Shown piece by piece: positions 1 through 64,000 of a DNA stretch of 64,000 nt. Position numbers and translations under genes: made by a program. The first letter of the stretch is position 1. Each line of letters opens with the position of its first letter. Under the pieces are notes generated by a model that was given only the letters and a program-made list of their open reading frames with translations, was not told the DNA's origin and did not search any database. This stretch comes from Paractinoplanes rishiriensis (lineage in GTDB: Bacteria > Actinomycetota > Actinomycetes > Mycobacteriales > Micromonosporaceae): assembly GCF_016862375.1 (NCBI RefSeq), contig NZ_BOMV01000023.1, positions 1 to 64,000 of the forward strand. Reading direction: 5' to 3'.

Positions 1-43
1 CTCAGGCCCGGCCCTCTCCTCCCCCGACGCCAGTCCGATGTGA

Positions 44-66
44 CCGGATATATCTGATATGTCCGG
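44..66. promoter_or_regulatory. Imperfect dyad with GATAT repeats (possible operator)
   Basis: The arms CCGGATAT and ATGTCCGG pair at seven of eight positions around a short AT-rich centre, and GATAT occurs twice. AT-rich DNA is unusual in this window. GATAT-type repeats resemble operators of some PadR regulators, which is a guess. The site could serve a gene to the left of the window, or act as a terminator for the gene ending at 211. A similar string inside the cydDC linker near 59630 is probably chance. Confidence 0.3.
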
Positions 67-73
67 CGGTTGG

Positions 74-212
74 GTCGGCTTGGGCGCAGCAGAGGGCCGG
101 TGCGGTTCGGTCAGCTCGGCGCAACAGAGGCCCGGTGCGGTTGAGTCGACTTAGGCGCAACAGAGGCCCGGTGCGGTTGGATCGGCTTGGTGCCGCAGAG
201 GCCGGTCCGGCT
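74..212. repeat. Four imperfect tandem repeats of about 35 bp
   Basis: Units begin near 74, 110, 145 and 181. Each carries a core resembling GCGCAACAGAGGCCCGG followed by TGCGGTT. Units 2 and 3 are nearly identical, while units 1 and 4 are diverged. The array lies just downstream of the acyltransferase gene ending at 211, and no gene is recognisable in positions 1-210. It could be a minisatellite or a transcript-end structure. Its function is unknown. Confidence 0.7.
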
Positions 213-867
213 ATCCGGGCGGGCCGCCGGACAGTTCGTTGTATTCGTTCGCGCGTTGCTGGCCGGACAACTCGGCGATCGCGTCCATGATCTGGTCGGT
301 GGCGGCCCGCCGTGCGCGCGCCTGCTTGCCGTCGGGCGGGGGCGCGAAGCGCAGCGGCGTACCGAATCGGACTGTCACCCGGCCGAAGCGAGGCAGGCGC
401 GCGCCCACCGGCTGGATCTTCTCGGTGCCCTGCACCGCCACCGGCACCACCGGGGCGCCGGACGCCAGCGCCAGCCACCCCACTCCGGTGCGCCCGCGGT
501 AGAGCCGTCCGTCGCGGGAACGACTGCCCTCGGGATGGATGCCGAACGCCCCGCCGCCGTCGAGCACCCGCAGCGCCGCGTCGAGCGCGTCCTGCGCTGC
601 CCGGAACCCGCCACGGGGCACCGGGATCGCGTCGACCGCGGTCAGGAACGTCCGGCGCGGCCAGTGGCGGAAGTGTTCCTCCTTGGCCAGGAACGACACC
701 CGGCGCGGCGTCATCAGCGGGATGAGGAAGCTGTCCAGGACGGACAGGTGGTTCGCGGCGAGGATCACCGCGCCGGTGCGGGGGACGTGGGCGGCACCGT
801 GCACGTCGGGGCGGAAGGCCAGGTGGGCCGCCGGCAGCAGCACCGGGCGCAACGCGGACGCCAACAT
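211..867 (-). CDS. 1-acyl-sn-glycerol-3-phosphate acyltransferase (PlsC family)
   Basis: This 218-residue membrane-associated acyltransferase probably transfers an acyl chain to lysophosphatidic acid in phospholipid synthesis. The family motifs are visible: NHLSVLD (HX4D catalytic box), the region around VPRGG, and HPEGSRSRDG (acceptor-binding EGTRS-type box). VPVAV precedes the C-terminal part. The ATG at 867 overlaps the stop of the upstream TetR gene (ATGA), so the two are probably co-translated. The GRR-rich reading upstream of this ATG is the TetR gene in another frame. Exact acyl acceptor is unknown; several PlsC paralogues are usual in actinomycetes. Confidence 0.85.
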   Translation of the reverse strand: MLASALRPVLLPAAHLAFRPDVHGAAHVPRTGAVILAANHLSVLDSFLIPLMTPRRVSFLAKEEHFRHWPRRTFLTAVDAIPVPRGGFRAAQDALDAALRVLDGGGAFGIHPEGSRSRDGRLYRGRTGVGWLALASGAPVVPVAVQGTEKIQPVGARLPRFGRVTVRFGTPLRFAPPPDGKQARARRAATDQIMDAIAELSGQQRANEYNELSGGPPG

Positions 868-1448
868 CACGACGCCACGCGAGCGTCGGTGGCGGGCAGG
901 TGGGCGTCGACGGCCGCGACCAGCAGTGCGTCCGGTGCGTCCAGGCCGGTCACCACCTGGAGCGTGCCCCACTGCCACAGCTGTGCGATGCCGTGCAGGG
1001 CGGCCCACAGCGCCCCGGCCCGGGCCGCCGGCTCGGCCAGGCCGCCCCGCCGGAGCAGCCCCACCAGCACGCCGAACAGCGGGGTGCTCTCCTCGCGCAG
1101 GCCGATGTTGTTGCCGCGCAGCAGGTCGTGGCGGAACATAAGGGCGAACATGCCCGGTTCGTCCCGGGCGAACGCCACATAACGCCGGGCCAGCGCCAGC
1201 ACGGCGGCGCGCGGTTCGGTGCGGGTGTCGCCGATCGTCTCGGCCACCACCGCGGCCAGCTTGCGGTAGCCCTCGCGGGCGATGGCCGCCAGCAGCGCCT
1301 GGTGGGTGGGGAAATACCGGCGCGGGGCGCCGTGCGAGACGCCGGCCCGCCGGGCGATCTCGCGCAGCGACACCGCCGCGTCACCGGCCTCGGCCACCAG
1401 CTCGACACCGGCGGCCACCAGCCGCTGCTCTACGTCCCCGGCACGCAT
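867..1448 (-). CDS. TetR/AcrR family transcriptional regulator
   Basis: A 193-residue regulator with an N-terminal helix-turn-helix (residues about 10-55, including SLREIARRAGVSHGAPRRYF) and a C-terminal ligand and dimer domain of the WHG type. Its start codon at 1448 coincides with the first base of a double palindrome, so the mRNA may be leaderless or nearly so, and the protein probably represses itself. It is translationally coupled to the plsC-like gene downstream, suggesting that lipid or membrane chemistry is the regulated function. The ligand is unknown. Confidence 0.88.
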   Translation of the reverse strand: MRAGDVEQRLVAAGVELVAEAGDAAVSLREIARRAGVSHGAPRRYFPTHQALLAAIAREGYRKLAAVVAETIGDTRTEPRAAVLALARRYVAFARDEPGMFALMFRHDLLRGNNIGLREESTPLFGVLVGLLRRGGLAEPAARAGALWAALHGIAQLWQWGTLQVVTGLDAPDALLVAAVDAHLPATDARVAS

Positions 1449-1483
1449 AGACAGTGTCTACCAGTTGCCGTAGACACTGTCTA
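1448..1483. promoter_or_regulatory. Double palindromic operator of the TetR gene
   Basis: Two 13-bp elements, TAGACAGTGTCTA (1448-1460) and TAGACACTGTCTA (1471-1483), are exact reverse complements. Each is also a palindrome around one central base. Their centres lie 23 bp apart, close to two helical turns. They start at the TetR start codon and lie upstream of the sigma-factor gene on the other strand. This is the architecture of a TetR autoregulatory operator binding two dimers; control of the divergent sigma gene is possible. Confidence 0.8.
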
Positions 1484-1567
1484 CCGAGGGATCATGACGG
1501 AGGATGCAACCGGACGGCCGGGGTGCTGGTCCTTCCTGAAACGATCGTCGACCCCCCGGGAGAGCGT

Positions 1568-2086
1568 GTGGAAGCCGAAGACACGGTGCGCCAGGCGTAC
1601 CAGGTCTACTACCGGCGGCTCGTGACGCAGGTGTTCGGCCTGGTCGGCGACCTGGCCGAGGCCGAGGACGCGGTGCAGGAGGCGTTCGCCCGGGTGCTGG
1701 CCTCGCCCCGGTCGTTCCTCAAGGCCGACGACGCCGAGCGGTGGCTGCGGGTGGTGGCCCTCAACGTCGCCCGCACCCGCTACCGCCGCCGGTGGCTGTT
1801 CGACAAGCTCGTCCGGGCCGGGCGGGTCGACGTGCCGGCGGCCGTGCCGGGACTGACCGCTGACCGGGTCGCCCTGCTCACCGCGCTGCGCCGGCTCGCG
1901 CCGCCCACCCGCGAAGCGGTGGTGCTGCACTACCTGGCCGACCTGCCGGTCGGCGAGGTGGCCGCGACGCTCGGGGTGCCCGAGGGCACGGTCAAGGCGC
2001 GGCTCTCCCGCGGCCGCACCGCGCTGGCCCGATTCCTGAACGACGACGAAGCCGCCCCGCTCACCGAGGAGGCCCGCCATGCGTGA
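1568..2086 (+). CDS. ECF-type RNA polymerase sigma factor (sigma-70 family)
   Basis: About 172 residues. Region 2 is seen as YRRLVTQVFGLVGDLAEAED and AVQEAFARVL, and region 4 as the helix-turn-helix LPVGEVAATLGVPEGTVKARLSRGR. This is the layout of a group 4 (ECF/SigE-like) sigma factor that directs RNA polymerase to a small regulon. I chose the GTG at 1568 because GGGAG lies 5 bases upstream and the protein then begins at region 2; a GTG at 1523 would add 15 residues. The gene overlaps the next by 8 bases, so the partner is probably its regulator or sensor. Confidence 0.88.
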   Translation: MEAEDTVRQAYQVYYRRLVTQVFGLVGDLAEAEDAVQEAFARVLASPRSFLKADDAERWLRVVALNVARTRYRRRWLFDKLVRAGRVDVPAAVPGLTADRVALLTALRRLAPPTREAVVLHYLADLPVGEVAATLGVPEGTVKARLSRGRTALARFLNDDEAAPLTEEARHA

Positions 2087-3461
2087 GCCCAATTTCGAGT
2101 CGCTGGCCGCGTACGTCGAGGGCGCCGTCCGCCAGCCCGAGTTCGCCGTCATCCGGCAGCGGGCAACCAAGGTCAACCGGCGCCGTGCCTTCCTGTCGAG
2201 CGCCGCGGCCCTGGTCATCGCGCTGACCGCGACCAGCATCGGGTACGCGGCCGCGGACGGTGGCCCGCCGGAGGTCGACCCGATGCCGGCGCCGACCGAG
2301 AGCCCGGACCCGCCCGGCCTCTGGCCCCGCGTCGGCCAGGTGGTCGCCACCGGCTCGGGCACCCTCTACGCGGCGGTCGAGCCGTGCCGCCGCTGCGCAA
2401 CGGAACTGCACGCCTCCGACGACGACGGCGCCACCTGGCAGGCCCGCCCCGTGCCGCCCAAGGCGAACGGCATCACGGACAGCGAGCGGTTCGCCTCGAT
2501 GATGTCGCTGGGCCCGGACACCATCGCGTGGCGGGACGTCCAGACGATGACCGATTTCCAGGAGCTGTTCGGCTCGCCGGCGGTGGCTGGTGGGGACACC
2601 CCGGGCCCCGGCGAGCAGACCTCAGGCCCCGGCGAGCAGACCTCAGGTCCCGGGGAGCAGACGTCGGGCACCGGTAAGCCGCGGACCGGCGGGTTCTACA
2701 CCTCCGTCGACGGCGGTAGGTCCTGGCGCCAGGCCGTCGTCGATCCCCCGGTGGCCGCAACGCCGCCCGGCGGCCGCGTGTTCGGCTGCAGCGTGATCAT
2801 CGAAGAGTCGCCGTGCCGCATCTACGCCGTCGACCCGGGCACCGGCCACTTCGCGCCGCTGGCCACCCAGCCCGCCGGAATTCTGATCGAATCCCACTGG
2901 CCCGGCATGACCGACGTGCCGCTCGGCGGCCGCCTCTGGGTCCCCGGGCTCGATCCGGCCACCCGCAAACCCGCCGTGGCCACCAGCGCCGACGGCGGCC
3001 GGACCTGGAAGACCCACGTGTTCACGGCCGGCGTACCGGCCGTGTCCAGCGGAAGTTTCACCGCCGCGATGTATCTCCCGTTCATCGCCGCCAACAACGG
3101 CAAGGTGGCGTACGCGCTCCTCTACCGCGACGAGGCCGGCCGGCGCACCCCGTACCGCACCACCGACGGCGGCGCGACCTGGCGGCCGGTGTCCGGCGGC
3201 CCGCTGCCCGACGGCACCGAGCAGGGCTTCGTCACCACCGACGGCGCGCACGTGACCCGCACCGGCACGACGTTCCGGGTGGCCCGGCCGGGCGCCGGAT
3301 ATCGCACCGAGAAGCTGCCCGGATATCCGGCCGAGATGCTCGACCCCAACGAAAGCCGGGTGCCGTCGCAGCAGGCGGCCGGGCACTACCTGGTCAACAA
3401 CAACACCCACGCCTATCTCTCCGGCAACGGCTGGAGCTGGAAGCGCGCCGACCTGCCGTAG
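2079..3461 (+). CDS. Membrane-anchored Asp-box (BNR/sialidase-like) protein, putative partner of the ECF sigma factor
   Basis: 460 residues. A short cytoplasmic N-terminus (about 1-35) precedes one membrane segment (about 37-60, AFLSSAAALVIALTATSIGY). The large exported part carries four Asp-boxes of the form S/T-x-D-G-G-x-T/S-W: SDDDGATW, SVDGGRSW, SADGGRTW and TTDGGATW. These mark beta-propeller blades, as in sialidase-like and BNR proteins; the catalytic residues of a true sialidase were not recognised. A linker contains three GPGEQTS repeats. Translational overlap with the sigma gene and the membrane topology suggest an anti-sigma-like sensor, but the short N-terminus shows no zinc-binding anti-sigma motif. 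Confidence 0.7.
   Translation: MREPNFESLAAYVEGAVRQPEFAVIRQRATKVNRRRAFLSSAAALVIALTATSIGYAAADGGPPEVDPMPAPTESPDPPGLWPRVGQVVATGSGTLYAAVEPCRRCATELHASDDDGATWQARPVPPKANGITDSERFASMMSLGPDTIAWRDVQTMTDFQELFGSPAVAGGDTPGPGEQTSGPGEQTSGPGEQTSGTGKPRTGGFYTSVDGGRSWRQAVVDPPVAATPPGGRVFGCSVIIEESPCRIYAVDPGTGHFAPLATQPAGILIESHWPGMTDVPLGGRLWVPGLDPATRKPAVATSADGGRTWKTHVFTAGVPAVSSGSFTAAMYLPFIAANNGKVAYALLYRDEAGRRTPYRTTDGGATWRPVSGGPLPDGTEQGFVTTDGAHVTRTGTTFRVARPGAGYRTEKLPGYPAEMLDPNESRVPSQQAAGHYLVNNNTHAYLSGNGWSWKRADLP
2604..2666 (+). repeat. Three tandem 21-bp units coding GPGEQTS
   Basis: Units start at 2604, 2625 and 2646. The first two are identical and the third is diverged. They extend a flexible linker of the Asp-box protein in whole codons, so copy number could vary without breaking the frame. 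Confidence 0.75.
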
Positions 3462-3502
3462 CCGCCGTGGCCTGAGCCGCACCAAACACCGGGAGCACCG
3501 CG

Positions 3503-4537
3503 GTGGCGATGACGCGCGCCCAAATTCGGGGACTGGACGGGATCCGCGGGCTGCTGGCCCTCTACGTGGTGGTGCATCACTGCTGGCTGCTGACCTATCC
3601 CGGCTACCCGGCGAACACCGGGCCGGCCTGGCTCGGCTGGCTCGTGCACGGCCGGCTCGCGGTGGTCGCCTTCATCGTCCTCTCCGGCTTCTCACTGGCC
3701 ACCGGGCCGGCCCGCGACGGGTGGCGGCTGGGCGGGGTACGGGATTTCGCCCGGCGGCGGGCCCGGCGGATCCTGCCGCCGTACTGGGCCGCCCTCGCGC
3801 TCAGCCTGGTGATCGTCAGCGACCCGCCGGGTCCGCGTTCGGCCGTGGTGCACATCCTGCTGCTGCAGGACCTGGTCGCGGTGCGTTCGCCGAACGGCGC
3901 GTTCTGGTCGATCGCGGTGGAGGCCGGGCTGTACGTCGCGTTTCCGGTCCTGCTGCTGCTCCGCCGCCGGGCCGGCACAACGCTGACCCTGGCCGCGGTG
4001 ACCGTGCCGGTAATCGTCGCCGGCCTGCTCGGGCTCGCCGCCCCGGGCCGGCCGATCGGCTACACGCTGGAGTTCCTCCCGCTGTTCACGGCCGGCGTGG
4101 TGGCCGCCGGAGCGCGCGTCACGCCACGGCTCGCGGCGCTGGCCGCCGCGCCGGTCCTGCTCCTGATCGCGGTGCAGGGTCCGGTCTGGACCGTCCGGCA
4201 CTACTACTGGGTGGATCTGGCGGCCGGGCCGGCGATCGCCCTGTTCCTGGCCGCGATCGCCGGTGGCCGCCCGGCCGCACTGGTCCGCTTCCTGGACAGC
4301 CGGCCGCTGCGCACGCTCGGCGGATTCTCGTACAGCCTCTACCTGATCCATCTGCCGGTGATCGCCCTGCTCACCCCGGCCTTCGCGGCCGTACCGGTCT
4401 GCCTGCTCCTGGCCTGGATCTTCGCCTCACTACTGGAAACGTCCGACCGGAACCGGTTTCACCAGGGCATATCGATGAGAGCGCTCTCTTGTTCCGGAAC
4501 CTTTAAGGGAGACTTAAGTCGGTCAATTGCGCCTTGA
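3503..4537 (+). CDS. Acyltransferase family 3 integral membrane protein
   Basis: 344 residues with about ten hydrophobic segments. The N-terminus LDGIRGLLALYVVVHHCW is the hallmark of the acyl_transf_3 (OafA/NodX-like) family, which O-acylates sugars or other acceptors on the membrane. Other family signs are FFVLSGF-like FIVLSGFSLA, RRARRILPPYW and FWSIAVEAGLY. The GTG start at 3503 has GGGAG 7 bases upstream. The last 30 or so residues are unlike the family and overlap a regulatory palindrome of the next operon, so the end may be a recent extension. Acceptor unknown. Confidence 0.82.
   Translation: MAMTRAQIRGLDGIRGLLALYVVVHHCWLLTYPGYPANTGPAWLGWLVHGRLAVVAFIVLSGFSLATGPARDGWRLGGVRDFARRRARRILPPYWAALALSLVIVSDPPGPRSAVVHILLLQDLVAVRSPNGAFWSIAVEAGLYVAFPVLLLLRRRAGTTLTLAAVTVPVIVAGLLGLAAPGRPIGYTLEFLPLFTAGVVAAGARVTPRLAALAAAPVLLLIAVQGPVWTVRHYYWVDLAAGPAIALFLAAIAGGRPAALVRFLDSRPLRTLGGFSYSLYLIHLPVIALLTPAFAAVPVCLLLAWIFASLLETSDRNRFHQGISMRALSCSGTFKGDLSRSIAP
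4477..4488. promoter_or_regulatory. LacI-type palindrome GAGAGCGCTCTC upstream of the lyase operon
   Basis: A perfect 12-bp palindrome with a central CG, the form typical of LacI/GalR-family operators that control sugar-use genes in actinomycetes (the CebR site is similar). It lies 120 bases before the polysaccharide lyase start, inside the 3' end of the acyltransferase gene, and is followed by an AT-richer stretch with a second small palindrome ACTTAAGT. No LacI-family gene is in the window, so the regulator would be encoded elsewhere. Confidence 0.6.
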
Positions 4538-4607
4538 CCGGGCATGGGTCGAAGGGAACTGTTAACTCACTTTCCGGTTCCCCTCATCCCCACCCGGGAG
4601 CATCACC

Positions 4608-5783
4608 ATGCGCAGAAGCGCCCTATTAGCGGCCTTTACAGCTTTCGTCGCACTAATCGCCACGTTCGGCGTACGGCTGAATGATGCCGACGCCGCGCCG
4701 ACCACCTTTGCCCACCCGGGCGTGCTGGTCAGCCGGGCCCAACTCGACTTCGTGAAGGGCCGGGTCAACGCCGGCGCCCAGCCGTGGACGGCCGCCTTCA
4801 ACCAGATGACGGCCAGCCGCTACGCCTCGCTCTCGCGTACCGCCAAACCCCGGGCGGTCGTCGAATGCGGCTCCTACTCCAACCCCAACAACGGGTGCAC
4901 CGACGAGCGCGAGGACGCGATCGCGGCCTACACCGACGCGCTGGCCTGGTACCTCACCGGGAACGCCGCCTACGCGCAGAAGGCGATCGCGCTGATGGAC
5001 GCGTGGTCGGCCACCATCACGTCGCACACCAACAGCAACGCGCCGCTGCAGACCGGCTGGGCGGGCTCGGTGTGGCCGCGGGCCGCCGAGATCATCAAGC
5101 ACACGTACGGGAACTGGCCGAACCAGGGCCGGTTCGCCACCATGCTGCGCAACGTCTACCTCCCGGTGGTCATCGTCGGCAGTTCGAGCAACGGCAACTG
5201 GGAACTGTCGATGATGGAGGCCGCGGTCGGCATCTCCGTCTTCCTCGAGGACCGGGCGAGCTACGACCGGGCGATCACCCGGTTCAAGGCGCGCGCCGCC
5301 GCCTACCTCTACATCCCGGCGGACGGCAGCCAGCCGAAATACCCGCCGGTCGGCAGCGTCGACACCCCCAGCGAACTGATCAACTACTGGCAGGGGCAGA
5401 GCACCTTCGTGGCCGGCCTCTCCCAGGAGACGTGCCGGGACTTCACCCATACCGGGTACGGGATCTCGGCGATCAGCCACATCGCGGAGACCACCCGGAT
5501 CCAGGGCGAGGACCTGTGGCCGTCGGTGCAGGAGCGCACCCGGCAGGCACTGGGTTTCCACACCAAATTCGAGAACGGTACGGCGGTGCCGTCCAGCATC
5601 TGCGGTGGCTCCGTGGTCAAGGGGTTCGGGCCGGTCACCGAGGTCGCCTACAACGCGCTGGCCGGACGGCTCGGGATCGCCATGACCAACACCCAGCAGT
5701 ACACCGAGGCGCGCCGGCCGCAGGGCACCAACAACCTGTTCGTCGCCTGGGAGACGCTCACCCACGCGGGGAACCCGGCATGA
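4608..5783 (+). CDS. Secreted alginate-lyase-superfamily polysaccharide lyase
   Basis: 391 residues. A signal peptide (about 1-30, ending near DADAA) shows it is exported. The mature part is an alpha-toroid protein of the alginate_lyase type (PF05426-like), recognisable from HPGVLVSRAQLDFVK, the repeated helices around AYTDALAWYLTGN and the conserved stretch SSNGNWELSMMEA. Such enzymes cleave uronic-acid polymers by beta-elimination, but substrates differ widely in this fold and cannot be read here. A GGGAG ribosome site precedes the ATG. The stop overlaps the start of the next secreted gene (ATGA), making a two-gene operon. Confidence 0.78.
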   Translation: MRRSALLAAFTAFVALIATFGVRLNDADAAPTTFAHPGVLVSRAQLDFVKGRVNAGAQPWTAAFNQMTASRYASLSRTAKPRAVVECGSYSNPNNGCTDEREDAIAAYTDALAWYLTGNAAYAQKAIALMDAWSATITSHTNSNAPLQTGWAGSVWPRAAEIIKHTYGNWPNQGRFATMLRNVYLPVVIVGSSSNGNWELSMMEAAVGISVFLEDRASYDRAITRFKARAAAYLYIPADGSQPKYPPVGSVDTPSELINYWQGQSTFVAGLSQETCRDFTHTGYGISAISHIAETTRIQGEDLWPSVQERTRQALGFHTKFENGTAVPSSICGGSVVKGFGPVTEVAYNALAGRLGIAMTNTQQYTEARRPQGTNNLFVAWETLTHAGNPA

Positions 5784-7921
5784 GAAAACTGACGCAGATG
5801 GTGATGGTCGGCGTCGTCACGGCGGCGCTCGGTGCCGTCGGGGTGACCCACGCGCTGGCGGCCTCGTCCGGCACGCTGGTCAGTGCCGCCAACGGCAAGT
5901 GCCTCGACGTGACGAACGGGTCGACCACGAACGGCAACCAGCCGCAGATGTGGGCGTGCACGAGCGGCAACCAGAACCAGGTGTGGACGCTGGCCGACAA
6001 CGGGTCGGTGCAGGCCCGCGGCAAGTGCCTCGACGTGGCCGGCAACTCGACCGCGAACGGAGCCGTCGTGCATCTCTGGGACTGCTACGACACGGTGGGC
6101 ACCCAGAAGTGGACGCTGTCGGCCGGGCGGGACCTGGTCAACAACGCGGCCGGCAAGTGCCTGGACATCACGGACAACAATCTGGCGGACGGGGCGAAGC
6201 TCCAGCTCTGGGACTGCGGCGGCGGGGCCAATCAGAAGTGGACCTTCCCCACGGCTCCGCCCGGTGCGGGTAACCCCGATCTTGGACCCAACGTCACGAT
6301 CTTCGACCCCACGATGTCCGCGGCGACCATCCAGAGCCGGCTCAACACTGTCTTCAATTCCCAGGTCACCAACCAGTTCGGGAACGCGCGATACGCGCTG
6401 CTGTTCAAGCCGGGCAACTACAACGTGGACGTCAACGTCGGGTTCTTCACCCAGGTGGCCGGCCTCGGGCTGGTGCCGGACCAGGTGAACATCAACGGTC
6501 ACGTGCACGTCGAGGCGGACTGGTGGCCGGACGGGTCGCAGAACGCCACCCAGAACTTCTGGCGGGCCGCCGAGGGACTGTCGGTGACGCCCGGCGACGG
6601 CCTGGACCGGTGGTCGGTGTCGCAGGCCGCGCCGTACCGCCGCATGCACGTACGCGGAAACCTGGCCCTGTCCGACGGCGGCTGGTCGTCGGGCGGCTTC
6701 ATCGCCGACTCCAAGATCGACGGCCAGATCCAGTCCGGCTCGCAGCAGCAGTTCCTCACCCGGAACTCGGCGATGGGCAGTTGGAGCGGCTCGAACTGGA
6801 ACCAGGTCTTCGTGGGTTCGACCGGCGCACCGGGCAACAGCTTCCCGTCGCCGCCGTACACGACGATCGGAACGACGCCGGTCATCGCGGAGAAGCCTTA
6901 TCTGTACGTGGACAGCGCCGGCGCGTACCAGGTATTCGTTCCGGCCCTGCGATCGAACACGAGCGGCACCACGTGGCAGTCGGGCACGCCAGCCGGCACG
7001 TCGCTGCCGATCAGCACATTCCATGTGGTCAAGCCGGGTGACACCGCGTCCACGATCAACGCGGCCCTGGCAGCGGGTAAGAACTTGCTGGTCACGCCCG
7101 GTGTCTATCAGCTCAACCAGACACTGAACGTGACCCGGGCCGGCACCGTGGTGCTCGGCCTGGGGCTGGCGACGTTCGTCCCGGCCGGCGGGGTGGACGC
7201 GATGCACGTGGCCGACGTGGACGGGGTCCGGCTGGCCGGCGTGCTGTTCGACGCGGGCACCACGAACTCGAACACGCTGCTGCAGATCGGCCCGCCCGGC
7301 TCGTCGGCGTCGCACGCGGCCAACCCGACCGTGCTGTCCGACGTGTTCGTCCGGGTCGGCGGCTCGATCGCCGGCAGGGCGACGGTCAGCGTCCAGGTCA
7401 ACAGCGACCACGTGATCGGCGACCACGCCTGGATCTGGCGGGCCGACCACGGCAACGGCGGCACGGTCGGCTGGACTGTCAACACCGGCCGCAACGGGCT
7501 GATCGTCAACGGCGACAACGTGACGTTCTACGGCCTGTTCGTCGAGCACTACCAGCAATATCAGACGATCTGGAACGGCAACGGCGGCCGCACGTACTTC
7601 TATCAGAACGAGATGCCGTACGACCCGCCGAACCAGGCCGCGTACATGAACGGCTCGACGCAGGGCTGGGCGGCCTACAAGGTGGCCGACTCGGTGACCT
7701 CGCACGAGGCGTGGGGCCTGGGCAGCTACTGCTTCTTCAACGTGAACCCGTCGGTGGTGAACGCGCGCGCCTTCGAGGTACCGGTCAACGCGGGCGTCCG
7801 CTTCCGCAACATGGTGACGGTGTCGCTGGGCGGCGTCGGCACGATCAGCCGGGTCATCAACAACACCGGCGCCGCGGTGCACAGCTCCCATCAGGTGACG
7901 AGCATCGTCAGCGGTCCGTAA
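5780..7921 (+). CDS. Secreted ricin-B lectin plus right-handed beta-helix protein
   Basis: 713 residues. After a signal peptide (about 1-29) come three ricin-type beta-trefoil units (about 30-155), each with GKCLD and an NQxW/TQKW signature, a carbohydrate-binding CBM13-like module. The rest (about 170-713) resembles pectate-lyase-3/GH55-like beta-helix proteins, with PGNYNVDVNVGF, a first coil region, then a second (TINAALAAGKNLLVTPGVY). Relatives are often labelled adenylyl cyclase or coagulation factor 5/8 protein by transfer; I see no cyclase motif. Start overlaps the lyase stop, so both enzymes probably attack the same polymer. Confidence 0.75.
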   Translation: MRKLTQMVMVGVVTAALGAVGVTHALAASSGTLVSAANGKCLDVTNGSTTNGNQPQMWACTSGNQNQVWTLADNGSVQARGKCLDVAGNSTANGAVVHLWDCYDTVGTQKWTLSAGRDLVNNAAGKCLDITDNNLADGAKLQLWDCGGGANQKWTFPTAPPGAGNPDLGPNVTIFDPTMSAATIQSRLNTVFNSQVTNQFGNARYALLFKPGNYNVDVNVGFFTQVAGLGLVPDQVNINGHVHVEADWWPDGSQNATQNFWRAAEGLSVTPGDGLDRWSVSQAAPYRRMHVRGNLALSDGGWSSGGFIADSKIDGQIQSGSQQQFLTRNSAMGSWSGSNWNQVFVGSTGAPGNSFPSPPYTTIGTTPVIAEKPYLYVDSAGAYQVFVPALRSNTSGTTWQSGTPAGTSLPISTFHVVKPGDTASTINAALAAGKNLLVTPGVYQLNQTLNVTRAGTVVLGLGLATFVPAGGVDAMHVADVDGVRLAGVLFDAGTTNSNTLLQIGPPGSSASHAANPTVLSDVFVRVGGSIAGRATVSVQVNSDHVIGDHAWIWRADHGNGGTVGWTVNTGRNGLIVNGDNVTFYGLFVEHYQQYQTIWNGNGGRTYFYQNEMPYDPPNQAAYMNGSTQGWAAYKVADSVTSHEAWGLGSYCFFNVNPSVVNARAFEVPVNAGVRFRNMVTVSLGGVGTISRVINNTGAAVHSSHQVTSIVSGP

Positions 7922-7931
7922 CTCCTGGGGT

Positions 7932-7957
7932 CCGGCCGCGCAACGCCGCGCGGCCGG
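7932..7957 (+). terminator. GC-rich hairpin terminator after the beta-helix gene
   Basis: A perfect 10-bp stem (CCGGCCGCGC pairing with GCGCGGCCGG) around the loop AACGCC begins 11 bases past the stop codon. There is no U tract, as is common for actinomycete terminators. It separates the lyase operon from the FAD dehydrogenase. Confidence 0.75.
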
Positions 7958-7970
7958 GCATCCTTGAACC

Positions 7971-9632
7971 GTGAACGCGGACGTCATCGTCGTCGGGGCC
8001 GGCCTGGCCGGGCTGGCCGCCACCCGGGAACTCGTCGCGGCCGGCAAGCGGGTCGCGCTGGTCGATCAGGAGAACGCCGCCAACCTGGGCGGGCAGGCGT
8101 TCTGGTCGTTCGGCGGCCTGTTCCTGGTGGACACGCCCGAGCAGCGCCGGCTCGGCGTGCGCGACTCGTTCGACCTGGCCTGGCAGGACTGGCAGGGCAG
8201 CGCCGGCTTCGACCGCCTGGACGGCGCTACCGGCGCCGACTCGTGGGCGGTGCGCTGGGCCCGGGCGTATGTCGAGTTTGCGGCCGGCGAGAAGCGGCGC
8301 TGGCTGTCCGGGCTCGGGCTGAGCTGGCTGCCCACGGTGGGTTGGGCGGAACGCGGCAGCCTGCGCGCCGGCGGTCACGGCAACTCGGTGCCGCGTTTCC
8401 ACGTCACGTGGGGCACCGGCACCGGGGTGGTCGCGCCGTTCGTGGCGGCGGTGCAGCGGGCGCCCGACCTGGTCACCTTCCATTACCGGCACCGTGTGGA
8501 CGAACTCGTGGTGACCGGTGGCGCCGTCACAGGCGTACGGGGAAAGGTTTTGGCTCCGGACACAGCGCGCCGAGGCGTGCCCACCAACCGTGACGAGACG
8601 GCCGACTTCGAACTGACCGCGCAGGCGGTCGTCGTCACCACCGGCGGCATCGGCGGCAATCATGACCTGGTACGCCGGTACTGGCCGGACCGGCTGGGCA
8701 CGCCGCCCGCCTCGATGGTGACCGGGGTGCCGGCATACGTGGACGGCCGGATGCTGGAGATCGCCGAGTCGGCCGGCGCGCGCCTGGTCAACCGCGACCG
8801 GATGTGGCACTACACCGAGGGCATCCGCAACTGGGACCCGATCTGGCCCGGCCACGGCATCCGCATCCTGCCCGGCCCGTCGTCGATGTGGTTCGACGCG
8901 GCGGGGCGCCGCCTCCCCGAGCCGTGCCTGCCCGGTTACGACACCTTGAGCACCCTGCGTCACCTGCGCACCACCGGCCACGACCACAGCTGGTTCATCC
9001 TGACGCAACGGATCATCCGCAAGGAGTTCGCGCTCTCCGGCTCCGAGCAGAACCCCGACATCACGGCCCGTGACCGGCGCGCCTTCATCCGCGAGCGCAT
9101 CTTCGGCAAGGGCGCGCCCGCTCCGGTCGAGGCCTTCAAGCAGCACGGGCCCGACTTCGTGGTGGCGGACACGCTGGACGAACTGGTGGCCGGCATGAAC
9201 AAGCTGACCGACGAGCCGCTGCTCGACCTGGCTGCGGTGCGGGCCCAGATCGAGGACCGCGACCGCCAGATCGCCAACCCGTACAGCAAGGACGCCCAGA
9301 TCCAGGGCATCCACAACGCCCGCCGTTTCCTGGGCGACCGCATCGGCCGCACCGTGCCCCCGCACCGCATCCTGGACCCGGCCGCCGGCCCGCTGATCGG
9401 CGTCAAGCTGCACATCCTGACCCGCAAAAGCCTCGGCGGCATCCAGACCGACCTGCAGTCCCGGGCGCTGACCGCGTCCGGCGCGCCCATCCCGGGCCTG
9501 TACGCAGCCGGCGAGGTGGCGGGTTTCGGCGGCGGCGGCCTGCACGGCTACAACGCGCTGGAGGGCACGTTCCTGGGCGGTTGCCTGTTCAGCGGCCGGG
9601 CGGCGGGCCACCACCTGGCCCACTCGCTGTGA
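7971..9632 (+). CDS. FAD-dependent dehydrogenase (fumarate reductase/KstD-type flavoprotein)
   Basis: 553 residues. The N-terminus VIVVGAGLAGLAATREL is an FAD-binding Rossmann motif, followed by GGQAFWSFGG. The C-terminus GLYAAGEVAGFGGGGLHGYNALEGT is the second FAD contact of the FAD_binding_2 family. Members oxidise or reduce C-C bonds in steroids, fumarate-like acids and other compounds; the substrate is not evident. No signal peptide is seen, so it is cytoplasmic. GTG start at 7971; the gene appears to be transcribed alone. Confidence 0.8.
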   Translation: MNADVIVVGAGLAGLAATRELVAAGKRVALVDQENAANLGGQAFWSFGGLFLVDTPEQRRLGVRDSFDLAWQDWQGSAGFDRLDGATGADSWAVRWARAYVEFAAGEKRRWLSGLGLSWLPTVGWAERGSLRAGGHGNSVPRFHVTWGTGTGVVAPFVAAVQRAPDLVTFHYRHRVDELVVTGGAVTGVRGKVLAPDTARRGVPTNRDETADFELTAQAVVVTTGGIGGNHDLVRRYWPDRLGTPPASMVTGVPAYVDGRMLEIAESAGARLVNRDRMWHYTEGIRNWDPIWPGHGIRILPGPSSMWFDAAGRRLPEPCLPGYDTLSTLRHLRTTGHDHSWFILTQRIIRKEFALSGSEQNPDITARDRRAFIRERIFGKGAPAPVEAFKQHGPDFVVADTLDELVAGMNKLTDEPLLDLAAVRAQIEDRDRQIANPYSKDAQIQGIHNARRFLGDRIGRTVPPHRILDPAAGPLIGVKLHILTRKSLGGIQTDLQSRALTASGAPIPGLYAAGEVAGFGGGGLHGYNALEGTFLGGCLFSGRAAGHHLAHSL

Positions 9633-9641
9633 GCGTCCGCC

Positions 9642-9941
9642 TCAGGCGGCCTCGCCGCGCGGCTCGAAACCTACTTTCAGACTCACGTCCAGAGCAGTCG
9701 CCAGCCGTTCGAGCACCATCAAGGTGGGAACGGTACCGCCGGCCTCGAATCGAGCAACCGCGGACTGCGTCATGCCCGCTGCTTTCGCCAGCTGCGTCTG
9801 GCTCCAACCCCGGCGCTCACGAAGCTCCCGGACGGAACGCCCGAGCTCGAACGCCAGCCGCGCAGCGTCGTACGCCTCAGCCGCCCCGGGCTCGGCCATC
9901 CGCCGCTCCCGCATAGCGGCCCAACCGCCACCTTCGCTCAT
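9642..9941 (-). CDS. XRE-family HTH antitoxin (HigA-like), orphaned
   Basis: 99 residues with a Cro/CI-type helix-turn-helix at about 38-90: RELRERRGWSQTQLAKAAGM then TQSAVARFEAG and PTLMVLERLATALDVSL. This is the usual antitoxin partner of RelE/HigB-like toxins, placed second in the operon. The ATG at 9941 lies 3 bases after the stop of the upstream toxin remnant, which is broken, so the protein may persist as a stand-alone repressor. Confidence 0.8.
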   Translation of the reverse strand: MSEGGGWAAMRERRMAEPGAAEAYDAARLAFELGRSVRELRERRGWSQTQLAKAAGMTQSAVARFEAGGTVPTLMVLERLATALDVSLKVGFEPRGEAA

Positions 9942-9944
9942 GGC

Positions 9945-10160
9945 CTAGCCCTCCTCGTCCACAACGTGGTGCGCCTCGTCAATGCAGCGCGCCAACGCTC
10001 GGCGCGCCCGGTCGATTTCCCGCTCGTCCCGCATACGCGCCTTGCAGAAAACCGTCAACAGGATGATCCTCTTGTCGGTGCGACAAGCCCTGAACTATCC
10101 CAGCACGCGGACGTTGCGCCTCGAGCCTCCGAATTAGGACGCGGCGCACGGATTGTGCGG
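9945..10160 (-). pseudogene. Decayed RelE/HigB-like toxin remnant
   Basis: The minus-strand frame ending at the TAG at 9945-9947 reads RIILLTVFCKARMRDERE, then IDRARRALARCIDEAHHVV and a short acidic end. That is the C-terminus of Gp49/HigB-like RelE-superfamily toxins. In the same frame, stops occur at 10095-10097 and 10134-10136, with family-like fragments (FGGSRRNVRVLG) between them, and no start codon gives a complete protein. Position directly before the XRE antitoxin fits a toxin-first operon. The toxin is therefore inactivated while the antitoxin is intact. Confidence 0.72.
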
Positions 10161-10252
10161 CTTCGGGAGCCGTTTGGGAGGAACGGTCAGATGCACCTGA
10201 CGGTGACCGATACGACCCGCCGGAAGTAGGCTTCGACCAGGCAGGGGTCTTG

Positions 10253-11212
10253 ATGCGCGACGCTCGTACGACGACGCTCCGCCGGCGGTTCGCCGCCGCC
10301 ATGGCCGCGCCGGCCGTGCTGCTCGGGTTGCTGTCCGGGCCCGCCGCGGAAGCCGCCGTGCGGCCCGCCGAAACCGAACGGCCGTCCGCCCTTCGCGTGA
10401 TGCCGCTCGGCGACTCGATCACCTGGGGTATCGGCTCCGCCGACCGCGACGGTTACCGGGCCGCGCTGCACCGGCGCCTCACCTCGGCGGGGCTGGACGT
10501 GGACTTCGTCGGTTCGGCGCGCAACGGGCGGGGACCGGACCGCGACCACGAGGGCCACAAGGGGTGGACCATCAACCAGCTGGCCGAGCACGTCGAGCCG
10601 TGGCTGACCAGGTACCAGCCGGACGTGATCCTGCTGCACATCGGCACCAACGACCTGGTGCAGGGCGTGCCGCAGCCGGCCCGCAAGCTGGCCCGGCTGC
10701 TCGACCTGATCGAGGCCGCCCAGCCGGACGCCGAGGTGTTCGTGGCCCGGGTCGTCGGCCTGGCCGACTACCCGAACCTGGAGCGGCTGGAGCGCCGGAC
10801 CGCGGCGTTCAACCGGGCCGTCGGGCAGATCGTGACCGAACGCGGCGGGCGCTTCCACCTGGTCGACCAGAGCGTGGTCCGGGGCATCGACATGCGCAAC
10901 GAGGTGCACCCCAACGATGTCGGGTACGCCCGGATGGCGTGGAACTGGTACCGGGCCATGGAGCCGGTGCTGAATGTCGACGGCACGGAGTGGCCGCAGG
11001 TCGCCAACCCGGACGAGGCCGCCACGTCGTTCCGCTGCATCGAATACTCCACGCTGCACCCGGCGGTCCGCGGCTGCCGCTACTGGTACCTGCGCGGCCC
11101 GAACCGCACCTGGCAGTTGCCGGTGACCCAGCGGGTGCACTACCAGGAGATCGTCGACGGCGAGGTGGTCGACCGGGTCAAGCTCGTGACGCGCTGGGTG
11201 AGCGCCCGCTAG
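10253..11212 (+). CDS. Secreted SGNH-family hydrolase (GDSL esterase/lipase type)
   Basis: About 319 residues. A signal peptide (about 1-35, ending AAEAA) is followed by the catalytic blocks of SGNH hydrolases: VMPLGDSITWG (nucleophile Ser), HIGTND (Asn) and EVHPNDVGY (Asp and His). The catalytic domain ends near residue 245. A C-terminal segment of about 70 residues holding SFRCIEY and VRGCRYWYL is not part of the basic fold and may bind a substrate or the cell surface. The ATG at 10253 has AGGGG 5 bases upstream. Substrate is unknown. Confidence 0.83.
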   Translation: MRDARTTTLRRRFAAAMAAPAVLLGLLSGPAAEAAVRPAETERPSALRVMPLGDSITWGIGSADRDGYRAALHRRLTSAGLDVDFVGSARNGRGPDRDHEGHKGWTINQLAEHVEPWLTRYQPDVILLHIGTNDLVQGVPQPARKLARLLDLIEAAQPDAEVFVARVVGLADYPNLERLERRTAAFNRAVGQIVTERGGRFHLVDQSVVRGIDMRNEVHPNDVGYARMAWNWYRAMEPVLNVDGTEWPQVANPDEAATSFRCIEYSTLHPAVRGCRYWYLRGPNRTWQLPVTQRVHYQEIVDGEVVDRVKLVTRWVSAR

Positions 11213-11260
11213 TCAACCGTTTCCGCCTTCTCCGCCGCGGTGGTCGCCGAGGATGAGGGC

Positions 11261-12688
11261 ATGGGTCGGCTGGTGCGCGTCGAGGGCCTGGTGGCCGTCG
11301 CGGGACTGGCCGCGTTCCTGATGATCTTCGGTGGGCTGGGCGGCGCGTCCGATCCGGCGCCCGAGGCGCGGTGGGTGGGGCTCGGCGTGCTGGTGGCGCC
11401 GGCTTTGATGGCGTACGCGCACCGCGGCGCGGCGGCCTGGGCCGGCGTGCTCGCCGCGGTGGTCTGGACGTCGCTGGCCGGCTCCGTCGCCACCGCGCTG
11501 GTCTCCTGGACGTACGCGCTGGTGGCCATCGTGCTCACCCGCCGGGACCGGTCGCCGGCCACGTCCGCGGTCCCGCTGCGGCAGCCGCCCTCGCCGCCCG
11601 GGTTGCCGAACGTCGCCGTACCGGCCGAGGTGGGCGGCTTCGCCCTGCTGCTGCTGGCCGTCGGCGGCCTGGTCCGGGTGCTGACCGGCGGCCCGGTGTC
11701 CTGGCTGGCCGCGGTAATCGCCGCGTTCGGGCTGGGCTGCGCGCTGCTGGCCCGCGTCGTGCGGCACCGCGCCGAGCTGCGCAAGCTGTTCGGCACCCTC
11801 CAGCCGGTGCACACGGTCCGGGCCGTCGAGCAGCTCGGCTACGTGCACGTCCTGCTGCCCGAGCCGGGCGGCGTGACCGCCCTGGAGTTCGCCTTCGACG
11901 TGGCCGAGCCGGACCGCCCGGCCGAGGCGGACGAGCCGCAGACCCGTCCCGGCGTGCTCTACGGCGACCCGCGGCCGGGCGCCTGGTGCGCCGTCGAGGT
12001 GGAGGGCCGGCTGCACGTGCCGGTCGGGCCGGTGGGCGACGTCCTCGAGGTCGGCTACGACGTGGTGCAGGGCCTGCCCCGCGAGATCGAGGACGACGAG
12101 GAGCAGCTGGTCGACCCGGCGGCGTTGCGGCCCGCGGACCGCGGGGTGGCCGCCTTCGAGTGCCGCGAGCACCGGATCGCGCCGCCCCGGGCCTGGGCCG
12201 CGACCGCCGCGATCGGCCTGGGCGCCGCGCTGGCCGCCGGTGAACTGGCCCTGCTCGCCGGTGGAACCGCGGCCACCCTGGCCGCGGCCGCCACGGTCGC
12301 CGCCGCGGCCGGCTACGAGTTCGGCTGGCGCACCCAGCTGCGGCCCCGGCTGCGCTGGCACGCCGGCGGGGTGGCCGCGGTCGGCTTCCGCGGCCCGGAC
12401 CGGCAGCCCTGGGCCACCGACAGCGCCGTGGTGCACGACGATTCCGGCACCGTGGTGCTGACCGCCGGTGAGTCGGTGCTGACCGTGCCGGTGCCGCCGC
12501 CGTGGCCGTCCGCCGAGAGCCAGCGCAACGCCGACCAACTGGTGGCCGCGCTGCGCGACGCCCGCAGCCAGTCGTTCGAGATCAGCCCGCTGCAGCCGCC
12601 GCCGGAGATCGAGGTGCCCCGCCGCCCGGTCGCGCTCTACCTGTCCTGGCTGGCCTCCGTCGTGCTGACCGTGCTGATCCTCGGTTAG
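11261..12688 (+). CDS. Multi-pass membrane protein of unknown function
   Basis: About 475 residues. There are four to five membrane segments in the first 170 residues, then a soluble acidic domain (about 185-315), then a further hydrophobic hairpin (about 320-355), a beta-rich stretch and a C-terminal membrane anchor (YLSWLASVVLTVLILG). I do not recognise the family. The alternation of membrane and cytoplasmic parts suggests a scaffold or sensor. It starts 48 bases after the SGNH gene and ends 39 bases before the molybdenum hydroxylase genes, so a shared transcript is possible. Confidence 0.6.
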   Translation: MGRLVRVEGLVAVAGLAAFLMIFGGLGGASDPAPEARWVGLGVLVAPALMAYAHRGAAAWAGVLAAVVWTSLAGSVATALVSWTYALVAIVLTRRDRSPATSAVPLRQPPSPPGLPNVAVPAEVGGFALLLLAVGGLVRVLTGGPVSWLAAVIAAFGLGCALLARVVRHRAELRKLFGTLQPVHTVRAVEQLGYVHVLLPEPGGVTALEFAFDVAEPDRPAEADEPQTRPGVLYGDPRPGAWCAVEVEGRLHVPVGPVGDVLEVGYDVVQGLPREIEDDEEQLVDPAALRPADRGVAAFECREHRIAPPRAWAATAAIGLGAALAAGELALLAGGTAATLAAAATVAAAAGYEFGWRTQLRPRLRWHAGGVAAVGFRGPDRQPWATDSAVVHDDSGTVVLTAGESVLTVPVPPPWPSAESQRNADQLVAALRDARSQSFEISPLQPPPEIEVPRRPVALYLSWLASVVLTVLILG

Positions 12689-12727
12689 ACGCGGAGATTC
12701 GAAACAACGGACGCGTAGCGTACGAAT

Positions 12728-13510
12728 GTGGATCTGACAACCGTCGCCGAGGTGATCAGCCCGGCCGAGGTGGGCCAGTGGCGGCCGGGCGACGCCTGGC
12801 TGGGCGGTGGCACCGCGCTGTTCGCCGAGCCGCGTCCGCACCTGAGCCGGCTGCTCGACCTGGCCGCGTGCGGCTGGCCGGCGCTGACCCGCCGGGCCGA
12901 CGGTCTGGAGATCGCGGCCACCTGCACGATCGCCGAGCTGGCCGCGAGCGGCTACGCCATCGCCGAGCGCTGCTGCCACGCGTTCCTGGCCTCTTTCAAG
13001 ATCTGGAATGTGGCCACGGTCGGCGGCAACCTCTGCGCCGGGCTGCCGGCCGGGCCGATGATCGCCCTGGGTGCCGCGCTGGACGGCACTTGCCTGCTGC
13101 TCTCCCCCGAGGGCCGGCGCGAGGTCACGGTGGCCGACTTCGTGACCGGCGACGGCACCACGGTGCTGCGCGAGGGCGAACTGCTGCGCTCGGTGCACCT
13201 GCCGGTGGCGGCGCTGGCCGGGCGCACCGCGTACCGGCAGGGTTCGCTGCACACGCACGGCCGGTCCGGGGTGCTGGTGATCGGCCGGGTGACCGACCGC
13301 GACGGGCTGGTGATCACCGTGACGGCAGCCACGAACCGGCCGTACCTGCTGCACTTCCCGGGTCCGCCGACGCCGGAACTGGTGCAGATCGCGCTGACCG
13401 AGCGGGTGCCGCACGACGCGTACCTGGACGACGTGCACGGCCTGCGGTCCTGGCGCCGGCACCTCACCCGGCGCTACTGCAAAGAGGTCCGGCGGGAGCT
13501 GGTCGGATGA
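12728..13510 (+). CDS. FAD-binding (medium) subunit of a molybdenum hydroxylase
   Basis: 260 residues of the CoxM/XdhB type. Family features are LGGGTALF near residue 26 (FAD pyrophosphate loop), AATCTIAELAAS, and the second FAD loop KIWNVATVGGNLCAG. This subunit passes electrons from the [2Fe-2S] clusters of the next gene product to NAD or another acceptor. The start of the large-subunit gene overlaps its stop (ATGA), consistent with a 1:1 complex. The sequence is slightly shorter than typical (about 280-290). Confidence 0.85.
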   Translation: MDLTTVAEVISPAEVGQWRPGDAWLGGGTALFAEPRPHLSRLLDLAACGWPALTRRADGLEIAATCTIAELAASGYAIAERCCHAFLASFKIWNVATVGGNLCAGLPAGPMIALGAALDGTCLLLSPEGRREVTVADFVTGDGTTVLREGELLRSVHLPVAALAGRTAYRQGSLHTHGRSGVLVIGRVTDRDGLVITVTAATNRPYLLHFPGPPTPELVQIALTERVPHDAYLDDVHGLRSWRRHLTRRYCKEVRRELVG

Positions 13511-16146
13511 GGATCAACGGCGAGGAGCACGGCCGGGCCCCCCGTCCGGGCCAGTGCCTGCGGACCTACCTGCGCGAGGAGGGCTGCTTCGGGGTCAAGA
13601 AGGGCTGCGACACCGGCGACTGCGGTGCCTGCACGGTGCACGTCGACGGGCTGCCGGTGCACTCCTGCGTCTATCCCGCGTTCCGGGCGGCCGGCCGCAG
13701 CGTCACCACGATCGAGGGCCTGGCCGGTCCGGACGGCCTGCACCCGGCGCAGCAGGCGTTCCTCGACGCGCAGGGCTTCCAGTGCGGCTTCTGCACGGCC
13801 GGGCTGATCATGACGACCGCGGCCCTGTCCGGCGACCAGCGCGCCGACCTGCCCCGGACATTCAAAGGCAACCTCTGCAGATGTACGGGCTATCGCGCCG
13901 TCGCCGATGCGCTGGCCGGCGTGGTGAACACCGCCGAACCCGCCGCCGGTGCCGCCGTCGGGTCGGATCTCGGGGCGCCGGCCGGGCCGCAGGTGGTGAC
14001 CGGGACCGCCCGGTACACGTTCGACCTGGACGTGCCCGGCGTGCTGCACATGAAGGTGCTGCGCTCGCCCCATGCGCACGCCCGGATCGCCGCGATCGGG
14101 GTGGAGGCGGCGCTGGCGGTGCCCGGCGTCGAGGCGGTGTTCACCCACGCCGACGCGCCGGACCGGCTGTTCTCCACGGCCCGGCACGAGCACACCGAGG
14201 AGGATCCGGCCGACACCCGGGTGCTCGACGACGTGGTCCGCTTCACCGGTCAGCGGGTGGCCGCGGTGGTGGCCACCTCGGAGGCCGCGGCCGAGGCCGG
14301 CTGCCGGGCGCTGGTGGTCGAGTACGAACCGCTGCCGGCCGTGCTGGACGCCGAGGCGGCGCTGCTGCCGGACGCCCCGCTGGTGCACCCGGACAAGGGC
14401 CCGAACGCGGTCGGCGAGTTGCACGCGGAACTGGGTGACGTGGCGGCCGGGTTCGCCGCCGCGGACGTCGTGCACGAGCAGACCTTCCGTACCGCCCGGG
14501 TGCAGCACGCCAGCCTCGAGACGCACGGTGCGGTGGGCTGGCTGGACGACGACGGCCGCCTGGTGATCCGGACCAGCACGCAGACGCCGTTCCTCACCCG
14601 GCGCGCCCTGGCCACCGTGTTCGACCTGCCCGCCGACCGGGTGCGGGTGGTGGCCGGGCGGGTCGGCGGCGGGTTCGGCGGCAAGCAGGAGATGCTGGCC
14701 GAGGACCTGGTGGCGCTCGCCGTGCTGCGGCTCGGCCGGCCGGTCAAGTGGGAGTTCACCCGGGCCGAGCAGTTCACGTCGGCCACCACCCGGCATCCGT
14801 TCACGGTCACTCTCAAGGCCGGCGCCACCGCCGACGGCACGCTCACCGCGCTGCAGTTGCGGGTCGTCTCGGACACCGGCGCGTACGGCAACCACGGCCC
14901 GGCGGTGATGTACCACGGTTGCCACGAGTCGCTGGCCGTGTACCGCTGCCCGAACAAGCGCACCGACGCGTACGCCGTCTACACCAACACGGTGCCGGCC
15001 GGCGCGTTCCGCGGGTACGGGCTCGGCCAGGTCACCTTCGCGATCGAGTCGGTGCTCGACGACCTGGCCCGGACGCTGGGCCTGGACCCGATCGTGCTGC
15101 GCGAGCGCAACGTGGTGCGGCCCGGCGACCACCTGCTGGCCCCGGGCGACCACGCCGAGGACCTGACCATCGCCAGCTACGGCCTGGACCAATGCCTCGA
15201 CCATCTGCGCGAGGCGGCCCGCACGCCGGCCACCGACGTGCCGGACGGCTGGCTGACCGGCGACGGCATGGCGATCGCGATGATCGCCGCGGGTCCGCCC
15301 GGCGGTCACTACGCGGACGCCACCGCCACCCTGCTGCCGGACGGCCGGTACGAGATCGCGGTGGGCACCGCCGAGTTCGGCAACGGCAGCACCACGGTGC
15401 ACTGCCAGATCGCCGCCGACGTGCTCGGCACCACCCCGGACCGGATCGCGGTCCGGCAGTCCGACACCGACGTGGTCGGCCACGACACCGGCGCGTTCGG
15501 CTCGACCGGCGTGGTGGTGGCCGGCAAGGCGGTGCTGCACGCCGCGCACGGCCTGCGCGCGGTGATCCTCTCCGAAACCGGCGGTTCCGCGCTGACCGTG
15601 GACGCGGTGGCCGACGGGCCCACGCTCAAGGAGGTGGCGGCCCGGGCCGGCCGGCCGCTGACCGCGAGCGGGCACTGGGCCGGCAGCCCGCGCTCGGTGG
15701 CGTTCAACGCCCAGTGGTTCCGGGTCGCGGTCGACCCGGTCACCGGCGAGATCCGCATCCTGCGCAGCGTGCACAGCGCCGACGCGGGCACCGTGCTCAA
15801 CCCGCTGCAGTGCCGCGGCCAGATCGAGGGCGGGGTGGCCCAGGCGCTCGGCGCGACCCTGGCCGAACACGTGGACATCGGCCCCGGCGGACACGTGACC
15901 ACGGCCGGGTTCCGGCAGTACCACCTGCCCACGTTCGCCGACGTGCCGCGTACCGAGGTCTGCTTCGCGCGGACCGACGACGCGATCGGGCCGCTGGGAG
16001 CCAAGTCGATGAGCGAGAGCCCGTTCAACCCGGTGGCGCCGGCGCTGGCCAACGCGGTGCGGGACGCCACCGGCGTGCGCCTCACCGACCTGCCGTTCAC
16101 CCGCGACCGGGTGTGGGCCGCCCTGCAGCGGGCCACGGTCAGCTGA
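13507..16146 (+). CDS. Molybdopterin-dependent hydroxylase with fused [2Fe-2S] and Mo subunits
   Basis: 879 residues. Residues 1-140 form the small-subunit part: four cysteines of the plant-type cluster (C34, C39, C42, C54 in KKGCDTGDCGAC and HSC), then the second cluster (QCGFCTAG near 93-96, CRCTGY near 124-126). The molybdopterin subunit (about 150-879) follows, with GGGFGGKQEM and AFRGYGLGQ near its middle, and GPLGAKSMSESPFNP near the end, where the Glu at about 837 matches the catalytic base of xanthine-dehydrogenase-family enzymes. The substrate (purine, aldehyde or N-heterocycle) cannot be told. No XdhC-like maturation gene is adjacent. Confidence 0.87.
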   Translation: MRINGEEHGRAPRPGQCLRTYLREEGCFGVKKGCDTGDCGACTVHVDGLPVHSCVYPAFRAAGRSVTTIEGLAGPDGLHPAQQAFLDAQGFQCGFCTAGLIMTTAALSGDQRADLPRTFKGNLCRCTGYRAVADALAGVVNTAEPAAGAAVGSDLGAPAGPQVVTGTARYTFDLDVPGVLHMKVLRSPHAHARIAAIGVEAALAVPGVEAVFTHADAPDRLFSTARHEHTEEDPADTRVLDDVVRFTGQRVAAVVATSEAAAEAGCRALVVEYEPLPAVLDAEAALLPDAPLVHPDKGPNAVGELHAELGDVAAGFAAADVVHEQTFRTARVQHASLETHGAVGWLDDDGRLVIRTSTQTPFLTRRALATVFDLPADRVRVVAGRVGGGFGGKQEMLAEDLVALAVLRLGRPVKWEFTRAEQFTSATTRHPFTVTLKAGATADGTLTALQLRVVSDTGAYGNHGPAVMYHGCHESLAVYRCPNKRTDAYAVYTNTVPAGAFRGYGLGQVTFAIESVLDDLARTLGLDPIVLRERNVVRPGDHLLAPGDHAEDLTIASYGLDQCLDHLREAARTPATDVPDGWLTGDGMAIAMIAAGPPGGHYADATATLLPDGRYEIAVGTAEFGNGSTTVHCQIAADVLGTTPDRIAVRQSDTDVVGHDTGAFGSTGVVVAGKAVLHAAHGLRAVILSETGGSALTVDAVADGPTLKEVAARAGRPLTASGHWAGSPRSVAFNAQWFRVAVDPVTGEIRILRSVHSADAGTVLNPLQCRGQIEGGVAQALGATLAEHVDIGPGGHVTTAGFRQYHLPTFADVPRTEVCFARTDDAIGPLGAKSMSESPFNPVAPALANAVRDATGVRLTDLPFTRDRVWAALQRATVS

Positions 16147-18070
16147 GCGCCGGAGCCACCGCCGGTTCCGGCGCCGGGATGGCCGGCAGGGTCACCGTGA
16201 AGGTGCTCCCCCGGCCCAGTTCGGAGCTGGCCGTCACGAGGCCGCCGTGCTCGGTCACGATGGTGCGCACGATGGCCAGTCCCAGGCCGGGGCCCTGCAC
16301 GGCCTGGTCCATCGCGTTCGCGGCCCGGTGGAACGGGGTGAACAGGCCGGGCAGGTCGTCGGCCGGGATGCCCATCCCGGTGTCGGTCACGGTGAGCACG
16401 GCGTTCGGGCCCTCCGCCGCCAGCCGCAGCGCGAACCGGCCGCCGGCCGGGGTGAACTTGATCGCGTTCTCCACCAGCTTGCGCAGCATCAGCTCGATCT
16501 GGGTGCCGTCGCCGCGGACCCAGGCCGGCTCGGCCGTCACCTCGCTGTCCACGTCCTTGGCCCGGGCCGTGCCGGACGTCTCGGCGTGCAGGGCGGTCAG
16601 CAGCGCGGCCAGGTCGACCGGCACCGATTCGCCGCCGTCCGGCCGGCTGCCGCGGCCCAGCAGCAGCAGGTCGGCCACGGTGTCCCGGAGCCGGTGCGCG
16701 TTGCGCAGGATGGCCGACAGGCTGCGCCGCTGCATCGCGGTGAGCTCGCCGCCCGCGCCCTCGGTGAGCATCTCGGTGTAGCCCAGGATGCTGGTCAGCG
16801 GCGTCCGCAGCTCGTGCGTGACGGTGGCGATGAAGGCGTCCTTCTGCTCGTCCAGCGCGCGCAGCTCGCTGATCAGCCGCTCCTGGCGCATCCGCAGCCG
16901 CATCTGCCGGGCGGCGTGGTCGATCTCGCGGCACAGCTTGCCCAGCAGGCTGCGCTCGTCCTCGGTGAAGTCGGGCCGGCCGGCCCGGGCGAGGTACAGC
17001 AGGCCGGGCGGGCAGTCCTCGTCGCCGCTGAGCGCCACGCCGAGGCCGCCGGCGACCGGCCGGGCCACGCCGGTCCGGCCGGCCCGGATCTCGGCCACCG
17101 TCTCCGGGTCGAGCGACAGTTCCCGCTCCGGCCAGGTCACCACCAGCTGGGCGCCGGGACCCAGGGTGACCCGGCCGAGGACGGTGTCGGCCGCGAGCCC
17201 CTCGGCGATCAGCCCGGCGACCCGGCGGCCGATCTCGTGCGGGTCCCGCTCGCTGCGCAGCGCGGCGGCCACCTGCTGGCGCCGCTCGCCCACCGCGGCC
17301 CGCGCCTGCTCCTCGGTGATCAGGCGCTCCACCTCGGCGGCCAGGTCGTTCAGGGTGCTCATCACGGCGCGCAGCTCGCCCGGCCCGGACGGGACGGCAC
17401 GGGCGGACAGGTCGCCGTCGGCCAGCCGGCGCAGGGTGTGCCGGACGTGCTCGATCGGGCGGATCAGGTGCCGTTCGTGCAGTAGCGCGATCGCCAGGCC
17501 GGTGAGCAGCACGAGCAGGGCGAGCGCCGCGAACATCAGCTCGGCCGTGCGGGCGGACCGGCGGTCGGCGGCGTAGACCTCGGTGCGCTCGGCGTCCACC
17601 GCGGCGTCGACGGCCGCGTTCGAGGTGCGCACGTCGTCGAACCAGGTCCGGCCGCGGGCGGCGCGCTCGACGTCGGCGTCCGCCTGCCCGGCGTTGACGA
17701 TCGGGATCCCGTACGCGTAAAGCCAGTGCGCCACCGCCCGCCGTTCCGTTTCCACCAGCCGCTCGATCTGCGGATCGGTGACGCTGGCGGCCAGCTCGTC
17801 GAGGGCCAGGAACGCCTGCCGGCGGCCGTTCTCGTAGGGCGGCAGGTAGGCCCGGTCGCCGGTCAGCTGGAACCCGCGCACCCCGGTCTCGGCGTCGGTC
17901 ATGAACTGCAGGACGGCCCGGTTCGCGTTCAGCATCCGCTCGATCCGCAGCGACCGCTCCAGCCGGTCGGCCTGCATCCGGTCGCTGACCACCAGCTGGA
18001 GGAAGACCAGGGCCAGGAAGAGCGTGCACAGGAGAACGAAACCGCCGACCACCCGGGCCTTGAGATTCAT
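16139..18070 (-). CDS. Hybrid-input sensor histidine kinase (CHASE3, HAMP, GAF-like)
   Basis: 643 residues. Membrane segment at about 8-28, a CHASE3-type extracytoplasmic domain to about 180, a second membrane segment, a HAMP linker (RPIEHVRHTLRRLADGDLSARAV), a GAF-like region (about 265-395), then HisKA with HELRTPLTSILGYTEML (His about 418) and HATPase boxes KLVENAIKFTPAG, DTGMGIP and GPGLGLAI. The ATG at 18070 overlaps the stop of the upstream kinase. Its 3' end overlaps the molybdenum hydroxylase gene by 8 bases on the opposite strand. No response regulator is adjacent. Confidence 0.87.
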   Translation of the reverse strand: MNLKARVVGGFVLLCTLFLALVFLQLVVSDRMQADRLERSLRIERMLNANRAVLQFMTDAETGVRGFQLTGDRAYLPPYENGRRQAFLALDELAASVTDPQIERLVETERRAVAHWLYAYGIPIVNAGQADADVERAARGRTWFDDVRTSNAAVDAAVDAERTEVYAADRRSARTAELMFAALALLVLLTGLAIALLHERHLIRPIEHVRHTLRRLADGDLSARAVPSGPGELRAVMSTLNDLAAEVERLITEEQARAAVGERRQQVAAALRSERDPHEIGRRVAGLIAEGLAADTVLGRVTLGPGAQLVVTWPERELSLDPETVAEIRAGRTGVARPVAGGLGVALSGDEDCPPGLLYLARAGRPDFTEDERSLLGKLCREIDHAARQMRLRMRQERLISELRALDEQKDAFIATVTHELRTPLTSILGYTEMLTEGAGGELTAMQRRSLSAILRNAHRLRDTVADLLLLGRGSRPDGGESVPVDLAALLTALHAETSGTARAKDVDSEVTAEPAWVRGDGTQIELMLRKLVENAIKFTPAGGRFALRLAAEGPNAVLTVTDTGMGIPADDLPGLFTPFHRAANAMDQAVQGPGLGLAIVRTIVTEHGGLVTASSELGRGSTFTVTLPAIPAPEPAVAPALS

Positions 18071-19290
18071 CGGCGCACCGCCGGCACGCCGGCCGTGGCC
18101 GGCAGGGTGAAGGTGACGGTGGTACCGCCGCCGGGGGTGTCGGCGGCCTCGATCCGGCCGCCGTGCCGGTCCACGATCCGCTGGCAGGTGGACAGGCCGA
18201 CGCCGTGCCCGAGGCCGGCACCCGGGTCGATCTGGGCGAACATCTCGAACACCCGGGACCGCTGCTCGGCCGGGATGCCGCGGCCGTTGTCGGTCACCGA
18301 CACCGCCCACTCGGCGCCCCGCCGCTCGGCGCTCAGCTCGACCCGGCAGGGCCGGTCCGGGTGCCGGTACTTGAGGGCGTTGCCGATCAGGTTCTGCAGC
18401 AGCTGCCGGATCAGCGTCGGGTCGCAGTCCACCACCGGCAGGTCGGGCGGCACCACGAGCGCCGCGCCGTCGATGCCGGAGCGCAGGTCGGTGACCGCCT
18501 GCTCGGCCAGGTCGCCGAGGTCGGCGGTCTCCAGCCGGCACGGCGCATTGCCGGCCCGTGCGTAACTGAGCAGCGAGGTGATCAGGCCGGACATCCGGCC
18601 CACCGCGCGGCGGGCCTGCCGGATCCAGGTGGTCATCTGCTCGTCGCCCTCAATCCGCTCGCCGAGCACCTCGAGGTAGCCGTTCACCACGGTGAGCGGG
18701 GAGGCCAGGTCGTGGCTCACCACGGCCGCGAACGCCTCCAGCTCGGCGTTCGAGCGGTGCAGCTCGGCGTTGCGGCTGTGCAGTTCCCCGGCCAGCTCGC
18801 CGTTCACCCGGGCCTGCCGGCGACGCTCGAACAGCGCGAGGATCACCTGGGCCAGGTCCTGCAGCCGGGCGATCTGCTCGGCGTTCAGCTCGCCGGGCTG
18901 ATCGTGGAAGACGCAGAGCGAGCCGAGCGCGTACCCCTGCGGGGTGATCAGCGGTGCCGAGGCGTAGAACCGGACGTGGGCCAGTTCGCCGGTGACCCAG
19001 GGATTGGCCATGAAGACCGGGTCCTGGCTGGCGTCCGGGCGATGGACGAAGTCGCCCTTCTCGAAGTGCACGGCACACATCGAGTCGCTGCGCGCCGAGA
19101 CGCCGCCCTCGAAACCGGTCGAGGTGAGCTGGCACTGCCGGTTCTCGTCGATCAGGTTGAGGGTGGCGGTGGGCACCCCGGCCACCATGGCGGCCACCCG
19201 GACGACAGCCTCCAGTTCGTCCCCCGCCGGGGCGTCGAGCAGGCGGTACTCGTGCAGGGCTGCGACGCGCTCCTGCTCGCGGGTCCTCAC
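18067..19290 (-). CDS. GAF-domain sensor histidine kinase
   Basis: 407 residues, no membrane segment. The N-terminus is a GAF domain of the phytochrome-related type (LIDENRQCQLTSTGFEGG, LGSLCVFHDQPG), then a coiled linker, HisKA with VVSHDLASPLTVVNGYLEVL (His about 192) and HATPase boxes LLQNLIGNALKYRHPDRP, DNGRGIP and GHGVGLSTC. SHDLASPL replaces the usual SHELRTPL, as in bacteriophytochrome-like kinases. The GTG start at 19290 is chosen because the family usually begins TREQERVAAL; its ribosome site is weak. It is coupled by ATGA to the second kinase, so the two may work as one signalling unit. Confidence 0.85.
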   Translation of the reverse strand: MRTREQERVAALHEYRLLDAPAGDELEAVVRVAAMVAGVPTATLNLIDENRQCQLTSTGFEGGVSARSDSMCAVHFEKGDFVHRPDASQDPVFMANPWVTGELAHVRFYASAPLITPQGYALGSLCVFHDQPGELNAEQIARLQDLAQVILALFERRRQARVNGELAGELHSRNAELHRSNAELEAFAAVVSHDLASPLTVVNGYLEVLGERIEGDEQMTTWIRQARRAVGRMSGLITSLLSYARAGNAPCRLETADLGDLAEQAVTDLRSGIDGAALVVPPDLPVVDCDPTLIRQLLQNLIGNALKYRHPDRPCRVELSAERRGAEWAVSVTDNGRGIPAEQRSRVFEMFAQIDPGAGLGHGVGLSTCQRIVDRHGGRIEAADTPGGGTTVTFTLPATAGVPAVRR

Positions 19291-19682
19291 TTCGGTAGGT
19301 TCGGCAGGTAACCGCCCTCTCCTAAGGGTTCGCGCTTTCTGTGAACCTCCTGGATTCGTTACCGATCCGTAACTTACCCCGCCCTTATACACGTGGTAAC
19401 GACCACACCGGCTCACGCTCGTCAATGTGTCCCGGTTGAGCACGGAATATCGGGCACGACCGTCGATGGAGTGACGCAGCGTCACGGTAGTCGCGTGACT
19501 CGGGTTACTGACCGGTAGCCGAGGCTCTTGTAACCGCCGAACCGGGGCGGCAACATTTCCCGCACGTTAAACGACGGCATCGACGGACCTCACTGCTGAC
19601 GGCTGTGCGACAGGGTCGCCCGTCGATGCGAGCCTCTGGCGGTGTGGCCTGCGAGCCGTCAAGTACATCCATAGGAGGATCC
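19291..19682. other. 392-bp divergent intergenic region with palindromes
   Basis: No gene is recognisable here. It must hold the promoters of the two kinases (minus) and of the DUF6230 gene (plus). Two dyads stand out: GTTACCGATCCGTAAC at 19359-19374 (one mismatched pair) and the perfect GTGACGCAGCGTCAC at 19471-19485. Both are candidates for transcription-factor sites. Confidence 0.6.
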
Positions 19683-20291
19683 GTGAAGGATGCGCTAGGC
19701 GATCCGGCATACGGGCGCACCAACTGGCGCCGGTTTGCCATCGCGGCGGGCGTGCCCGCCGTGGTCGCTGGAGGGCTGGTGTTCGGCGTCGCCAGTGGCG
19801 CGCTGGCCGCCAGTTTCTCGGTGTCCGGCAAGCAGTTCAAGCTGTCCGCCGACCGGCTTGAAGGCACTGGCTTCACCCAGTACGCAGGCGAGTTGGAGAC
19901 GGTCGACGGGAAGATCCCGGCGGCCAAGTCCGGCATCGGTGAGGCGACGCTCACCAACCTCTGCCAGACCGTCGCGGCCGGACCCCTCGTTCTCCGGATC
20001 GAGGCGGGTAAGGACGCGGACAACCCGGTGGAGGCCTCCGACCTGCTCATCGGCATGTCCGAACTCAGCGGCGACGCCGAGTTCACCAATATCGACATCG
20101 GCCAGGACGCCTCCACCCTCAGCAAGGACGGTCTGCCGGAGCACGGCGCCGCCAAGAGCTTCGGGCAGCAGGCCGACAAGGTCGTCATCACCAACCTGCG
20201 ACAGATCGCCTACTCGACGTCCGCGTCGACGTTCAAGCTCAAGGGCATGAGCCTCAAGCTGCACGTCGGCACCGGCAAGGAATGTTTCTGA
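19683..20291 (+). CDS. DUF6230 family exported protein
   Basis: 202 residues. An N-terminal cytoplasmic stub is followed by one hydrophobic segment (about 17-43, FAIAAGVPAVVAGGLVFGVASGALA) that acts as a signal anchor. The rest is a beta-rich exported domain with few cysteines. Members were earlier labelled cholesterol esterase without evidence; no hydrolase motif is seen. AGGAGG at 19673-19678 supports the GTG start. It is paired with a DUF6114 gene downstream, the usual actinomycete arrangement; the function is unknown. Confidence 0.8.
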   Translation: MKDALGDPAYGRTNWRRFAIAAGVPAVVAGGLVFGVASGALAASFSVSGKQFKLSADRLEGTGFTQYAGELETVDGKIPAAKSGIGEATLTNLCQTVAAGPLVLRIEAGKDADNPVEASDLLIGMSELSGDAEFTNIDIGQDASTLSKDGLPEHGAAKSFGQQADKVVITNLRQIAYSTSASTFKLKGMSLKLHVGTGKECF

Positions 20292-20301
20292 GCTGACCCC
20301 G

Positions 20302-20327
20302 GGGCTCGCGGGACGTCCCGCGAGCCC
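20302..20327 (+). terminator. Perfect 26-bp palindrome between the DUF6230 and DUF6114 genes
   Basis: Arms of 13 bp (GGGCTCGCGGGAC and its exact complement) have no extra loop bases and start 10 bases after the DUF6230 stop. A short pyrimidine run follows. It is a likely terminator or partial attenuator, so the second gene may be expressed at a lower level or from its own promoter. Confidence 0.7.
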
Positions 20328-20370
20328 TTCTCATGTGTGTTCCGCCCGTAGCGCGATTTCTGGAGGACAA

Positions 20371-21975
20371 GTGTCGACCGACAACTTCTGGGGCAAGTTC
20401 CGCCGCTGGCGGCGGGTCCGCCCGTTCTGGGGCGGGCTGTTCCTGATCCTGTCGGCGGCCGAGATGTTCCTCAGCTCCAACATGGAGCTCGACGGCATGC
20501 AGGTCCACCTCGGACCGCAGGGCTTCCTGTCCTACGTGCTGCCGCTGATGCTGCTGCTGTGCGGCCTGCTGTCCTGGTTCTCCCCGCCGCAGCGGCTGTT
20601 CTACGGCATCGTGGCGCTGCTCGCCGCGCTGTACTCGTTCGTCGGCCTCAACCTGGGTGGCTTCTTCGTCGGCATGCTGCTCGGCATCGTCGGCGGCGGC
20701 CTGGTGATCGCCTGGGGACCGCCGCAGCCGCGCCCGGAAGTCGAGAACACCGACGCGCCACCGAGCGACGAGCCCGGCAACCTGGCCCCGCAGGACCTCG
20801 ACGAGACCCAAACCATCGATACCCAGACCATCGATACCCAGACCATCGCGGTCGCCGGCCACGACGACCGCCCGCCGTACGGCCACCAGGTGCGCCCCTC
20901 GGCGCAGGAGACCGCGATCGTCCCCGGCTTCCCGCAGCATGCGGCGCCGCGCAAGAGGCTCGGCAAGAATCCGAAGGCGATGGTCCTCGCGATGGTCCCG
21001 CTCGCGGCCACTGCGGCGATCTTCGTGGCCGGCAGCAACCAGCCGGCCAGCGCCGAGGAGTGCCCGAAGGGCCTGCCGTCCCGGTCGGCGCCGGCCTCGA
21101 AGGCCACCGCGGCCAAGACATCGGCGCCGAAGGCCACCACCGCCAAGCCCGCGCCCAAGAAGTCCAGGACCACGTCGCCGTCCGGCAAAGCGGCCGCGAC
21201 CCCCTCCGCGTCCGCGTCCACGTCCGCCTCCACCGCCCCGGCCGAGGACGAGGGCGGCAACCCGATCCTGGAGGGCATCGAGAACTTCTTCGACGGCGTC
21301 GGCAATCTGCTCGGCATCAACGGCGACGAGACGCCGTCCCCGAGCGAGTCGCCGTCCCCGTCGGAGAGCCCGGCTGCGGAGGAACCCAGCGCGTCGCCGT
21401 CCGCGCCCTCTTCGCCCTCTTCGTCTTCTTCCCCGGACCAGTCCCCGTCCGCATCGGCTTCGGCCACGAGCGCGTCGGCCAACCCCAGCCCCAGCCCGTC
21501 CGACACCGAGATCCCCTGCCTGGGCGCCCGCGTCTTCGGCAAGATCGCCAGCGCCGACGACATCCCGCTGGTGTCCGCGAAGCCCGGCGTCATGAAGGTC
21601 GACTCGCTGACCATGTACAACTCCACCTACGACGGCGTGGTGGACATGCCGGTGGCCGGCGGCACCACGTTCAAGGCCCTGAAGTTCAGCATGGACAAGG
21701 CCGTGAACAAGCCCTTCAACCTGACCATCGACGAGGCCGGCAAGTCCACCACGGTAATCACCAGCGACGAGCTGACCACCACCGGCACGGTGCGCTTCTA
21801 CACCCCCGAGTTCAAGGGCAACCTCTTCGGCCTGATCCCGGTGACCTTCACGCCGGACTCCCCGCCGCCGCTGACCCTGCCGGTGCTGTGGTTCACCGAG
21901 GTGACGATCCAGCTGGCCTACGTCCGCAGCGACGTACTGACCGGCGACCCCCTGAAGGTCCAGGAGAAGTTCTAG
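20371..21975 (+). CDS. DUF6114 family membrane protein with exported C-terminal domain
   Basis: 534 residues. Four hydrophobic segments lie in the first 120 residues (FWGGLFLILSAAEMFLSS onward). A linker rich in Thr, Ile, Asp and Gln with three TQTID repeats follows (about 145-170), then another hydrophobic segment (about 205-225), a long Ser/Pro/Ala/Lys low-complexity stretch to about 385, and a conserved beta-rich C-terminal domain (about 385-534) resembling the DUF6230 partner. GGAGG at 20362-20366 precedes the GTG start. It probably forms an envelope complex with the DUF6230 product. Confidence 0.75.
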   Translation: MSTDNFWGKFRRWRRVRPFWGGLFLILSAAEMFLSSNMELDGMQVHLGPQGFLSYVLPLMLLLCGLLSWFSPPQRLFYGIVALLAALYSFVGLNLGGFFVGMLLGIVGGGLVIAWGPPQPRPEVENTDAPPSDEPGNLAPQDLDETQTIDTQTIDTQTIAVAGHDDRPPYGHQVRPSAQETAIVPGFPQHAAPRKRLGKNPKAMVLAMVPLAATAAIFVAGSNQPASAEECPKGLPSRSAPASKATAAKTSAPKATTAKPAPKKSRTTSPSGKAAATPSASASTSASTAPAEDEGGNPILEGIENFFDGVGNLLGINGDETPSPSESPSPSESPAAEEPSASPSAPSSPSSSSSPDQSPSASASATSASANPSPSPSDTEIPCLGARVFGKIASADDIPLVSAKPGVMKVDSLTMYNSTYDGVVDMPVAGGTTFKALKFSMDKAVNKPFNLTIDEAGKSTTVITSDELTTTGTVRFYTPEFKGNLFGLIPVTFTPDSPPPLTLPVLWFTEVTIQLAYVRSDVLTGDPLKVQEKF

Positions 21976-22019
21976 CCAGCTCGGCCCGGCAACCGTATCA
22001 GCGGGACGGGCGCGAGGTA

Positions 22020-22145
22020 ATGCGGTCCGCCGCCCACCCGCGGGCAACCTACGAAGAGGCCCACGCGGCGGCCAACGAGGTCTCCAACTGGCAGGATCAG
22101 GTGCCTGACCCGACCTACGAGGACTACTCGGAACCCTGGAGGTAA
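22020..22145 (+). CDS. Small acidic protein of unknown function (41 residues)
   Basis: The reading frame starts at the ATG at 22020 after CGCGAGG and ends at TAA 22143-22145, 2 bases before the next small gene. The acidic C-terminus (QVPDPTYEDYSEPWR) and amphipathic centre look like real protein. Its coupling to the next gene supports a two-gene small operon. I do not recognise a family; it could be noise. Confidence 0.45.
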   Translation: MRSAAHPRATYEEAHAAANEVSNWQDQVPDPTYEDYSEPWR

Positions 22146-22147
22146 CC

Positions 22148-22325
22148 GTGGGCATGATGGTGGTCGGGCGCAAGGTCGCCGAGACCGTGGACGAGGTGCG
22201 ATACGAGTTCGGGCTGGATCGCCGGTTCGACCCGGGTGCTCACCATCAACGAGCACACCTGGCAGGCGGCCGCCGACGACGGCCGGTTCGATTCCGCCGC
22301 CGGTGAGGTGGCCGCCAAGGTCTAA
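22148..22325 (+). pseudogene. Frameshifted small conserved protein
   Basis: From the GTG at 22148 the frame reads MMVVGRKVAETVDEVRYEFG then LDRRFD. After the run of three C near 22230-22232 it must shift by one base to give RVLTINEHTWQAAADDGRFD and a short tail ending at TAA 22323-22325. Joined, they give an uninterrupted protein of about 58 residues. One extra C explains the break. This may be a recent null mutation or an assembly error. Function unknown. Confidence 0.6.
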
Positions 22326-22418
22326 GGTGCGTGGCAGGAACGCGGAGAGTTTCCGCCGGGGGTCGTCTTCGCCAGCTGAGGACACGTCGCCCGTCACGAA
22401 ACCGGGCGCTGCCGGGTC

Positions 22419-22802
22419 ATGTCTGGTATGCCGGTGCTAATTCTCTGCGCGGTGGTCATCATCGCCGCGGTCGTTGCCAACGTCTATGCGGCCTGGGCGG
22501 ACTTCGCGCGCGGCCCGCTTGCCGTGGACAACGCGATCCGGGTCGGTGTGCCGACCGCGCTCCTGCCGGTGCTGGGCGTGCTCAAGAGCGCCGGCGCCGC
22601 GGGTCTGCTCCTCGGGCTGCTCGGCGTACCCTATCTGGGTGTTGCGGCTGGGATCGGGCTGGTCCTCTTCTTTCTGGGTGCGATCGTCATTCACCTGCGC
22701 GCCCGTGAACACGACTTCATCCGCACCACGATCGGCTACCTCCTGTTGATGGTCGCGGCGCTGGCGGCAGCCGTGACGCTGGACTTGCGCCCACCGGGTT
22801 GA
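22419..22802 (+). CDS. DoxX-like small integral membrane protein
   Basis: 127 residues with four predicted membrane helices and an internal RVGVPTALLPVLGVLKSAGAAGLLLGL block and IHLRAREHDF near the third loop, as in DoxX/DoxD-like proteins. Members are often tied to thiol or quinone redox balance, but most are uncharacterised. A second ATG at 22428 is also possible. The gene stands alone, upstream of a convergent membrane protein gene. Confidence 0.7.
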   Translation: MSGMPVLILCAVVIIAAVVANVYAAWADFARGPLAVDNAIRVGVPTALLPVLGVLKSAGAAGLLLGLLGVPYLGVAAGIGLVLFFLGAIVIHLRAREHDFIRTTIGYLLLMVAALAAAVTLDLRPPG

Positions 22803-22825
22803 CGTCACGCGCGACGGCCACCGCA

Positions 22826-23950
22826 TCAGTGGCCCGATGGCCGATCGGGGGATGGAGCGGAGATCTCTGCCCGGGCGGCATCCGCCCCGAACCGCACCTG
22901 TGACACCGGCCGGAACCGGTCGTCCAGGGTCAGGATCAGCGTGAGTAGCAGCACGTAGAACACCGCGGCGGCCGGATCGAACCCGCCGCCGAATCGGGCG
23001 AGCAACCATCCCGCCGCCGCCACCATCGCGACGTTCAGCACCACCCGGGCCACGAACGCCGCCAGCAGGGACTCCACGTTGCCCGAACGCCGGGCCACCG
23101 CCATGCTGATCGCGGCGTTGACCACCACGAACGCGGCGACGCCGAGGAAAAGCTCCAGGTCGGTGGTCCGGCGCCCGGGCACCAGCTCGCCGTAAATGAT
23201 GCACAACAGACCGAGCAGCACCACCTTCTCGGCGGTTGCCGCCGACCAGACCCGGCCTTGCGCGGTGACCCACCGGTCCCGCTCGGCGGCAGTGTCGATC
23301 TCTTCAGGCAGCGGGTCCGCCGCGACATGCCAGTCCCACGCCCGCGCCGGTAGCCGCGGCCGCAACCAGAACCAGCCGGCCGCCGCCAGGCCTGCCCCCA
23401 GCAGCACCAGGACCGGAACGAGCCAGGGCATCGCCCGCAGTGTGTCGGTCACGTCCAGCTGGGCGACGTGGATCCACCACTCCTGCGGCAGCTTCACGAA
23501 GATCCAGATAGCCGCCGCGGTGACCACCCAGGTCCGCCGGCTCACCCGCACCGGGTTCCAGCGCAACCGCACGATCTCGTACGCGATGAAGAAGTACTCG
23601 AAGGTGTTCGGGAAGATGAGGAGCAGCGGTCGCCAATCGGTGAGCTCGAACAGGACAACGCCGACCAACCGGTAGAAGAACAGGAACCGGAGCACGTCGA
23701 ACGCCGGCCGGCTGGTCCAGTTCCGCATGGCCGCGAGGTACGCGATGGACAGGTAGAACATGTCCATCGCCTTGTCGTAACTCTGGTAGCCGGGCGGGTC
23801 GTACCCGAACAGCTGGAAGATCGACTGGTCGACACCGTCGAGCACCAGCGCCGCGACGATCGCCGGCAGGGGAAACCGGGGAATCAGCAGCGGGACGACG
23901 AAGCGCGCGCCGATGACGACCAGGAACACCAGCGTCTCCGGCTCGCTCAT
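22826..23950 (-). CDS. Multi-pass membrane protein of unknown function
   Basis: 374 residues with about nine hydrophobic segments. A central aromatic and charged stretch (RNWTSRPAFDVLRFLFFYRL then IFPNTFEYFFIAYEIVRLRWN) is likely a membrane-embedded conserved core, and a soluble loop lies near 215-245. I do not recognise the family. It is divergent from arcA across a 220-bp gap, so it could share regulation with the arginine cluster. Confidence 0.6.
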   Translation of the reverse strand: MSEPETLVFLVVIGARFVVPLLIPRFPLPAIVAALVLDGVDQSIFQLFGYDPPGYQSYDKAMDMFYLSIAYLAAMRNWTSRPAFDVLRFLFFYRLVGVVLFELTDWRPLLLIFPNTFEYFFIAYEIVRLRWNPVRVSRRTWVVTAAAIWIFVKLPQEWWIHVAQLDVTDTLRAMPWLVPVLVLLGAGLAAAGWFWLRPRLPARAWDWHVAADPLPEEIDTAAERDRWVTAQGRVWSAATAEKVVLLGLLCIIYGELVPGRRTTDLELFLGVAAFVVVNAAISMAVARRSGNVESLLAAFVARVVLNVAMVAAAGWLLARFGGGFDPAAAVFYVLLLTLILTLDDRFRPVSQVRFGADAARAEISAPSPDRPSGH

Positions 23951-24171
23951 GGCCGGATCGTCGCAGGTGGATGGGGACCGGGGCTCACCCGTGACGGATG
24001 AAGACCTTGTTCCGGGTCGCTGCCTAGTGTCGGGTTGACCCGCCGCGAATGGCCGTAGCTACGAGGTACTGGCCACCGCCTACCACCGCGCCACTGGGTC
24101 GTCTCAGCGGTCGACTATGCCGTCACCCAGTCCCGATCGCGAAGCAGACCAGACGAAAGGGAGTCACCGCC

Positions 24172-25419
24172 ATGCCCGACAACCGCAGCCTCGGCGTGTA
24201 TTCGGAGGTAGGACGACTGCGCAAGGTGCTGGTCTGCGCTCCCGGCCTGGCGCACCGGCGGCTTACCCCGTCCAACGCCGACGATCTGCTGTTCGACGAC
24301 GTCATGTGGGTGCAGATGGCGCAGCGTGACCACGCCGATTTCGTCCAGAAGCTGCGCGACCGCGGCGTCGAGGTGGTCGAGCTGCACGACCTGCTCGCCG
24401 AGACGATGGCGATCCCCCAGGCCCGCACCTGGCTGCTGGATCGCAAGATCGTCGCCGACGAGGTCGGCCTCGGCCTGCTCGAGGACACCCGCGCGTTTCT
24501 CGAGACGCTCAAGCCCGCGGAGCTCGCCGAATTCCTGATCGGCGGGCTGGCCACCAGCGACCTGCCCGAAGACTTCCGCTCCGGCTACATCGCGCTGGCC
24601 CGGGAGTCCACCGGGATCCGCGAGTATCTGATGCCGCCGCTGCCCAACACCCTCTACACCCGCGACACGACCTGCTGGTTGTACGGCGGCGTGACGCTGA
24701 ACCCGCTGTACTGGCCGGCCCGGCACGACGAGACCCTGCTGATGAAGGCCATCTACCAGTTCCACCCCGACTTCGCGGGCGCCAGCGTCTGGTGGGGTGA
24801 CCCGGAACGGGAGTGGGGTCTGTCCACCTTCGAGGGCGGTGACGTCATGCCGGTCGGCAACGGCGTCGTGCTCGTCGGCATGAGCGAGCGCACCTCCCGC
24901 CAGGCCATCACCCAGGTGGCTGCGGCGCTGTTCGCGGCCGGCGCGGCCGAACAAGTGGTGGTCGCCGGGATGCCGAAGCTGCGGGCCGCGATGCACCTGG
25001 ACACCGTCTTCACGTTCGCCGACCGTGACATCGTGACCCTCTATCCGACCATTATGGACGGCGTTCACACGTTCTCGCTGCGTCCGTCCGACCGGTCGCC
25101 TGGCGTCGAGGTGATCGACGAGGGCGACCGGAAGTTCGTCGACGTGGTCGCCGAATCCCTGAATCTCCCACAGCTGCGGGTCATCGAGACCGGCGGGGAC
25201 GTGTACGCCTCCGAACGGCAGCAGTGGGACAGCGGCAACAACGCGGTCGCGGTCGAGCCCGGCGTGGTCTTCACCTACGACCGCAACACTCAGACGAACG
25301 CCCTGCTGCGCCGCGCCGGCGTCGAGGTCATCACGATCGTGGGGGCCGAGTTGGGCCGCGGTCGGGGCGGCGGTCACTGCATGACGTGCCCCCTGATCCG
25401 CGACGCCGTCGAATTCTGA
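24172..25419 (+). CDS. arcA: Arginine deiminase
   Basis: 415 residues. It hydrolyses L-arginine to L-citrulline and ammonia, the first step of the arginine deiminase pathway, which raises pH and can feed ATP generation. Catalytic blocks are LYTRDTTCW (Asp), FEGGDVMP (Glu and Asp), MHLDTVFTF (His) and the nucleophile Cys about 403 in [17 protein letters not shown] at 24156-24163 supports the ATG. Downstream are an NhaC-type antiporter and an ArcD-like antiporter; the next steps, ornithine carbamoyltransferase and carbamate kinase, are not in this window. Confidence 0.93.
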
Positions 25420-25449
25420 GAGGCCGGTTCGTGACCCGGAGAGGGACCC

Positions 25450-26946
25450 ATGGCAGAGCATGAGGTGTCGACGGCGCGTCAACCGTCGTTGGTCGATGCT
25501 GTGGTGCCGCTGGTCGCGCTGGCGGCGTCGATCGCGAGTTGTCTGGCGCTGTTCGGTCTGGATGCCTTGGACGGGCCGCTGCAGGTGGCTCTGGTGGTGT
25601 GCGCCGCGATCGCCGCGTTGATCGCGTTGAAGAACGGGCACAGCTGGGCGGAGGTGCAGGGCGCCGGGCAGGAGGCGATCGCCTCGGTGACCAGTGCCTT
25701 GTTCATCCTGCTGGCCGTCGGTGCGCTGATCGGCACGTGGAACCTGTCCGGCACCATCCCGACCCTCGTCTACTACGGGATCCAGGTGCTGTCGGCGTCG
25801 TGGTTCTACGCGGCCACGGCAATCATCTGCGGGATCGTGGCGCTGAGCATCGGCAGTTCCTGGACCACCGCAGCCACGCTCGGGGTGGGTCTGGTCGGCA
25901 TCGGCGGCCTGCTCGGCGTCTCGCCGGCGATCACGGCGGGTGCGGTGATCTCGGGGGCCTACCTGGGCGACAAGCTCTCGCCGTTGTCGGAGACGACGAT
26001 CCTGACCGCGCAGATGGTCGGGGTCGACCCGCGCGAGCACATCAAACGGCAGGCGTGGACCTCCGTGCCTGCGTTCTTGATCGCGCTGGTCGTGTTCTTC
26101 GTTCTGGGCTGGATCAAGGCCCCCGACGTGCGGGACACCGTGTCGACGGCGACGGAGCTGGCCGACCTGGACCAGTTGTTCTGGATCAGCCCGGTGAACC
26201 TGCTGCCACTGCTGCTGCTGGTCGTGCTGTCGGTGCGCAAGGCACCGGCGTCGCTGGCCCTGCTCGCCTCGGCGCTGTTCGCCGGCCTGGTCGCGGCGTT
26301 CACCCAACGCCAGGTCATCGCCGACTTCATCGCCGGGCCGGGCAACGTGGTGGTGGAGTCCATCAAGGCGACCTGGTTGACGATGGCGACCGGGTTCCAC
26401 GCCGACACCGGCCTTGCCGAGGTCGACCGGCTCGTCTCGCGCGGCGGCATGGCGAGCATGCTGTACACGCTGTGGTTGATCTTCGGGGCGGTGACCTTCG
26501 GTGTTCTGCTGGAGAAGTTCGGGCTGATCTCCCGGCTGGTCGACCCGATGATCGCCTCCGCCAAGAGCACCGGCCGGCTGTTTCTCACCGTGTTCGCGTG
26601 TGGGTTCGGCTTGAACATCGTTGCCGGTGACCAATACATCGCTCTGGTCCTTCCGGCCCGCATCTTCCGGGTCGAGTTCGCCCGGCGCGGTCTCGCGCCG
26701 ACGAACCTGTCCCGGTTAACCGCCGACAGCGGAACCGTCACATCTCCGCTGGTGCCGTGGAACTCGTGCGGGGCGTTCATGGGCGCCACGCTCGGCGTCT
26801 CCACCCTGCTCTACCTGCCGTACGCCATCTTCTGTTACGCGAGCCCCGCGCTGAGCGTGCTGTACGGCGTCACCGGTTTCAAGATCGAGAGGGTCGAGCC
26901 GGTCGCGCTCGATCCGTCACCAGGACGGAGCGACCTACATGGCTGA
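25450..26946 (+). CDS. NhaC-family antiporter (Na+/H+ or amino-acid related)
   Basis: 498 residues, about eleven to twelve membrane helices. Family landmarks are SIGSSWTTAATLGVGLVGIGG, AVISGAYLGDKLSPLSETTIL and GDQYIALVLPARIF, typical of the NhaC and malate-lactate antiporter family. It starts 30 bases after arcA and overlaps the next antiporter gene by 8 bases, so it is part of the arginine operon. A role in Na+/H+ exchange or in arginine/ornithine exchange during deiminase activity are both plausible. Confidence 0.82.
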   Translation: MAEHEVSTARQPSLVDAVVPLVALAASIASCLALFGLDALDGPLQVALVVCAAIAALIALKNGHSWAEVQGAGQEAIASVTSALFILLAVGALIGTWNLSGTIPTLVYYGIQVLSASWFYAATAIICGIVALSIGSSWTTAATLGVGLVGIGGLLGVSPAITAGAVISGAYLGDKLSPLSETTILTAQMVGVDPREHIKRQAWTSVPAFLIALVVFFVLGWIKAPDVRDTVSTATELADLDQLFWISPVNLLPLLLLVVLSVRKAPASLALLASALFAGLVAAFTQRQVIADFIAGPGNVVVESIKATWLTMATGFHADTGLAEVDRLVSRGGMASMLYTLWLIFGAVTFGVLLEKFGLISRLVDPMIASAKSTGRLFLTVFACGFGLNIVAGDQYIALVLPARIFRVEFARRGLAPTNLSRLTADSGTVTSPLVPWNSCGAFMGATLGVSTLLYLPYAIFCYASPALSVLYGVTGFKIERVEPVALDPSPGRSDLHG

Positions 26947-28477
26947 CACAGTTCCCGGCGCGGCGCACACCTCGGCCGGTAACACCCCGGCCGCCCACAC
27001 CGCGCTCGCCGGCGCCTCGCCCCCAGGTACCCCGGCCGCCGATCCTCCGGTCGTGACGCCGGGCAAGATGAGTATGCCCACGCTGACCGCGATGGTGGTC
27101 GGCAGCATGGTCGGTGCGGGTGTGTTCTCCCTGCCGGCACGCTTCGGGGTGGCAACCGGCATCCTGGGATCCCTGATCGCCTGGACGATCGCCGGCACCG
27201 GGATGCTGATGCTCGCATTTGTTTTCCAGAACCTCGCCATCCGCAAGCCCAACCTGGACTCCGGGGTATTCATCTACGCCAAGGCAGGTTTCGGCGACTA
27301 TGCCGGCTTCAACTCCGCGATCGGTTTCTGGGCCAGCGCGATCGCCGGTAACGCCTTCTACTGGGTTTTCATCAACGCGACCCTCGGCGCGTTCTTCCCC
27401 GCCTTCGGCGACGGCGACACCGTCCTCGCGCTGGCGTTGTCCACCGTCGGCGTCTGGCTGTTTCACTTCCTGATTGCGCGGGGAGTCCGCGACGCGGCCG
27501 TCATCAACCGGATCGTGACCGTACTCAAGATCCTGCCGATCCTGGTCTTCATCGTGGTGTTGTTCGTCGCGTTCGACGCCGGTGTCTTCGCGGACAACTG
27601 GATCGCGACCGGGTACGGCGATCTCGGCTCGCTCAACGAACAGATCCGCAACACCATGATCATCACGACGTTCGTGTTCCTCGGCATCGAAGGGGCCAGC
27701 GTCTACTCCCGCTACGCCAAGAAACGCCAGGACGTCGGCAGGGCGACCATCCTGGGCTTCCTGACCGTGCTGTCGATCTTCGCCCTGGTGACCTTGTCGA
27801 GCTACTCGGTGATGGCCCAGCCGCAGATCGCCGCGACCCGCCAGCCCTCGATGATCGGCGTGTTCGAGCACGTCGTCGGTGACTGGGGGCGCTGGTTCAT
27901 CAGCGCCGGCGTCATCATCTCCGTCCTGGGCGCCTACCTCGCCTGGACCCTGATGGCCGCCGAGGTGATGTACATCCCAGCCCACAACGAGGACTTCCCG
28001 GCCTTCCTCGGCAGGGAGAACGGCAAGGGGACGCCGATCACCGCGCTCGTGGTCAGCTCACTGGCCGTCCAGCTGCTGCTGGCCGTGACCCTCGTGCTGA
28101 CCGACGCGCTGAACTTCATGCTCGACCTGTGCACCAGCCTCGCGCTGATCCCGTACTTCCTCGCCGCCGCGTACGCGCTCAAGCTCGGCCTCACCGGCGA
28201 GTCCTACGAGGACGTGCCGGCGCGCACCCGCCGCAAGGAGGCGATCTTCGCGGGCATCGCGACAGCCTACACGCTGTTCCTGTTCGAGGCCGCCGGCCTG
28301 AAGTTCCTGCTGCTGTGCTCGGTGCTGCTCGCCCCGGCCACCCTGCTGTACGTCAAGGCGCGCAGCGAGCGTGGCCGCCGGCTGTTCACACCCACCGAGA
28401 TCGCGCTGTGCGCCCTGATCGTGGCCGCCGGCATCACCGGCATCATCGGCCTGTGGGCCGGCTTCATCGCCATCTGA
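26939..28477 (+). CDS. ArcD-like basic amino-acid/polyamine antiporter (APC family)
   Basis: 512 residues, twelve to thirteen helices after a 45-residue soluble N-terminus. The first helix carries TAMVVGSMVGAGVFSLPARFG, the substrate-binding unwound helix of APC antiporters. Other family signs are NAFYWVFINATLGAF, FVFLGIEGASVYSRYAK and CTSLALIPYFLAAAYALKLG. It likely exchanges arginine for ornithine, the product of the missing ornithine carbamoyltransferase step. Overlap with the NhaC gene and the shared direction with arcA support this role. Confidence 0.83.
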   Translation: MADTVPGAAHTSAGNTPAAHTALAGASPPGTPAADPPVVTPGKMSMPTLTAMVVGSMVGAGVFSLPARFGVATGILGSLIAWTIAGTGMLMLAFVFQNLAIRKPNLDSGVFIYAKAGFGDYAGFNSAIGFWASAIAGNAFYWVFINATLGAFFPAFGDGDTVLALALSTVGVWLFHFLIARGVRDAAVINRIVTVLKILPILVFIVVLFVAFDAGVFADNWIATGYGDLGSLNEQIRNTMIITTFVFLGIEGASVYSRYAKKRQDVGRATILGFLTVLSIFALVTLSSYSVMAQPQIAATRQPSMIGVFEHVVGDWGRWFISAGVIISVLGAYLAWTLMAAEVMYIPAHNEDFPAFLGRENGKGTPITALVVSSLAVQLLLAVTLVLTDALNFMLDLCTSLALIPYFLAAAYALKLGLTGESYEDVPARTRRKEAIFAGIATAYTLFLFEAAGLKFLLLCSVLLAPATLLYVKARSERGRRLFTPTEIALCALIVAAGITGIIGLWAGFIAI

Positions 28478-28501
28478 AGCAGCGTCCCGCGAAGGCCCGC
28501 C

Positions 28502-30256
28502 CTACCCTTGCCTGCTGTCGTCGTGCGGACCGGTCGCCTCGGCCGTCCGCGAACCGGGCGACCGGCGTGACGCACGGTCTACCCAGCGGATCTCGCTGCC
28601 GAGAAGCACGCCGAGCGCGACGGCGACCATCGTCACGGCCGTGGACAGCAGGGTATTGAGTCCGTCCAACGGGTCAGCCCCGATGTACTTGGTCGCGCCG
28701 AGCAGGCCGAGCGCCCCGGGCACGAGCAGCCAGAAGGCGGGTAGGACGCTGACCGGCGCCGGCGGCCCGTTCGGCGCACGCGCCACCAGCCGGGCCACCG
28801 GCGTCATGAGCACCGCACCGACGAATGCCGACAGCACTCCACCCAGGAAGTATCCTCCGACGACCTGCCCCGCGTACGCGATGTAGAGCACCACCAGCAG
28901 CCACCCGAGCGAGGCGCGGCGGGCGCAGTGATGCAGCACCACACCCGCACCGAACAAAGCAACGCCTAGCCAGGTGGTCCACGCCGGCAAGGGCTGCGAG
29001 CTGACCCCGACGACCGCATCGACTGGGGCGCCGACGAGTTCGGCCGCGCTGCTGATACCGAGGGCGAGCAGGAACAGGCGCATGCTGCCGGACGCCAACC
29101 GACCGGCCCCGGAGATCATTTGACCGGTGGCCAGCTCGATTGCTGCCGTCGTCAGCAGCGCGCCGGGAAGGAACGTCACCAGGGGCGCGGCCAGCGGCGC
29201 CAGCACTCCCATGCCCGGGGCGAGCCGGGCGAGCAGGAAGGCCGTAATCGCCACGCCGAAGGCGCACAACGACGGAAGGAACGGCTGCCACCGCGCCGGC
29301 GCCCGATCCGTCGCCAGTTGCAGCAGGCCGACTCCCGCGCCCAGCAGGACGGCGGCCAACAGGCCGGTCCAATCGGCCCGCAGGACCAGAGCCAGCCCCG
29401 TTGTCAGCAGCGCATAACCGGCCACCCGGGCCGCCGGCCCGAACACCGGCGGCAGAAGGCGGATCCGGTTGAGCTCGACCAGCCCATCGGCCGGCCCGAT
29501 CTGACCGCGTTCCGCTGACCGGACAAGCCGGTGCAGAGCATCCATCTGCTCCAGGCGAAGCTGCTCGGTGCCGGCGGGCGCGACCGCGGTCTGCACCGTA
29601 CCCAGCGTGGGCGTGGTGACGAACAACGCCGTCGCCAGAACGACGACTTCCGCGTCCGGAACACCGTTGACCGCCGCTACCCGGCCCAGGATCTGCTGAA
29701 CCGACGACACCGGCTCACCGCCGTCGATCAGCGCCTGCCCCAGGGCCACGAGGAACGGCACCAGCGACCGGGAAACACCCGGGTCCGGCAGGGGCGGATC
29801 AGCCGCACGAGGACCGGCACGCGCTGCTCGACGGCCGATCGCGAGCGCGACCGCGCTCACGACCAGCAGGGCACCCAGGGCCGCGAGCAGCATGGACACC
29901 GTGATGCCAGATCGCGTCGCCGCAGGCGCACCCGCAGGCACCGGCGCCCGCGATGCGGGTGCCGCCGTCGTGGACGCCAGCGGGGTCGGGCTGGGCGGAG
30001 AGTCCGCAGACACGGACACGGACACGGACACCGGCGCCGAAGGGGTAGCAGGGTCGCTCGCCTGCGGGTCCGGCGAAATCGGCTCATCCGGTTCCGGGGT
30101 CGGCGATGGCTCACCGGCCTCGCCCGCAGACGTCGGGGCCGTTCCAGGTATCGGTGGACTGGAAGGCTGTGCGCCATCGGCCGGCCCGGCCAGGGCGAAA
30201 CCGGCGGTGAGGCCGACCAGCAGGACAGCCAGCCACGACGCCGCGGAGACCGGCAC
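28502..30256 (-). CDS. Threonine/serine exporter (ThrE family), one-chain form
   Basis: About 584 residues. A signal-like segment (PVSAASWLAVLLVGLTAGFALAG) is followed by a Pro/Ser/Thr linker, a single helix near 110-135, the cytoplasmic ThrE_1/DUF1212 domain (PFLVALGQALIDGGEPVSSVQ), and two clusters of helices including ATGQMISGAGRLASG and VPGALGLLG. The GTG at 30256 is preferred because AGGGG lies 7 bases upstream and the codon follows the upstream stop by 10 bases; a GTG at 30304 would overlap it. It converges with arcD. It exports threonine or serine, perhaps also peptides; family function known from corynebacteria. Confidence 0.82.
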   Translation of the reverse strand: MPVSAASWLAVLLVGLTAGFALAGPADGAQPSSPPIPGTAPTSAGEAGEPSPTPEPDEPISPDPQASDPATPSAPVSVSVSVSADSPPSPTPLASTTAAPASRAPVPAGAPAATRSGITVSMLLAALGALLVVSAVALAIGRRAARAGPRAADPPLPDPGVSRSLVPFLVALGQALIDGGEPVSSVQQILGRVAAVNGVPDAEVVVLATALFVTTPTLGTVQTAVAPAGTEQLRLEQMDALHRLVRSAERGQIGPADGLVELNRIRLLPPVFGPAARVAGYALLTTGLALVLRADWTGLLAAVLLGAGVGLLQLATDRAPARWQPFLPSLCAFGVAITAFLLARLAPGMGVLAPLAAPLVTFLPGALLTTAAIELATGQMISGAGRLASGSMRLFLLALGISSAAELVGAPVDAVVGVSSQPLPAWTTWLGVALFGAGVVLHHCARRASLGWLLVVLYIAYAGQVVGGYFLGGVLSAFVGAVLMTPVARLVARAPNGPPAPVSVLPAFWLLVPGALGLLGATKYIGADPLDGLNTLLSTAVTMVAVALGVLLGSEIRWVDRASRRSPGSRTAEATGPHDDSRQG

Positions 30257-30266
30257 CGGGAGGCCC

Positions 30267-30782
30267 CTAACGGCTGTCGCGGCGCCCCTGGCGCCGGGCG
30301 ACACCGGCCCGGGTTGAGGCGTACCGCTTGGGAATACCGGCGTGGTCGGGACGACGATCCAGCCGCTGCGCGGTGCGACCCTGCACCGCCGCAACCGCGG
30401 GTGAATCCGGGGGCATGGGGTTGCCCGGTCGTTGAGCTTCGGCCAGTCGCTCAGCCTGCAGCGCCGCCGCGCTGGCTCGGGCCGCCGCGGCAAGTCGCTG
30501 GCTGACCCGAGCCAACGCGTCCTCGAAAACTTCGGCCTTGGCACGACTGCGGCTGTTCTTCGGGTACGCCTTGCCCCGGCCGCCGGCCGGCTCGACCTGA
30601 GCGGCAGCCTGCCGGCGGTACACCTTGACGTGTTTGTTCCGGGCCCGCCGGACCCGCGTGTGCAGTTCGATCAGCTCGTCTTCACCCAGCTGAGCCAGCC
30701 GCTCCGGCTCGGTCGCCCGGGCGAGCAGCAGCTCCGTCTCGGTGAGCGAGTTCAGTAACGCGTCCATGTCCCCATCTCTCAC
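30267..30782 (-). CDS. Conserved hypothetical charged protein
   Basis: 171 residues, soluble, Arg/Ala/Glu-rich. The first part is helical (LLNSLTETELLLARATEPER then LAQLGEDELIELHTRVRRA), with a Lys/Arg patch (RRARNKHVKVYRRQ) and a long helix, and the C-terminus is Arg-rich and disordered. It could bind nucleic acid or a membrane surface, which is inference. The GTG at 30782 overlaps the protease stop (GTGA), and an internal ATG at 30767 is the alternative. It sits between the HtrA-like protease and ThrE genes, all in one direction. Confidence 0.6.
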   Translation of the reverse strand: MRDGDMDALLNSLTETELLLARATEPERLAQLGEDELIELHTRVRRARNKHVKVYRRQAAAQVEPAGGRGKAYPKNSRSRAKAEVFEDALARVSQRLAAAARASAAALQAERLAEAQRPGNPMPPDSPAVAAVQGRTAQRLDRRPDHAGIPKRYASTRAGVARRQGRRDSR

Positions 30783-31846
30783 GGTGCGGTCACCGGTACG
30801 TCGGCTTTTTGGGCAGTGCCACCGCGCTGGTAGCCGATCTCGACGGTGTCACCGGGGCGGTGCTCCGCGACGGCCACGAGCATCTGGTCGGTGCTGTTCA
30901 CGGCGGTGCCGCCGATCTGCGTGATCACATCGCCGGCGCGCAGGCCACCGCGGGCGGCTCCAAGACCGGGCAAAACCTGTTCCACGTACGCGCCGCGGGG
31001 CAGGCCGGTCGAGCCGGCCATCTCGTCGGTGACCGTCACGCTCAGGACGCCGATCATCGAGTGCTGAGCGCGGCCCGACTCGATGAGTTGTTCGGCGACG
31101 GACATCGCGAATCCGATCGGGATGGCGAAGTTGAGACCGATGCTGCCGCCGCCGCCCTGCGGGGTCTGCGCTCCGGCCGAATTGACCCCGACCTGCCGCC
31201 CGGCGCAGTCGAGCAGCGGGCCGCCGCTGTTGCCCGGGTTGATGGAAGCGTCGGTCTGCACCGCATTGACCAGGGCGGCCGGCTCCTCGCCCTGGCCGAC
31301 GTCGACGTACCGGTTCAGGGCGCTGACCACGCCGGCGGTGATGGTGCTGTTGAGGCCGAGCGGCGAACCGGCCGCCACGACCGGCTGCCCGACCACCAGT
31401 GCCGACGAGTCGCCGACGGCGATCGGGCTCAGCCGGGCGGCGTTCTTGTCGACACGGATCACGGCGAGGTCGGTGGCCGGGTCGCGGCCCACCACGGTCG
31501 CCGGCACACCGGCGGGGCCGCGGGCGAAGTCGACGGTGACGCTGCCGCCGGCGCCGGGCGCGATGACGTGGTCGTTGGTCAGGATGTTCCCGTCGCCGTC
31601 CAGGACGGATCCGGAGCCCAGGCCGCTGGCCGCGCCACCCTGGACGTGGATGGTGACCAGGGAGGGAAAGACCCGGGCCGCCACCGCGGACACATCGCAG
31701 GAGGTGCCGCCGGCCGGGGCGGCGGCTGCCGGCCGGGCCGGTTCGTCGGAGCCGGCCGCCAGGGCGCCGACCACCCCGCCGGTGATGCCCGCCACCAGGG
31801 TCAGCCCGGCCGCCGCGGCGACGACGCGCCCACGCGAGACGTCCAT
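30779..31846 (-). CDS. HtrA/DegP-like S1C serine protease with PDZ domain
   Basis: 355 residues. A signal anchor at about 8-30 (VVAAAAGLTLVAGITGGVVGALA) places the protease outside the membrane. The trypsin-like core has the triad His in NDHV (about 92), Asp in TDLAVI (about 125) and Ser in GNSGGP (about 206). A PDZ domain (about 255-345, GLRAGDVITQIGG) follows. The family degrades or refolds misfolded envelope proteins. GGGAGG precedes the ATG at 31846. It is 23 bases behind a DUF1269 gene and overlaps the next gene, so probably part of a stress operon. Confidence 0.9.
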   Translation of the reverse strand: MDVSRGRVVAAAAGLTLVAGITGGVVGALAAGSDEPARPAAAAPAGGTSCDVSAVAARVFPSLVTIHVQGGAASGLGSGSVLDGDGNILTNDHVIAPGAGGSVTVDFARGPAGVPATVVGRDPATDLAVIRVDKNAARLSPIAVGDSSALVVGQPVVAAGSPLGLNSTITAGVVSALNRYVDVGQGEEPAALVNAVQTDASINPGNSGGPLLDCAGRQVGVNSAGAQTPQGGGGSIGLNFAIPIGFAMSVAEQLIESGRAQHSMIGVLSVTVTDEMAGSTGLPRGAYVEQVLPGLGAARGGLRAGDVITQIGGTAVNSTDQMLVAVAEHRPGDTVEIGYQRGGTAQKADVPVTAP

Positions 31847-31869
31847 GAGAACCTCCCGGCCGCGACGGG

Positions 31870-32358
31870 TCAGCCCGCCGTGCCGAGTTCCTCGGCGAGT
31901 TCCTTCTCCTGCTGGTGGGACAGCGACGTCTGGAGGACCTCGCCACCGAACGGGCGCAGGGCGTCGGCGAACTTGTCCTCGGTCCGTTCCCGGCTCATGA
32001 TCACGAGGGCCGCCTTGCCGGGGGTGAGCAGGGCACGGACCCGGGCGCGGAACGAATCGTTGATGCCGGCCTGGCCCAGCTTGCCGAACAGTGCGCCGAG
32101 CGCGCCGCCGACCAGCGCACCGGCGAACGGCATGAGGAACAGCAGACCGAAGATCGCGCCCCACAGGGCCCCGGATGCGGCGCCGCCCGAGACGAACTTG
32201 CCCGGGGTGTCGACGTGGCTGTGTCCCTCGGCGTCCACGGTGACGACCGCCAGGCCGTTGAGCTCGACGATGTGATCCTTCTGGAGGTCGATGACCTGCG
32301 CGTAGGCGCGTTTGGCGGTGTCGTGGTCGCCGTACCCGATGATGATCAAGTCGGACAT
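31870..32358 (-). CDS. DUF1269 family membrane-associated stress protein
   Basis: 162 residues. An N-terminal DUF1269-type domain (IIIGYGDHDTAKRAYAQVI) is followed by a glycine-rich hydrophobic hairpin (about 63-100, GALWGAIFGLLFLMPFAGAL) and a C-terminal soluble part. Members are common near universal stress proteins and in hypoxia or dormancy regulons of actinomycetes. GGGGGAA upstream of the ATG at 32358 supports this start. It is the first gene of the DUF1269, protease, hypothetical, ThrE series. Confidence 0.8.
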   Translation of the reverse strand: MSDLIIIGYGDHDTAKRAYAQVIDLQKDHIVELNGLAVVTVDAEGHSHVDTPGKFVSGGAASGALWGAIFGLLFLMPFAGALVGGALGALFGKLGQAGINDSFRARVRALLTPGKAALVIMSRERTEDKFADALRPFGGEVLQTSLSHQQEKELAEELGTAG

Positions 32359-32432
32359 CGTGTGTTCCCCCTGCACAGATCGATCCTCATGGTGCGAGCA
32401 GGCAACGTTGGCATCGGTGCGGAGGGCGGGGC

Positions 32433-32451
32433 CTCATCCGACGTGGATGAG
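32433..32451. other. Short perfect hairpin in the divergent gap before the hydrolase
   Basis: CTCATCC and GGATGAG pair around GACGT in the 222-bp gap between the DUF1269 gene (minus) and the hydrolase gene (plus). It could be an operator or a leader stem. No gene of recognised family lies in the gap. Confidence 0.35.
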
Positions 32452-32580
32452 ATCCGCAAGCCTTACGGAATCACCGCCTTTCAGCACTGCCCGAAGCCGT
32501 GAACATCGTCCCGGCGGGATGAAGCCGTGCCCGGTCGCCAGCCGTCACTGTCCTCCGTAGACCGGGCAGAGCGGAGCGCC

Positions 32581-34227
32581 ATGACGACGGAACAGACCCA
32601 CACCGCCGGCCGGCGTTACCAGTTCTCCGGCCTGGTCGTGGCCGCCGTCATGTTCTGCATGTCGTTGACGCCGTCGCTGCTGCCCCGGAGCTGGCTGATC
32701 CAGGGGTTGATCAGTGGCCTGCTGGCCGCCGTCGGATACGGACTCGGCACGCTCACCGTCTGGCTGGGTAAGCAGCTCACCGGGCGCACGCCGCCGCGAC
32801 CCGGGCCGATCGCCTGGCGGGTTCTCGCCGGCGTCGCCACCGTCGGCTGCGTCATCTTCATCTACCTCGGTGCCCGGTGGCAGACACAGATCCACCGCCT
32901 CGTCGGCCTGGATCCACCGCCCCGGATCGGCTACCTGCTCGTCCTGCCCGTCGCGGTGGTGACCCTCGTCGCCCTGATCGGCCTGGCCCGGCTGCTGCGC
33001 CGGGCCGCGCAGCGCCTCGCCGCCCTCCTCAGCCGGTGGATCCCGGCGGCCGCGGCCAGGGCTGCCGCCGGCCTGGCGGTAGCGCTGCTGCTGCTCGGCA
33101 TCCTCAACGGTGTCGTGCTGCGGGCGGCCTTCACCAGCGCGGACGCCTCGTTCCGCACGCTCAACGGCGAAACCCATGCCGACCTGGCCGCCCCGGCCGA
33201 CCCGGTGCGGTCCGGCGGACCCGGCTCCCTGGTCACCTGGGACTCGCTGGGCAACCAGGGCCGGCGGTTCATCGGCGGCGGCCCGGGGATCGCCGAGCTC
33301 GAGGCGTTCGGCGGGCCCGGCGCCCGGCCACCGGTCCGGGTCTACATCGGCATCGACGCGGCCGGGTCCTCGCGGGAGCGGGCCGCCCTCGCGGTCGAGG
33401 AACTGGAGCGCACCCGCGGCTTCGACCGGGCCGTGCTGTGCCTGATCACCACGACCGGCACCGGATGGGTCAACGAGCAGGCGGTGGACCCGCTCGAGTT
33501 CATGTACCATGGGGACAGCGCGCTGGTCGCCACGCAGTACTCGTACCTGCCGAGCCCGATCTCGTTCCTGGTCGACAAGGAACGGGCCCGGGACGCCGGA
33601 CGCGACCTGTTCGACGCCGTCTACGCGGTGTGGTCCCGGCTGCCCACCACCGGACGGCCCAAACTGCTCGTCTTCGGGGAGAGCCTGGGCTCGTTCGGCG
33701 CGGAGGCGGCGTTCAGCGGGCCCGCGGACGTCCGCAACCGTACCGACGGCATGCTGCTGATCGGCCCGCCCAACCGCAACCAGCTCTGGACCGACTTCCT
33801 CACCGACCGCGACCCCGCGAGCCCGGCGGTCCTGCCGGTCTACCAACAGGGCGAGACCGTACGCTTCGCCGCCGACCCGGCCGACCTCACCCGGCCGGCC
33901 GGAGCCTGGGGCACGCCCCGGGTGGTCTACCTCCAATACCCGTCCGACCCGATCACCTGGTGGTCCCCGCGGCTGATGGTGAGCCGGCCGGACTGGCTGA
34001 CCGAGCCCCGGGGCGCCGACGTGCTGTCCACCGTGCGCTGGTACCCGTTCGTGACGTTCTGGCAGGTCTCGGCGGACATGGCGTTCGCCAACAACGTGCC
34101 TGCCGGCCACGGCCACAACTTCGGTGCCACGCCGGCCGCCGCGTGGGCGCAGATCGCGCCACCACTGGGATGGAACGCGGAGCGGACCGCCACGCTCACC
34201 CGTCTGCTGTCCCGGACCGACCGCTGA
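32581..34227 (+). CDS. Membrane alpha/beta-hydrolase family protein
   Basis: 548 residues. Four membrane segments occupy about 15-185. The large C-terminal part has the nucleophile elbow FGESLGSFG (GxSxG) and the features of the PF10081-like bacterial alpha/beta-hydrolases, including FMYHGDSALVATQYSYLPS, LLIGPPNRNQ and VVYLQYPSDPITWWS. A likely catalytic His is GHGHNF near the end. The substrate is unknown; relatives act on the membrane or envelope lipids. The ATG at 32581 lies behind AGAGCGGAG. It sits between divergent stress genes and a USP gene. Confidence 0.8.
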   Translation: MTTEQTHTAGRRYQFSGLVVAAVMFCMSLTPSLLPRSWLIQGLISGLLAAVGYGLGTLTVWLGKQLTGRTPPRPGPIAWRVLAGVATVGCVIFIYLGARWQTQIHRLVGLDPPPRIGYLLVLPVAVVTLVALIGLARLLRRAAQRLAALLSRWIPAAAARAAAGLAVALLLLGILNGVVLRAAFTSADASFRTLNGETHADLAAPADPVRSGGPGSLVTWDSLGNQGRRFIGGGPGIAELEAFGGPGARPPVRVYIGIDAAGSSRERAALAVEELERTRGFDRAVLCLITTTGTGWVNEQAVDPLEFMYHGDSALVATQYSYLPSPISFLVDKERARDAGRDLFDAVYAVWSRLPTTGRPKLLVFGESLGSFGAEAAFSGPADVRNRTDGMLLIGPPNRNQLWTDFLTDRDPASPAVLPVYQQGETVRFAADPADLTRPAGAWGTPRVVYLQYPSDPITWWSPRLMVSRPDWLTEPRGADVLSTVRWYPFVTFWQVSADMAFANNVPAGHGHNFGATPAAAWAQIAPPLGWNAERTATLTRLLSRTDR

Positions 34228-34228
34228 C

Positions 34229-34247
34229 GCCGGCCGCCGCGGCCGGC
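34229..34247 (+). terminator. Near-perfect hairpin after the hydrolase gene
   Basis: GCCGGCCGC and GCGGCCGGC pair around one C, starting 2 bases past the stop codon. No U tract is seen, as is usual for actinomycete terminators. Confidence 0.65.
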
Positions 34248-34322
34248 ACAGCGCGCCCGCCGCACCGTCACAAAGCCGGGGCGCCGCCCGGTCGTAGCTG
34301 ACGAGCCGGAAGGGAGAACCTC

Positions 34323-35153
34323 ATGGGGTCGCGAGTCGTGGTGGGCGTCGACGGATCCGAACAGGCACTGGCCGCCGTGCGCGCCGCCGCGGTGGCGGCC
34401 GGTCGCCGCGGCGTGCCGCTGCACGTCGTACACGCCTTCATTTGGCCTTATCTGCACGTCAACGTCGGGCCGGTCGACCGCGACATGCCGGAAACCGGGC
34501 TGCGGCACCATGCCGAGGACCTGCTGGCCGAGGCCGTGGCGGAGGCCGGGAAGGCGGCACCGGAGGTAGCGGTCACCACGGCACTGATCGACGGGGTGGC
34601 GGCGCCCGTCCTGCTGGCCGAAGCCCTCGGTGCCGCGCTGCTGGTGCTCGGCGACCGTGGTCTCGGCGGCGTCAGCGGCCTGATCGTCGGGTCGGTCGCC
34701 GTGCACGCGGTCGCGCACGCCGATTGCCCCGTCCTGATCGTCCGCGGCGCCGAGGCGGCAGGCGGCCCGGTCGTCGTGGGCGCCGACGGGTCCGAGTGCA
34801 CCATGGCCCTGGCCGCCGAGGAAAGCACCCTTCGCCGGACCGACCTGGTCGCGGTTCTCGCCTGGCAGGACTCGGAGTCCGCGGCGCGCCACCGGCTCGG
34901 CGCATATCTGGCCGGCTGGCCGGAGCGACACCCCGGCGTGGTGCTCCGGCCGGAACTCGTCCGCGGAAACCCGAAACACGTCCTGATCGAACGGTCGCGG
35001 ACGGCCCAGCTCGTCGTGCTGGGAGCGCGCGGCCGGGACACGTTCAAGGGCCTGGTGCTCGGCTCGGTCAGTCAGGCACTCGTCTACCACTCGGCGTGCC
35101 CGGTCGCGGTGGTCCGGACTCCGCCCGAAGCCGGCCGCGAACAAGCGCGATGA
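34323..35153 (+). CDS. Tandem universal stress protein (two UspA domains)
   Basis: 276 residues. Two UspA domains: about 1-142 (VVVGVDGSEQALAAVRAA, LLVLGDRGLGGVSGLIVGSV, CPVLIV) and about 145-270 (VVVGADGSECTMALA, VVLGARGRDTFKGLVLGSVS, CPVAVV). Both carry the G-x2-G-x9-GS nucleotide-binding pattern in fairly good form. Such proteins bind ATP and accumulate under hypoxia or starvation. GGAAGGGAG precedes the ATG. Its end overlaps the opposing frameshifted gene at 35068-36037. Confidence 0.9.
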   Translation: MGSRVVVGVDGSEQALAAVRAAAVAAGRRGVPLHVVHAFIWPYLHVNVGPVDRDMPETGLRHHAEDLLAEAVAEAGKAAPEVAVTTALIDGVAAPVLLAEALGAALLVLGDRGLGGVSGLIVGSVAVHAVAHADCPVLIVRGAEAAGGPVVVGADGSECTMALAAEESTLRRTDLVAVLAWQDSESAARHRLGAYLAGWPERHPGVVLRPELVRGNPKHVLIERSRTAQLVVLGARGRDTFKGLVLGSVSQALVYHSACPVAVVRTPPEAGREQAR

Positions 35154-36037
35154 CGGTGTCGGCGGTGCGGCCGAGATGGCTGCGCCCGTCGGGCAGCCGG
35201 GCCGCCGGGCTGATGTAGCTGCGCGGTCCCACGTGGGTGGCCGGGTCGAGCCGGTGCACGGCGATCTTTCCGGCCCGGCCGGCCCGGTTCCATCCGCTCC
35301 AGCGGACCAGAGGCCACCGTTGCGGGGAAGACCCAGCCGCCGATCCGCTCGATCCGGTCGCCGCCGCTGGTGAGCCGGTCGAGATGCCGGGCGTGGGTGA
35401 TGTCGTTGGCACCGTTGTGGAAGCCGCCGAGGGTGATCAGCCAGAGCGGGCCGCCCAGCCGGGACCAGAGTTCGTCCACCGCGCCGGTGACGAGCTGGGC
35501 GCCGCCGCTGTAGCCGAGCAGCACCACCGGGACACCGCTGCCCGGCCGGTAACCGGCGCGCTGGAGCTGAGTGGCGATCTGCGAGCCGACGGCGCGGTTG
35601 TACAGGGGCCGGTAGCGATGGTCCGCGGCGATGAAGATCTGCATCACGTTGTGCAGGAAGAGCAACAGCCCGAGGTGGCGGCGCCACCACCGCCACACCG
35701 GACGGTCGGCAAGCGGATCGGCCAGCGGCGAGTACGGCAGCACCTGGCCCAGGACCCGGAGTTCCGGTGCACCGTCGATCAGCGCCCGGACCAGTTGGCC
35801 GCCGTCCCGGGTGTCGCGGAACCGGCGCTTGCCGATGCCGTCCAGGTAGACCAGGTAGGCATCCGGCGGGCGGTCCGGGCCGGCGCCCCTGGCGTACGGC
35901 ATACCGGCCGGAAGGTCCGCACCGGAGGTCCGCCAGCCGGCCGTCCAGGCCAACAACTCGTAGCGGGCCAGCAGCGCCTCCACCAGCAGGACCGGCCCGA
36001 GCACACCGAGCAGCAGGACAAGCGTGAAGTCGGTCAT
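35068..36037 (-). pseudogene. Frameshifted membrane protein with alpha/beta-hydrolase-like core
   Basis: From the ATG at 36037, the frame encodes a membrane segment (TLVLLLGVLGPVLLVEALLA), an enzyme-like core with LLGYSGGAQLVTGAVDEL (nucleophile-elbow type GxSxG) and GGWVFP, then turns to Arg/Pro-rich nonsense. In the next frame, a family-like end QRWPLVRWSGWNRAGRAGKI and HVGPRSYISPAARLPDG continues to a stop at 35068-35070. The two frames join at the run of four G at 35324-35327, one base too many. Overlap with the USP gene is about 86 bases. It is coupled to the upstream membrane protein. Confidence 0.7.
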
Positions 36038-36519
36038 GGCGTGACCTCCGGAACCGGCCGGCCGAGACGGGCGACCAGCCGCCGGACCGACTCGACCGCC
36101 ACCGCGAGACCGAGCCCGGCCGTTGCGACGCAGCCGGCGGCAACCCACCACCCGAGCCCGGCCGACGCGGCGAGCGCGTCGGCGAGGCCGGTGCCGACGC
36201 CCGCCAGGAGCAGGGCATGCAGTGCCGGACCCAGCAGCGGAAACGCGAGCACGGCGGCCAGCAGCAGCGGGGCGGCCAACGCCGGCGACCAGAACAGCGG
36301 GTCCGCGCCGGTGGCCTCGGGCCACCTCAGCCCGGCCAGGGTCCACGCGGCCAGCGGCCAGACGGCGAACACCGCGCCGTCGACCACGGCACCGAGCAGC
36401 AGCAGTCCGGACGCCGTGCGGCGGGTCGCACCGGACCGCCGGGCCACCACGGGCAGGACCCGCCCGATCGCCTCGGACAGCCCGGCGAGCAGGAGCAGCA
36501 CGGCGACAGCGGGCGACAT
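36034..36519 (-). CDS. Small four-helix membrane protein
   Basis: 161 residues with four hydrophobic segments beginning MSPAVAVLLLLAGLSEAIGR, and PVVARRSG after the first. No family recognised. It starts 4 bases after the glycosyltransferase stop and its own stop overlaps the start of the next gene (ATGA), so the three genes form an operon. It may support export or membrane placement of the glycosylated product. Confidence 0.65.
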   Translation of the reverse strand: MSPAVAVLLLLAGLSEAIGRVLPVVARRSGATRRTASGLLLLGAVVDGAVFAVWPLAAWTLAGLRWPEATGADPLFWSPALAAPLLLAAVLAFPLLGPALHALLLAGVGTGLADALAASAGLGWWVAAGCVATAGLGLAVAVESVRRLVARLGRPVPEVTP

Positions 36520-36523
36520 CGCG

Positions 36524-37738
36524 TCAGCCCTCCGACGGCTGGCGGACGGCCGCGGTGCTGGTGCCGGTCCGCAGGTAGTGCTCGAGTTCGTCGGCGGCCC
36601 GCCGGTAGCCGCCGGCCTGCCGCTGAGCGGCCCGCAACGTGGTCGCGGCGGCCCGAAATCCGGGCTCGTCGAGCAACCGCCGGGCGAGCGCGCGAACCAC
36701 GTCCACGCCGGCCTCCCGGGGATGCAGCGACAGCCCGGCACCCAGCGCGGCCACCCGGGCGGCGACCAGCGGCTGCTCGGCGCCCTGCGGCACGACCAGC
36801 ATCGGGACGCCGGCGTACAGGGCCTCGTTGACACTGTTCATGCCGCCGTGCGTGACGAAGAGCGCGGCGCGGGCCAACACCTCGGGCTGCGGTACCGAGC
36901 GGCGGGCCAGCACGTTGTCCGGCAGCGGGCCGAGGGCGGCCGGATCGGTCCGTCCGGTGGCGACGACCACCGTGCCGCCCAGCGGCGCCAGGGCGGTGGC
37001 GAGCGTCGTCAGCAACCGGGGCCCCGCGTTGAACACGGTGCCCAGGGAGGCGTACAGCACCGGGTCTTGCAGCCGCTCGGCTGGGAACGACCGGTCGGCC
37101 GGGCGGGCGCCGATGCTCGGGCCGACGAACCGGTAGGACCGGTCGAGGCTCGCGGCGCCGACCTGGAACGCCCGGGAGGTGTAGACGAGATTGAGCGGCT
37201 GCCGGATGTTGCCGAGGTCGACCAGGGGCACCCCACGCGTGTCGAAGCGGCGGGACAGCTGCCGCCGCGGGCGCAGATAGCCCGGGATGCTGCCGGGCCG
37301 CGCCCCTGCGTCGGCCAGCAACCTCCACGAGACTCGAGTGGGGCTCGGCACCTGCCGGTTGAAGGCGAAGGTGGTGTACGAGGACACCGCCGGCACACCG
37401 AGTTCCCGGGCCGCGACCGCGCCCCACACGCAGGCCGAGTCGTGGACGATCAGGTCCGGCCGCACGGTACGCAGCTCGGCGAGCACGGCGGGAACCAGGC
37501 CGACGGCGGTACGGGCCAGCCCGGCCAGCAGGACGGGCGGGGTCGGTGTGTCCGGCAGCGGCTGGTCGCCACCGGGATACCGGTAGACGGTCGCGCCGGT
37601 GGCCGCGATCTCGGTGCCGAACGCCGGCGCCGTGTGGTAGGTCACGGTGTGCCCGCGACGGACGAGTTCGGCCACCACCGGCAGCGTCGGGTTGACGCGC
37701 CCGTGCATGCCGATGTTGAGGAACGCGACAGTACTCAC
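36524..37738 (-). CDS. GT1 (macrolide/UGT-type) glycosyltransferase
   Basis: About 404 residues with the GT-B fold. The N-terminal acceptor domain begins STVAFLNIGMHGRVNPTLPVV with the family's GHxNP-like block. The C-terminal donor domain holds LYASLGTVF, VPQPEVLARAALFVTHGGMNSVNEAL (the HGG nucleotide-sugar motif) and VPQGAEQPLVAARV. Members glycosylate macrolides, flavonoids or lipids; acceptor unknown. The GTG at 37738 is preferred over an upstream TTG because GGGAAGG lies nearby. It leads a three-gene operon. Confidence 0.85.
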   Translation of the reverse strand: MSTVAFLNIGMHGRVNPTLPVVAELVRRGHTVTYHTAPAFGTEIAATGATVYRYPGGDQPLPDTPTPPVLLAGLARTAVGLVPAVLAELRTVRPDLIVHDSACVWGAVAARELGVPAVSSYTTFAFNRQVPSPTRVSWRLLADAGARPGSIPGYLRPRRQLSRRFDTRGVPLVDLGNIRQPLNLVYTSRAFQVGAASLDRSYRFVGPSIGARPADRSFPAERLQDPVLYASLGTVFNAGPRLLTTLATALAPLGGTVVVATGRTDPAALGPLPDNVLARRSVPQPEVLARAALFVTHGGMNSVNEALYAGVPMLVVPQGAEQPLVAARVAALGAGLSLHPREAGVDVVRALARRLLDEPGFRAAATTLRAAQRQAGGYRRAADELEHYLRTGTSTAAVRQPSEG

Positions 37739-37811
37739 CCTCTGGCCCACCTTCCCGCCGGTCGGATCTCCTGCCAACTTGACCGGGTGGCGGGCGGCTC
37801 TGTGACAGTCG

Positions 37812-40541
37812 TCAGCCGGAGTCCGGCGGGCGCAACTGCCGGCGGGACGTGATGCCGAGCTTGGTGAACACCTTGCGCAGGTGCCACTCGACGGTGTGCG
37901 GGCTGAGGAAGAGCTGGGCGCCGATCTCCGCGTTGGTCAGGCCGGTGCCGGCCAGCCGGGCGATGTGTGCCTCCTGGACGGTCAGCGAGTCACTGGCCCG
38001 GCCGGCGCGCTCGGCGACCGGCTCGCCGGCGGCGGCCAGCTCGCGGCGGGCGCGGTCCGCGAACGCGTCGGCGCCGGTCGCCACCAGCAGGTCGTACGCG
38101 GTGCGGAGCTCGCCGCGGGCGTCCTGGCGCCGGCCCTCGCGCCGCAGCCACTCGCCGTACAGCAGGTGGGCGCGGGCCAACTCGGTGCGGATCCGGGTGC
38201 GGCCGAGGTGCTCGATCGCCTGCCGGTACCGGGCGTCCGCGGTGCGGCCGGTCGCCACCAGCGCACCGGCCCGGGCCAGCGCACCGAGGGCCCAGTCGGT
38301 CCCGCTGGCGGTCGTCGACGCGCGGAGACGCTGGTAGGCGCCGGTCGCCAGTTCGGGCTGCCCGCTGCGTACGGCCGCCTCGATGAGCTCCGACAGCGCC
38401 CAGTTGACCACGCCGGACTCGACCGGATGTTCGGTGGCCGCCCGGGCCGCCGGCACCGCCTCCCGGTACCGGGACAGGCCGTTCAGCAGCATCGCCTGCG
38501 CCCAGTGGGTGACCGTCGCACCGGTGTTCTCACCGCGGGCCGCCACCTCCGCCATGGTGGCCTCCAACAGCGGGGCGGCGGCCGCCTCGTCACCGCGCCA
38601 AGCGGCCAGCGCGAGCGCGCCGTACGGAGCCAGCGCAGCCCCGGTCGCCTCGGCGATCGCCTGGATCTCCGCGACCGCGGAGGCCGCCGCCGCCTCCTCG
38701 CCGGCGAAGACGTGCACACAGACCAGGGAGTTGAGCGTCAGCGGAAGCGTGCTGAGATCGCCGACCCGGCGGGCGATGCGTACGTGCCGCTCGGTCAGGA
38801 CCGGCCAGCCCTGGTCGTCCCACACGTCGGCGGCGGTGATCGACGCCAGCCACAGCCAGGCCTGGTCGTCCGCGCCGGACGTCTGGTCCGCTCGGAACGC
38901 CCGGATGGCCTCATTCACCAGCGGCATGGCGGCGTGATACCCGTCGGTGCGGGCCACCGCGATGCTGTCCAGCAGGAGGTCGCCGGGCCGTAGCCGGGCC
39001 GGTTTCGGCGCCGCCCGGATCGCCCGGGCCAGTTCCGGCACGCCGGAGCCGGTCAGCACGGCGGCACCCATCGCATCCCGGTACGTGTCCCGGGCCAGCC
39101 CCGCGTCCAGCGGTTCGAGGCGCCGGGCGGCGTCGAGGAGCAGGCGCGGGGCGGCCATGTCACCGGCGGCGAAGGCGACCCGGGCCCGCATCAGGTTGAC
39201 CCGGGTCTGGTGCAACTCGCCGGCCGGTCCTTCGTCGGCCGTCAGCAGCAGCTTCAGCGCGATCTCGAAGGCGCCGCAGCGCAGTTCGGCCTCGGCGGCG
39301 ACCAGGGCGCGGACCGCCCGGGTCGCCGGGTCGGGGGTCAGCTCGGTCGCGCACCGCAGGAACTCCGCCGCGGCCGCGATCCCGCCGCGACGCTGGGCCC
39401 GCTCGGCGGAGGCGACGAGTTCGGCGGCGACCTCCTCGTCGGTGTCGTCCGCGGCGTGCGCGCGGTGCCAGGCGCGCCGGTCCGGGTCGGCCGCCGGGTC
39501 GGTGGCGTCGGCGAGGGCGCGGTGCACGTCACGGCGGTCCGCGATCGGCGCCGCCCGGTAGATCGCGGTCCGCACCAGCGGATGCCGGAACCGGACCCGG
39601 GAACCCAGCTGAATCAGCCCGGCCTGCTCGGCCGGCCCGGCGGCGCCCATCGGCAGCTCCAGCAGCCGGGCCGCACGCCGCAGCAGCATCGGGTCGCCGA
39701 GCGGCTCGGCCGCCGCGGTCAGCAGCACCTTCCGGGTCAGCGCCGGCAGCGACTCCATCCGCTGGGCGAAACTGCGTTCGATCTTGCTGGCCAGCGGCTG
39801 GGCATCCGGCCGGCCGAACCCGCCGGCCATCTCCGCCGCGGTCCGTCCCCGTGGCAGCTCCAACAGGGCCAGCGGGTTGCCGCGCGTCTCGGCCACGATC
39901 CGGTCGCGTACCTGCTCGTCGAGCCGGCCCGGAACGGCCGAGTCCAGCAGCGCCCGGGCGTCGTCGTCGGGCAGTCCACCGATGCTCAGCTCGGGCAGGC
40001 CACGCCAGGCCGGTCCGGTGGCCGGCTCGCGGATCGCGAACACCACGCCGACCCGCTCGGCGAGCAGGCGCCGGGCGACGAAGGTCAGGGTCTGCACCGA
40101 CGTCTGGTCGAGCCACTGTGCATCGTCGACCAGGCACAGCAGCGGCTTGCCCTCCGACACGAGGGCCAGCAGGCCCAGCACCGCCACGCCGAGCAGGAAC
40201 CGGTCCGGCGGGGTGCCGGCGCGGTGGCCGAACGCGACCGCCAGCGCCTCGCCCTGCGGGCCGGGCAACCGGTCGCGCAGGTCCAGCATCGGCGCGCACA
40301 ACTGGTGCAGGCCCGCGAACGGCAGCTCCATCTCGGACTCGACACCGGCCACCCGCGCGACCCGGTAGCCCGCCGGCCGTCCGGCCAGGTAATCGAGCAG
40401 GGCCGACTTACCCACGCCCGCCTCACCGCGGATCAGCAACACCTGTCCCCGGCCGGAACGCACGTCCCCGACCATCCGGTCGAGGATCGCGCATTCCCTG
40501 CGCCGGCCACGGAACTCGCGCGCCGCAGCACCGCTCGTCAT
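37812..40541 (-). CDS. LAL-type LuxR family transcriptional regulator
   Basis: 909 residues. An N-terminal AAA/AfsR-like ATPase has Walker A GEAGVGKSALLDYL (about 40-46) and Walker B LLCLVDDAQWL (about 135). A long alpha-helical TPR-like middle follows, and the C-terminus is a LuxR helix-turn-helix (DSLTVQEAHIARLAGTGLTN, SPHTVEWHLRKVFTKLG). Such large regulators often control secondary metabolite or carbon genes. It lies directly upstream of the glycosyltransferase operon in the same direction, which makes that operon a candidate target. Confidence 0.9.
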   Translation of the reverse strand: MTSGAAAREFRGRRRECAILDRMVGDVRSGRGQVLLIRGEAGVGKSALLDYLAGRPAGYRVARVAGVESEMELPFAGLHQLCAPMLDLRDRLPGPQGEALAVAFGHRAGTPPDRFLLGVAVLGLLALVSEGKPLLCLVDDAQWLDQTSVQTLTFVARRLLAERVGVVFAIREPATGPAWRGLPELSIGGLPDDDARALLDSAVPGRLDEQVRDRIVAETRGNPLALLELPRGRTAAEMAGGFGRPDAQPLASKIERSFAQRMESLPALTRKVLLTAAAEPLGDPMLLRRAARLLELPMGAAGPAEQAGLIQLGSRVRFRHPLVRTAIYRAAPIADRRDVHRALADATDPAADPDRRAWHRAHAADDTDEEVAAELVASAERAQRRGGIAAAAEFLRCATELTPDPATRAVRALVAAEAELRCGAFEIALKLLLTADEGPAGELHQTRVNLMRARVAFAAGDMAAPRLLLDAARRLEPLDAGLARDTYRDAMGAAVLTGSGVPELARAIRAAPKPARLRPGDLLLDSIAVARTDGYHAAMPLVNEAIRAFRADQTSGADDQAWLWLASITAADVWDDQGWPVLTERHVRIARRVGDLSTLPLTLNSLVCVHVFAGEEAAAASAVAEIQAIAEATGAALAPYGALALAAWRGDEAAAAPLLEATMAEVAARGENTGATVTHWAQAMLLNGLSRYREAVPAARAATEHPVESGVVNWALSELIEAAVRSGQPELATGAYQRLRASTTASGTDWALGALARAGALVATGRTADARYRQAIEHLGRTRIRTELARAHLLYGEWLRREGRRQDARGELRTAYDLLVATGADAFADRARRELAAAGEPVAERAGRASDSLTVQEAHIARLAGTGLTNAEIGAQLFLSPHTVEWHLRKVFTKLGITSRRQLRPPDSG

Positions 40542-40582
40542 GGCTCAGCCCCCCGGATTCGAGGCTAAAGCCGTTCACCGGA

Positions 40583-41104
40583 TCACGGTAGGGGCGACCC
40601 GGTTGCCGGGAATGCCGCGATCCGGATCCGGGCCCGCCGCACCAGTTGTCGCGCGTTGGCGGCCCGGATCTGGAGCCGCTCGGCGATTTCCTGGTACGGG
40701 TACCCGAAGCCGACCCGCAGCGCGAAGGCGGCCCGTTCCGCCGCCGGCAGGCGTTCGCGCAGCAGGCGGGCGGCCTGCTCGCGGAGCGCGGCGCGTTCGG
40801 CGTGTGCGGCCGGCCCGGCGTCGCCGTGCGCGACCTCGTCCAGCAGCCAGGCGTCGACCGAGGTCTCGTGCCGGCGCCACGCGGACTGGATGACGTTGAT
40901 GGCCAGCCGGGTGGTCACGGTCGCCAGGAAGGCCTCGGCGTTGCGCACCGCCGCGCGGTCCGCGCGCTGCCAGCGGAGCCAGACCTCCTGCAGGATGTCC
41001 TCGGCCTCGTCCACGTTGCGGACGATCCGGTAGGCGATGGCGAACAGGCGTCGCCGGGTGCGAACGAAGCGGTCCAGGTCGTCCTCGGCGTGGAGCGTCA
41101 CCAC
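40583..41104 (-). CDS. ECF-type sigma factor (SigJ-like, without C-terminal domain)
   Basis: 173 residues with region 2 (RRRLFAIAYRIVRNVDEAED, ILQEVWLRWQRAD) and region 4 (PAAERAAFALRVGFGYPYQE, IAERLQIRAANARQLVRRAR). The region 4 pattern is that of SigJ/ECF41-like factors. Those usually have a SnoaL-like extension of about 110 residues, which is absent here, so this may be a stand-alone or truncated form. No anti-sigma gene is adjacent. GTG start at 41104. Confidence 0.82.
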   Translation of the reverse strand: MVTLHAEDDLDRFVRTRRRLFAIAYRIVRNVDEAEDILQEVWLRWQRADRAAVRNAEAFLATVTTRLAINVIQSAWRRHETSVDAWLLDEVAHGDAGPAAHAERAALREQAARLLRERLPAAERAAFALRVGFGYPYQEIAERLQIRAANARQLVRRARIRIAAFPATGSPLP

Positions 41105-41203
41105 CTCACCGTCGCCCGCGGCAGGCGCCGGCCGCGCCCCGGTGGTCCGTGGTGCCGGCCGTGGTTGACCCCGTGGCCGCCCGTGGCTGGGCCAGGAGCG
41201 GCG

Positions 41204-41590
41204 CTAGGAGCGGCGCTCCCGCCAGCCGGCCACCACCGCGTCGGCGTCGCGCGGCGCGAGCACCACCGGCGGCCCGTCCAGCAGGCCGACCCGGGCCTTG
41301 CCGAGCCGCTCGTTCAGCTCGGCCACGTGCGCGCGCACCTCGGCCTCGGTGCGCAGCCGGTCCACCTTGGACTCCAGGTCCTCGACGTCGCGGCGCAGGG
41401 TCAGCGTCGGCGGGATCACGCCGCTGGTGGCGCCCTCCCGGTGCAGCCAGTCCTTGACCCACCAGTCGTCCGCGTACTCCTGACCGTGGTCGGACAGCGG
41501 CTCACCGGTGCCCTTCAGGTTTTCGAACTCGCCGCGCTCGGTGGCCTCGCGCAGCTGCCGGTCGATCGACGACTCGTACCAGTGAGGCAT
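41204..41590 (-). CDS. DUF1992 domain protein
   Basis: 128 residues. Begins MPHWYESSIDRQLREATERGEFENLKGTG, then LSDHGQEYADDWWVKDWLHREG, the signature of DUF1992 (DnaJ-like C28 conserved domain). The C-terminus is a coiled helix ending in a PPVVLAPRDAD tail. Function unknown; some are peripheral to protein-folding complexes. It follows the TetR gene by 4 bases, so the two probably form an operon. Confidence 0.8.
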   Translation of the reverse strand: MPHWYESSIDRQLREATERGEFENLKGTGEPLSDHGQEYADDWWVKDWLHREGATSGVIPPTLTLRRDVEDLESKVDRLRTEAEVRAHVAELNERLGKARVGLLDGPPVVLAPRDADAVVAGWRERRS

Positions 41591-41594
41591 GTTC

Positions 41595-42317
41595 CTATTC
41601 TATTTCGCGGCTGCGTTCCAGGCCGTCCAGCACGCGGCGCAGGCCCCACAGGTACTGCTCGGTGCCCACCCAGGTGGCCATCACGCCGGCGGCCGCGGCG
41701 GCGCGCGGGAAGCGTTCGCCGGGCACCCGGCCCAGCGTGGTGCGGCGGGCGGTGATGCGTTCGGCCTCCGGGGGCAGGGCGGCGGCCCGCGGTGCGTCGG
41801 CCACCTCGAGCGCGATCGCACCAAGAACATAAACCATGACCAGGTACGCTCCGCGCGCCGCGACCGCCGGTTCGAGGCCGCCCGCGGCCATCAGGTCGAG
41901 CAGCCGCTCGCCGAGGAACAGTGCGTTCGGCCCCTCCATCGGCCCGCCGACCAGCAGCGGGACCACGCCGGGGTGGGCCACCAGCCGGCGGCGCAGGTCG
42001 AGCGCCAGCAGTTCGACGCCGACCCGCCAGTCGCCGCGGCCGGCCGCCTCGGCCGCACCCGGTCCGGCCTCGGCCCGGCTGGCCACCGCAGTGGCGTGGT
42101 CGACCTCGCCGAGCAGCCGCTCGACCAGAGCGCGCTCGACCGCGGCCTTGTCCGGGAAGTAGGTGTAGACGGCGTTCGGCGCCACCCCGACCGCAGCCGC
42201 GATGCGCCGGATCGATGCGGCCTCGGCGCCGCCCGCGTCGACCAGGGCCAGGGCGGCATCGAGGATCTCCTCCTCGGTGAGCGCCCGCCGCGGCCCGGGT
42301 CTCTGCCTCTGCTGCAC
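41595..42317 (-). CDS. TetR/AcrR family transcriptional regulator
   Basis: About 240 residues. N-terminal helix-turn-helix at about 15-60 (LTEEEILDAALALVDAGGAE, IRRIAAAVGVAPNAVYTYF) followed by a TetR_C helical domain. The GTG at 42317 has GGGAGGG 7 bases upstream, whereas a start at 42350 has no ribosome site. The gene is coupled to the DUF1992 gene. It probably represses itself; no palindrome was clearly recognised. Confidence 0.85.
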   Translation of the reverse strand: MQQRQRPGPRRALTEEEILDAALALVDAGGAEAASIRRIAAAVGVAPNAVYTYFPDKAAVERALVERLLGEVDHATAVASRAEAGPGAAEAAGRGDWRVGVELLALDLRRRLVAHPGVVPLLVGGPMEGPNALFLGERLLDLMAAGGLEPAVAARGAYLVMVYVLGAIALEVADAPRAAALPPEAERITARRTTLGRVPGERFPRAAAAAGVMATWVGTEQYLWGLRRVLDGLERSREIE

Positions 42318-42409
42318 CGGCGCCCTCCCCACAAAGGCGTTCCTGCACACCGTACAACATTGATCACGGCGACCGATTTTTGTCGTACGCCAGGCGTAGG
42401 TTGACAGCC

Positions 42410-42679
42410 ATGTGCCGCAACATTCATCAGCTGCATAACTTCGAGCCGCCGGCCACCTCCGACGAGATCCAGGCCGCGGCCCTGCAATATGTCCGCAAGA
42501 TCGCCGGGTCCACCCGGCCGTCGCGGGCCAACCAGGAGGCGTTCGACCGGGCCGTGGCCGCGGTCGCGGCTGCCACCGCCGACCTGCTGGGCGAGCTGGT
42601 GACCGTCGCGCCGCCCCGCGACCGCGAGGTCGAGGCCGCCAAGGCGCGCGCCCGCGCCGAAAAACGCTACGCGTCCTGA
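42410..42679 (+). CDS. DUF2277 domain protein
   Basis: 89 residues beginning MCRNIHQLHNFEPPATSDEI, the conserved start of DUF2277 proteins, which are small, helical and common in actinomycetes. The second half is alanine-rich with a Lys/Arg C-terminus. Function unknown. It is divergent from the TetR gene with a 92-bp gap. Confidence 0.85.
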   Translation: MCRNIHQLHNFEPPATSDEIQAAALQYVRKIAGSTRPSRANQEAFDRAVAAVAAATADLLGELVTVAPPRDREVEAAKARARAEKRYAS

Positions 42680-42703
42680 GGCCCGCGCCGCCGGAGGAAA
42701 CGG

Positions 42704-42747
42704 ATCGGCCCGGTGGTCCGGGGCTGCCCCCTGACCACCGGGCCGAT
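42704..42747. terminator. Bidirectional hairpin between DUF2277 and YcnI-like genes
   Basis: A perfect 15-bp stem (42704-42718 with 42733-42747) around a 14-base loop lies 24 bases after the DUF2277 stop and 49 bases from the YcnI-like stop on the other strand. It can terminate transcripts from both sides. Confidence 0.75.
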
Positions 42748-42796
42748 GGCGCCCCGGCGCACCCCGCCCGCGCTCGGGGGATGCGCCGCGCGGGCG

Positions 42797-43543
42797 TCAG
42801 CTCTTGGTGGCGTCGACCGGCTCGGACTTCGCCGTGGCGGTCGCGGGTGCGGTGCGGCCGGCGCGCTGGTAGGCGAGCAGCGCCAGCACCAGCGCCGCGA
42901 GGCCGGCTACCAGGCCGGCGATGCCGAGTGCGTTCGAACCGCCGGACTCCTCGGCGGGCGCGGCCTCGGCGGCCGGGGCGGCCGGGGCGGCACCGGGGGC
43001 GGCCGGGGCAGCCGCCAGCTTGAGGACCGGTGCGGGGCTCTCCGGCTCGGTGCCGTCGGTGGTGGGCTCGTCGATCCAGCGCACGACCGTGCCGTCCGAG
43101 TAGGTCTGCAGGGTCTTGAAGACCATCTGCTGCGCGTTCTCGGGCAGCGGGCCCATCGACACGTCGAACTCCTGGAACTGGCCGGGCTTGATGCCGTTGC
43201 CGGCCGACGCGGTCCAGGTGATCTTCGTTACCGCCTCGGTGATCTCCGAGCCGTGTGCCTTGAGCGGGGTGGCCAGCTTGCCCTTGACGGCCTCGACGGT
43301 CCAGCCGGGGGTGGGCTTGACCGACACCGAGGCAACCGGCGCGTCGGCCGGCATGTTCACCTCGATCTTGACGGTCTCGGCGCTGTCCGACTCGTTCGGC
43401 GCGCGGAAGCTCACCTTGGCGTAACCGCCGGGGGCGGCGGTGTTCGGGTTCACGGTCACGTGCGCGGCAGCCGGGCCGGCCAGCGCGAGCGTCAGGCCGC
43501 CGACCAGAGCGGCCAGCACGGCGGTGCGCTTGAGCAGGGACAT
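42797..43543 (-). CDS. YcnI-like exported copper-related protein
   Basis: 248 residues. A signal peptide (about 1-27) ends in AGPAAA, leaving His as the first mature residue (HVTVNPNTAAPGGYAKVSF), the copper site of YcnI/DUF1775 proteins. The Ig-like domain runs to about 170, a Pro/Ala-rich linker follows, and a C-terminal membrane helix (ALGIAGLVAGLAALVLALLAY) anchors it. GGAAGG precedes the ATG. It lies 85 bases downstream of a histidine kinase gene in the same direction, suggesting a copper- or envelope-sensing unit. Confidence 0.85.
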   Translation of the reverse strand: MSLLKRTAVLAALVGGLTLALAGPAAAHVTVNPNTAAPGGYAKVSFRAPNESDSAETVKIEVNMPADAPVASVSVKPTPGWTVEAVKGKLATPLKAHGSEITEAVTKITWTASAGNGIKPGQFQEFDVSMGPLPENAQQMVFKTLQTYSDGTVVRWIDEPTTDGTEPESPAPVLKLAAAPAAPGAAPAAPAAEAAPAEESGGSNALGIAGLVAGLAALVLALLAYQRAGRTAPATATAKSEPVDATKS

Positions 43544-43628
43544 CGGTGTCGATACCTTCCGCGTGTCGAATCGCCCGGTGCCGGGCACGGCTGTTGGTCG
43601 GCGGACGCCGCGGAAAAGTTCCCCGAAA

Positions 43629-44984
43629 TCACCAATTGTTCGCCGGCAGGCGGACGTCCACCCGCAGGCCGGGGTTCGCGTCACCGAGGGTAATCGTGCC
43701 ACCGTGCCGGCGTACCAACTCACGGACAATCGCGAGGCCCAGTCCGGACCCGCCGGCGTCCCGCGCGCGGGCGTCGTCGAGGCGGGTGAACCGGTCGAAG
43801 ACCCGTTCACGATCCGCCTCGGGGATGCCCGGGCCGTCGTCGGTCACCGTGATCAGCCGGTGCGTACCCTCGTCGGCCACCTCGACCCGCACCCGGGAGC
43901 GGGCGTGCCGGCACGCGTTGTCGATCAGGTTGGCCACCACCCGCCCGATCGCGTCCGGCTCGACCGTGGCGGTGACCGGCGTGTCCGGCCGCTCGTAGCC
44001 GATGTCCGGGTAGCGCGACACCACGTCGGCGACCAGCGCGTCCAGGTCGATGTCGGCGAGCCGGGGCATTGCCGGCCCGCCGTCGTCCGAGCGGGCCAGC
44101 AGCAGCAGGTCGTCGACCAGCCGGCTGAGCCGTTCCACGTCGGCGAGCAGGTCGGCGGAGAGCGCCGGCCAGTCGGTGCTGCCCGCCGGCAGCCGCTGGG
44201 CCACCTCGAGTTCGGTGCGCATGGTGGTGAGCGGGCTGCGCAGTTCGTGCGCGGCGTCGGCCACGAACGCGCGCTGCCGGGCCCGGGCCGCGTCCAGCCG
44301 GTGCAGCATGCCGTTGAGCGTGACCGCGAGCCGGTAGATCTCGTCGCGCGCCTCGGGCACCGGCAGGGTGCCGGCCCGGGTGCCGCCGGTGATCTCCTCG
44401 GCGCCGGCCCGCAGCGCCTCCACCGGCCGCAGCGCGGCGCCCAGGATCCGCCACTTGATCAGCGCCAGCATGCCGACCAGCAGGGGGAACGCGACCAGCA
44501 GGGTGACACGCAGCAGGTGTACGCCCTGCCGCAGGTCGTCGGTCGACCGGGCCACCAGCACCCGCAGCGGCGCGGTCGGCGGCCCGGCCGGCACCATCAC
44601 CACCCGGGCGCCGCCGGACAGCCCGATCCGGTTGCCGGGGATGTCGCGCAGGTCGCCCTCGGCCATCCCGTCCAGTTCGTCCGGGCGCAGCATCGGTACC
44701 AGCCGGTCCGCGCCCGCCGAGATGGCCAGCACCCGGTTCTGCCCGTCGATCACCTGCACCTGCATGGCCGGGCTGACCGGAATCGGCAGGCTGAGCTGGT
44801 CCTGGTTGATCAGCTTGGCCACGCCCCGGGCGGTGTCCAGCGCCTCGGTGTTGACCGCCCGCAGCAGCGCGAAGTTGAGCACGCCGATCAGCAGGATGCC
44901 GCCGGCGGCCAGTCCCGCGGTCATCACCAGCACGGTGAGCCACAGCAGGCGCGAGCGCAGGCTGAACTCGGTGGGCCGGCGCAC
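43629..44984 (-). CDS. Sensor histidine kinase (EnvZ/CusS type)
   Basis: 451 residues. Two membrane helices (about 10-32 and 155-178) bracket an extracytoplasmic sensor of about 120 residues. A HAMP linker, HisKA with DAAHELRSPLTTMRTELEV (His about 249) and HATPase boxes NLIDNACRHARS, DDGPGIP and GGSGLGLAI follow. It starts directly at the response-regulator stop, so the pair is translationally coupled. Its likely partner is that regulator. The signal is unknown; the downstream YcnI-like gene hints at copper or envelope stress. Confidence 0.88.
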   Translation of the reverse strand: MRRPTEFSLRSRLLWLTVLVMTAGLAAGGILLIGVLNFALLRAVNTEALDTARGVAKLINQDQLSLPIPVSPAMQVQVIDGQNRVLAISAGADRLVPMLRPDELDGMAEGDLRDIPGNRIGLSGGARVVMVPAGPPTAPLRVLVARSTDDLRQGVHLLRVTLLVAFPLLVGMLALIKWRILGAALRPVEALRAGAEEITGGTRAGTLPVPEARDEIYRLAVTLNGMLHRLDAARARQRAFVADAAHELRSPLTTMRTELEVAQRLPAGSTDWPALSADLLADVERLSRLVDDLLLLARSDDGGPAMPRLADIDLDALVADVVSRYPDIGYERPDTPVTATVEPDAIGRVVANLIDNACRHARSRVRVEVADEGTHRLITVTDDGPGIPEADRERVFDRFTRLDDARARDAGGSGLGLAIVRELVRRHGGTITLGDANPGLRVDVRLPANNW

Positions 44985-45653
44985 CTAGTCCGCCGTCAGC
45001 GTGGCGAGGCGGTACCCCGCGCCGCGTACCGTCTCGAGCCGGTCCCGGCCGATCTTGCGGCGCAGGTATCCCACGTACACCTCGACCGCGTTCGGCGCGG
45101 TCTCCACCGCGGCGTCCCACACGTGGTCCAGCAACTCGATCTTGCTGACCACCTCGCCGGGACGGCGCATCAGGTATTCCAGCAGGGCGAACTCGCGGGC
45201 GGTCAGCACCACCTCGCCGGCCGCCACGGTGACCCGGCGCTCGGCCGGGTCGAGTTCGATGTCGCCGAAGGTCAGGATCGGCGGCCGCTCGTGGGCGCCC
45301 CGGCGCAGCAGCGCGCGCAGCCGGGCCAGCAGCACCACGTACGAGAAAGGCTTGGTCAGATAGTCGTCGGCGCCGCAGTCCAGGCCGTCGGCCTGGTCGT
45401 ATTCGCCGTCCTTGGCCGAGAGCATCAGCACCGGCACCCAGTTGCGCTCGGCCCGCAACTGGCGCACCACCCGGTAGCCGCTGAGCCGCGGCAGCATCAC
45501 GTCCAGGATCATCGCGTCGTAGCCGCCGTGCCGGGCCATCTCCAGCCCGTCCTGGCCGTCGCCGGCCACGTCCACCGCGAATCCCTCGGCCTGCAGGCCA
45601 CGCTGTAGCGCCGCCGCCAGGCGCGCCTCGTCCTCCACCACCAGCAACCGCAC
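44985..45653 (-). CDS. OmpR/PhoB-family response regulator
   Basis: 222 residues. Receiver domain with VEDE near the start, phospho-acceptor D51 in AMILDVMLPRLSG, and a Lys in LTKPF. The winged-helix C-terminus reads LTAREFALLEYLMRRPGEVV then YVGYLRRKIG. It regulates genes after phosphorylation by the coupled kinase. It is divergent from the LolA-like gene across about 100 bp, which is a good candidate target. Confidence 0.9.
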   Translation of the reverse strand: MRLLVVEDEARLAAALQRGLQAEGFAVDVAGDGQDGLEMARHGGYDAMILDVMLPRLSGYRVVRQLRAERNWVPVLMLSAKDGEYDQADGLDCGADDYLTKPFSYVVLLARLRALLRRGAHERPPILTFGDIELDPAERRVTVAAGEVVLTAREFALLEYLMRRPGEVVSKIELLDHVWDAAVETAPNAVEVYVGYLRRKIGRDRLETVRGAGYRLATLTAD

Positions 45654-45757
45654 GAGAACACCTTTACACGTCAGGTGCCGCCCCTAGGGGAAGCTCTCAG
45701 CGCTGTCACAGCGGCCGCACGGCACGCTGGGTCCAGAAAGAAACGGAGGTGGACATC

Positions 45758-46942
45758 GTGTCCGTGGTCAAGTCCAGGCCGGCGCTGCGCTGGCTCGTAC
45801 CCGCCGCTGCTGCGGTTGTGGTCCTCGGGGGTGGCGCGGCGGCCGGCACGATCGTCGCGAGTGCGGATCCGGCCCTGCCGGAGCGCAGCGCGGCGCAGTT
45901 GCTCGTCGACGTCCAGAACGCCAAGGTCGACGGCTTGTCCGGCACCATCGTGGAAAGTGCCGACCTGGGTCTCGGGCCCATCGCCAACCTGGTGCCGAGT
46001 TCCGGCAAGGCCGACCTCACCAGCCTGCTGGCGGGCAGCAACACCGCCCGGGTCTGGTACGCCGGCGAAGAGAAGGTACGCCTCGCGCTGCTCGGCGAGC
46101 AGGGTGAGACGGACGTGATCCGCAACGGGTCGGACGTCTGGCTGTGGGACAGCGCCGAAAAGACCGCGTCCCACCTGAAGCTGCCGGCCGGCCAGGCCGA
46201 CCGGAAGCCGGAATCGCTGACCGGCGTGGTGCCCAAGACCCCGCAGGAGGCGGCCGACGCGGCGCTCGCCGCGATCGACCCGACCACCAAGGTCAGCACC
46301 ACCGGCGCCGCAAAGGTGGCCGGCCGGGACGCGTACGAACTGGTGCTCAGCCCGAAGGACACCGCGTCGCTGATCGGCCAGGTGCGCCTGGCGATCGACG
46401 CCGAGCACAAGATTCCGCTGCGCGTCGACGTCTACGCCAAGAACGCCACCAGCCCGGCGGTCCGGGTCGCGTTCCAGCAGATCAGCTTCGAGGTGCCGGA
46501 CGCCGAGCAGTTCACGTTCAACCCGCCGCCGGGCACCAAGGTGACCGAGGGCTCCGCGGGTGCCAAGGCCGAGTTGTCCTCCGAGGACGCCGCAAAGCTG
46601 GCCGAGGAGCACAAGCGGATGGCCAAGGACCTCGCCGAGGCCGAGAAGGCGAACGACGGCGGACTCCGGGTGATCGGTGACGGCTGGACCTCGATCGTCA
46701 CCGCCAAGCTGCCGGCCGAAAAGACCGACACCGCTGACAAGGGCGGGGCGGCGCAGCCGCAGAGCCCCGAGGAGGCGCAGTTCGGCGCCGCGTTCAGCCA
46801 GGCGTTGCCCGAGGTCAGCGGCGCGTGGGGTAAGGGACGGCTGTTCTCCGGGACGCTGTTCAGCGTGCTGGTGACCGACGACGGCCGGGTCTTCGCCGGC
46901 GCCGTCGCTCCGGAGAAGCTGTACGAGGCAGCCGCCAAGTAA
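45758..46942 (+). CDS. LolA-like (DUF2092-type) exported protein
   Basis: About 394 residues. A signal anchor (WLVPAAAAVVVLGGGAAAGTI) is followed by a beta-barrel-like domain: VKVDGLSGTIVES-like start, VRLALLGEQGETDVIRNGSDVW, AYELVLSPKDTASLIGQVRLA and PAVRVAFQQISFEV. This resembles LolA/RseB-type lipoprotein-binding folds of actinomycetes. GGAGG at 45745-45749 supports the GTG at 45758. It is divergent from the response regulator, hinting at control by it. A long Lys/Glu/Ala helix near 275-310 may bind a partner. Confidence 0.72.
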   Translation: MSVVKSRPALRWLVPAAAAVVVLGGGAAAGTIVASADPALPERSAAQLLVDVQNAKVDGLSGTIVESADLGLGPIANLVPSSGKADLTSLLAGSNTARVWYAGEEKVRLALLGEQGETDVIRNGSDVWLWDSAEKTASHLKLPAGQADRKPESLTGVVPKTPQEAADAALAAIDPTTKVSTTGAAKVAGRDAYELVLSPKDTASLIGQVRLAIDAEHKIPLRVDVYAKNATSPAVRVAFQQISFEVPDAEQFTFNPPPGTKVTEGSAGAKAELSSEDAAKLAEEHKRMAKDLAEAEKANDGGLRVIGDGWTSIVTAKLPAEKTDTADKGGAAQPQSPEEAQFGAAFSQALPEVSGAWGKGRLFSGTLFSVLVTDDGRVFAGAVAPEKLYEAAAK

Positions 46943-46952
46943 TACCTCAGAA

Positions 46953-47007
46953 AGTTCTAGAACTCTCCGCCGCGTTATGCAACACTGCGGCGGAGAGTTC
47001 TATAACT
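46953..47007. promoter_or_regulatory. Repeated dyad and 16-bp hairpin upstream of trpB
   Basis: AGTTCTAGAACT (46953-46964, a perfect palindrome) and AGTTCTATAACT (46996-47007, one mismatch pair) lie 43 bases apart, about four helical turns. They overlap a perfect 16-bp inverted repeat (46958-46973 with 46987-47002, 13-base loop). The element begins 10 bases after the LolA-like stop and ends 3 bases before the GGAGG of trpB. The repeated dyads resemble GntR-type operators, and the hairpin can terminate the LolA-like transcript or occlude the trpB ribosome site. Confidence 0.65.
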
Positions 47008-47023
47008 GTTGGAGGTGTGTGCG

Positions 47024-48160
47024 ATGACGTTGATGGCGGAACCGGCGCTCGGCCGGTTCGGTGACTTCGGCGGCCGGTACGTGCCGGAATCCCTGGTACC
47101 GGCCTGCGCCGAACTGGCCCAGGCGTTCCGGGCGGCCTGGGCCGACAAGAACTTCCGCGACGAACTGGACGAACTGCTTGCCGTCTATGCCGGCCGGCCC
47201 ACGCCGCTCACCCCGGCCCGCAATCTCTCCGCCGCGCTCGGCATCACGCTCTGGCTCAAGCGCGAGGACCTGGCGCACACCGGCTCCCACAAGATCAATA
47301 ACGTGCTCGGCCAGGCCCTGCTCGCCCGCCGGATGGGCCGCACCCGGCTGATCGCGGAGACCGGCGCCGGCCAGCACGGGGTGGCCACGGCGACGGCGGC
47401 CGCGCTGCTCGGCCTGCGGGCCACGATCTACATGGGCGAGCGCGACATCGAGCGCCAGCACCTCAACGTGCAGCGGATGGACATGCTGGGCGCCGAGGTG
47501 ATCCCGGTGGGCACCGGCAGCCGCACGTTGAAGGACGCCACCAACGAGGCGATGCGGGCCTGGGTGGCCGACGTCGACGGCGCACACTTCCTGCTCGGCT
47601 CGGTCGGCGGGCCACACCCGTACCCCTGGATGGTGCGTGAGTTGCAGCGGGTGATCGGCACCGAGGCCCGGCGGCAGGCCCCCGGCCTGCCGGACGTGGT
47701 GGTGGCCTGTGTGGGCGGCGGGTCGAACGCGGCCGGCACGTTCACCGGATTCGTCGACACCCCGGCCCGGCTGGTGGGCGTCGAGGCGGCCGGCGGCGCG
47801 GCGATGACCAACGGCGCGACCGGCGTGGTGCACGGCGCCCGGTCGATGGTGCTGCAGGACGACGAGGGGCAGGTGTCCGAGGCGGAGTCGATCGCGGCGG
47901 GCCTGGACTACCCCGGTATCGGTCCGGAGCACGCCCACCTCGGCGCGATCGGGCGTGCCGACTACCGGACCGTGACCGACGACGAGGTGGTCGCGGCGGT
48001 CCGCCGGCTGGCCCGCACCGAGGGCATCATCTGCGCGCTCGAGTCGGCGCACGCGGTGGCCTGGGTGCTGCGCGCGGCGGGCACGGCCGACCTGCCGGCC
48101 GGATCGACCGTGCTGCTCACGCTGTCCGGACGCGGCGACAAGGACATGGGGGCACTGTGA
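47024..48160 (+). CDS. trpB: Tryptophan synthase beta subunit
   Basis: 378 residues. It makes L-tryptophan from indole and serine using pyridoxal phosphate. Lys90 in HTGSHKINN binds the cofactor, Glu112 in AETGAGQHG is the general acid/base, and GGGSNAAG holds the phosphate. GGAGG at 47011-47015 supports the ATG at 47024. Unlike the usual trp operon it is followed only by trpA and a gntR-family gene, so this may be a second, specialised copy of the enzyme. It overlaps trpA by GTGA. Confidence 0.93.
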
Positions 48161-48939
48161 AAACACTTATCCCGTACGTCACCGGCGGTATCACCGCGGA
48201 CTGGACCGACTACCTCCTCGCGTACCAGGCCGCCGGGGCCGACATGATCGAGATCGGGCTCCCGTTCTCGGACCCGATGCTGGACGGCCCGACGATCCAG
48301 CAGGCTTCGGACCGCGCGTTGTCCCGCGGCGTCTCCGTGGCGTCGCTCTTGGCTGACATTTCCGAAATAAAGTTCGACGTACCACTTATCGTGATGACCT
48401 ACGCCAACCTGGTCATGCGTTCTGGACCGGCGGACTTCTGCCGGCGGCTCGCCGCGGCCGGCATCACCGGGCTGATCGTGCCCGACCTGCCGGTGGACGA
48501 GCTGGGCGCGGTCGAGGAGGCCGCCGCGGCCGCCGGCGTCGACCTGATCCTGCTGGCGGCGCCGGTGACCCCGGACGACCGGCTGGCCGAGATCGTGGCG
48601 CGGACCCGTCGCTTCGTCTATGCCGTGAGCCTGATGGGCACCACCGGCGAGCGCGCGACCCTGGCCGAGTCCGCGGTGACCCTGGCCGACCGGATCAAGG
48701 CCGTCTCCGACGTACCCGTCATGATTGGTTTTGGGGTTTCCGGTCCCGAGCAGGCAGCCGAGGCCGGACGCGCCGGGGACGGGGTGGTGGTGGCATCGGC
48801 CCTGATGCGTAGGGTGCTGGACGGAGCCACGCCGGACGATCTGCGGCACGAGGTCGCGGCGCTGCGCCGGGAACTCGACGCCCTGGAGGATCACGCTGAC
48901 CACCCCGCGCACCCCGAAATACCAGGCGATCGCCGCTGA
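48157..48939 (+). CDS. trpA: Tryptophan synthase alpha subunit
   Basis: 260 residues. It splits indole-3-glycerol phosphate to indole and glyceraldehyde 3-phosphate. Catalytic residues Glu32 ([10 protein letters not shown]) and Asp43 (LDGPTIQ) match the E. coli E49 and D60 pair. GTG start overlaps the trpB stop. The N-terminal helix present in E. coli is absent, giving a short start [11 protein letters not shown]. The C-terminus extends past the usual end by about 15 acidic/His-rich residues, which overlap the next gene by 44 bases. Part of the gene (48350-48400) is locally lower in GC. Confidence 0.92.
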
Positions 48940-49636
48940 CCTGACGGGCAAGATCCGCGGCGGCGAGCTGCCGCCCGGATCGGCCCTGCCGCCGCAGAAA
49001 GAGCTGAGCGCGGCGTACGGGGTGACGCTGGCAACCCTGCGCCAGGCGCTGCGGCAGCTGGAGGACGACGGCCTGGTGTCGCAGCAGCCCGGCCGCGGCA
49101 CGTTCGTGACCGAGCCGCGGGCCGCCTACCGCCTCGACTCGCTGCGCGGCTTCGCCGAGGATCTGCGCAGCCAGGGCCACCTGGTCACCACGCAGATCCT
49201 GGGCCAGGCCGTGCACCGCCCGCCCAGGTGGGTGTCGGCCCAGCTGGGCGACGCCGACCGCGCGGTACGCCTGGAACGCCTGCGCCTGCTGGCCGGCCGC
49301 CCCGCGGTCCACCAGCTCTCCTGGATCCGCGGCACCGAGCTGGCCGAGACGGACCTGAGCGGCACGTCGCTCTACGCCGCCCTGGCCGACCGCGGCATCG
49401 TGGTGCACCGCGCCGCCGAGTCGGTGCGGCCCGGCATCCTGGCGGACTCCGAGGCGACGCTGCTGGCGCAGCCGCCCGGCACCCCCGCTTTCGTCTCGGA
49501 CCGGGTCACCTACGGCCTGGACGACACCCCGCTGGTCTTCGACCGGGCCACCATCCTGGGCACGCTCCTGGAGATCCGCACCGAACGCGCGGTGACCGGC
49601 CTGTCCATGCAATGGACCCGCCAGGCCACGTCTTAG
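48896..49636 (+). CDS. GntR-family (HutC/UTRA type) regulator, likely CTG start
   Basis: About 246 residues. The N-terminal winged helix-turn-helix begins [19 protein letters not shown], with ALPPQKELSAAYGVTLATLR as recognition region, and the C-terminal UTRA ligand domain follows (LYAALADRGIVVH). No ATG, GTG or TTG in the frame gives a complete DNA-binding domain: the first GTG (49022) lies inside it. A CTG at 48896 lies 6 bases after GGAGG and would start a full-length protein. It overlaps trpA by 44 bases, suggesting co-translation and autoregulation through the dyads upstream of trpB. Confidence 0.8.
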   Translation: MTTPRTPKYQAIAADLTGKIRGGELPPGSALPPQKELSAAYGVTLATLRQALRQLEDDGLVSQQPGRGTFVTEPRAAYRLDSLRGFAEDLRSQGHLVTTQILGQAVHRPPRWVSAQLGDADRAVRLERLRLLAGRPAVHQLSWIRGTELAETDLSGTSLYAALADRGIVVHRAAESVRPGILADSEATLLAQPPGTPAFVSDRVTYGLDDTPLVFDRATILGTLLEIRTERAVTGLSMQWTRQATS

Positions 49637-49660
49637 CTACGCAGCGGTTAGCTACGCAGC
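49633..49660. repeat. 13-bp direct repeat spanning two stop codons
   Basis: TTAGCTACGCAGC occurs at 49633-49645 and again at 49648-49660. The first copy holds the GntR stop codon and the second the phosphatase stop on the other strand. It looks like a small tandem duplication. Confidence 0.7.
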
Positions 49661-50262
49661 CGGCGCCGGACCTCCTCGATGTCGGCCGGTGCGACGCCGA
49701 TCTCGTGCAGGTAGGCCTCGGCGCCGCCGTAGCGTTCGTCCACGTGCGCGAGCGTGTTGCGCATGGAGATCGGGTCGCGTTCCGGGCTCAGGCCGTAGTC
49801 GTCGATGATCGCCTCCGGCTCCACGCCGGCTATTGCCAGGGCCAGGGCGACCAGGCCGGCGGTGCGGTCCCGGCCGCCGACGCAGTGCACCACGACCGCG
49901 GCATCCGGCGGGGCCACCGCCAGCAGGTGGAAGGCGCCGGCGATCCGGTCGCGGTTGTGCTCGAGCATGGGCGCGTAGGTGTCGTGCTGGACCTCGTAGG
50001 TCAGCACCTCGTCGAGCAGCGGCACGTGGTGGTAGGCCGGGTCGGCGGCGAACGGGCTGGGCTCGCGCTCGCACTCGGCGAAGCCGCGCAGGTCGAGGAA
50101 ACGCCCCACGTTGGCGGCCCGCACCGAAGCGACGCCGTGAGGCGTGAGCCGGTGCAGCCCGTCGGCCCGGATCAGCCCGCCCGGCCGGGTGCGCCCACCG
50201 TCCCGCGTGGGCAGGCCGCCGAGATCACGGACGTTTTCGCAGTCCGGCCAGTCGAGCCTCAT
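49648..50262 (-). CDS. Tyrosine/dual-specificity protein phosphatase
   Basis: 204 residues with the CX5R catalytic loop HCVGGRDRTA (Cys about 127) and a start RLDWPDCENVRDLGGLPTRDG with the N-terminal NxRD pattern of Y-phosphatase_2 proteins (as in MptpB-like enzymes). It removes phosphate from Tyr, or from phosphoinositides. No signal peptide. It is convergent with the gntR gene. The ATG at 50262 follows a 195-bp gap in which no gene was recognised. Confidence 0.88.
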   Translation of the reverse strand: MRLDWPDCENVRDLGGLPTRDGGRTRPGGLIRADGLHRLTPHGVASVRAANVGRFLDLRGFAECEREPSPFAADPAYHHVPLLDEVLTYEVQHDTYAPMLEHNRDRIAGAFHLLAVAPPDAAVVVHCVGGRDRTAGLVALALAIAGVEPEAIIDDYGLSPERDPISMRNTLAHVDERYGGAEAYLHEIGVAPADIEEVRRRLRS

Positions 50263-50457
50263 ACCCGCAGACTATCGGCGCCACCCCCGAAGCGGCGGTT
50301 CAGCAGCTGGATGTCCGGTTGCTTCCTTGGCTCCCATCAAGAGCGCCACGTCCTGTTGACCGAGCGGCGCGAGGACGCTGCTTTCCCGGGTGAGCTCCCG
50401 GTCGCCCGGTCGGCCATGTCGCACTCCCGATCTTGCGGAATTACCGATCGGCCGGCC

Positions 50458-51588
50458 TCAATTCCGGTCGTCGTGCCAGGCGGTTCGCAGGTCTCGCTTT
50501 GTCGTCCGCCACCAGTCGCGGAACGCGCCGGCCAGGTCGCGGAACGCCTGCCGGAAACCCGGGTCGTCCAAGCCCGCGCCCACCAACTCGAGCAGGCTGA
50601 ACGACCACATCGCCGGGGCGGCCGCCAGCGCCAGCGCCGCCAACCACCACCAGCCCGTGACCGCATGGCCGACCAGCAGCGCGGTCGCTGCCGCCACCGT
50701 GATCAGGGCGGCCACATTCGCGCGGCGCATCAGGGCCGGCAGCAGGGCCAGGCAGCGCCACGGCAGGCCGCCGGCCGGCACCAGCACCCGGGCGGCGAAA
50801 CCCGCCAGGACGAGGGCCAGCACCGCGGACAGCACGCGCGCGAAGATGCCGGCCGGAGGCCACCAGTGCCCGGCCACCAGCAGCAGGCAGACGACGATAG
50901 CGCCGGCGGTCAGGCCGCGGCGCAGGCCACTCAGGACGCCGCGGATCGGCCAGGTCAGCGACATCACGTCGGGGCGGGCCGGGTTCTGCCCCGCCACGTC
51001 GCGCAGGCCGCGCATCGAGCGGCGGACCCGCAGGCGTTCGGCGTCGAGCATGGCAATCAACCATTGGCCGTACGCGTTGCCGGGGTCCACGGCCAGCACG
51101 GCGCGGGCGGCCCGGGTGGCGGCCTCGCGGTGGCCGGCGTCGCGTTCCACGTCGGCCACCGTGAGCAGGGCCGCCACCGAGCCGGGGGCCAGGGCCAGAC
51201 CGTGCGCCGCGGCGGCCTGCGCGCGCGGGTAGGCGCGGGTCGCGGCCAGCGCGCGGGCCAGCACCAGGTGGCCGTCGGGGGCGTGCGGGGCCAGGCGTAC
51301 CGCCTCCTCGGCGGCGGCCACCGCGTCGCGTGAGCGGATCAGCAGGATCAGGCACTCGGCGCGTTCGGCGTGCGCGTCGGCCAGGCTCGGTGCCGCCGCC
51401 ACCGCGGCGCCGGCGGTGGACAGGGCGGCGGCGTAGTCCCGTTGCAGGCGCAGCACCGAGGCGAGCAGGGTCAGCAGGCGGCCGTCCGCGGGGGTGGCGG
51501 CCAGCGCGTCCCGGGCGGTGCGTTCGGCGTCGGCCAGGCGGCCCACCTCGGCCAGGCGGTGGGCCCGGTGGTAGGCGTCGGAGGTCAA
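50458..51588 (-). CDS. TPR protein with C-terminal membrane domain
   Basis: 376 residues. TPR-like helix pairs fill about 1-180 (YHRAHRLAEVGRLADAERTA, ALAATPADGRLLTLLASVLR, HGLALAPGSVAALLTVADVE). Five to six membrane helices follow (about 220-330), and a basic tail ends the protein (DWWRTTKRDLRTAWHDDRN). It may sit at the membrane and hold a partner. It overlaps the AAA ATPase gene by 4 bases and comes second, so they probably form one complex. Confidence 0.75.
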   Translation of the reverse strand: MTSDAYHRAHRLAEVGRLADAERTARDALAATPADGRLLTLLASVLRLQRDYAAALSTAGAAVAAAPSLADAHAERAECLILLIRSRDAVAAAEEAVRLAPHAPDGHLVLARALAATRAYPRAQAAAAHGLALAPGSVAALLTVADVERDAGHREAATRAARAVLAVDPGNAYGQWLIAMLDAERLRVRRSMRGLRDVAGQNPARPDVMSLTWPIRGVLSGLRRGLTAGAIVVCLLLVAGHWWPPAGIFARVLSAVLALVLAGFAARVLVPAGGLPWRCLALLPALMRRANVAALITVAAATALLVGHAVTGWWWLAALALAAAPAMWSFSLLELVGAGLDDPGFRQAFRDLAGAFRDWWRTTKRDLRTAWHDDRN

Positions 51589-52982
51589 GGGCGGTGCTTG
51601 CGCTTCTTGAGGTACGCCGCCAAGTCGTCGTACTCGCCGCTCTCGTTCGCGAACATCGCCACGTTACGGGCGGTGGCGAACCAGCCGTCGGTGGACGGGC
51701 GGACCTCGCGGGCGGCGGCCAGCATGTCCGCCTGGGCGATCATGCGGATCTCGCCGGTGGCGATCGAGTCGCGCATGGCGAACTCGGCGGCGGTCTCGCA
51801 GACGTGGGCCAGGTCGGCGCCGGAGTAGTGCTCGGTGGCGTCGGCGACCCTGCCCAGGTCGACGCCGGCCACCGGCCGGTCGCGCAGGTGATACTCCAGG
51901 ATGGCGGCGCGCGCGGCCTTGTCGGGTGGGAGGACCAGCAGCGTACGGTCGAGCCGGCCGGGACGGCGCAGCGCCGAGTCGATGTCCCACGGGGCGTTCG
52001 TGGCGGCCAGCACGAAGACGCCGTCGTTGTTGGCGTCGACGCCGTCCAGTTCGGTGAGCAGCTGGTTGACGACGGTGCGCATGGACGACGAGTTGAGCTG
52101 GCTGCGCTTGTGGCCGAGCGCGTCGATCTCGTCGAGGAACAGCACGCACGGCGCGTGCCCGCGGGCCGACTGGAACAGGTCGTGCAGGTTGCGCTCGGAG
52201 CTGCCGATCCACATGTTCAGCACGTCGGTGATGGTGAGCGAGATGAACGCGGCGCCCATCTCGCCCGCGACCGCGCGGGCCAGGAACGTCTTGCCGCAGC
52301 CGGGCGGGCCGTAGAGCAGCAGGCCGCCGCGCAGGCTCTTGCCGAACAGCGACCGCAGCTTCGGGTTGCGCAGCGGACCGAGGAACGACACCTCGAGGCG
52401 CTTCTTGACCTCCTGCATGCCGCCCACGTCGGCCAGCGTGATCGTCGACTTCTCGACGTCGAACGTGCGGTCGGCGTGCCCCTCAACCGGATCCGGCTCG
52501 TCGTCGGCTTTGGCAAACCGCGGCGGCACGATGTCACCGAGCTCCTGCTCCATAGCCGCCCAGTCAACCGAATTGTCCGAGTTAGAGGGAGAATTCGGGC
52601 GGTGGGCGGAAAATCCGCCGGGAGGGGTGGCCGCAGGCGGGATGGAGACGCCGCCGGGAGGGATGGGCGCGGAAGGGGTGGAGGCGCCGGTGGGAGGGGT
52701 GGACCCGGAGGGAGAGGTGGACGCGGCGGGAGAGGTGGACCCGGGAGGGGCCGGCGGAGCGCCACCCGGGGCGGCGGTCGCACCGCCCAGGGCGGCTGTC
52801 ATCAGGCGCTGGGCGGACTCGTTTTCCGGCTCGCGGGCCAGGACCTGAGCGGCGTGCCCGATCGCCTCGGCGCCCCGGCCCGCGGTGACCAGCAGCTCGG
52901 CCAGGTGCAGGCGCAGCGGCAGGTCGTCGGGCCGGGCCTGCACCGCGGCGGTCAGGCTGTCGATCAGGGGCGAGTCGCTCAT
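51585..52982 (-). CDS. AAA ATPase with N-terminal TPR domain (Cdc48/Vps4-like)
   Basis: 465 residues. A short TPR-like domain (about 1-65) is joined by a Pro/Gly/Ser/Thr linker (about 66-135) to an AAA module: Walker A GPPGCGKTFLARAV (about 225), Walker B VLFLDEID (about 280), and the second region of homology with Arg fingers in ALRRPGRLDRTLL. It probably unfolds or remodels proteins or complexes in a hexamer. Overlap with the TPR-membrane gene suggests docking at the membrane. Substrate unknown. Confidence 0.82.
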   Translation of the reverse strand: MSDSPLIDSLTAAVQARPDDLPLRLHLAELLVTAGRGAEAIGHAAQVLAREPENESAQRLMTAALGGATAAPGGAPPAPPGSTSPAASTSPSGSTPPTGASTPSAPIPPGGVSIPPAATPPGGFSAHRPNSPSNSDNSVDWAAMEQELGDIVPPRFAKADDEPDPVEGHADRTFDVEKSTITLADVGGMQEVKKRLEVSFLGPLRNPKLRSLFGKSLRGGLLLYGPPGCGKTFLARAVAGEMGAAFISLTITDVLNMWIGSSERNLHDLFQSARGHAPCVLFLDEIDALGHKRSQLNSSSMRTVVNQLLTELDGVDANNDGVFVLAATNAPWDIDSALRRPGRLDRTLLVLPPDKAARAAILEYHLRDRPVAGVDLGRVADATEHYSGADLAHVCETAAEFAMRDSIATGEIRMIAQADMLAAAREVRPSTDGWFATARNVAMFANESGEYDDLAAYLKKRKHRP

Positions 52983-53010
52983 GACACCGAATTATGCCCG
53001 GGACGTGACA

Positions 53011-53038
53011 GGGCCCGGGTGACGAGTCACCCGGGCCC
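53011..53038 (-). terminator. Perfect 13-bp hairpin downstream of the NlpC/P60 gene
   Basis: GGGCCCGGGTGAC and its complement pair around GA just beyond the stop of the NlpC/P60 gene (53059). No U tract is seen. It separates that gene from the AAA gene start on the same strand. Confidence 0.75.
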
Positions 53039-53058
53039 CGGTCGAGAACACGTCGTGC

Positions 53059-54042
53059 CTACGACGGCCTTCGGTAACCGGCGATGGTCGCCCGGTCGAT
53101 CGTTGCCATCCGCACGTGGTCGCCCGTGTGTGGGGCGTGCACCACCAGGTTGCCGCCGATATAGAGGGCCACGTGGTGCAGGCTGCCGGGGTAGTAGAAC
53201 ACCAGGTCACCCGGTTTCAGCTCACTGCGTGACACCGACCGGCCGGAGGCCCACTGGTCTTTCGTGTAGTGCTCCAGGTGCACACCGACGCTGGCCCACG
53301 CCACCTTGGTCAGGCCCGAGCAGTCGAAGCTGTTCGGACCCTCGGCGCCGAAGACGTACGGCTTGCCGATCAGGTCGCACGCCTTCTGCGCGGCGCGGCC
53401 GCCCTTGTCGTTGCTGTAAGTCACCGGGCACGCGCCCAGGCGCAGCGGACCGTCGCTCTTGTCGGCCGCACCGTACGCCTGGATCCTGAGCTTTTGAAGT
53501 TTGCCGATCTCGGACTCGATCGCCTTCTTCTTCTGCGCGAGGTCGGCGTCGCGAGCCGCCACCGCCTCGGTCAGCACCTCGAGATCGGCCTTCATCCCGG
53601 CGTATTTGTCGCGCAGTTTCGCCACTCCGGCGATCTGCGCGTGCTGGTGCCGGGACAGCTGGTCGAGGTAGGTCAGCTTGTCGGTCAGCCCGGTCGGCGA
53701 CCCGCTGATCAGCATGGCGTTGAACGCGTTCGGCGCACCCTGCTTGTAGGCGTCGACCGCGAGGCCGCGCACCTGCGAGAGCGCCACGTCCACCTGCACC
53801 TGCAGCGGGGTGAGCTGGGCGGACAGCTTCTTCATCTGGGCCTGGTTCTTGATCAGCTTGCCGTGGACGTCGTTGTACTGCTCGATGACCGGCTCGAGCT
53901 CGTTCCACTGCTTGTCGATCTGCGCCTCGATGGCGGACGGCGAGGGTGCGGCGTGCGCGGCGAAGGGCCCGGTGGTGAGAACGGTGCCGACTACCGCGAC
54001 ACCGCAGACCAGACCGCGCAGAACTGCCCCGATCCGTTTCAC
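53059..54042 (-). CDS. Secreted NlpC/P60 peptidoglycan endopeptidase with coiled coil
   Basis: 327 residues. A signal peptide (about 1-30, ending AHAA) is followed by a long coiled coil (about 33-185) and the NlpC/P60 domain (about 205-327). The catalytic Cys lies in SFDCSGLT, with the His in LHHVALYIG and another His in VVHAPHTG. It resembles RipA-type endopeptidases that cut peptidoglycan stems during growth. GTG start at 54042. Its 5' leader holds a stable hairpin; no riboswitch is claimed. Confidence 0.87.
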   Translation of the reverse strand: MKRIGAVLRGLVCGVAVVGTVLTTGPFAAHAAPSPSAIEAQIDKQWNELEPVIEQYNDVHGKLIKNQAQMKKLSAQLTPLQVQVDVALSQVRGLAVDAYKQGAPNAFNAMLISGSPTGLTDKLTYLDQLSRHQHAQIAGVAKLRDKYAGMKADLEVLTEAVAARDADLAQKKKAIESEIGKLQKLRIQAYGAADKSDGPLRLGACPVTYSNDKGGRAAQKACDLIGKPYVFGAEGPNSFDCSGLTKVAWASVGVHLEHYTKDQWASGRSVSRSELKPGDLVFYYPGSLHHVALYIGGNLVVHAPHTGDHVRMATIDRATIAGYRRPS

Positions 54043-54184
54043 GTGGGTGCGTAGTCCTTTCCGTCGAGCCGCCGACGGCGGTGGCTCGTCAGATCGGACG
54101 GTTGACCGATGGGGGGCTGCCGAACCGGAGAACACCGTACTCCTGATCAACCAGATATATGAAGTCGGAGCCGCCGGAAACTGC
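54043..54184 (-). other. Structured 5' leader of the NlpC/P60 gene
   Basis: A 142-bp gap between the protease stop and this gene has a strong stem at 54066-54087 (GAGCC and GCCG pair with their complements around ACGG, one weak pair) and a GGAAAGGAC near 54055 some 12 bases before the start. Cell-wall hydrolases of actinomycetes often have a c-di-AMP riboswitch leader, but the consensus is not clearly present here. It is left as an unassigned structure. Confidence 0.3.
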
Positions 54185-55093
54185 TCAGAGTGGCCAGGCA
54201 TCCAGCGCGCGGTCGAGCCACGGCACCACCAGGATCACGGTGGGTAGCACCAGCAGCCCGGTCGCGGCCACCGCCACCGCCGTGTTCAGCAGCGCCGGCC
54301 GGCGGTCCGGGCGGGTGAGCCGGGCCAGCCTCCGGGCGCGTGCCGCACCCATCGGGTCCGGCCCGATTTCCTCCGCCAGGGGGACGGCGTCGGTCAGCCT
54401 TTCGAGCGCGGCCCGCAGCGGGTCCGGGCCCGTGCGGCGACGTGCGGCATCGTCGGCCACCATCTCCAGGAGCAGGTGTACGGCGTCCAGCGGCGCCCGG
54501 CTGCGCAGCGGACCCGGCACGGCACGATAGAAGGCGGTGAACGACTCCAGCACCCACTCGTGGCGATGCCGGAGATGAGCCTGTTCGTGCGCCAGGACGG
54601 CGTCGACCTGTGGCCGGTCGAGCACCCGGAGCACGCCGTCGCTGAGCACCACCCGCGGTTCGCGCCCGGGCACGCAGTACGCGAGCGGCAGCGCACCGTC
54701 GAGCACCCGCAGGTTGTCCACGCCGAGTTCCTGCCGCCGCTCGGCGCGATCGAGCAGGTCGACGAGCAGCCGGTGCCGGGTGCGCCGCTGCCGGGAACGC
54801 TTGGTCACCCCGTACAGGCAAAAAAGCAGTCGGGTGACGACGACCGCCGCTACCGTCAGCGCACCGACCAGGGCCGCGGTCGCCACGAACCTGCCCGAAC
54901 CGGCCGCGCGGGTGAGTTCCTCGGGCGCCGCCAGCACCACGCCGAGGGCGGAGAGCACCGCGGCCAGGGTGATCGCCTGCCAGAGCAGGACGGCGGCGGC
55001 GGGCGCCCGGTCGGGCCAGCGGGCGGCGGCCAGCGGACCCGGCACCAGCAGCGAGAGCGTCAACCCGAGCGCGCCCAACAGCAGCGCCGTCAT
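54185..55093 (-). CDS. M56-family (BlaR1-like) membrane metallopeptidase
   Basis: About 302 residues with four to five membrane helices and the zinc motif HEQAHLRHRHEW (HExxH), Glu beyond. This is the BlaR1-type sensor-protease partner of BlaI repressors, though the penicillin-binding sensor domain of BlaR1 is absent. It lies after the BlaI-like gene in the same direction. The ATG at 55093 fits the family start MTALLLGALGLTL. It may cleave the repressor when a signal arrives. Confidence 0.85.
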   Translation of the reverse strand: MTALLLGALGLTLSLLVPGPLAAARWPDRAPAAAVLLWQAITLAAVLSALGVVLAAPEELTRAAGSGRFVATAALVGALTVAAVVVTRLLFCLYGVTKRSRQRRTRHRLLVDLLDRAERRQELGVDNLRVLDGALPLAYCVPGREPRVVLSDGVLRVLDRPQVDAVLAHEQAHLRHRHEWVLESFTAFYRAVPGPLRSRAPLDAVHLLLEMVADDAARRRTGPDPLRAALERLTDAVPLAEEIGPDPMGAARARRLARLTRPDRRPALLNTAVAVAATGLLVLPTVILVVPWLDRALDAWPL

Positions 55094-55139
55094 CCGTCCA
55101 ACCGCCCCGCCCACCACCCCAAAATCGAATGGCAAGCCA

Positions 55140-55487
55140 TCATTTCCGGTTCGCAGCCTCGATCGCGGCGGCCAGGGCGTCGGGCGGCAACTGGCCGACG
55201 AAGTAGGCGAGCGCGGCGTCCTGGTCGGGCGTGGCGGACAGCGCGTCGAGCATCACCGCGGCGGTCATCTCCTCGCGGGTCTGCGCCGGCGCATAGCGGT
55301 AGGCGCGGTCGGCCCGCTGCTGGGTGACCACGCCCTTCTTGGCGAGCCGGTCCAGCACGGTCATCACGGTCGTGTACGCGAGGTCGCGGTCCCGGCTGAG
55401 CCGCTCGTGCACCTGCCGCACGGTCAGCGGCCCGGTCGCGTCCCACAACTGCGTCATGACCTCGCGTTCGAGGTCCCCGAGTGCCAT
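55140..55487 (-). CDS. BlaI/MecI/CopY-family repressor
   Basis: About 115 residues. The winged helix-turn-helix is ALGDLEREVMTQLWD, VRQVHERLSRDRDLAYTTVM and TVLDRLAKKGVV. The C-terminal dimer helices follow. ATG at 55487; a GTG at 55496 is a close alternative. Divergent from cydA with BlaI-like dyads in the shared gap, it probably represses both itself and the cytochrome bd operon, and is inactivated through the M56 protease. Confidence 0.88.
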   Translation of the reverse strand: MALGDLEREVMTQLWDATGPLTVRQVHERLSRDRDLAYTTVMTVLDRLAKKGVVTQQRADRAYRYAPAQTREEMTAAVMLDALSATPDQDAALAYFVGQLPPDALAAAIEAANRK

Positions 55488-55526
55488 GTGCACCACTCTA
55501 CTGCCCAGGTAGTACTACATGGGTCG

Positions 55527-55562
55527 TACTACACGGCGTAGTATCTACTACGCAGCGTCGTA
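55527..55562. promoter_or_regulatory. Two BlaI-type operators shared by blaI and cydA
   Basis: TACTACACGGCGTAGTA (55527-55543) is a perfect dyad of 6-bp arms, and TACTACGCAGCGTCGTA (55546-55562) is one with a mismatch pair. The TACTAC/GTAGTA halves match BlaI-family operators. A third TACTAC half-site sits at 55513-55518. They lie between the start codons of blaI (55487) and cydA (55582), close to both promoters. Confidence 0.8.
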
Positions 55563-55581
55563 CAGGATCGGGGGTTTTGCC

Positions 55582-56928
55582 TTGGACGTGCTCGACCTGA
55601 CCCGGCTCCAATTCGCCGTGGTCACCATCTACCACTACTTCTTCGTGCCGCTGTCGATCAGCCTGGCCGTGACCTGCGCCGGCCTCGAGATCGCCTGGCA
55701 GCGCACCCGCAACGAGCGCTACCTGCGCCTGGTCACGTTCGTCGGCAAGCTGCTGATCGTCACGTTCGCGGTCGGCGTGGTAACCGGGCTCGTGCAGGAG
55801 TTCCAGTTCGGCATGGGCTGGAGCGCGTTCGCCACCTTCTACGGCGACGTGTTCGGGCCGACCCTGGCGATCGAGGGCATGCTCGCGTTCTTCCTGGAGG
55901 CCACGTTCCTGGCGCTCTGGTATTTCGGCCGCGACCGCCTGCCGCGGCTGCTGCACACGGCGACGATCGTCGTGGTGGCCGTCGGCACGATGCTGTCGGC
56001 GTTCATCATCCTGGCGGCCAACAGCTTCATGCAAAACCCGATCGCGTACGAGTTGGACCCGGTCACCGGCCGGGCGCGTCTGACCTCGTTCGCCGACCTG
56101 ATGCTCAACAAGGTCAACCTGGCCGCCTTCCCGCACACCCTCTCCGGCGCGGCCATGGTCGGCGGCGCGCTGCTGTTGGCCATCGCGGTGTGGCGCCCGT
56201 TCTCCCCGGACAACCGCACCCTGGCCAAGCTCGGCGCCTGGATCATGCTGGCCGGCGGGGCGGCCACCGCGCTGACCGGCGACCACCTCGGCAAGGTGAT
56301 CACCGAGGTGCAGCCGATGAAGATGGCCGCCGCCGAGGCCCTGTACGCGACCACCAGCGGCGCGCCGTTCTCGCTGTTCGCCACCGGCGACCCGCTGCCC
56401 GAGTTATCGCTGGAGGTGCCCTGGCTGCTCTCGATCCTGGCCAAGGGCTCACCCGGAGCCACCGTCGAGGGCATCAACGACCTGCAGGCCCGGTACGCCG
56501 CGGAGTTCGGTCCCGGCAGCTACGTGCCGATGATCCCGGTCGCGTTCTGGTCGTTCCGCCTGATGATCGGCCTCGGCATGCTGGCCGCCGCGGTTGCCGC
56601 CGTCTACCTGTGGCGCACCCGCCGCGACCGTTCCGCGCCGCCGTGGCTGCTGCGCTGGCTGCCGCTGATCCCGCTGCTGCCCACCGCCGCCAACTCGCTC
56701 GGCTGGATTTTCACCGAGACCGCCCGGCAGCCGTGGATCGCGTTCGGCCTCTCGACCGTCGAGCAGGGCATCTCGCCCACCCTGACCAGTGCCGAGGTCA
56801 TCGCCTCGCTGGCCGGTTTCACGATCGTCTACGGGATTCTCGCGGTCGTCTGGTTCCGCCTGGTCCGGCACCTGGCCCGGCAGCCAAGCCAGCTTCCCGA
56901 GACCGCTGAGCCCGCCCCCGTCTACTGA
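55582..56928 (+). CDS. cydA: Cytochrome bd ubiquinol/menaquinol oxidase subunit I
   Basis: 448 residues. The first helix begins MDVLDLTRLQFAVVTIYHYFF with His18 for haem b595, and PHTLSGAAMVGG holds His for haem b558. FWSFRLMIGLGM supplies the axial Met, and GWIFTETARQPW is the C-terminal family motif. The short Q-loop is of the actinomycete type. TTG at 55582 has GGGGG 7 bases upstream; an ATG at 55519 would overlap the operators. It begins a cydAB-cydDC operon, made under low oxygen. Confidence 0.93.
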   Translation: MDVLDLTRLQFAVVTIYHYFFVPLSISLAVTCAGLEIAWQRTRNERYLRLVTFVGKLLIVTFAVGVVTGLVQEFQFGMGWSAFATFYGDVFGPTLAIEGMLAFFLEATFLALWYFGRDRLPRLLHTATIVVVAVGTMLSAFIILAANSFMQNPIAYELDPVTGRARLTSFADLMLNKVNLAAFPHTLSGAAMVGGALLLAIAVWRPFSPDNRTLAKLGAWIMLAGGAATALTGDHLGKVITEVQPMKMAAAEALYATTSGAPFSLFATGDPLPELSLEVPWLLSILAKGSPGATVEGINDLQARYAAEFGPGSYVPMIPVAFWSFRLMIGLGMLAAAVAAVYLWRTRRDRSAPPWLLRWLPLIPLLPTAANSLGWIFTETARQPWIAFGLSTVEQGISPTLTSAEVIASLAGFTIVYGILAVVWFRLVRHLARQPSQLPETAEPAPVY

Positions 56929-56938
56929 GGAGCACCCG

Positions 56939-57919
56939 ATGGTCACGTTCTGGTTCGCCGTCGTCGTACTCGCCTGGGTGTTGTTCTTCGTTCTGGAAGG
57001 TTTTGACTTCGGGGTCGGGGTGCTCGCCCCGCTGCTCGGCCGCGACGACCACGAACGCGGCGCCGCCATCCGCACGATCGGCCCGTTCTGGGACGGCAAC
57101 GAGGTCTGGCTGGTGGCCGCGGTCGGCGTCACCTTCGCCGCCTTCCCCGCCTGGTACGCGGCGCTGCTGTCCGGGCTCTACCTCCCGATGGCCGCGCTGC
57201 TGCTGATGCTGGCGATCCGCGGCGTGGCCCTGGAGTTCCGCGGCAAGGGCGACGGCGTTTCCTGGCGCCGCCGCTGCGACCTGGCCCTGTCGGCGTCGTC
57301 GGCCGCCATCGTGCTGCTCTGGGGCGCTCTGCTGGCGGTGTTCGTACGCGGCCTCGCGCTGGGTCCCGACGGCGCGGTCCAGGGCGACGGCCTGTCCCGC
57401 AGCCTCACCCCGCTGCTCACGCCGGCCGCCGCCCTCGGCGCGCTGGCCGCCTTCTTTGCCGCGGTGCTGCTCGGCGCAACCTTCCTCAGCCTGCGCACGA
57501 GCGGCCCGGTCCGCCGCCGGGCCCGTCACCTGGCGCGGTGGCTGGGCGCCGGCGGCGCGGCCGGCCTGGTGCTCGCCGGCATCGGAACCGGTTCGCGGGT
57601 GGTCCTGGCCGTGGCGGTGCTGGCCTTCGCGACCGGCCTGCTGTCCCGCTACGGCCGGGAGGCGCTGGCGTTCGCGGTCACCGCGGCCGGGGTGACCACC
57701 GGCGTGGTGGCCGTCTTCACCGCCAACGGCCGGGTCGTCCTGCCCAGCACCCTGGACCCGGCGTGGTCGCTGACCATGCACAACGCGGCCGCGACGCCCG
57801 GTGCGCTGACGCTGATCACGTACGCCGGGGTGCTCATCCTGCCCGGCGTGCTCGTCTACCAGGCGTACTCCTACTTCGTCTTCCGGCGCCGGGTGGCCAG
57901 CGAGCGGGTGCCCACGTGA
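56939..57919 (+). CDS. cydB: Cytochrome bd oxidase subunit II
   Basis: 326 residues, about eight to nine membrane helices. It starts MVTFWFAVVVLAWVLFFVLEGFDFGVG, the conserved CydB N-terminus, with LLGRDDHERGAAIRTIGPFWDGNEVWLV next. It carries no haem but completes the oxidase. It starts 10 bases after cydA; its stop overlaps the start of cydDC (GTGA). Confidence 0.93.
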   Translation: MVTFWFAVVVLAWVLFFVLEGFDFGVGVLAPLLGRDDHERGAAIRTIGPFWDGNEVWLVAAVGVTFAAFPAWYAALLSGLYLPMAALLLMLAIRGVALEFRGKGDGVSWRRRCDLALSASSAAIVLLWGALLAVFVRGLALGPDGAVQGDGLSRSLTPLLTPAAALGALAAFFAAVLLGATFLSLRTSGPVRRRARHLARWLGAGGAAGLVLAGIGTGSRVVLAVAVLAFATGLLSRYGREALAFAVTAAGVTTGVVAVFTANGRVVLPSTLDPAWSLTMHNAAATPGALTLITYAGVLILPGVLVYQAYSYFVFRRRVASERVPT

Positions 57920-60900
57920 CCCGCCCGGTCGATCCCCGGCTGCTGCGGCACGCCCGGACCAGCCGCGCCGGCATCGCCGCGCTGGCGCTGACCGGCGCCG
58001 GCCAGGCCACGGCCACTCTGGCGGTGGCGGTCGCGCTGAGCGTCCTGGTCGGCGACGGCTCCGGGTGGGCGTTGGGGCTGCTCCTGGCGGCGGCCGTGGT
58101 CCGCGCCGCGCTGGCCTGGACCGAACAGGTGGTCGCCCGCCGCACCGCCGCCCGCGTCACCGACGAGCTCCGCCGGTCGCTGCTGCGCGCCCTCCCCCGC
58201 CGCGGCCCCGCCTGGGTGGCGAACTTCGGCCCCGGCCGCCTGACCACGGTGCTCACCACCGGCCTGGACGCCCTGCGCCCGTGGTTCGGCGGCTACCTGC
58301 CGTCGCTGGTCCTAGGCGTGCTGCTGCCGCCACTGGTAGTGCTGGCGATGGCGGTGGTGGACCCGGCGTCGGCCCTGATCACCCTGCTGACGCTGCCGCT
58401 GATCCCGGTGCTGGGCGCCCTGATCGGCTGGGCGACCGAGGCGAGCGCCCGGCGGCGCTGGCAGGCGGACGCGAGGTTGGCCGGCCACTTCCTGGACGTG
58501 GTGCAGGGCTTGCCGACGCTGCGCATCTTCGGCCGGGCGTCCCGGCAGACCGCCGTCGTGGCCGACCTGACCGACCAGCACCGCTCGGCGACGCTGCGGG
58601 TCCTGCGGGTGGCGTTCCTGTCGTCGACGGCCCTGGACCTGGTGGGGACGCTGTCGGTCGGCCTGATCGCGGTGGAGGCCGGCCTGCGGGTCGCGGCGGG
58701 CACCATGTCGCTGGCTCCCGCCCTGCTGGTGATCCTGCTGGCCCCGGAGGCGTACCGGCCACTGCGCGAGATGGCGGCCCGCTACCACGCGTCAACGGCC
58801 GCGGCGGCCGCCATCGCGGACGTGGACGAGATCCTGCAGCCGGCGGCAAGCGGCTTTGCCGCCCCGGTCGAAGGGCCCGGCGTCGTCGTGGCCGGCCTGC
58901 GGGCCCGGTATCCGGAAGCGACCACCGATGCGCTCGCCCTGCCCGCCCTGACGGTCCGCCCCGGCGAGATCGTCGCGTTGCGCGGCCCGTCCGGCGCCGG
59001 CAAGACCACGGCGCTGCGGGTGCTGTCCGGCCTGCACCCCGCCGCGGCCGGCACCTTCACGGCAGGCCACCCGCTCTATCTGCCCCAGCGCCCCACCCTG
59101 CCACACGCCCGAACCGTCGCCGACGCCTTCGAGCCCGGCACCCCGGCCACCGAGATCACCGCGGCGCTGGCAGCGCTCGACATCGACCTGCCCGCCACCA
59201 CGCCCCTCGGCGAACACGGCACCGGCATCTCCGCCGGCCAACGACAGCGCCTGGCCCTGGCCGCCCTGCTCCACCGCGCCACCCGGACCCCGGCCACCCT
59301 CCTCCTCGACGAACCCACCGCCCACCTGGACCCCACCACCGAACGCCGCGTCATCACCCACTTGCGCGCCGCGGCCCAGGCGGGTTCCGCAATCCTGGTG
59401 GTGGCCCACCGCCCGGCCTTGCTGGCAGCCGCCGACCGCGCGGTAACCCTCCATCCGCCCCGGCACGCCAGCCCACCGCGCCACACCGAGCAACCAACCC
59501 AGCCGCCGCCTCCCGCCCCTCCCTCCGCGCCGCCAACCCACACCCCACTCCCGACCGGGCCGCCAACCCCCACCCCTCCTCCACATCCCACCGCGCCGCC
59601 GCCGTCCGGCATTTCACCGCCCCAATCCCACGATATTTCGGATATGTCAGGCGAAACGGCCGCGCGTGACGCCCCCGCCCCGCAACGGTGGTCGGCGTGG
59701 CGGCGCCCCTGGGCCGCCGTCCTACTCGGGAGCGCCTCCAACCTCGCCGCCCTCCTCCTCACCGGTGCCGCTGCCTGGCTGCTGGTCCGTGCCGCCTCGA
59801 TGCCCCCGGTACTCACGCTCTCCGCGGCGGTCGTCCTGGTCCGGGGCAGCGCCGTCGCTCGCCCCCTGCTGCGCTACCTCGAAAGGCTCCTGGCGCACGA
59901 CGTGGCGTTCGCGAATCTGGGCAGGCGCCGGTCCGGGGTCTACGCGGCCCTGATCCCGCGCCTGCCCGGCCCTCACCTCCGCCGTCGCGGCGACCTGCTC
60001 ACCCGGATAGTCGACGACGTGGACGCCAAGATCGACGGCCTGCTCCGCGGGCTGCTCCCGGTCCTGGCCGCGGCCACCACGCTGATCGTGACCGCCACGG
60101 TCGCCGTCTGGATCGCGCCGGCGACCGCACTGCCGCTGACCGCCGGGCTGCTGATCACCGCCGTCCTGGCACCCGCCATGGCCGCACGGCAGGCCGCCCG
60201 CGAGGACGCCGGAACCGCCACGGCCCGGGCTCGCCTGCGCGACGCCATGGTGGAGACCGTCGCCGGCCTCGAGGAACTCCCCGGCACCGAGGTCCCCGAA
60301 CGCCGCAGCCGAACCCTCGCCCGCCTCGAATCCCGGGCCGCGCACGCCGCGGGCCGGGCCGCCGCGCTGGCGCACCTGGGGTGGGGCGTGGCCGTGGCGG
60401 GCACCGCTTACGCCCTCCAGCAGGCCGCCGTTCTGACCCCGGAATGGACGGCCGTGGTGCTGCTGGCCGTGGTAGCCCTGGGCGAACCAGCCCTCACCCT
60501 TCCCGACGCCGCCGTAGCCCGCCGCCGAGCCGCCGGCGCCGCCCACCGCATCGCCGCCCTCACCACCGAGCCGCCGGCCGTGGGGTTCCCGTCGACGTCC
60601 CACAACCCAAAGACAGACCTGGGGACGATTTCGGTACGCGGCCTGAGCGCCGGCTGGGATCCGGCGCGCCCGCCGGTGCTGCGCGATCTCGACCTCGACC
60701 TGCCGGCCGGCTCCCGGGTCGCGGTGGTCGGTCGTTCCGGTTCCGGCAAGTCCACCCTGGGCGCCGTCCTGGCCCGGCTGCTCGACCCGCGCGCCGGCCA
60801 CCTCACCGCGGGCGGCCGGGACCTGCGATCGTTCCCCGAGACCGCGGTCCGTGGCCGCATCGTCCTGGTGGGCGACGACACCGGCCACATTTTCGCCTCG

Positions 60901-61326
60901 ACCGTACGGGAAAACCTCCGCCTGGCCCGCCCCACCGCCACCGACCCCGAACTCCGCGCTGCGCTGGCCCGGGTGCGTCTGGACGGCTGGCTGGCCGGTC
61001 TCCCGTACGGCCTCAACTCCTGGCTCGGCACCGGCGGAAGCACCATGTCGGGTGGTCAGGCCCGCCGCTTCGCCACCGCGCGCGCCCTGCTGGCCGACCC
61101 CGAACTGCTGATACTCGACGAGCCGACCGAGGGCCTCGACGCCCCGACCGCCGAGGCGCTGATGGCCGACCTGCTGACCGCCACCACCGGCCGCACCGTG
61201 CTGCTGCTAACCCACCGCACCGAGGGCCTGGACCGCGTGGACCGCACCCTGCACCTGACCGCCGGCCGCCTGCAAACATGCACGCCCGCAACAATGCAGC
61301 CGGCGCGAGCCGGCGCGGCCCAATGA
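57916..61326 (+). CDS. cydDC: Fused CydDC ABC transporter for cytochrome bd assembly
   Basis: 1136 residues, a fusion of CydD and CydC, as often in actinomycetes. The first half has an ABC membrane domain, Walker A GPSGAGKT (about 357), signature ISAGQRQRLALA (about 437) and Walker B LLLDEPTAHLD (about 462). A Pro/Thr/His-rich linker (about 514-575) joins the second half with Walker A GRSGSGKS (about 937), MSGGQARRFATA (about 1044) and LLILDEPTEGLD (about 1064). It exports thiols or moves haem so that cytochrome bd matures. GTG overlaps the cydB stop. Confidence 0.9.
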   Translation: MTRPVDPRLLRHARTSRAGIAALALTGAGQATATLAVAVALSVLVGDGSGWALGLLLAAAVVRAALAWTEQVVARRTAARVTDELRRSLLRALPRRGPAWVANFGPGRLTTVLTTGLDALRPWFGGYLPSLVLGVLLPPLVVLAMAVVDPASALITLLTLPLIPVLGALIGWATEASARRRWQADARLAGHFLDVVQGLPTLRIFGRASRQTAVVADLTDQHRSATLRVLRVAFLSSTALDLVGTLSVGLIAVEAGLRVAAGTMSLAPALLVILLAPEAYRPLREMAARYHASTAAAAAIADVDEILQPAASGFAAPVEGPGVVVAGLRARYPEATTDALALPALTVRPGEIVALRGPSGAGKTTALRVLSGLHPAAAGTFTAGHPLYLPQRPTLPHARTVADAFEPGTPATEITAALAALDIDLPATTPLGEHGTGISAGQRQRLALAALLHRATRTPATLLLDEPTAHLDPTTERRVITHLRAAAQAGSAILVVAHRPALLAAADRAVTLHPPRHASPPRHTEQPTQPPPPAPPSAPPTHTPLPTGPPTPTPPPHPTAPPPSGISPPQSHDISDMSGETAARDAPAPQRWSAWRRPWAAVLLGSASNLAALLLTGAAAWLLVRAASMPPVLTLSAAVVLVRGSAVARPLLRYLERLLAHDVAFANLGRRRSGVYAALIPRLPGPHLRRRGDLLTRIVDDVDAKIDGLLRGLLPVLAAATTLIVTATVAVWIAPATALPLTAGLLITAVLAPAMAARQAAREDAGTATARARLRDAMVETVAGLEELPGTEVPERRSRTLARLESRAAHAAGRAAALAHLGWGVAVAGTAYALQQAAVLTPEWTAVVLLAVVALGEPALTLPDAAVARRRAAGAAHRIAALTTEPPAVGFPSTSHNPKTDLGTISVRGLSAGWDPARPPVLRDLDLDLPAGSRVAVVGRSGSGKSTLGAVLARLLDPRAGHLTAGGRDLRSFPETAVRGRIVLVGDDTGHIFASTVRENLRLARPTATDPELRAALARVRLDGWLAGLPYGLNSWLGTGGSTMSGGQARRFATARALLADPELLILDEPTEGLDAPTAEALMADLLTATTGRTVLLLTHRTEGLDRVDRTLHLTAGRLQTCTPATMQPARAGAAQ
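61268..61281. repeat. Left copy of a 14-bp direct repeat flanking the PssE/PssD block
   Basis: GCCTGCAAACATGC lies near the cydDC end and recurs exactly at 62349-62362. Between the copies are only the two glycosyltransferase-related genes on the minus strand. It might be chance or a mark of insertion. Confidence 0.4.
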
Positions 61327-61333
61327 GCCGACT

Positions 61334-61837
61334 TCAGCCCAACCCTCCACAAACCCGGTCCATCGTGGCGATCAGTTCCGCATCGGAGACGGCCGGCGGC
61401 ACCACCCGAGCGGACCGCAACCGACCCGCCTCCTCCCCGTGCGAAGCCACCGCCGCCGCCAGCTCCGCCGCCAACGCCGCCACCTCCCAGACCGCCCGCA
61501 CCAGCCCCACCCGCTCCTCCGCCCGCAGGTAATCCACCTGCCGGGAGCTGGCACACTCCCCCAGTTCCCGCCGCCGGGGCACCACGATCGGCACCCCGCT
61601 CAACCTCTGCACCAGCCGCACCGTGCCGCCCGCGTGCGTGATCACCAGGTCGGCGTCCGCCAACCGCCGCTGCATCTCGTCCAGCGGCACGAAGCCGTCG
61701 TGCGGGCAGGGCGGCACCACCGAGGACGAGCCGGTCTGCACGAAAATGTCGTGGTATGCGCACAGCGGGGCGATCGCCGACACCAGGCGGTCGAACGGCC
61801 GCATGGTCATGCCGACCGTGACCAGAATGCGCGCCAT
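61334..61837 (-). CDS. PssE/Alg13-like glycosyltransferase catalytic subunit
   Basis: 167 residues. The fold is that of the C-terminal half of GT-B enzymes (GT28 family): MARILVTVGMTMRPFDRLVSA at the start, DADLVITHAGGTVRLVQRLS binding the nucleotide sugar, and PIVVPRRRELGEC. In exopolysaccharide systems, PssE is catalytic and PssD anchors it to the membrane. It is coupled by ATGA to the PssD-like gene. Donor sugar unknown (UDP-GlcNAc or UDP-GlcA in relatives). Confidence 0.8.
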   Translation of the reverse strand: MARILVTVGMTMRPFDRLVSAIAPLCAYHDIFVQTGSSSVVPPCPHDGFVPLDEMQRRLADADLVITHAGGTVRLVQRLSGVPIVVPRRRELGECASSRQVDYLRAEERVGLVRAVWEVAALAAELAAAVASHGEEAGRLRSARVVPPAVSDAELIATMDRVCGGLG

Positions 61838-62271
61838 CAGTACAGCTCGCCGACCAGCACCGCGCCGGAATACGCAGAGAGCCGCGACGGCCGCTGCACC
61901 AGCACGGTGTGGGCCAGCCGGGCGCACAGCCGGGCCGAGCCGCGCACGTCCGTCGTCTGCGGCAGCGTCTCCAGCCAGACCGTGCGCACTCCCAGCAGGC
62001 GTCCGGCCAGGAAGTAGCGCAGCGCCAGTCCCCGCCCGGCCGAGACGATCACGTCGGGGCGGAGCGCCCGGACGGTCCCCCACACCGCGCGGGGACCGGC
62101 GGGTTCGGACTGCCAGACCACCCGCTGATCGGCCAGCGCGACGACCGTGTCGGCGGCCCGCACCGCGACCCACGCGGTCGAGTGCCGCCGCCACCAGGGG
62201 CGCAGCGCCAGCAGATCCAGCAGGACCCCGCCGCTGGACGAGACGAGGAGCACGCGTAACGGCCGGCTCAT
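61837..62271 (-). CDS. PssD/Alg14-like membrane partner of the glycosyltransferase
   Basis: 144 residues beginning MSRPLRVLLVSSSGGVLLDLL. This is the N-terminal acceptor-side half of split GT-B enzymes; LRPDVIVSAGRGLALRYFL and LLGVRTVWLETLP are conserved. A nearby start at 62277 adds two residues. It anchors PssE at the membrane. A GxSSGG-like loop binds the lipid acceptor or the partner. The pair lies between cydDC and a maltokinase-cap gene without other polysaccharide genes. Confidence 0.78.
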   Translation of the reverse strand: MSRPLRVLLVSSSGGVLLDLLALRPWWRRHSTAWVAVRAADTVVALADQRVVWQSEPAGPRAVWGTVRALRPDVIVSAGRGLALRYFLAGRLLGVRTVWLETLPQTTDVRGSARLCARLAHTVLVQRPSRLSAYSGAVLVGELY

Positions 62272-62348
62272 GGCCATCGACGCTAGCCGGGCGCCGACCT
62301 GCGGGTATCCACTGTGGAGCGAATCATGGCCCGGCCGTTCAGGCGATA

Positions 62349-62362
62349 GCCTGCAAACATGC
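62349..62362. repeat. Right copy of the 14-bp direct repeat
   Basis: Identical to the copy at 61268-61281. It lies in the gap between the PssD-like and maltokinase-cap genes, about 78 bases before the PssD-like start. Confidence 0.4.
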
Positions 62363-62480
62363 GCAACGGTGGATGGGTGCGGCGCCCCGGGCAATAAATC
62401 GATAAGCGTAAATGTGCTCAAGACCACCAGCGGACCAAGGGTAGTCGTCCCGCACCGGTGCGTATCGCTAGAGTCCGCCC

Positions 62481-63107
62481 ATGGCGACTATCCACCAGGC
62501 CACGCTCACCCCTACCAAACTGGAGCTGCTGGAGGGTTGGTTGCCCACCCGCCCGTGGTACCCCGGCGCCAAGCAGCCGCCGGACCTGGACCGGCTCGGC
62601 GCGTGCCGGTTCGACGACCCGGACGGCGAGGTGGGCATCGAGATGCTGGTGGTGCGCGCCACGGACGGCCCGCTGCTGCACGTCCCGCTCACCTACCGCG
62701 GCGCGCCGCTGGACGAGGCCGACTACTACCTGATCGGCACGCTCGAGCACTCGGTCCTGGGCACCCGGTGGGTCTATGACGCGGTCGGCGACCCGGTCTA
62801 CCTGGCCTGCCTGGCCACCGCTATCAACACCGGTGGCACCGAGGCCGAGGAGTACATCGAGGGTGACGCCGGCCCGCAGCGCCGCGACCCGCTCATGTCG
62901 GTGCGCGGCACCGGCTGGGCCGAGGCGCCGAAGCCGACCGGCCAGCTGGTGCGCGTGCAGGACGGTGACCCGGCGGTCGCGGTCACCACGACCGCCCGCA
63001 TCGAGGTCCGCCGGGTGCTCACCGCGGAGCCGGCCGCCGGCCCGCTCGCGCTCACCGGCACCTGGCCGGACCAGCCGACACCGGTGATCCTGGCGGTGCT
63101 CAGCTGA
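62481..63107 (+). CDS. Maltokinase N-terminal-cap-like protein
   Basis: 208 residues resembling the N-terminal cap domain of maltokinase (Pep2-like). The start MATIHQATLTPTKLELLEGW, then RPWYPGAKQPP and a beta-rich domain ending GTLEHSVLGTRWVYDAVGDP, belongs to this group. The kinase domain that follows in Pep2 is absent, so it may regulate another kinase or bind maltose-derived sugars. It overlaps the opposing oxidoreductase gene by 8 bases. Confidence 0.7.
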   Translation: MATIHQATLTPTKLELLEGWLPTRPWYPGAKQPPDLDRLGACRFDDPDGEVGIEMLVVRATDGPLLHVPLTYRGAPLDEADYYLIGTLEHSVLGTRWVYDAVGDPVYLACLATAINTGGTEAEEYIEGDAGPQRRDPLMSVRGTGWAEAPKPTGQLVRVQDGDPAVAVTTTARIEVRRVLTAEPAAGPLALTGTWPDQPTPVILAVLS

Positions 63108-64000
63108 CCGCCCCGCGGATCTCCTTGGTGTAGAAGTCGAAGAACCCGTCCGGGTCGGGCCCGCAGTTCATCAGCACGATGTGGTCGTAACCGGCCGCCA
63201 CGTGCGTACGGATCGCCTCCAGGTACGGCTGCGGCTCCGGCCCGACGACGAACTTGTCCGCCACGTCCTCGGGCCGCACGGTCGCCGCCGCGGCCTCGAA
63301 GTTGACCGGATTGGGCAGCTCCGCCATCACCTTCCAGCCGGTCACCGCCCACCGCGTCGTCCGGTGTGCCTCGCGGACAGCGTCCTCGGCCGAGGGCGCC
63401 CAGGCCACCGGGATCTCGGCATATTTCGGCCCGGACCCGCCGGCCGCCTCGAACGTCTCGACCAGGTCGGCCCGCGGTTCGGTGGCGAACAGCCCGGATC
63501 CGTGCGTCGCGGCCAGTTCCGCCGCCTGCTTCCCGCCGGCCGCCACCGCGATGGCCGGCAGCTTCGGCGGCAGATCGAACACCCGCGCGTCCTCCAGCCG
63601 CAGGTAAGTGCCCTCGTACGACTGATAACCGCCCTGCCACAGAAGGTTGATGATGTCCAGCGCCTCGGCCAGGCGCGCCTGGCGCTCGCGTACGGCCGGA
63701 AAGCCCTGACCCACCACATGCTCGTTGAGCCGCTCGCCCGAGCCGACACCCAGCGTGAAGCGGTCATCGGAGATGATCGCGAGCGTCGCCGCGGCCTGCG
63801 CGATGATCGCCGGGTGGTACCGCACGCTCGGGCAGGTCACGCCGGTCGCCAGCCGCAGCCGCTCGGTGCGGGCCGCAATGGCGCCGAGGACCGACCAGGC
63901 GAACGGAGAGTGACCCTGCACGTCCAGCCACGGATGGTAGTGATCACTGATCTCGACGAAGTCGAACCCGGCCTGCTCGGCCCGCACGCCCTGCCGGATC
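63100..64000 (-). CDS. F420-dependent LLM-class oxidoreductase, 5' end outside the window
   Basis: About 300 residues are visible; the frame continues past 64000. It has the TIM barrel of F420-dependent glucose-6-phosphate dehydrogenase-type enzymes: FDFVEISDHYHPWLDVQGHS, ATGVTCPSVRYHPAIIAQAA, TLGVGSGERLNEHVVG, and AAGYDHIVLMNCGPDPDGFF at the C-terminus. It uses cofactor F420 for hydride transfer; the substrate is not evident. Confidence 0.83.
   Translation of the reverse strand, partial: IRQGVRAEQAGFDFVEISDHYHPWLDVQGHSPFAWSVLGAIAARTERLRLATGVTCPSVRYHPAIIAQAAATLAIISDDRFTLGVGSGERLNEHVVGQGFPAVRERQARLAEALDIINLLWQGGYQSYEGTYLRLEDARVFDLPPKLPAIAVAAGGKQAAELAATHGSGLFATEPRADLVETFEAAGGSGPKYAEIPVAWAPSAEDAVREAHRTTRWAVTGWKVMAELPNPVNFEAAAATVRPEDVADKFVVGPEPQPYLEAIRTHVAAGYDHIVLMNCGPDPDGFFDFYTKEIRGAVS

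Follow-up and report, generated by a model that had tools for sequence, protein, structure and literature searches.

A BlaI-type repressor and a sensorless BlaR1-like protease are linked to the cytochrome bd operon by gene order and predicted operators in Actinobacteria

The window analysed here, a 64,000-nucleotide stretch of the Paractinoplanes rishiriensis genome (10.9 Mb in 181 contigs), carries a divergon in which blaI and the gene of a membrane protease are read leftward, and cydA, cydB and cydDC rightward, from a shared gap of 94 bp [Table 1]. This layout, proposed in the initial annotation of the sequence, is borne out by domain searches and gene order. The Penicillinase_R domain of BlaI scores over its curated cut-off (PF03965, 90.6 bits versus 22.6, E 1.1e-25), and the closest solved structure to the protein is 2g9w (E 1.7e-30), labelled in the database as a conserved hypothetical protein, which we take to be M. 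tuberculosis BlaI. The cydA gene accounts for the only PF01654 match in the window genome. Both TACTAC/GTAGTA dyads that had been placed at 55527-55562 are present in the gap, the first (O1) being perfect and the second (O2) departing from the description by one mismatch (GTCGTA); the two are spaced 19 bp start to start.

Table 1. Genes and predicted control elements of the blaI-cyd divergon
Feature	Positions	Strand	Remarks
BlaR1-like membrane zinc protease, 302 aa	54185-55093	-	HExxH; start ATG 55093, inferred from relatives
blaI, winged-helix repressor, 115 aa	55140-55487	-	PF03965; start ATG 55487
Predicted blaI -10, TAGAGT	55495-55500	-	7 bases before ATG; placed by eye
Extra half-sites TACTGC/GTAGTA and TACTAC/GTCGTA, blaI side	55499-55528	.	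Read from sequence; at 55499, 55509, 55513 and 55523
Predicted operator dyad O1, TACTAC-ACGGC-GTAGTA	55527-55543	.	Perfect; single exact genome copy; conserved
Predicted cydA -10, TAGTAT	55539-55544	+	Inside operator pair; placed by eye
Predicted operator dyad O2, TACTAC-GCAGC-GTCGTA	55546-55562	.	One mismatch; conserved
cydA	55582-56928	+	TTG start; PF01654 E 2.2e-135
cydB	56939-57919	+	PF02322 E 7.2e-81; TIGR00203
cydDC, CydD and CydC fused in one ORF	about 57916-61326	+	GTG start inferred; TIGR02857 and TIGR02868 over cut-off

The protease combines an HExxH zinc site with a helical membrane module, as judged from its sequence and predicted structure. In Pfam it exceeds the cut-off of the M48 family (PF01435, 35 bits versus 20.3) and falls short of that of the M56/BlaR1 family (PF05569, 20.5 bits versus 31), and among 51 alignment members, the window protein included, PF05569 is found at E 0.01 or better in 46 and PF01435 in all 51; no NCBIfam model scores over its cut-off for the window protease. 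The HExxH residues (H169, E170 and H173), a Glu and an Asp further downstream and a Trp-Gln pair of the N-terminal helices do not vary among 115 aligned proteins (window included), and a Cys in the sequence AYC[LV]PG near the active site is kept in 99% of them. An AlphaFold2 model of the protein (pLDDT 91.8) ends after the last long helix. Its best VIA match is BlaR1 (8exs; Z 11.6 over 224 residues, rmsd 5.1), a score within the uncertain range for helical proteins and nearly equalled by BepA and ZMPSTE24; Foldseek alone found nothing at an E value of 0.001 or lower. The alignment pairs residues 2-249 of the protease with residues 1-293 of BlaR1, which is to say with its membrane and protease part only. 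By Pfam, length and model, the C-terminal penicillin-binding sensor is absent from the window protease, and all 115 aligned proteins are shorter than 420 aa, confirming the lack of a penicillin sensor put forward in the initial annotation. On the strength of the model, the protein resembles the protease portion of BlaR1; by its Pfam scores it stands formally between M48 and M56.

Window blaI has near its own promoter the TAC/GTA dyad that is looked for in members of the BlaI/MecI/CopY family. The putative cydA -10 hexamer recurs in all 20 loci of the set L003-L022, while the position of the putative blaI -10 suggests that blaI may be leaderless. The extra half-sites on the blaI side possibly form further dyads with N4 spacing. 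The perfect 17-mer TACTAC-N5-GTAGTA has a single copy in the genome. A search tolerating one mismatch recovers O2 and two other places, as against 33 for a reversed control pattern. The looser pattern TACNAC-N5-GTNGTA is not enriched in the window genome (8 places versus 23 for the reversed control), and its count lies below that of the reversed control in 7/7 genomes searched, so that position rather than number sets the motif apart. Seven off-target places, those of the looser pattern included, remain in the window genome; relative to reading frames drawn by our own script rather than by a gene finder, L197, L198, L199, L203, L205 and L206 fall inside long frames and L204 between frames. The idea that BlaI governs more genes here was considered and set aside, six of the seven places being intra-frame, with L204 a possible exception, and none lying at the atp operon. 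The ATP-synt_C gene maps at C7:575153-575335 and the nearest dyad-like place on the same contig at 502350; with no loose dyad near this ATP-synthase c-subunit gene, cyd stands alone.

Among the 38 Micromonosporaceae divergons examined, 37 retain the tandem operator. A test of 52 divergon loci for a strict form of the element, GT[AC]GTACTAC-N5-GTAGTAT[CG]TACTAC-N5-GT[AC]GTA, was positive in 37, namely the 20 loci L003-L022 and 17 named loci (L057-L073), some of which repeat genomes of the former set. In all 37 of these main-clade loci the element sits inside the gap, and 35 of them have distinct surroundings. The 15 loci devoid of the strict element all come from outside Micromonosporaceae, and the 13 of them inspected (five being named loci) have arms of a like type, several again 19 bp apart. 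The 38th family divergon (L212), which stood outside the 52-locus test, carries two copies of the variant TTCTAC-N5-GTAGAA. Upstream of blaI, a dyad score of at least 10/12 was reached in 77 of the 80 named loci (the best 80 of at least 589), compared with 9/4000 mononucleotide shuffles and 4/3156 other stretches of the same loci; the dyad was lost in the remaining 3/80, which belong to Gordonia and Williamsia. A chance origin of the dyads was rejected on the genome count, the conservation and the shuffles.

A BlaI search of 150 genomes of the family matched 134. The 20 family loci ranked highest by BlaI similarity, the window among them, cover all 15 genomes of its genus. In every one of the 20, cydA is divergent from blaI, and the protease gene is present in 19, the remaining locus ending at a contig end. 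Another layout, with blaI-M56 followed by cydABDC or cydDC in the same direction, was seen in 17 of 20 further family regions, 15 of the 17 having a dyad of at least 8/10 before blaI. Sixteen more genera of the family gave one more divergent locus (L212) and 15 loci without cyd, one on a 3.3-kb contig. Altogether, blaI-cyd linkage was found in 18 of 35 family genera examined, the BlaI examined in the other 17 not lying beside cyd; we note that these genera were picked from high-scoring BlaI matches rather than at random, and that genus g4 is represented by a match other than the best of the genus. A close BlaI is absent from 3/7 genomes of genus g44.

In the set of named loci, the best 80 of at least 589 comprise 24 divergent blaI/cydA loci, 1 co-directional locus and 55 unlinked loci. 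The linked loci come from Actinoplanes and allies, Dactylosporangium, Mangrovihabitans, Pseudokineococcus, Kineococcus, Microlunatus, Actinomycetospora and one strain labelled Streptomyces, and span Micromonosporaceae, Kineosporiaceae, Propionibacteriaceae, Pseudonocardiaceae, the "Streptomyces" strain and an Actinomycetales MAG; the unlinked ones belong, with one exception, to Mycobacterium, Rhodococcus, Nocardia, Gordonia, Tsukamurella and their kin. At the level of the class, 148 of 296 genomes have a BlaI match at 1e-20 or better, and 8 of 20 regions fetched from outside the mycobacteria-like family are divergons, distributed over four families; one of the other regions (L272, family f19) was scored as unlinked though a distant CydA (29%) and CydB lie near its blaI. 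The absence of the arrangement from related genomes, which the initial annotation had named as grounds for abandoning the proposal, is therefore not what we find, the divergon recurring in several families. Of the 32 divergons scanned, 16 resemble the window in that the protease gene is followed by one for an NlpC/P60 wall hydrolase; a lasting operon with this gene was dismissed, the neighbour being confined to close relatives.

The strongest evidence for the wiring of BlaI to cyd is provided, at the level of sequence, by genomes in which the two are apart. Of 25 genomes with blaI-M56 away from cyd, among them Mycobacterium, Rhodococcus, Nocardia, Gordonia and Tsukamurella, 24 yielded a CydA (counting M. 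tilburgii, whose cydA matched in short pieces only), and in 23 of the 24 a perfect TACNAC-N5-GTNGTA lies within 300 bp before cydA. The twenty-fourth, Ornithinimicrobium, has two dyads at 9/10 in this position. At most 1/300 mononucleotide shuffles per promoter did as well. In Gordonia and Williamsia the dyad is gone at blaI yet kept at cydA, and Tsukamurella cydA is preceded by two perfect dyads 19 bp apart, as in Actinoplanes. In both M. triplex and M. chelonae, the same pattern stands before genes identified by eye as the Rv1303-like/atp operon. According to published work, two atp-operon genes are among predicted BlaI targets (PMC7924339) and BlaI binding to the Rv1303-like/atp target has been observed by EMSA (PMC12565901); the presence of the dyad at this confirmed target supports the identification of the motif as the BlaI operator. 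Kept gene order and the dyad at unlinked cydA genes together lend strong support to the connection with cytochrome bd put forward in the initial annotation.

A tree of BlaI and protease was built by a fast method from 135 labelled blaI loci, giving 108 rows after L052 and L213 had been removed by filters and others by hand. Among named rows, the window groups most closely with species of Paractinoplanes and Actinoplanes, while L212 stands at the end of a long branch. Members of the window's genus and family have rows identical with those of Actinoplanes sp. NBRC 103695 and Dactylosporangium roseum, which identifies the family as Micromonosporaceae. The unlinked mycobacterial-nocardial loci form a clade of 29 rows (support 100), placed within a 72-row fork that holds 43 divergent rows (SH-aLRT 85, inner forks 38 and 78). 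Two changes account for the 18 co-directional rows, and five for linked versus unlinked loci; a 107-row tree, from which 26 rows including that of the window (L003) had been taken out by hand, gave the same change count, the forks enclosing the mycobacterial-nocardial clade then scoring 94 and 89. With moderate support, the tree fits a history in which linkage was lost in the mycobacterial line and the operator at cydA retained.

As a contrast set, we considered 18 cydA loci of five families from genomes without close linkage. In the Streptomyces-like family f20, Rex sites (TGTGAA-N4-TTCACA) are present in 8/8 cydA promoters and no dyad exceeds 8/10. In f18, near-dyads at 9/10, often paired, were found in 5/5 cydA promoters and a main-pattern Rex site in 0/5, one of them (L283) matching a looser Rex pattern. 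By the same criteria, neither a dyad nor a Rex site is present in the other five loci (f14, f19, f32). Of these, L295 and L296 (f19) have TTCTAC-N5-GTAGAA before cydA, the same variant as in L212, and L279 (f14), L280 (f32) and L285 (f19) have no good dyad, Rex site or variant there. The genome to which L280 belongs (f32) carries an 11/12 dyad at its blaI (L273) but none at cydA, so the link to cyd is absent there. A loose Rex match occurs in 1/24 of the unlinked Mycobacteriales-type cydA promoters. Control of the window promoter by Rex was considered and rejected, positions 55300-55700 containing no Rex-like site. A role for BlaI as a stand-in for a missing Rex was likewise discarded, since 13 of the 16 genomes surveyed, that of the window included, have a Rex-type gene (PF06971).

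We consider it likely that the locus constitutes a locally wired respiratory switch, in which BlaI keeps both cydAB-cydDC and blaI itself repressed and the protease lifts this repression on a membrane signal. From the gene order, operators, conservation and domain make-up of the divergons, we infer the binding of BlaI, the direction of control, the cleavage of the repressor and the signal as follows. BlaI dimers would occupy the two 17-bp dyads, which cover the predicted cydA -10 and flank the blaI promoter, and so repress both cydAB-cydDC and blaI. The BlaR1-like protease would serve as inducer, responding to a cue perceived within or across the membrane; this cue would most likely be a hindrance to electron flow along the main respiratory route or damage to the membrane or envelope. 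Its proteolysis of BlaI would inactivate the repressor and allow cytochrome bd to be made, after which renewed synthesis of BlaI and protease would reset the switch. In unlinked relatives, a related BlaI would still control cydA through a like operator. The pair probably controls respiration, not drug resistance. The premise of the initial annotation that BlaI/M56 pairs are known for beta-lactam resistance is incomplete, BlaI of M. tuberculosis being stated, in PMC5473688 and with reference to Sala 2009, to bind the promoters of cytochrome bd and ATP synthase.

An alternative that we regard as unlikely is that BlaI represses cyd but that the protease answers cell-wall damage, sensed as beta-lactams or peptidoglycan fragments, which would make cytochrome bd part of an envelope-stress response. 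The induction of both blaI-blaR and cydAB by amoxicillin-clavulanate in M. tuberculosis, reported in PMC5473688, is suggestive of such a role, as is the wall-hydrolase gene that follows the protease gene in half of the divergons scanned. Weighing against it are the lack of a penicillin-binding sensor in the protease, the restriction of the NlpC/P60 neighbour to close relatives, and the lack of any dyad on contigs C103, C5 and C57, where the three PF13354 beta-lactamase-like genes of the window genome reside, none of the three therefore showing the arrangement of a beta-lactamase gene under the same operator.

It is highly improbable that the divergon is mainly under Crp, Rex or sigma factors, with BlaI controlling its own gene only and the dyads being there for blaI. 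The window genome does have a Rex-type gene, the f32 genome has its dyad at blaI and not at cydA, and Crp1 strongly drives M. smegmatis cydAB in the account given by PMC7739888, where cydA rises 388-fold with KCN and a crp1 mutant retains 30% of the induced level. BlaI cannot, then, be the sole input in M. smegmatis, and the 30% kept by the mutant leaves room for a second input or a repressor at cydA; the main text of that paper contains no mention of BlaI. Against this alternative stand the dyads at 23/24 unlinked cydA promoters with blaI elsewhere, the position of O2 on the cydA side, where it is kept in 37/37 loci, and the lack of a Rex-like site both in the window gap and over the 151 bp that precede blaI in 25 linked loci. 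Least credible of all is that BlaI acts at cydA with RNA polymerase as an activator or anti-activator rather than as a simple repressor. The conserved 19-bp offset of the two dyads might serve for more than placing a roadblock; against this reading, the dyads overlap the predicted cydA -10 and BlaI/MecI/CopY proteins are known repressors. In M. smegmatis, moreover, the Rv1303 homologue is transcribed less under the action of BlaI (PMC12565901).

With cytochrome bd as a backup respiratory enzyme, mycobacteria and their relatives can withstand respiratory inhibitors and low oxygen. If the respiratory switch with a repressor relieved by a sensorless protease is real, a pair filed under antibiotic resistance would turn out to be a respiratory sensor, the divergons would offer simple and harmless systems for finding its signal, and it would help explain why the same oxidase is under Rex in some relatives and under BlaI in others. 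A broader proposal, to which we give somewhat less than an even chance, is that BlaI-M56 was the original and dedicated controller of cyd in much of Actinomycetota and came to control beta-lactamases later, with the membrane part of the protease sensing the respiratory chain. The protease might, for example, sense quinol or membrane energization, perhaps via the AYC[LV]PG Cys or the Trp-Gln pair, and regulated cleavage of a repressor would then serve respiratory sensing where others use Rex.

A link between BlaI and cyd is already known in one species, M. tuberculosis, as described in PMC5473688. Among the matches listed in a literature search, most subscription journals lying outside its scope, no title or abstract dealt with a blaI-M56/cyd divergon or with a contrast between BlaI and Rex; as far as the literature searched goes, the conservation of the link, the divergon and the Rex contrast are new. 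The closest known system is BlaI-BlaR of M. tuberculosis (Rv1846c-Rv1845c), which shares with the window a related BlaI and a sensorless protease, the mycobacterial BlaR being described in PMC5473688 as lacking the sensor. In the mycobacteria examined here, M. tuberculosis not being among them, the same kind of dyad precedes blaI and cydA; the pair lies apart from cyd and has further sites, whereas the window has a cyd divergon and no other convincing site was found in its genome, so that of the features of the mycobacterial regulon the window genome shows the dyad at cydA and lacks that at the atp operon. With the BlaR1-BlaI divergon of S. aureus, the window shares a repressor-protease pair and the metalloprotease fold (8exs), and cleavage of the repressor, described there in PMC9834060, is expected likewise for the window pair; it differs in having no penicillin sensor and in its target, a terminal oxidase instead of a beta-lactamase or PBP2a. 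Rex in Streptomyces is, like the proposed function of BlaI, a repressor of cydAB answering the respiratory state (PMC7739888), but regulator and operator both differ, the Rex sites of the f20 promoters having no counterpart at 55300-55700 of the window. Finally, Crp1 of M. smegmatis controls the same target, cydAB, as the window pair, and does so as a cAMP-dependent activator, unlike the protease-relieved repressor proposed here.

The divergent arrangement of blaI and an M56-like protease gene against cydABDC is also found, as a separate case, in another genome of Micromonosporaceae (locus L212 in G014), where CydA differs (42%) and a dyad of variant sequence, TTCTAC-N5-GTAGAA, occurs twice in the gap between the two arms (6886-7075). 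The same variant lies upstream of two cydA genes of the actinobacterial family f19 (L295, L296). The divergent layout may have more than one origin, each with its own putative operator.

Dyads or near-dyads were also found before cydA genes whose genomes carry blaI elsewhere. Five cydA promoters of family f18 (L291, L292, L293, L294 and L283) have near-dyads matching at 9 of 10 positions, possibly representing a variant operator. Gordonia and Williamsia have retained the cydA dyad (L155, L156, L159), whereas the blaI dyad is gone (L090, L116, L088).

Elsewhere in the window genome, L204 is the sole off-target dyad place outside a reading frame. The second BlaI, L002, has an M56-like neighbour of its own and branches far from the cyd-linked BlaI-protease pair in the tree. 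Beyond the protease gene of the window, the NlpC/P60 neighbour is kept in half of the divergon loci scanned (16/32), all from close relatives; a match to the AAA ATPase lies inside the fetched locus in 12 of these 32, and its adjacency is not constant. On the opposite arm, a proline-rich stretch separates CydD from CydC within their fused reading frame.

Features of the window and its genome discussed in the text
Feature	Position	Strand	Remark
AAA ATPase with TPR-like stretch	51585-52982	-	adjoins NlpC gene
NlpC/P60 peptidoglycan-hydrolase-like gene	53059-54201	-	after protease gene, same direction
cydDC	57916-61326	+	single fused ORF; proline-rich stretch joins CydD and CydC
L204, loose dyad	G000:C12:3303-3319		between two reading frames
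L002, second BlaI	G000:C63:3169-3501		distant, 43% identical
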